Positions 1-11,476 of a stretch of 11,476 nt of DNA are shown piece by piece. How positions within the stretch are numbered: position 1 is the first letter of the stretch; every line of letters starts with the position of its first letter. Source of the DNA: Chitinophagaceae bacterium. GTDB lineage: Bacteria > Bacteroidota > Bacteroidia > Chitinophagales > Chitinophagaceae. The position numbers and the translations under genes were made by a program. The stretch lies in assembly GCA_947442905.1 (NCBI GenBank), contig CANEWV010000021.1:1-11476 (forward strand). Direction: 5' to 3'. The notes beneath the pieces are model-generated. The model did not search any database, was not told where the DNA came from, and saw only the letters and a list, made by a program, of their open reading frames with translations.

Positions 1-1082
1 CCTTTACAGATGGTAGAGACACAGACCCAAAAAGTGGACTAGGCTTTATCAAGACACTTTCAGCGCATTTACAAAATAGTGTGGGCACCATCGCTACCAT
101 CATTGGCCGTTATTACGCCATGGACCGTGACAAAAGATGGGAAAGAGTAAAGCTTGCTTATGATTGTTTAGTAAATAGTGTAGGACCCCGTGCAACGAGC
201 GCTACCAATGCTTTAGAAACCGCATACGCTGCAGACACCACCGACGAATTTTTATTACCTACTGTTATTGTAAATGATAATAACGAACCTGTTGCTGCTA
301 TCAAAGAAGGCGACGCAGTATTCTGTTTTAATTTTAGAACAGACCGTTGTAGAGAAATTACAGAAGTGTTAACGCAACAAGCATTCCCTGAATTTAACAT
401 GCAGCCATTACAACTTCATTATACCACCATGACCCAGTACGATCAAACCTTTAAAGGCGTGCATGTGGTATTTGAAAATGATAATTTACAAAATACATTA
501 GGCGAAGTGTTGGCAGCGCATGGTAAAAAGCAAATTAGAATTGCAGAAACCGAAAAATATCCGCACGTTACTTTCTTTTTTAGCGGTGGAAGAGAAAAGC
601 CTTTTGAAGGAGAAAATAGAATTATGGTGGCTTCTCCTAAAGTGGCAACCTATGATTTACAACCAGAAATGAGCGCCGTTGGCATCACCGATTTATTGGT
701 ACCAGAAATAGAAGCAGAATCTGCAGATTTTATATGCCTCAACTACGCAAACGCAGATATGGTGGGCCATACAGGCGTTTTTGAAGCAGCTATTAAAGCC
801 GTGGAAACCGTAGACGCCTGTGTAGAAAGAGTGGTGACAGCGGGTCTTGCACATGGGTATACCCTACTTGTTACTGCAGACCATGGCAATGCAGATTTTA
901 TGATCAACGAAGACGGAAGTCCTAACACGGCGCATACATTAAATTTGGTACCTTTATTTCTAGTAGATAATGAGTTAAAAGTAACCCTTAAAGCAGGTAA
1001 GCTTGGAGACATTGCTCCTACTGTTTTACAATTAATGGAATTACCAATACCGGCAGAAATGACCGGCAATATTTTAATATAA
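1..1082 (+). CDS. gpmI: 2,3-bisphosphoglycerate-independent phosphoglycerate mutase, 5'-truncated by window edge
   Basis: Interconverts 3- and 2-phosphoglycerate in glycolysis and gluconeogenesis, in the cytoplasm, with two metal ions (normally Mn). The frame is open from the first base; the first full codon is at 3 and reads FTDGRDTDP, a conserved GpmI block, so the GTG at 81 is internal and not the start. Further family blocks are NFRTDRCRE (family form NFRPDRxR), the NADMVGHTG segment, ADHGNAD (metal-binding Asp-His, codons near 879-884) and HTLNLVP (metal-binding His). About 359 residues remain of the usual roughly 510, so the N-terminal part with the catalytic phosphoserine site lies outside the window. 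The next gene starts 13 bases after the stop, so the two are probably co-transcribed. The protein belongs to the alkaline phosphatase superfamily. Identification is very secure. Confidence 0.97.
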   Translation, partial: FTDGRDTDPKSGLGFIKTLSAHLQNSVGTIATIIGRYYAMDRDKRWERVKLAYDCLVNSVGPRATSATNALETAYAADTTDEFLLPTVIVNDNNEPVAAIKEGDAVFCFNFRTDRCREITEVLTQQAFPEFNMQPLQLHYTTMTQYDQTFKGVHVVFENDNLQNTLGEVLAAHGKKQIRIAETEKYPHVTFFFSGGREKPFEGENRIMVASPKVATYDLQPEMSAVGITDLLVPEIEAESADFICLNYANADMVGHTGVFEAAIKAVETVDACVERVVTAGLAHGYTLLVTADHGNADFMINEDGSPNTAHTLNLVPLFLVDNELKVTLKAGKLGDIAPTVLQLMELPIPAEMTGNILI

Positions 1083-1095
1083 AAATTACACCCCC

Positions 1096-1587
1096 ATGAG
1101 TTTACTAAAAAAAATAGGACTTGCACTTGTTGTTGTACTGATTGTGATGCAAGCCTTTAGACCCGAAAAAAATATTTCAGACGACCATTCAAAAAATATT
1201 GCAACGCTTTATCCTGTGTCCAAAGAAGTGGATGCTATTTTAGTAAAAGCATGTAATGATTGTCATAGCAATAACTCAAAGTACCCATGGTATGCCAGTG
1301 TTCAACCGCTTGCTTGGTGGATCAATGACCATATTGTAGATGGTAAAAAACATTTTAATTTGGATGATTTTGCCAATTATAAACTGCGCAAGCAATACCA
1401 TAAAATGGAAGAAGTGATTGAGCAGGTAAAAGAAGGTGAAATGCCACTTGAATCTTATAGCCTGATCCACAACGACGCAAAATTAACCCAAGAAGAAAGG
1501 GTTGTTTTAACGAACTGGGCACAGTCTGTACTCGATGCCATGAAAGCAACTTATCCTATTGATAGTTTAATCAAGAAAAAGAATTAA
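1096..1587 (+). CDS. Membrane-anchored haem-binding domain protein (Haem_bd type, CxxCH)
   Basis: A 163-residue protein with a short basic N-terminus and one hydrophobic helix (about residues 7-21), then QAFRPEKN, the usual opening of Bacteroidota Haem_bd proteins. Residues 53-57 are CNDCH, a c-type haem attachment motif, so covalent haem on the periplasmic side is expected; this requires a cytochrome c maturation system elsewhere in the genome. The conserved aromatic stretch after it (YPWY, PLAWW) and a GEMP segment with Met116, a candidate distal haem ligand, also fit the family. The helix may stay as an anchor or be cleaved; no lipobox is visible. The role is unknown, with electron transfer or haem/redox sensing the likely options. 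The gene follows gpmI by 13 bases and ends in a terminator, so it is the last gene of that transcript. Confidence 0.88.
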   Translation: MSLLKKIGLALVVVLIVMQAFRPEKNISDDHSKNIATLYPVSKEVDAILVKACNDCHSNNSKYPWYASVQPLAWWINDHIVDGKKHFNLDDFANYKLRKQYHKMEEVIEQVKEGEMPLESYSLIHNDAKLTQEERVVLTNWAQSVLDAMKATYPIDSLIKKKN

Positions 1588-1602
1588 TAGACCCTGGTCT
1601 AT
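1587..1602. repeat. Near-perfect short palindrome just after the haem protein stop codon
   Basis: ATAGACC-CT-GGTCTAT is a 7-base inverted repeat separated by only two bases. Its first base is the last base of the TAA stop. As RNA it could fold into a 6-bp stem with a CCTG loop, without a T-run of its own; as DNA it could be a dimeric-protein site. It stands 10 bases before the terminator stem at 1613. Confidence 0.5.
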
Positions 1603-1612
1603 CCCTTTAATT

Positions 1613-1642
1613 AGCCCGCTTACTAAACTAAGCGGGCTTTTT
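1613..1642 (+). terminator. Intrinsic terminator after gpmI-haem protein transcript
   Basis: Perfect 10-bp inverted repeat AGCCCGCTTA / TAAGCGGGCT (1613-1622 with 1629-1638) around a six-base loop CTAAAC, GC-rich in its lower half and followed directly by a T-run (1638-1642). It separates the gpmI unit from engB, which therefore needs its own promoter in the 15 bases before its start or within the terminator region. Confidence 0.85.
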
Positions 1643-1652
1643 GTTAACTTGC
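1640..1652 (+). promoter_or_regulatory. Weak candidate Bacteroidota -7 element before engB
   Basis: TTAACTTGC directly precedes the engB ATG and resembles the Bacteroidota -7 consensus TAnnTTTG, but with a mismatch and no properly spaced -33 TTTG. A promoter is expected here because a terminator lies just upstream; a very short leader would result. The sequence match alone is poor. Confidence 0.25.
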
Positions 1653-1655
1653 AGC

Positions 1656-2291
1656 ATGGAAATTACAAAAGCCAGCTATTTGGTTTCTAGCCCTAGTTTT
1701 GATAAATGCCCGAAGCCAGACAGGCCCGAATATGCATTTATAGGACGCAGTAATGTAGGTAAGTCTTCTTTAATTAATATGATTACTGGTCAGAGGAGCT
1801 TAGCGAAAACTTCTGGTACGCCCGGAAAAACGCAACTTATCAATCATTTTGAAATAGAGAGCACCCTTAAAGCAAAAGCGCCAAGAAGCAAATGGTTTAT
1901 TGTTGATTTACCAGGATACGGATATGCCAAAAGATCCCAAACAGATAGAAGACGCTGGGAACAAATGATTGAAGGCTATTTCAAAAAGAGAGAAAACCTT
2001 GTACAAGTTTTTGTATTGATTGATAGTAGACATGGTCCTCAAAAAAACGATTTAGAATTTATTAGTCAATTGGATAGTTGGGGCATTGTGTTTACACTCG
2101 TGTTTACTAAAATTGACAAAGAAAAACCTGGCGTTGTTAAAAGAAATATTGAAAGCTTCTTTAATCTCTTAAAAGAGAGCTGGCAATTTTTACCGCGCCA
2201 TTTTGTAACAAGCGCCGAATTAAAAACAGGTCGTGAAGAAATGTTAGCGTTTATTGCTACCTGTAACGAAGCAGCTACAGCAGCTGAATAA
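1656..2291 (+). CDS. engB: Ribosome biogenesis GTP-binding protein EngB (YihA/YsxC)
   Basis: A TRAFAC-class GTPase needed for late assembly of the large ribosomal subunit. All five G motifs are visible in the 211-residue product: G1 GRSNVGKSS (30-38), G2 within TPGKTQ (55-60), G3 DLPGYG (84-89), G4 TKID (151-154) and G5 TSA (185-187). The KTSGTPGKTQ block is diagnostic for this family. A short Lys-rich insertion (about residues 68-79, ESTLKAKAPRSK) separates G2 from G3. The start is the ATG at 1656, giving MEITKA; a TTG 15 bases upstream in frame would add residues not seen in the family and lies in the terminator T-run. The gene is followed after 12 bases by an ABC exporter, so the two probably share a transcript. 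Confidence 0.96.
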   Translation: MEITKASYLVSSPSFDKCPKPDRPEYAFIGRSNVGKSSLINMITGQRSLAKTSGTPGKTQLINHFEIESTLKAKAPRSKWFIVDLPGYGYAKRSQTDRRRWEQMIEGYFKKRENLVQVFVLIDSRHGPQKNDLEFISQLDSWGIVFTLVFTKIDKEKPGVVKRNIESFFNLLKESWQFLPRHFVTSAELKTGREEMLAFIATCNEAATAAE

Positions 2292-2303
2292 TTATACTCT
2301 ATT

Positions 2304-4073
2304 ATGAAATTACTCATCACCTATTTAAAGCCCTACAAAGGGCTTGTACTTTTAGCGTTACTACTTGCAGGTATTAACCAAACCTTTTCTTTATTTGATC
2401 CCATGATATTTGGGAAGCTGATTGATCAGTTTGCAAATCATGCAAAAACCAATGCCGACGGTAGTTTTAGATCTGAAAGCGAGTTTATCAAAGGCATCAT
2501 GGGTATGCTTTTTTTACTTGTGGGCACAGCCATGGTAAGTAGGCTAGCAAAGGCTTTTCAGGATTATACGGTGAATGTAGTGATACAAAAATTTGGTGCT
2601 AAAATATTTACCGACGGGCTCCAGCACTCTATGCGTTTACCCTATCAAGATTTTGAAGATCAACGCAGTGGTGAAACACTATCCATCTTAACAAAAGTAA
2701 GAGCCGATACCGAAAAATTTATTGGCTATGTTACGAATGTGCTATTTGGCATTATCGTAAGTGTCATTTTCGTATCTATTTATGCAACCAGACTACACTG
2801 GTCGATTGTGCCAATTTATTTAGGTGGCGCACTACTGATTGGCGCCGTTACCAATTTACTGAGTAAAAAAATTAAAGTAATTCAAAAAGCAATTGTTGGT
2901 GAAACCACTGCACTTGCAGGCACCACCACCGAAAGCTTACGAAATATTGAGCTTGTTAAAAGCTTAGGCTTAACAGACCAAGAAGTAAAAAGACTCAATA
3001 CCAATACCTATAAAATTTTAGGACTTGAACTTAAAAAAGTAAAAAGTATTCGTTCTCTCAGTTTTATACAAGGGACGCTTGTTAATTTTTTAAGACAAGT
3101 AATCACTTTTACACTCATGTGGCTTATTTATAGAGACGTTTTAACGGTAGGCCAATTAATATCGTTACAATTTTATAGCTTCTTTATTTTTGGACCACTT
3201 CAAGAAATTGGCAGCATCATTTTAAGTTATAGAGAAGCAGAAGCATCGCTTCAAAATTTTCATAAACTCATGAGTCGTGAAGTAGAAGCAAGGCCCGAAC
3301 ATCCAACAAATGTTGGTGCTGTTCAAACCCTTTCGTTTTCGGGCGTTTCTTTTCAACACCAAAGCGCACAGTTTAAGGCACTTGACAATATCTCATTTGA
3401 CGTTAAACTAGGCGAAACCATTGCCTTTGTAGGCCCTTCCGGTGCAGGCAAAAGTACCCTTGTTAAATTACTGGTAGGCCTTTATAGACCTCAAATTGGG
3501 CATATCGAATACAATGGTGCCAAAGAAAGTGATATTGATTTTGAAGAACTCAGAAATCAAATTGGTTTTGTTACACAGGATACACAATTATTTGCGGGTA
3601 CCATCAGAGAAAATTTAAGCTTTGTTTACCCTGGTGCTACCGATGCTGAAATGATTGTAGCACTTGAAAAAGCAAGTTGCCATTCTATTTTATCCAAAGC
3701 TCAACAAGGACTAGATAGTATTATTGGTGAAGGCGGTTTAAAACTAAGTGGTGGTGAAAAACAAAGATTGTCGATAGCGCGTGCACTACTCAGACATCCG
3801 CACTTACTTATTTTTGACGAAGCAACTTCATCACTTGATAGTATTACAGAAGAAGAAATTACAAGAACCATTCATGCTATTTCTGAAGAACGCGAGCAAA
3901 TTACGGTGATGATTGCGCATAGGTTAAGTACCATCATGCATGCCAACCGTATTTATGTATTAGAAAAAGGGCAGATCGTTGAAACCGGAACACACGAAGC
4001 ATTACTCGCCGAAAAAGGACTTTATTTTGCCATGTGGCGTCAACAAATTGGAGAAAGAAAAGTAACGCGCTAA
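2304..4073 (+). CDS. ABC exporter half-transporter (fused permease and ATPase)
   Basis: A 589-residue type IV (MsbA/MdlB-like) half-transporter expected to act as a homodimer or heterodimer in the inner membrane. The N-terminal 310 or so residues contain hydrophobic helices starting at residue 13 with the usual coupling-helix region; the C-terminal half is a complete ATPase. Visible motifs: Walker A GPSGAGKST (377-385), Q-loop VTQDTQ with Gln425, signature LSGGE (481-485), Walker B ending in Asp505-Glu506 followed by ATSSLD, and H-loop His539 in AHRLST. All catalytic residues are intact, so it should be active alone. Substrate cannot be told from sequence; lipid, peptide or drug export are all possible. 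The start ATG is 12 bases after engB. No accessory membrane-fusion gene is adjacent. Confidence 0.93.
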   Translation: MKLLITYLKPYKGLVLLALLLAGINQTFSLFDPMIFGKLIDQFANHAKTNADGSFRSESEFIKGIMGMLFLLVGTAMVSRLAKAFQDYTVNVVIQKFGAKIFTDGLQHSMRLPYQDFEDQRSGETLSILTKVRADTEKFIGYVTNVLFGIIVSVIFVSIYATRLHWSIVPIYLGGALLIGAVTNLLSKKIKVIQKAIVGETTALAGTTTESLRNIELVKSLGLTDQEVKRLNTNTYKILGLELKKVKSIRSLSFIQGTLVNFLRQVITFTLMWLIYRDVLTVGQLISLQFYSFFIFGPLQEIGSIILSYREAEASLQNFHKLMSREVEARPEHPTNVGAVQTLSFSGVSFQHQSAQFKALDNISFDVKLGETIAFVGPSGAGKSTLVKLLVGLYRPQIGHIEYNGAKESDIDFEELRNQIGFVTQDTQLFAGTIRENLSFVYPGATDAEMIVALEKASCHSILSKAQQGLDSIIGEGGLKLSGGEKQRLSIARALLRHPHLLIFDEATSSLDSITEEEITRTIHAISEEREQITVMIAHRLSTIMHANRIYVLEKGQIVETGTHEALLAEKGLYFAMWRQQIGERKVTR

Positions 4074-4092
4074 ATAGGGCGTCTTATTCTTT
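4054..4092. terminator. Possible bidirectional terminator between convergent genes
   Basis: The ABC exporter and the DUF2721 gene converge with only 10 bases between their stops. An imperfect stem can be drawn: AAAGAA with TTCTTT, AAG with CTT, and ACGC (4065-4068) with GCGT (4079-4082), with small bulges and a 10-base loop. The A-rich left arm and T-rich right arm would supply a T-run on each strand. The GC core is only four pairs, so this is a tentative call. Confidence 0.25.
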
Positions 4093-4527
4093 ACCAAATT
4101 TCTTTTTAAAGTATTCAATTACAGAAGGATCTTCGAGACCTTCCATATCACTAAGCTCCAACTCAAGCGCCTTGGTACTTAATTGAATTTCTAAAAGTGA
4201 AAGTAATAAAGAAGCAGAAAAAGAAATTAAGCTGATTGCAAAAACAATATTTGCAGCTAACATATACTGAACATAAATAAGGTACATACAAAGGATGCAT
4301 CCTAAAAAGGTAACCACGCCAAGTGCTTGCATATTTTTAATAAGCTTTAAGCGGTAGCGTAAATTTTTTATTTGACCGTGTATGATATGTTTTTGCTCTT
4401 GATTTTGGTATTTATCATGCAAGCTTCTAACCCTACTACTGAGTGCTAAAAACCTGTTGGTATAGGCTAGCATAATCAAACTAATGGCCGGAAAAAGAAG
4501 GGCTGGTGTATTAAAACTAATTTCCAT
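4084..4527 (-). CDS. DUF2721 family small membrane protein
   Basis: A 147-residue integral membrane protein. The N-terminal block TPALLFPAISLIMLAYTNRF (7-26) is the typical opening of DUF2721 proteins and forms the first helix; a charged, probably helical cytoplasmic stretch (about 30-65) follows, then two more hydrophobic helices (about 68-90 and 92-112) and an acidic tail. The ATG at 4527 is preferred because the family begins with this MEISFNTP-like segment; a TTG at 4557 would add ten residues with no family support. Function is unknown for the family. It is third in a minus-strand run, 32 bases after the DUF1501 gene, and may have its own promoter in that gap. Confidence 0.82.
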   Translation of the reverse strand: MEISFNTPALLFPAISLIMLAYTNRFLALSSRVRSLHDKYQNQEQKHIIHGQIKNLRYRLKLIKNMQALGVVTFLGCILCMYLIYVQYMLAANIVFAISLISFSASLLLSLLEIQLSTKALELELSDMEGLEDPSVIEYFKKKFGKE

Positions 4528-4531
4528 GATA

Positions 4532-4562
4532 CAAAGTAAGCAAGAATATGAACGCAAACCTA
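4532..4562 (-). promoter_or_regulatory. Candidate promoter for the DUF2721 gene
   Basis: On the minus strand the gap before the DUF2721 ATG holds TAGGTTTG (4562-4555), an exact match to the Bacteroidota -7 consensus TAnnTTTG, and TACTTTG (4538-4532), a shorter near match. No -33 TTTG lies at the right distance before the first; the TTTG inside the first element lies 16 bases before the second, slightly short. A separate promoter is therefore plausible but unproven. Confidence 0.3.
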
Positions 4563-6137
4563 TTTGACTTTTAACATCGTATGCACCTGTTGCACAGACA
4601 TGTTTTGCAACCTCGCATAATATACCCCAGCAGGAAGACTACCAGAATCAAATACAACCGTATAGGTTCCAGCAGCATAATCACGATCCGTTAAATTCGT
4701 AATCACGCGCCCTAACATGTCCATCACCTGAATAAGGGTGTGTCCACCAGCTGTTTTAAAGGAGATAACCGTTTTACTGGTAAATGGATTGGGATAATTA
4801 TGAACTAAGTCTTCGCCCGATAAATTAACGGCTTTCTTACATGCTGCTGCATTGACAAGTGGAAGTGTTTGAAAATTTTTGAGCATAATTTGCTGCAAGT
4901 CGGTATCAGAAACGCAAAGCCAATTAGACAGTAGCGTTGCATATACACTTCTAAAATCAAATTCAAAAGGTACATTTTCTCCAACCGTAACGTTAGCACC
5001 AAATTTAGGCGTAGCCCCTAAAACACCGGGTATTACATTTTTTCCAAAAACAAATAATGGCGCTGCTGCACCATGGTCGGTACCGGAACTGCCATTGGAT
5101 TTAACGCGTCTTCCAAATTCAGAAAATGTCATACCCGCCACACGATCATCTACACCTAAAAATTTAAGGTCTTTTTGAAAAGCCCTAATTGCATCACTTA
5201 CTTTACCTAACAAAGTGGCATGTGCGCCAGTGGTTGTGTCTGTGGCATTTACTTGAACCGCATGGGTATCAAAGCCGCCAAAATTAACCATGTATACACG
5301 GGTTTTTAAACCACCCTTAATAAGTCTCGCAACAATTTTTAATTGATCTGCCAAAGAATTACTTGTTGGATAGGTCACTTGTGTTGGCACTTTAGCTGCA
5401 GCATCTTTTATAACAGATGCATACTGCTGTGTTTGTTGCGCCACCATACGCACAAAATTTAATTCTTTTCCGGCGGGGGTATTAGGTGCCGTATCACGAA
5501 CACCATTGATTAAATTATAAAAACTAGATGTGTTACTAATGCTCATGCCCATACTTACTGCTGGGCCCTGAAATGTTAATGATGTAGCAGAACCAATTTG
5601 AATCGCTAGTGGATCTGTCATCGTAGCATTGGGATATCCATTTGGAAAATTTGGAAACTCGGCATCTAAAAATCTTCCCGCCCATCCACTATTGACAACC
5701 GTATTACTATCACTCGCACTCATCCAAATATCGGTAGCCCTAAAGTGAGAAAAACTTGGTTGCGGATAACCCACTGATTGTACAATATTTAATTCGCCAT
5801 CGTCATACATGGCCTGAAGGCCTGTCATAGCAGGGTGTAAGCCCGCTTTGGTAACGCCTGATAATTTCAAAACTTTATCTTCCGGAATATAAATATTAGA
5901 ACGCGCGTTTACATAATTAGAAAAGTTATCGAGCGGAATCACCATATTCAATCCATCATTACCGCCATTTAATTGAATGATAACAAGTACGTGATCATTT
6001 TCGATAGCGGCAGGAAGCAAGAGTGATTGTGCAATGGGATCTTCTGCGCCAAATGCCTTAAATGAAAATCCACCCACAAGCGATGGTATCACTACACCAG
6101 CGGGGACAGTATTTTTTAAGAAATCTCTACGTTTCAT
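4560..6137 (-). CDS. DUF1501 protein with Tat signal peptide and T9SS type A sorting domain
   Basis: A 525-residue exported protein. The N-terminus MKRRDFLKN fits the twin-arginine consensus (Arg3-Arg4, Phe6-Leu7-Lys8), followed by a weakly hydrophobic stretch, a Lys in the c-region (Lys27, typical of Sec avoidance) and likely cleavage after AFGA (28-31). The DUF1501 domain (about 48-430) belongs to the alkaline phosphatase clan; visible landmarks are QLNGGNDGLN (55-64), GFDTH (288-292), SEFGRR and GTDHG (Asp354-His355). Residues from about 438 form a T9SS type A domain: NYPNPF (447-452), a MLGR core and a C-terminal VxxxLKVK, predicting transport across the outer membrane. Enzymatic activity is unknown for DUF1501. 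It follows the DUF1800 gene by 12 bases, the usual pairing of these two families. Confidence 0.93.
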   Translation of the reverse strand: MKRRDFLKNTVPAGVVIPSLVGGFSFKAFGAEDPIAQSLLLPAAIENDHVLVIIQLNGGNDGLNMVIPLDNFSNYVNARSNIYIPEDKVLKLSGVTKAGLHPAMTGLQAMYDDGELNIVQSVGYPQPSFSHFRATDIWMSASDSNTVVNSGWAGRFLDAEFPNFPNGYPNATMTDPLAIQIGSATSLTFQGPAVSMGMSISNTSSFYNLINGVRDTAPNTPAGKELNFVRMVAQQTQQYASVIKDAAAKVPTQVTYPTSNSLADQLKIVARLIKGGLKTRVYMVNFGGFDTHAVQVNATDTTTGAHATLLGKVSDAIRAFQKDLKFLGVDDRVAGMTFSEFGRRVKSNGSSGTDHGAAAPLFVFGKNVIPGVLGATPKFGANVTVGENVPFEFDFRSVYATLLSNWLCVSDTDLQQIMLKNFQTLPLVNAAACKKAVNLSGEDLVHNYPNPFTSKTVISFKTAGGHTLIQVMDMLGRVITNLTDRDYAAGTYTVVFDSGSLPAGVYYARLQNMSVQQVHTMLKVK

Positions 6138-6149
6138 GGGGGGATGATT

Positions 6150-7781
6150 TTAGGCTAGTTGATACTCGGCTAGATTCATTAAATATTTTACAAGGTCGCG
6201 TATTTTAGTACGAACCGAAGTGGTATTGGCAGCGTTGGTTGGTGTGGATATATATAAATCCCAGGCCTGTGTCCAATAAATATCTAGGCTTTGACCATTT
6301 AGTAAGATGTCTTTCTTTAGCTGTGCCTTTGATGCAGCAGAGATATCAAGACCCAATAAACGTTCTGTTAATTCAGCAATAAATGCATTTGGATCGCCGG
6401 GATTAGCAAAGGTTTTTGCATAAGCTAGTGTATCGAGTTGAATTTTTTTACTATTAAACGTATAGCCGTTCACTAGCATCGTATCCGTAAACTGATTGCG
6501 CTTAGGCAGGGTATCACTATTGATCCAGATTTCATTGAATTGAGGCTCTTGGTAATAAGCCTTCCATCCACTAACATCAGGAGGATCACCTAAGTTTTGT
6601 TGCATATTACTAAGCCAACTAACCATGTAATTATAAAATCCATAATTGGTTACATAATCCGTGTCAGGCTGAAAAACAATTTCCGATTCTCTGCAAAATC
6701 CAATCACGAGTTCGGCAGGGCTTTTAATAACACAACCTCTAGATAATGCATCAAAAAAATGTTCACTTTTTAAAAGCATATCTAGCACCGGAAGTATTTC
6801 ATAATTACTGGAACGAAATAAATTAGCGAGTGGTGTTATAACATTTTGCTCGACAGTATCATCAATATCATAATACACAAACCACCTGTAAAGCCTTCTA
6901 CACATGTATTTTGCCACTTCTTGCGTAGCAAAAATCATATTTAGTAAATCATCTAATTCCTGTTCTCCGGCTGTCGCAGTATTGCGACCGGTGATGACTG
7001 TATTATTAAAAAAAGATGAAAATGTTTTATTGCCGGCGTCATGTCTGGATGCCGTAAAATAAGAACTTAAAGTGGTTGCATTGTTGCGCCATCCTGTTAA
7101 TACCCTGGCTGCTGCTTTTACATCCGCCTCTGTATACAAAGAATCTGGCCCTTTCCCACAACAAAAAAGTTCTTGAATTTCACGCGCATAGTTTTCGTCA
7201 GGAGCCGTAAGCGTATTGTACTGCCCATTTAAATAAACGAGCATGCCCGGATCAAGGGTAATATTTTTTGTAAGTGTTTTGAAATTCCCAAGTGCACTGG
7301 TGCGTAGCAAATCATGATGCTTGTATACGAATTGCGCATTGCTGATGTCATTGGTTTCAGTGGCATAATGATTGTGCCAAAAAAGCGTCATCTTTTCACG
7401 AATGCTTCGGTCTTGATTGATAAGATTTCCAATCCACCATTTTTTAAATGATGACCGTCTATAACTAGCAATGGTGCCGTCATTGTTAATATCACCTACC
7501 CAAGTGGTTCCCGCCGCAATATTTGTATCTGGAACAAGTGTAGTAGCAGCTACTACATATTCTTTTACCGGAGGCGCCGGTAATGGCGCCGTAGGATTCA
7601 ATAATTCACCAACAACCTGGGTAACAGATTTGCCAGAGAAATATGCCATATCGGCTTTTGTGGCACCAAAAAGGGTTCGTCTTAATAGATGCCTGAGTTC
7701 AGGTGCCCCAAAACTACCAGCATATGGTTGTAAGCCAGTGGTTGGCGGTGGGGTAAACTCAGTGAATCTGTTTTTTTCCAT
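6150..7781 (-). CDS. DUF1800 family protein, without signal peptide
   Basis: A 543-residue protein with clear DUF1800 landmarks: LRHLLRRTLFGAT (29-41), EKMTLFWHNHYATE, YAREIQELF (198-206; family form YARELMELFTLG), VKAAARVLTGW, SPAELVIGF and GDPPDVSGW (398-406). Family function is unknown; it nearly always sits beside a DUF1501 gene, as here. The N-terminus MEKNRFTEFTPPPTTG is hydrophilic and shows no Sec, Tat or lipoprotein signal. The start is well fixed: an in-frame TAA lies six codons upstream, so no longer form with a signal is possible without a sequence error. There is no T9SS domain at the C-terminus either. The gene is first in its operon and divergent from the ECF sigma gene across a 116-base intergenic region. 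Confidence 0.92.
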   Translation of the reverse strand: MEKNRFTEFTPPPTTGLQPYAGSFGAPELRHLLRRTLFGATKADMAYFSGKSVTQVVGELLNPTAPLPAPPVKEYVVAATTLVPDTNIAAGTTWVGDINNDGTIASYRRSSFKKWWIGNLINQDRSIREKMTLFWHNHYATETNDISNAQFVYKHHDLLRTSALGNFKTLTKNITLDPGMLVYLNGQYNTLTAPDENYAREIQELFCCGKGPDSLYTEADVKAAARVLTGWRNNATTLSSYFTASRHDAGNKTFSSFFNNTVITGRNTATAGEQELDDLLNMIFATQEVAKYMCRRLYRWFVYYDIDDTVEQNVITPLANLFRSSNYEILPVLDMLLKSEHFFDALSRGCVIKSPAELVIGFCRESEIVFQPDTDYVTNYGFYNYMVSWLSNMQQNLGDPPDVSGWKAYYQEPQFNEIWINSDTLPKRNQFTDTMLVNGYTFNSKKIQLDTLAYAKTFANPGDPNAFIAELTERLLGLDISAASKAQLKKDILLNGQSLDIYWTQAWDLYISTPTNAANTTSVRTKIRDLVKYLMNLAEYQLA

Positions 7782-7897
7782 AGTAAAAGGGGGGCTTTAC
7801 AGTATAAATCGGACCTTAAATTACAGAATTAATACGTAAATCTTACTGTTTTTCACCTTTTTTTTACCTAAATTAGAGGTACTATCAAACCAAGTCT
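7782..7897. promoter_or_regulatory. Divergent intergenic region between DUF1800 and ECF sigma genes
   Basis: These 116 AT-rich bases must hold the promoters for both the minus-strand DUF1800/DUF1501 operon and the plus-strand sigma operon. I see an eight-T run (7858-7865) and a short inverted repeat TACCT-N7-AGGTA (7865-7881) centred about 25 bases before the sigma ATG. A well-spaced TTTG / TAnnTTTG pair is not evident on either strand (best partial: minus-strand TTTG at 7889-7886 with TAATTTAG shortly after), so the promoters may depend on an alternative sigma factor. Confidence 0.5.
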
Positions 7898-8476
7898 ATG
7901 ACTGAGCAAGTAATTATTGCGGGTTGCCTTCAAAACGATGCTGCTGCACAAAGGGAGCTATTTAATAGGTATAGCCCAAAAATGCTAAGCGTTTGCTACC
8001 GGTTTGCACAAAATAGAGAAGATGCAGAAGATATGCTGCAAGAAGGGTTTATTAAGGTTTTTACACAAATACATACGTTTCAAAATAAAGGCTCATTTGA
8101 AGGTTGGATTAGGCGTATTATGGTTCACACCAGTATTAACTTTTTGAAAAAGTACAAAAAATTTACGGAGAGTTTAGACTTAACAAGTGCTGAAAATTTA
8201 GAAGTAAAGGAGGAGTCCATTGCTTCTATTATGCAGTCTAAACAAATAGTAGAATGTATCCGGTTATTACCAATTGGTTATAAAACGGTGCTCAATTTAT
8301 TTGCGATAGAAGGATATAGCCATAGAGAAATTAGCACTTTACTAGACATCGAAGAAAGTACAAGTAGAAGCCAATACACCAGGGCTAAAACGATGCTTTC
8401 AAATATTTTAATTAAGAAAAGAATTATTGATGCACCCAAAGAGAAATTTGAGTTGTTGTCGGTGATACAAAAATAA
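7898..8476 (+). CDS. ECF (RpoE-like) RNA polymerase sigma factor
   Basis: A 192-residue group 4 sigma factor. Region 2 spans about 20-88: LFNRYSPKMLSVCYRF, then REDAEDMLQEGFIKVF (40-55) for core binding and -10 recognition, and the FEGWIRRIMVHTSINFLKK segment (67-85). After an acidic linker, region 4 (about 115-170) contains LLPIGYKTVLNLFAIEGYSH and the helix-turn-helix EISTLLDIEESTSRSQYTRAK that reads the -35 element. No extra regulatory domain is fused. The start ATG gives the family-typical short N-terminal tail. The next gene, starting within 20 bases, encodes a probable cognate membrane anti-sigma factor, so activity is probably controlled by sequestration at the inner membrane and release on an envelope signal. 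Confidence 0.94.
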   Translation: MTEQVIIAGCLQNDAAAQRELFNRYSPKMLSVCYRFAQNREDAEDMLQEGFIKVFTQIHTFQNKGSFEGWIRRIMVHTSINFLKKYKKFTESLDLTSAENLEVKEESIASIMQSKQIVECIRLLPIGYKTVLNLFAIEGYSHREISTLLDIEESTSRSQYTRAKTMLSNILIKKRIIDAPKEKFELLSVIQK

Positions 8477-8495
8477 TTACGTGAAGCGGGTAGAT

Positions 8496-9848
8496 ATGGA
8501 AAAGAGGAATCAACTAGATGCTTTTGAGGAGTTTATACTTGACGAGGTAAACGAACACAAGATGTACCCATCTGGTCGTGTTTGGGCCAACATACGTACC
8601 GAAGTTCAAGGGAATAAATCATGGCCAGCCCTTACCATCATTGCTTTAACGGTCCTTGTAGCGCTTACGGTTTCTACATTTATTGCAACACAAAAATCCA
8701 CCCCGGTTGTGCTTACGAGTAATCGTTTGAAGCCAAAAAACACAAGCCAGTCTCTTGAAAAACCTTTTACCACCTATCAATCTAGTGCGCAAATTATAGC
8801 TTCAAAACCTACCATAAAAACGCAGGTTGTAAAAGCTTCGCCTACTATACCTTCGCGTGTAATGGATGTTGAACCTACGATCACGTTGTCTACTTATAAT
8901 GCAAGCAATGAAATTTATTCAGACAATACTTTGGATGAAATTAAATCACTCATTGATACTAAATCAGAAAGCCATGAAGTGGTAAATATTATTTCAAGTA
9001 TTGACCCTAGCGATAAAATAAATAAGACTTCCCTTTTACCTGCACTTATACATGCACAGGTGAATCATAATTTTGAACTTGCCGCTAGTGCTACTCAGGT
9101 TCAAAAAAAGAAAAAATACAGCGTTCAATTTTATGCTACCCCTTCTGCTAGTTTTAGGGTGCTTAATGATCAAAAAGTAAAAGAGTTAATTCAACCTTCA
9201 CTGATTGCCATTCCAATCAATTCGCCAGTTGTCCAAACCACGACATTTAATCAGGCGGTGAGACATAGACCTGATATTGGATTAGAACTTGGATTTACAT
9301 TCAATTATCCGGTTTCTAAAAGATTACAATTCAAAACAGGACTTCAACTTAATATCAGACAATACCAGATTGATACCTATGAAACCGGCGCCAATGCTGC
9401 AACCCTAGCCTTAGTGAATGGCGGTAGGGTGCAAAATATTTCTGTAATGACGAGCTACAATAACAATGTTGGCTTTAGAGCGGCACAACTTAATAATAAG
9501 GTATACCAGCTGGCCCTGCCTATTGGTCTCGATTACCAGCTTATCAGGTTTAAGAAATTTGGCATTCATACTCAGGCTACCATTCAGCCTACTTACAATG
9601 TCAATAAAAACGTTTACCTCCTTTCTACCGATTATGCAAATTATGCCGCTGGCAATGACTACGTACGCAAATGGAACATGAATACCAGTGTTGGCATTCA
9701 ATTTAGCTATCAAAAAGGCAATACCGTTTGGCAGTTAGGGCCACAAATCAGATACCAGACACTTCCTACTTACAACAACCCTTACCCCATCAAAGAAAAT
9801 TTGATTGATTACGGCTTCCGAATAGGTTGGAGTAGACAGTTTAAGTAA
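8496..9848 (+). CDS. Putative dual membrane-spanning anti-sigma factor with C-terminal outer-membrane beta-barrel (Dma-like)
   Basis: A 450-residue protein (from ATG 8496; a GTG at 8481 would add MKRVD and leave 4 bases after the sigma stop). The N-terminal head of about 40 residues is acidic and helical and carries VWANIRTEV, a pattern seen in Bacteroidota proteins encoded beside ECF sigma genes. One hydrophobic helix follows (about 43-64), then a Ser/Thr/Pro/Lys-rich linker to about 205 without domains. The rest is a beta-barrel of PorT/OMP_b-brl type: alternating strands such as SVQFYATPSASFRV, IGLELGFTFNYPVSKRLQFK, ALPIGLDYQL and YGFRIGWSRQF, ending near an aromatic residue as barrel proteins do. 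The layout matches the dual membrane-spanning anti-sigma factors described in Bacteroides thetaiotaomicron. Anti-sigma function is inferred from architecture and position, not from a recognised anti-sigma domain. Confidence 0.8.
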   Translation: MEKRNQLDAFEEFILDEVNEHKMYPSGRVWANIRTEVQGNKSWPALTIIALTVLVALTVSTFIATQKSTPVVLTSNRLKPKNTSQSLEKPFTTYQSSAQIIASKPTIKTQVVKASPTIPSRVMDVEPTITLSTYNASNEIYSDNTLDEIKSLIDTKSESHEVVNIISSIDPSDKINKTSLLPALIHAQVNHNFELAASATQVQKKKKYSVQFYATPSASFRVLNDQKVKELIQPSLIAIPINSPVVQTTTFNQAVRHRPDIGLELGFTFNYPVSKRLQFKTGLQLNIRQYQIDTYETGANAATLALVNGGRVQNISVMTSYNNNVGFRAAQLNNKVYQLALPIGLDYQLIRFKKFGIHTQATIQPTYNVNKNVYLLSTDYANYAAGNDYVRKWNMNTSVGIQFSYQKGNTVWQLGPQIRYQTLPTYNNPYPIKENLIDYGFRIGWSRQFK

Positions 9849-9857
9849 TTTTACGGC

Positions 9858-10433
9858 ATGAAATCAGTATTCATTGCATGCATTGTTTGCGTGATCGCAA
9901 GCGCCTGCAACAATAACAAAGTGTCCACCAATACGGGCAATACAAGTTATGATACCACCAGCTTTTACCCGATTGCAGCCTATTTTAAAAGTCAATTAAA
10001 ACATTTTGATAGTCTTGGGGCTAGGTATAGTATTGTTACAACAGAAGGCACCATTAAAGATAGCATTGTAGCAGATGGTTCTTCAATTACAACGCTTGTG
10101 CATTCGTTTATTGAATCCGATATTAGCGATAGTATTCAAAAAAAGAATTACAAAGAATCAGTATTTAGAGACGCAGGGACTGCAAGTTTTAATATCAATT
10201 ACACACCATTTAATAATGACGTTCCGGTTAGAAATATTGACATCTTAATGGATGAACAAACGTCACTAATTAAACGAATTTTTATTAGGAAACAGTTTAC
10301 CAGTAAAGACACAACAAGCACAGAACAATTGAGCTGGAAAACCAATGAGGGTTTTAACAGATCCATAAGTAAAGAAACGACTAACGGATACGTACTCAAC
10401 AAAGCAATTACTGTTCGCGTTATACTTCCATAA
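9858..10433 (+). CDS. Small hypothetical lipoprotein
   Basis: I do not recognise a family. The 191-residue product has a short signal peptide with a lipobox, VIASAC, so lipidation at Cys17 by signal peptidase II is likely. The mature part begins CNNNKVST, a Ser/Thr/Asn-rich tether without the acidic export signal known from some Bacteroidota surface lipoproteins, so a periplasm-facing location is somewhat more likely. The body (about 35-191) alternates polar and hydrophobic residues (ASFNINYTPF, VRNIDILMDEQTSLIKRIFIRKQF), suggesting a compact beta-sandwich or half-barrel. It starts 9 bases after the barrel gene and its TAA directly abuts the uvrC ATG, so it is in the middle of a tight operon and may work with the barrel protein. 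Confidence 0.85.
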   Translation: MKSVFIACIVCVIASACNNNKVSTNTGNTSYDTTSFYPIAAYFKSQLKHFDSLGARYSIVTTEGTIKDSIVADGSSITTLVHSFIESDISDSIQKKNYKESVFRDAGTASFNINYTPFNNDVPVRNIDILMDEQTSLIKRIFIRKQFTSKDTTSTEQLSWKTNEGFNRSISKETTNGYVLNKAITVRVILP

Positions 10434-11476
10434 ATGACCCAAGAGCAGTACCAACAATTAGCACACAAATTACCAGCAGACCCAGGTATCTATAAATACT
10501 ATGATGCAAAGGGTGTGCTGATTTATGTAGGTAAGGCAAAGTGTCTTAAAAAAAGAATCGCTTCTTATTTTACAAAAAATCAAAGCAGTTTTAAGACCAT
10601 CGAGCTGGTTCAGAAAATTGATCGTATTGAGTTTACCATTGTTGACTCGGAGCAGGATGCATTACTACTAGAGAACTCTCTAATTAAGCAGTACAAACCT
10701 CGCTACAATATTTTATTAAAAGATGATAAAGGCTACCCGTATTTAGTCATCAAAAAAGAACGATTCCCGCGCGTTTTTTCGACTTGGAAAAAATACAATG
10801 ACGGATCCATTTACCTTGGGCCCTTTACCTCTAAAGGAACCATCAGAGAAGTCTTAAGTTTTATCAAGCAGTTTATTCCACTACGCACTTGTAAGCTTAA
10901 TTTAAGTCAAGAAAATATAGACAAACAAAAATTTAAACCTTGCCTAGAATACCATCTAGGTAATTGTTTGGCCCCCTGCGCTGCATTACAAACAGAAGCA
11001 GATTACAATGATAGTTTAGAGCAGTTAAAAGGTTTACTAAAAGGTAACATGAGTCAACTCATGAACCATCTAAAAAAAGAAATGCAAGCGCATGCAGAGG
11101 CCCTCGATTTTGAAAAAGCAGCCCAGCTAAAATATAAAATGGACCTCTTACTTACCTACCAAGAAAAATCGGTGGTAGTAGGCAAGCACTTTTCTAATCT
11201 AGACGTGTTTTCGATTATTAAAGACGGCAAACTAGCGTATGTCAATTACCTAATGGTTCAAAACGGAAGTATCATACAAACCCATACGGTTCCATTAGAA
11301 GGTAAACTAGATGAGCCCGAAGATGAACTGCTTTGTTTTGCTATCGAAAGAATAAGAGCCGACTTTAATAGCCTTAGCACCGAAATTATTGTCCCCTATG
11401 CAGTCGATTATTTTGATAAAAATATTACCATCACTGTTCCAAAACTTGGAGACAAAAAAAAGTTACTCGACCTCTC
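10434..11476 (+). CDS. uvrC: Excinuclease ABC subunit C, 3'-truncated by window edge
   Basis: Makes both incisions around bulky DNA lesions in nucleotide excision repair after loading by UvrB. The open frame runs from ATG 10434, directly after the lipoprotein stop, to the window end (347 codons of about 600). The GIY-YIG nuclease domain for the 3' incision is complete: GIY (18-20), YVG (31-33), Arg41 and catalytic Glu80 in LLLENSLIK. Four cysteines follow, C153-x16-C170-x7-C178-x3-C182, matching the iron-sulfur ligands of E. coli UvrC but with a longer first gap. The UvrB-binding UVR motif lies near 218-240 (ALDFEKAAQLKYKM). The window ends at KLGDKKKLLDL, just before the RNase H-like domain for the 5' incision, so its catalytic residues cannot be checked. 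Confidence 0.96.
   Translation, partial: MTQEQYQQLAHKLPADPGIYKYYDAKGVLIYVGKAKCLKKRIASYFTKNQSSFKTIELVQKIDRIEFTIVDSEQDALLLENSLIKQYKPRYNILLKDDKGYPYLVIKKERFPRVFSTWKKYNDGSIYLGPFTSKGTIREVLSFIKQFIPLRTCKLNLSQENIDKQKFKPCLEYHLGNCLAPCAALQTEADYNDSLEQLKGLLKGNMSQLMNHLKKEMQAHAEALDFEKAAQLKYKMDLLLTYQEKSVVVGKHFSNLDVFSIIKDGKLAYVNYLMVQNGSIIQTHTVPLEGKLDEPEDELLCFAIERIRADFNSLSTEIIVPYAVDYFDKNITITVPKLGDKKKLLDL

Follow-up and report, generated by a model that had tools for sequence, protein, structure and literature searches.

Genes at the locus and their relatives in Chitinophagaceae

The DNA analysed here (the window) is an 11,476-nt stretch from a Chitinophagaceae bacterium, positions 1 to 11,476 of contig CANEWV010000021.1 in assembly GCA_947442905.1. 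As listed in Table 1, its last part carries an ECF sigma factor gene, the gene of a predicted dual-membrane protein of the anti-sigma type, a lipoprotein gene and the start of uvrC. An alternative GTG start at 8481 would add five residues to the ATG frame of the dual-membrane protein. Upstream of the sigma gene, the minus strand encodes a DUF1800 protein (6150-7781) and a DUF1501 protein (4560-6137), the latter bearing a Por_Secre_tail sorting domain; DUF1501 and DUF1800 genes often stand together in Bacteroidota, and the function of the pair is unknown. A Haem_bd-domain protein (1096-1587; Pfam, 152 bits) is encoded farther upstream, between two genes that we read as phosphoglycerate-mutase-like and as an EngB-type GTPase.

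Table 1. Features of the sigma factor operon, with positions in the window
Feature	Position	Strand	Evidence
Site of the promoter element found before the sigma operon in relatives; window sequence TACTG-N16-TACCTAAATTAGAGG	7844..7879	+	Upstream comparison, 131 loci
ECF sigma factor, 192 aa; belongs to the Dma-associated group	7898..8476	+	Pfam, Bacteroidaceae matches, tree
Predicted anti-sigma-type dual-membrane protein, 450 aa	8496..9848	+	ORF, Pfam, family search, AlphaFold2, structural matches
Predicted cytoplasmic head (residues 1-42) with two helices and an invariant Trp30	8496..8621	+	Alignment, AlphaFold2
Predicted inner-membrane helix, residues 44-65	8625..8690	+	Hydropathy, AlphaFold2, flanking K+R
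Predicted periplasmic linker, residues 66-205, disordered, Ser/Thr-rich	8691..9110	+	pLDDT mostly <50, lowest conservation
Predicted outer-membrane barrel (residues 206-450), taken as 8-stranded from structural matches	9111..9845	+	Pfam, AlphaFold2, Foldseek, VIA-align
Lipoprotein, 191 aa, Cys17 at lipid-attachment position, no Pfam family	9858..10433	+	Alignment, Pfam, synteny
uvrC, excinuclease subunit, cut off by window end	10434..11476	+	TIGR00194, tblastn, synteny

The nearest genome (G001) encodes the anti-sigma protein at 91% protein identity. A search with the single protein was positive in 15 of 60 genomes around G001; every one of the 15 belongs to the genus of G001, which is represented by 37 genomes including G001 itself. 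With an alignment profile (A1, E 1e-6), 80 of 298 genomes from the order contained relatives. These genomes all fall in a single family (f1), which is Chitinophagaceae by its named loci. The 80 named closest copies are labelled Sediminibacterium, Chitinophagaceae or Bacteroidetes, and most are from MAGs. Comparisons below use 83 sequences, window included, defined as the non-identical anti-sigma ORFs from f1 loci that are 300 aa or longer; 10 of the 80 profile-positive genomes are left out of this set.

Architecture of the predicted dual-membrane protein

The sequence-only reading had divided the protein into a short acidic helical head containing VWANI, a single membrane helix at about residues 43-64, a Ser/Thr-rich linker of roughly 140 residues and a C-terminal barrel ending in an aromatic residue. 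This layout was recovered in every part except the final residue. AlphaFold2, run on an 83-row alignment, placed helices at residues 7-20 and 27-38 in the head and at 44-65 in the membrane segment. Residues 1-34 contain seven Asp/Glu and five Lys/Arg, and VWANI occupies residues 29-33. The 19-residue hydrophobicity maximum lies inside residues 45-64, with a Kyte-Doolittle value of 2.42 (next best elsewhere, 1.01) that 23 of 2000 whole-protein shuffles also reached. In 58 of 83 sequences, the 15 residues preceding the helix hold more Lys and Arg than the 15 following it, and 9 sequences are tied. The linker is disordered in the model, and Ser/Thr make up 26% of residues 65-205. Its length, 123-278 residues over the 83 sequences, agrees with the earlier suggestion that it could cross the periplasm.

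The C-terminal part matched Pfam OMP_b-brl_2 over residues 253-420 with 39.7 bits (cut-off 27) and was modelled with pLDDT mostly above 90, except for a loop at about residues 226-252. VIA-align scored it against a designed TMB (17.7), Legionella porin III (17.5), PagL (17.4), OprF (17.3), NspA (16.4) and OmpA (16.0), and on these matches the barrel appears to be OmpA-like. The strand number of eight is taken from the small-barrel matches because DSSP breaks the strands up and the Foldseek matches also include larger barrels such as OpcA. The chain ends in WSRQFK, with Lys last and the aromatic Phe next to last; the last residue is Phe, Trp or Tyr in 16 of the 83 aligned sequences. Imm9 (E 0.0045) and DUF481 (E 0.083) both fell below the Pfam cut-off and were ignored. 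The sole NCBIfam match was to an unrelated family (E 0.19), and a wider profile (A2) matched no PDB chain at E 1e-3.

Conservation followed the same division. Across the 83 sequences, the commonest residue at a position had an average frequency of 0.59 in the head (residues 7-38), 0.50 in the barrel, 0.42 in the membrane helix and 0.19 in the linker, and residue 30 was Trp in all 83. In another reading, signal peptidase cuts the chain near residue 65 and leaves an ordinary outer-membrane barrel and a separate soluble head, with no signalling between the membranes. The hydrophobic helix could act as a late signal, and the sequence and length of the linker vary freely, so that a continuous chain is not demanded by the sequence. 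Against this, signal peptides do not resemble a conserved 42-residue head followed by a helix, the membrane segment was modelled as a single 22-residue helix, and the family keeps head and barrel on the same chain, even where a sigma factor is fused in front. We therefore consider cleavage quite unlikely and continue with a protein spanning both membranes.

The sigma factor and its probable pairing with the head

RseA, RsiW and CnrY sequester an ECF sigma factor by means of a short cytoplasmic helical head carried on one membrane helix. The sensory part of anti-sigma factors of this type reaches no farther than the inner membrane or the periplasm, and there is no outer-membrane barrel. The window sigma matched Sigma70_r2 with 64.6 bits and Sigma70_r4_2 with 45.5 bits. 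Its position directly before the anti-sigma gene, as first read from the sequence, is the rule: a sigma gene lies at most 400 nt upstream in 82 of the 83 loci, the exception (L009) being a locus without upstream sequence. When the window sigma was compared with six Bacteroidaceae genomes, 14 matches scored 88-118 bits and the next one 47.2 bits. Thirteen of these 14 sigmas adjoin or are fused to a Dma-type protein; none was found for the other (L226).

Bacteroidaceae were sampled as family f62, which contains all three genomes with the 16S signature among 296 genomes of the class. Barrel proteins were listed for a single f62 genus (13 genomes), and 17 regions were fetched. Thirteen of these regions had an ECF sigma followed by a head-helix-barrel protein, two were unrelated, and two (L210, L213) held natural single-chain fusions of ECF sigma and barrel. 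A divergent NigD-like lipoprotein gene stood beside 11 of the 13 sigma loci; the one scanned (L222) was NigD by Pfam. By gene content, this 13-locus set appears to fit the Dma1-NigD1 locus. Dma1 in Bacteroides reportedly acts on vesicles through its output NigD. A second set of loci (L225, L227, L228, L230) consisted of sigma, anti-sigma, lipoprotein and a DUF4858-like gene, followed in L225, L228 and L230, where the fetched stretch reaches, by a nitronate-monooxygenase (NMO)-like gene. Pfam detected DUF4943 and DUF4858 in both L225 and L228, and NMO in L228.

If the barrel protein were unrelated to the sigma factor and merely its neighbour, these associations would be accidental. The link in the window lineage does rest on sequence comparison, and yet the pair is kept in 82 of 83 relatives, such a partner accompanies 13 of the 14 group sigmas in the six Bacteroidaceae genomes, and the two have fused in nature. 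We give mere neighbourhood almost no credence.

In a tree of 33 sigma sequences, a split with support 0.94 set the 29 group members apart from the remaining four ECF sigmas. Within the group, sigmas of Dma1-, Dma2- and Dma3-type loci formed one clade (0.95), and the window subfamily with two of its paralogues formed a separate one (0.95). Similarity and tree thus support placing the window sigma with the Das1-, Das2- and Dma3-type sigmas; membership of the Dma family calls for a sigma of group ECF21. At E 1e-14, group sigmas numbered one each in G001 and G009, five in G011, four in G018 and seven in G082, the last count including two at only 57-60 bits. Two genomes of the same genus (G007 and G034, 2.2-2.3 Mb) had no group sigma at this threshold, and the system therefore seems dispensable there.

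Modelling beside the sigma factor raised the confidence of head residues 23-42, with block values of 92 and 83 versus 73 and 77 for the protein alone. This points only indirectly, and not decisively, to direct contact between head and sigma. A compact sigma in a fused model was rejected as proof of anti-sigma binding because SigG1 without an anti-sigma also fits. The profile search against Dma homologues that the sequence-only reading had proposed gave a match between A2 and the Dma1-type profile (hhalign, A3) covering head and helix only (E 1.4e-4, probability 52%); against the second-set, Dma2-type profile (A7), the values were E 0.0012 and 19%. The conserved head Trp is likewise Trp in 13 of 13 Dma1-type and 5 of 5 second-set proteins.

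Lipoprotein and uvrC

Across the f1 loci, the gap from sigma to anti-sigma is 4-78 nt (median 26.5). A lipoprotein gene follows within 400 nt in 74 of the 83 loci, at -20 to 262 nt (median 58). Its lipid-attachment Cys17 is invariant in the 46 members aligned, out of 75 available. Neither Pfam nor NCBIfam matched the window lipoprotein. DUF4901, the most frequent of scattered Pfam matches among its relatives, was weak (4 of 46 members, best E 8e-4) and was set aside as a family assignment. Kinship with NigD or DUF4943 was also rejected, the profile alignments having covered the signal peptide only.

In the window, uvrC starts 0 nt after the stop codon of the lipoprotein gene, and its partial protein reached 284 bits against TIGR00194, just below the cut-off of 285.45. 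It follows the operon on the same strand in 81 of the 83 loci (misses, L047 and L053), and tblastn found it in 78 of the 80 named loci, which are partly repeats of the same species. Two more f1 loci, L109 and the highly divergent L110, also have uvrC downstream. It was found in none of the other 60 loci fetched, which extend downstream to varying distances.

Whether uvrC belongs to the operon by more than position was judged from its spacing and from a yardstick of synteny. The gap from lipoprotein to uvrC is -11 to 315 nt with a median of 3 and is at most 100 nt in 73 of 74 loci; of the 70 loci whose sequence extends 600 nt or more ahead of sigma, only 15 have the upstream DUF1800 gene, which is present in 46 of the 80 named loci. 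These figures argue against a uvrC that is last by position only, transcribed mainly from internal promoters in the upstream genes and not induced with the sigma regulon. Subunits of nucleotide excision repair are usually needed at all times, however, and the window lineage kept uvrC after losing the promoter element described below. We rate the two sides as evenly balanced. The uvrC-carrying operon looks new, and the sensor itself looks to be of a known kind.

Promoter element before the sigma gene

Relatives carry GCAGC-N16/17-TGTC, then a TATATTTAGGG-like sequence, at the corresponding site. The form GCAGC-N16/17-TG[TC]C occurred upstream of sigma in 115 of 131 loci, with a spacing of 16 in 94 and 17 in 21, at 25-36 nt from the sigma start. 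The 131 loci are distinct upstream sequences, window included, in which related species share the element partly by descent. Resampled controls gave a mean of 0.76 of 131 and a maximum of 3. Restricted to TGTC, the element was present in 111 of 131 loci (control mean 0.08).

The element was absent from the window, from seven close relatives (L128-L134) and from eight other loci. The window and L128-L134 have TAC-rich sequence at the same spacing (TACTG-N16-TACC in the window). The promoter has thus changed in the window lineage, and self-activation is therefore uncertain there. Sigma residues F22, S79, F135 and S168 are specific to the window clade; they are too few to decide whether they caused the promoter change.

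Genome-wide, the strict element gave six sites in 14 f1 genomes, five of them at the operon by position, with 8 of the 14 genomes having no site; the reversed pattern gave none in these genomes. A looser search (GCAGC-N16/17-TGTCHTA) in six genomes of the same genus gave 21 sites, and its reversed pattern two. Five of the 21 lay 24-25 nt before sigma and 13 inside genes; of the remainder, two preceded one gene type, presumably ribonuclease Z-like, and one a 91-aa ORF. With 5 of 6 strict and 5 of 21 looser sites at the operon, the operon is the main visible target. Given the placement of the looser sites and the two reversed ones, we do not claim a wider regulon.

A similar sequence, GCAGC-N16-CGTC, precedes sigma in five of the six second-set Bacteroidaceae loci L225-L230, so that these Das2-Dma2 loci resemble the relatives of the window in this respect. 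More broadly, GCA[AG]C-N15-17-[TC]GTC was found in 9 of 43 other group loci, the six L225-L230 among them (control mean 0.24, maximum 2). Dma1-type loci have, by eye, TGCAGTATTT, then TGCATTTATA. Many ECF groups have an AAC-like box at -35 and a GTC-like box at -10. Because such boxes are widely shared and only 9 of 43 loci were positive, we toned down the shared promoter as proof of kinship with Das2.

Comparison with published dual-membrane systems

The sequence-only reading had assigned the protein to the Dma architecture, and the four-part layout published in PMC13088901 is present in the window by Pfam, AlphaFold2 and VIA-align. It had also proposed an extension of the family to another lineage. 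That claim holds in part: PMC13088901 already has the family as Bacteroidota-wide, and the novelty therefore lies in the Chitinophagaceae subfamily and its operon.

Like Das2-Dma2-BT_1557 of B. thetaiotaomicron (PMC13088901), the window has the order sigma, dual-membrane anti-sigma, lipoprotein. Unlike it, the window lipoprotein is by profile unrelated to the third gene there, a DUF4943 gene, and uvrC follows where DUF4858 and a nitronate-monooxygenase-like gene follow in B. thetaiotaomicron. The gene content of the second Bacteroidaceae set is that of the dma2 operon as described in PMC13088901. According to the same source, the most strongly upregulated genes of a dma2 deletion mutant include das2 and those that follow dma2, and the effect of dma2 on OMVs requires das2 and does not require the genes after dma2.

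Das1-Dma1 with NigD1, whose gene nigD1 is bt_4005 (PMC13088901), and EcfO-Reo are presumably the same locus type; expression of EcfO-Reo and NigD in the mouse gut has been described (PMC13114119). The window shares with them an ECF sigma with an anti-sigma reaching to an outer-membrane barrel, as well as the head-plus-helix profile match. It differs from Das1-Dma1 in the divergent NigD-like gene found there: NigD_C was above cut-off in none of 18 Chitinophagaceae genomes (G037 reached 21.1 versus 22.6 bits) and in all three Bacteroidaceae genomes searched. Dma3-type fusions (PMC13088901) join a sigma of the same group to a barrel in one chain, as in L210 and L213, whereas the window has two separate genes.

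In the papers cited here, work on dual-membrane anti-sigma factors concerns gut Bacteroides and Phocaeicola only. Searches of a limited set of papers gave no match for a barrel-type anti-sigma in Chitinophaga, for a Dma1 anti-sigma in Flavobacterium, or for uvrC in an anti-sigma operon of Bacteroidetes. The window subfamily is well populated in Chitinophagaceae, with a fixed operon and a clear promoter element in most members. Since that operon is fixed and no NigD was found, a conserved core of sigma, tether, barrel and self-promoter is separable from lineage-specific outputs.

Proposed mechanism

We favour, with a probability of roughly 0.85, a four-gene envelope-sensing operon with an anti-sigma factor of the Dma/Reo type. 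Sequence and model support its architecture, the operon, the sigma group and the promoter element in relatives. In the steps that we infer, from sigma binding, stimulus and proteolytic release to the lipoprotein as output and the control of UvrC, the head would hold the neighbouring ECF sigma in the cytoplasm, with one helix passing through the inner membrane, a disordered tether crossing the periplasm and a small outer-membrane barrel reporting the state of the outer membrane. Disturbance of the outer membrane or of barrel assembly would break the hold and free the sigma factor, in all likelihood because the tether or the membrane helix is cleaved. The main target of the freed sigma would be its own operon, so that levels of sigma and anti-sigma rise as feedback, together with the lipoprotein as a proposed envelope output and UvrC.

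The stimulus might instead be a specific surface ligand on the barrel rather than outer-membrane stress. The authors of the Dma2 work propose glycan sensing (PMC13088901). A similar anti-sigma of Phocaeicola vulgatus with a predicted outer-membrane barrel end, by contrast, was linked by its authors to toxin induction and, as they propose, envelope stress caused by the toxin (PMC9308784). We hold a surface ligand to be possible though not favoured, and keep outer-membrane disturbance as the preferred stimulus.

The further step, in which this outer-membrane-to-cytoplasm sensor of Chitinophagaceae controls the supply of UvrC, so that outer-membrane disturbance frees sigma and switches on the operon and with it nucleotide excision repair, is tentative and rather doubtful. 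If functional, the uvrC link would join outer-membrane sensing to DNA repair, which would surprise specialists; surface damage would then raise DNA-repair capacity in advance.

Partners in other families

Viral contigs gave 35 pattern matches and no relatives. Twenty-six further loci with group-like sigmas (L225-L250) included five for which no downstream partner was found (L226, L232, L238, L245, L246) and one with an unrelated partner (L250). The wider profile A2 (E 1e-3) was positive in 47 of the 392 genomes from the phylum; beyond f1, it was mostly the N-terminal part that matched. Among 18 loci obtained with it (L110-L127), the protein behind sigma had 389-516 aa in 10 and 251-259 aa in eight. 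In the one long non-f1 protein scanned, OMP_b-brl fell below the Pfam cut-off. The short proteins of about 250 aa (L113, L114, L116, L118, L120, L121, L123, L126) have a similar head and membrane helix, and the one scanned, L113, had no Pfam match. Given these eight short partners and the result for L113, barrel-less versions of the protein probably exist.
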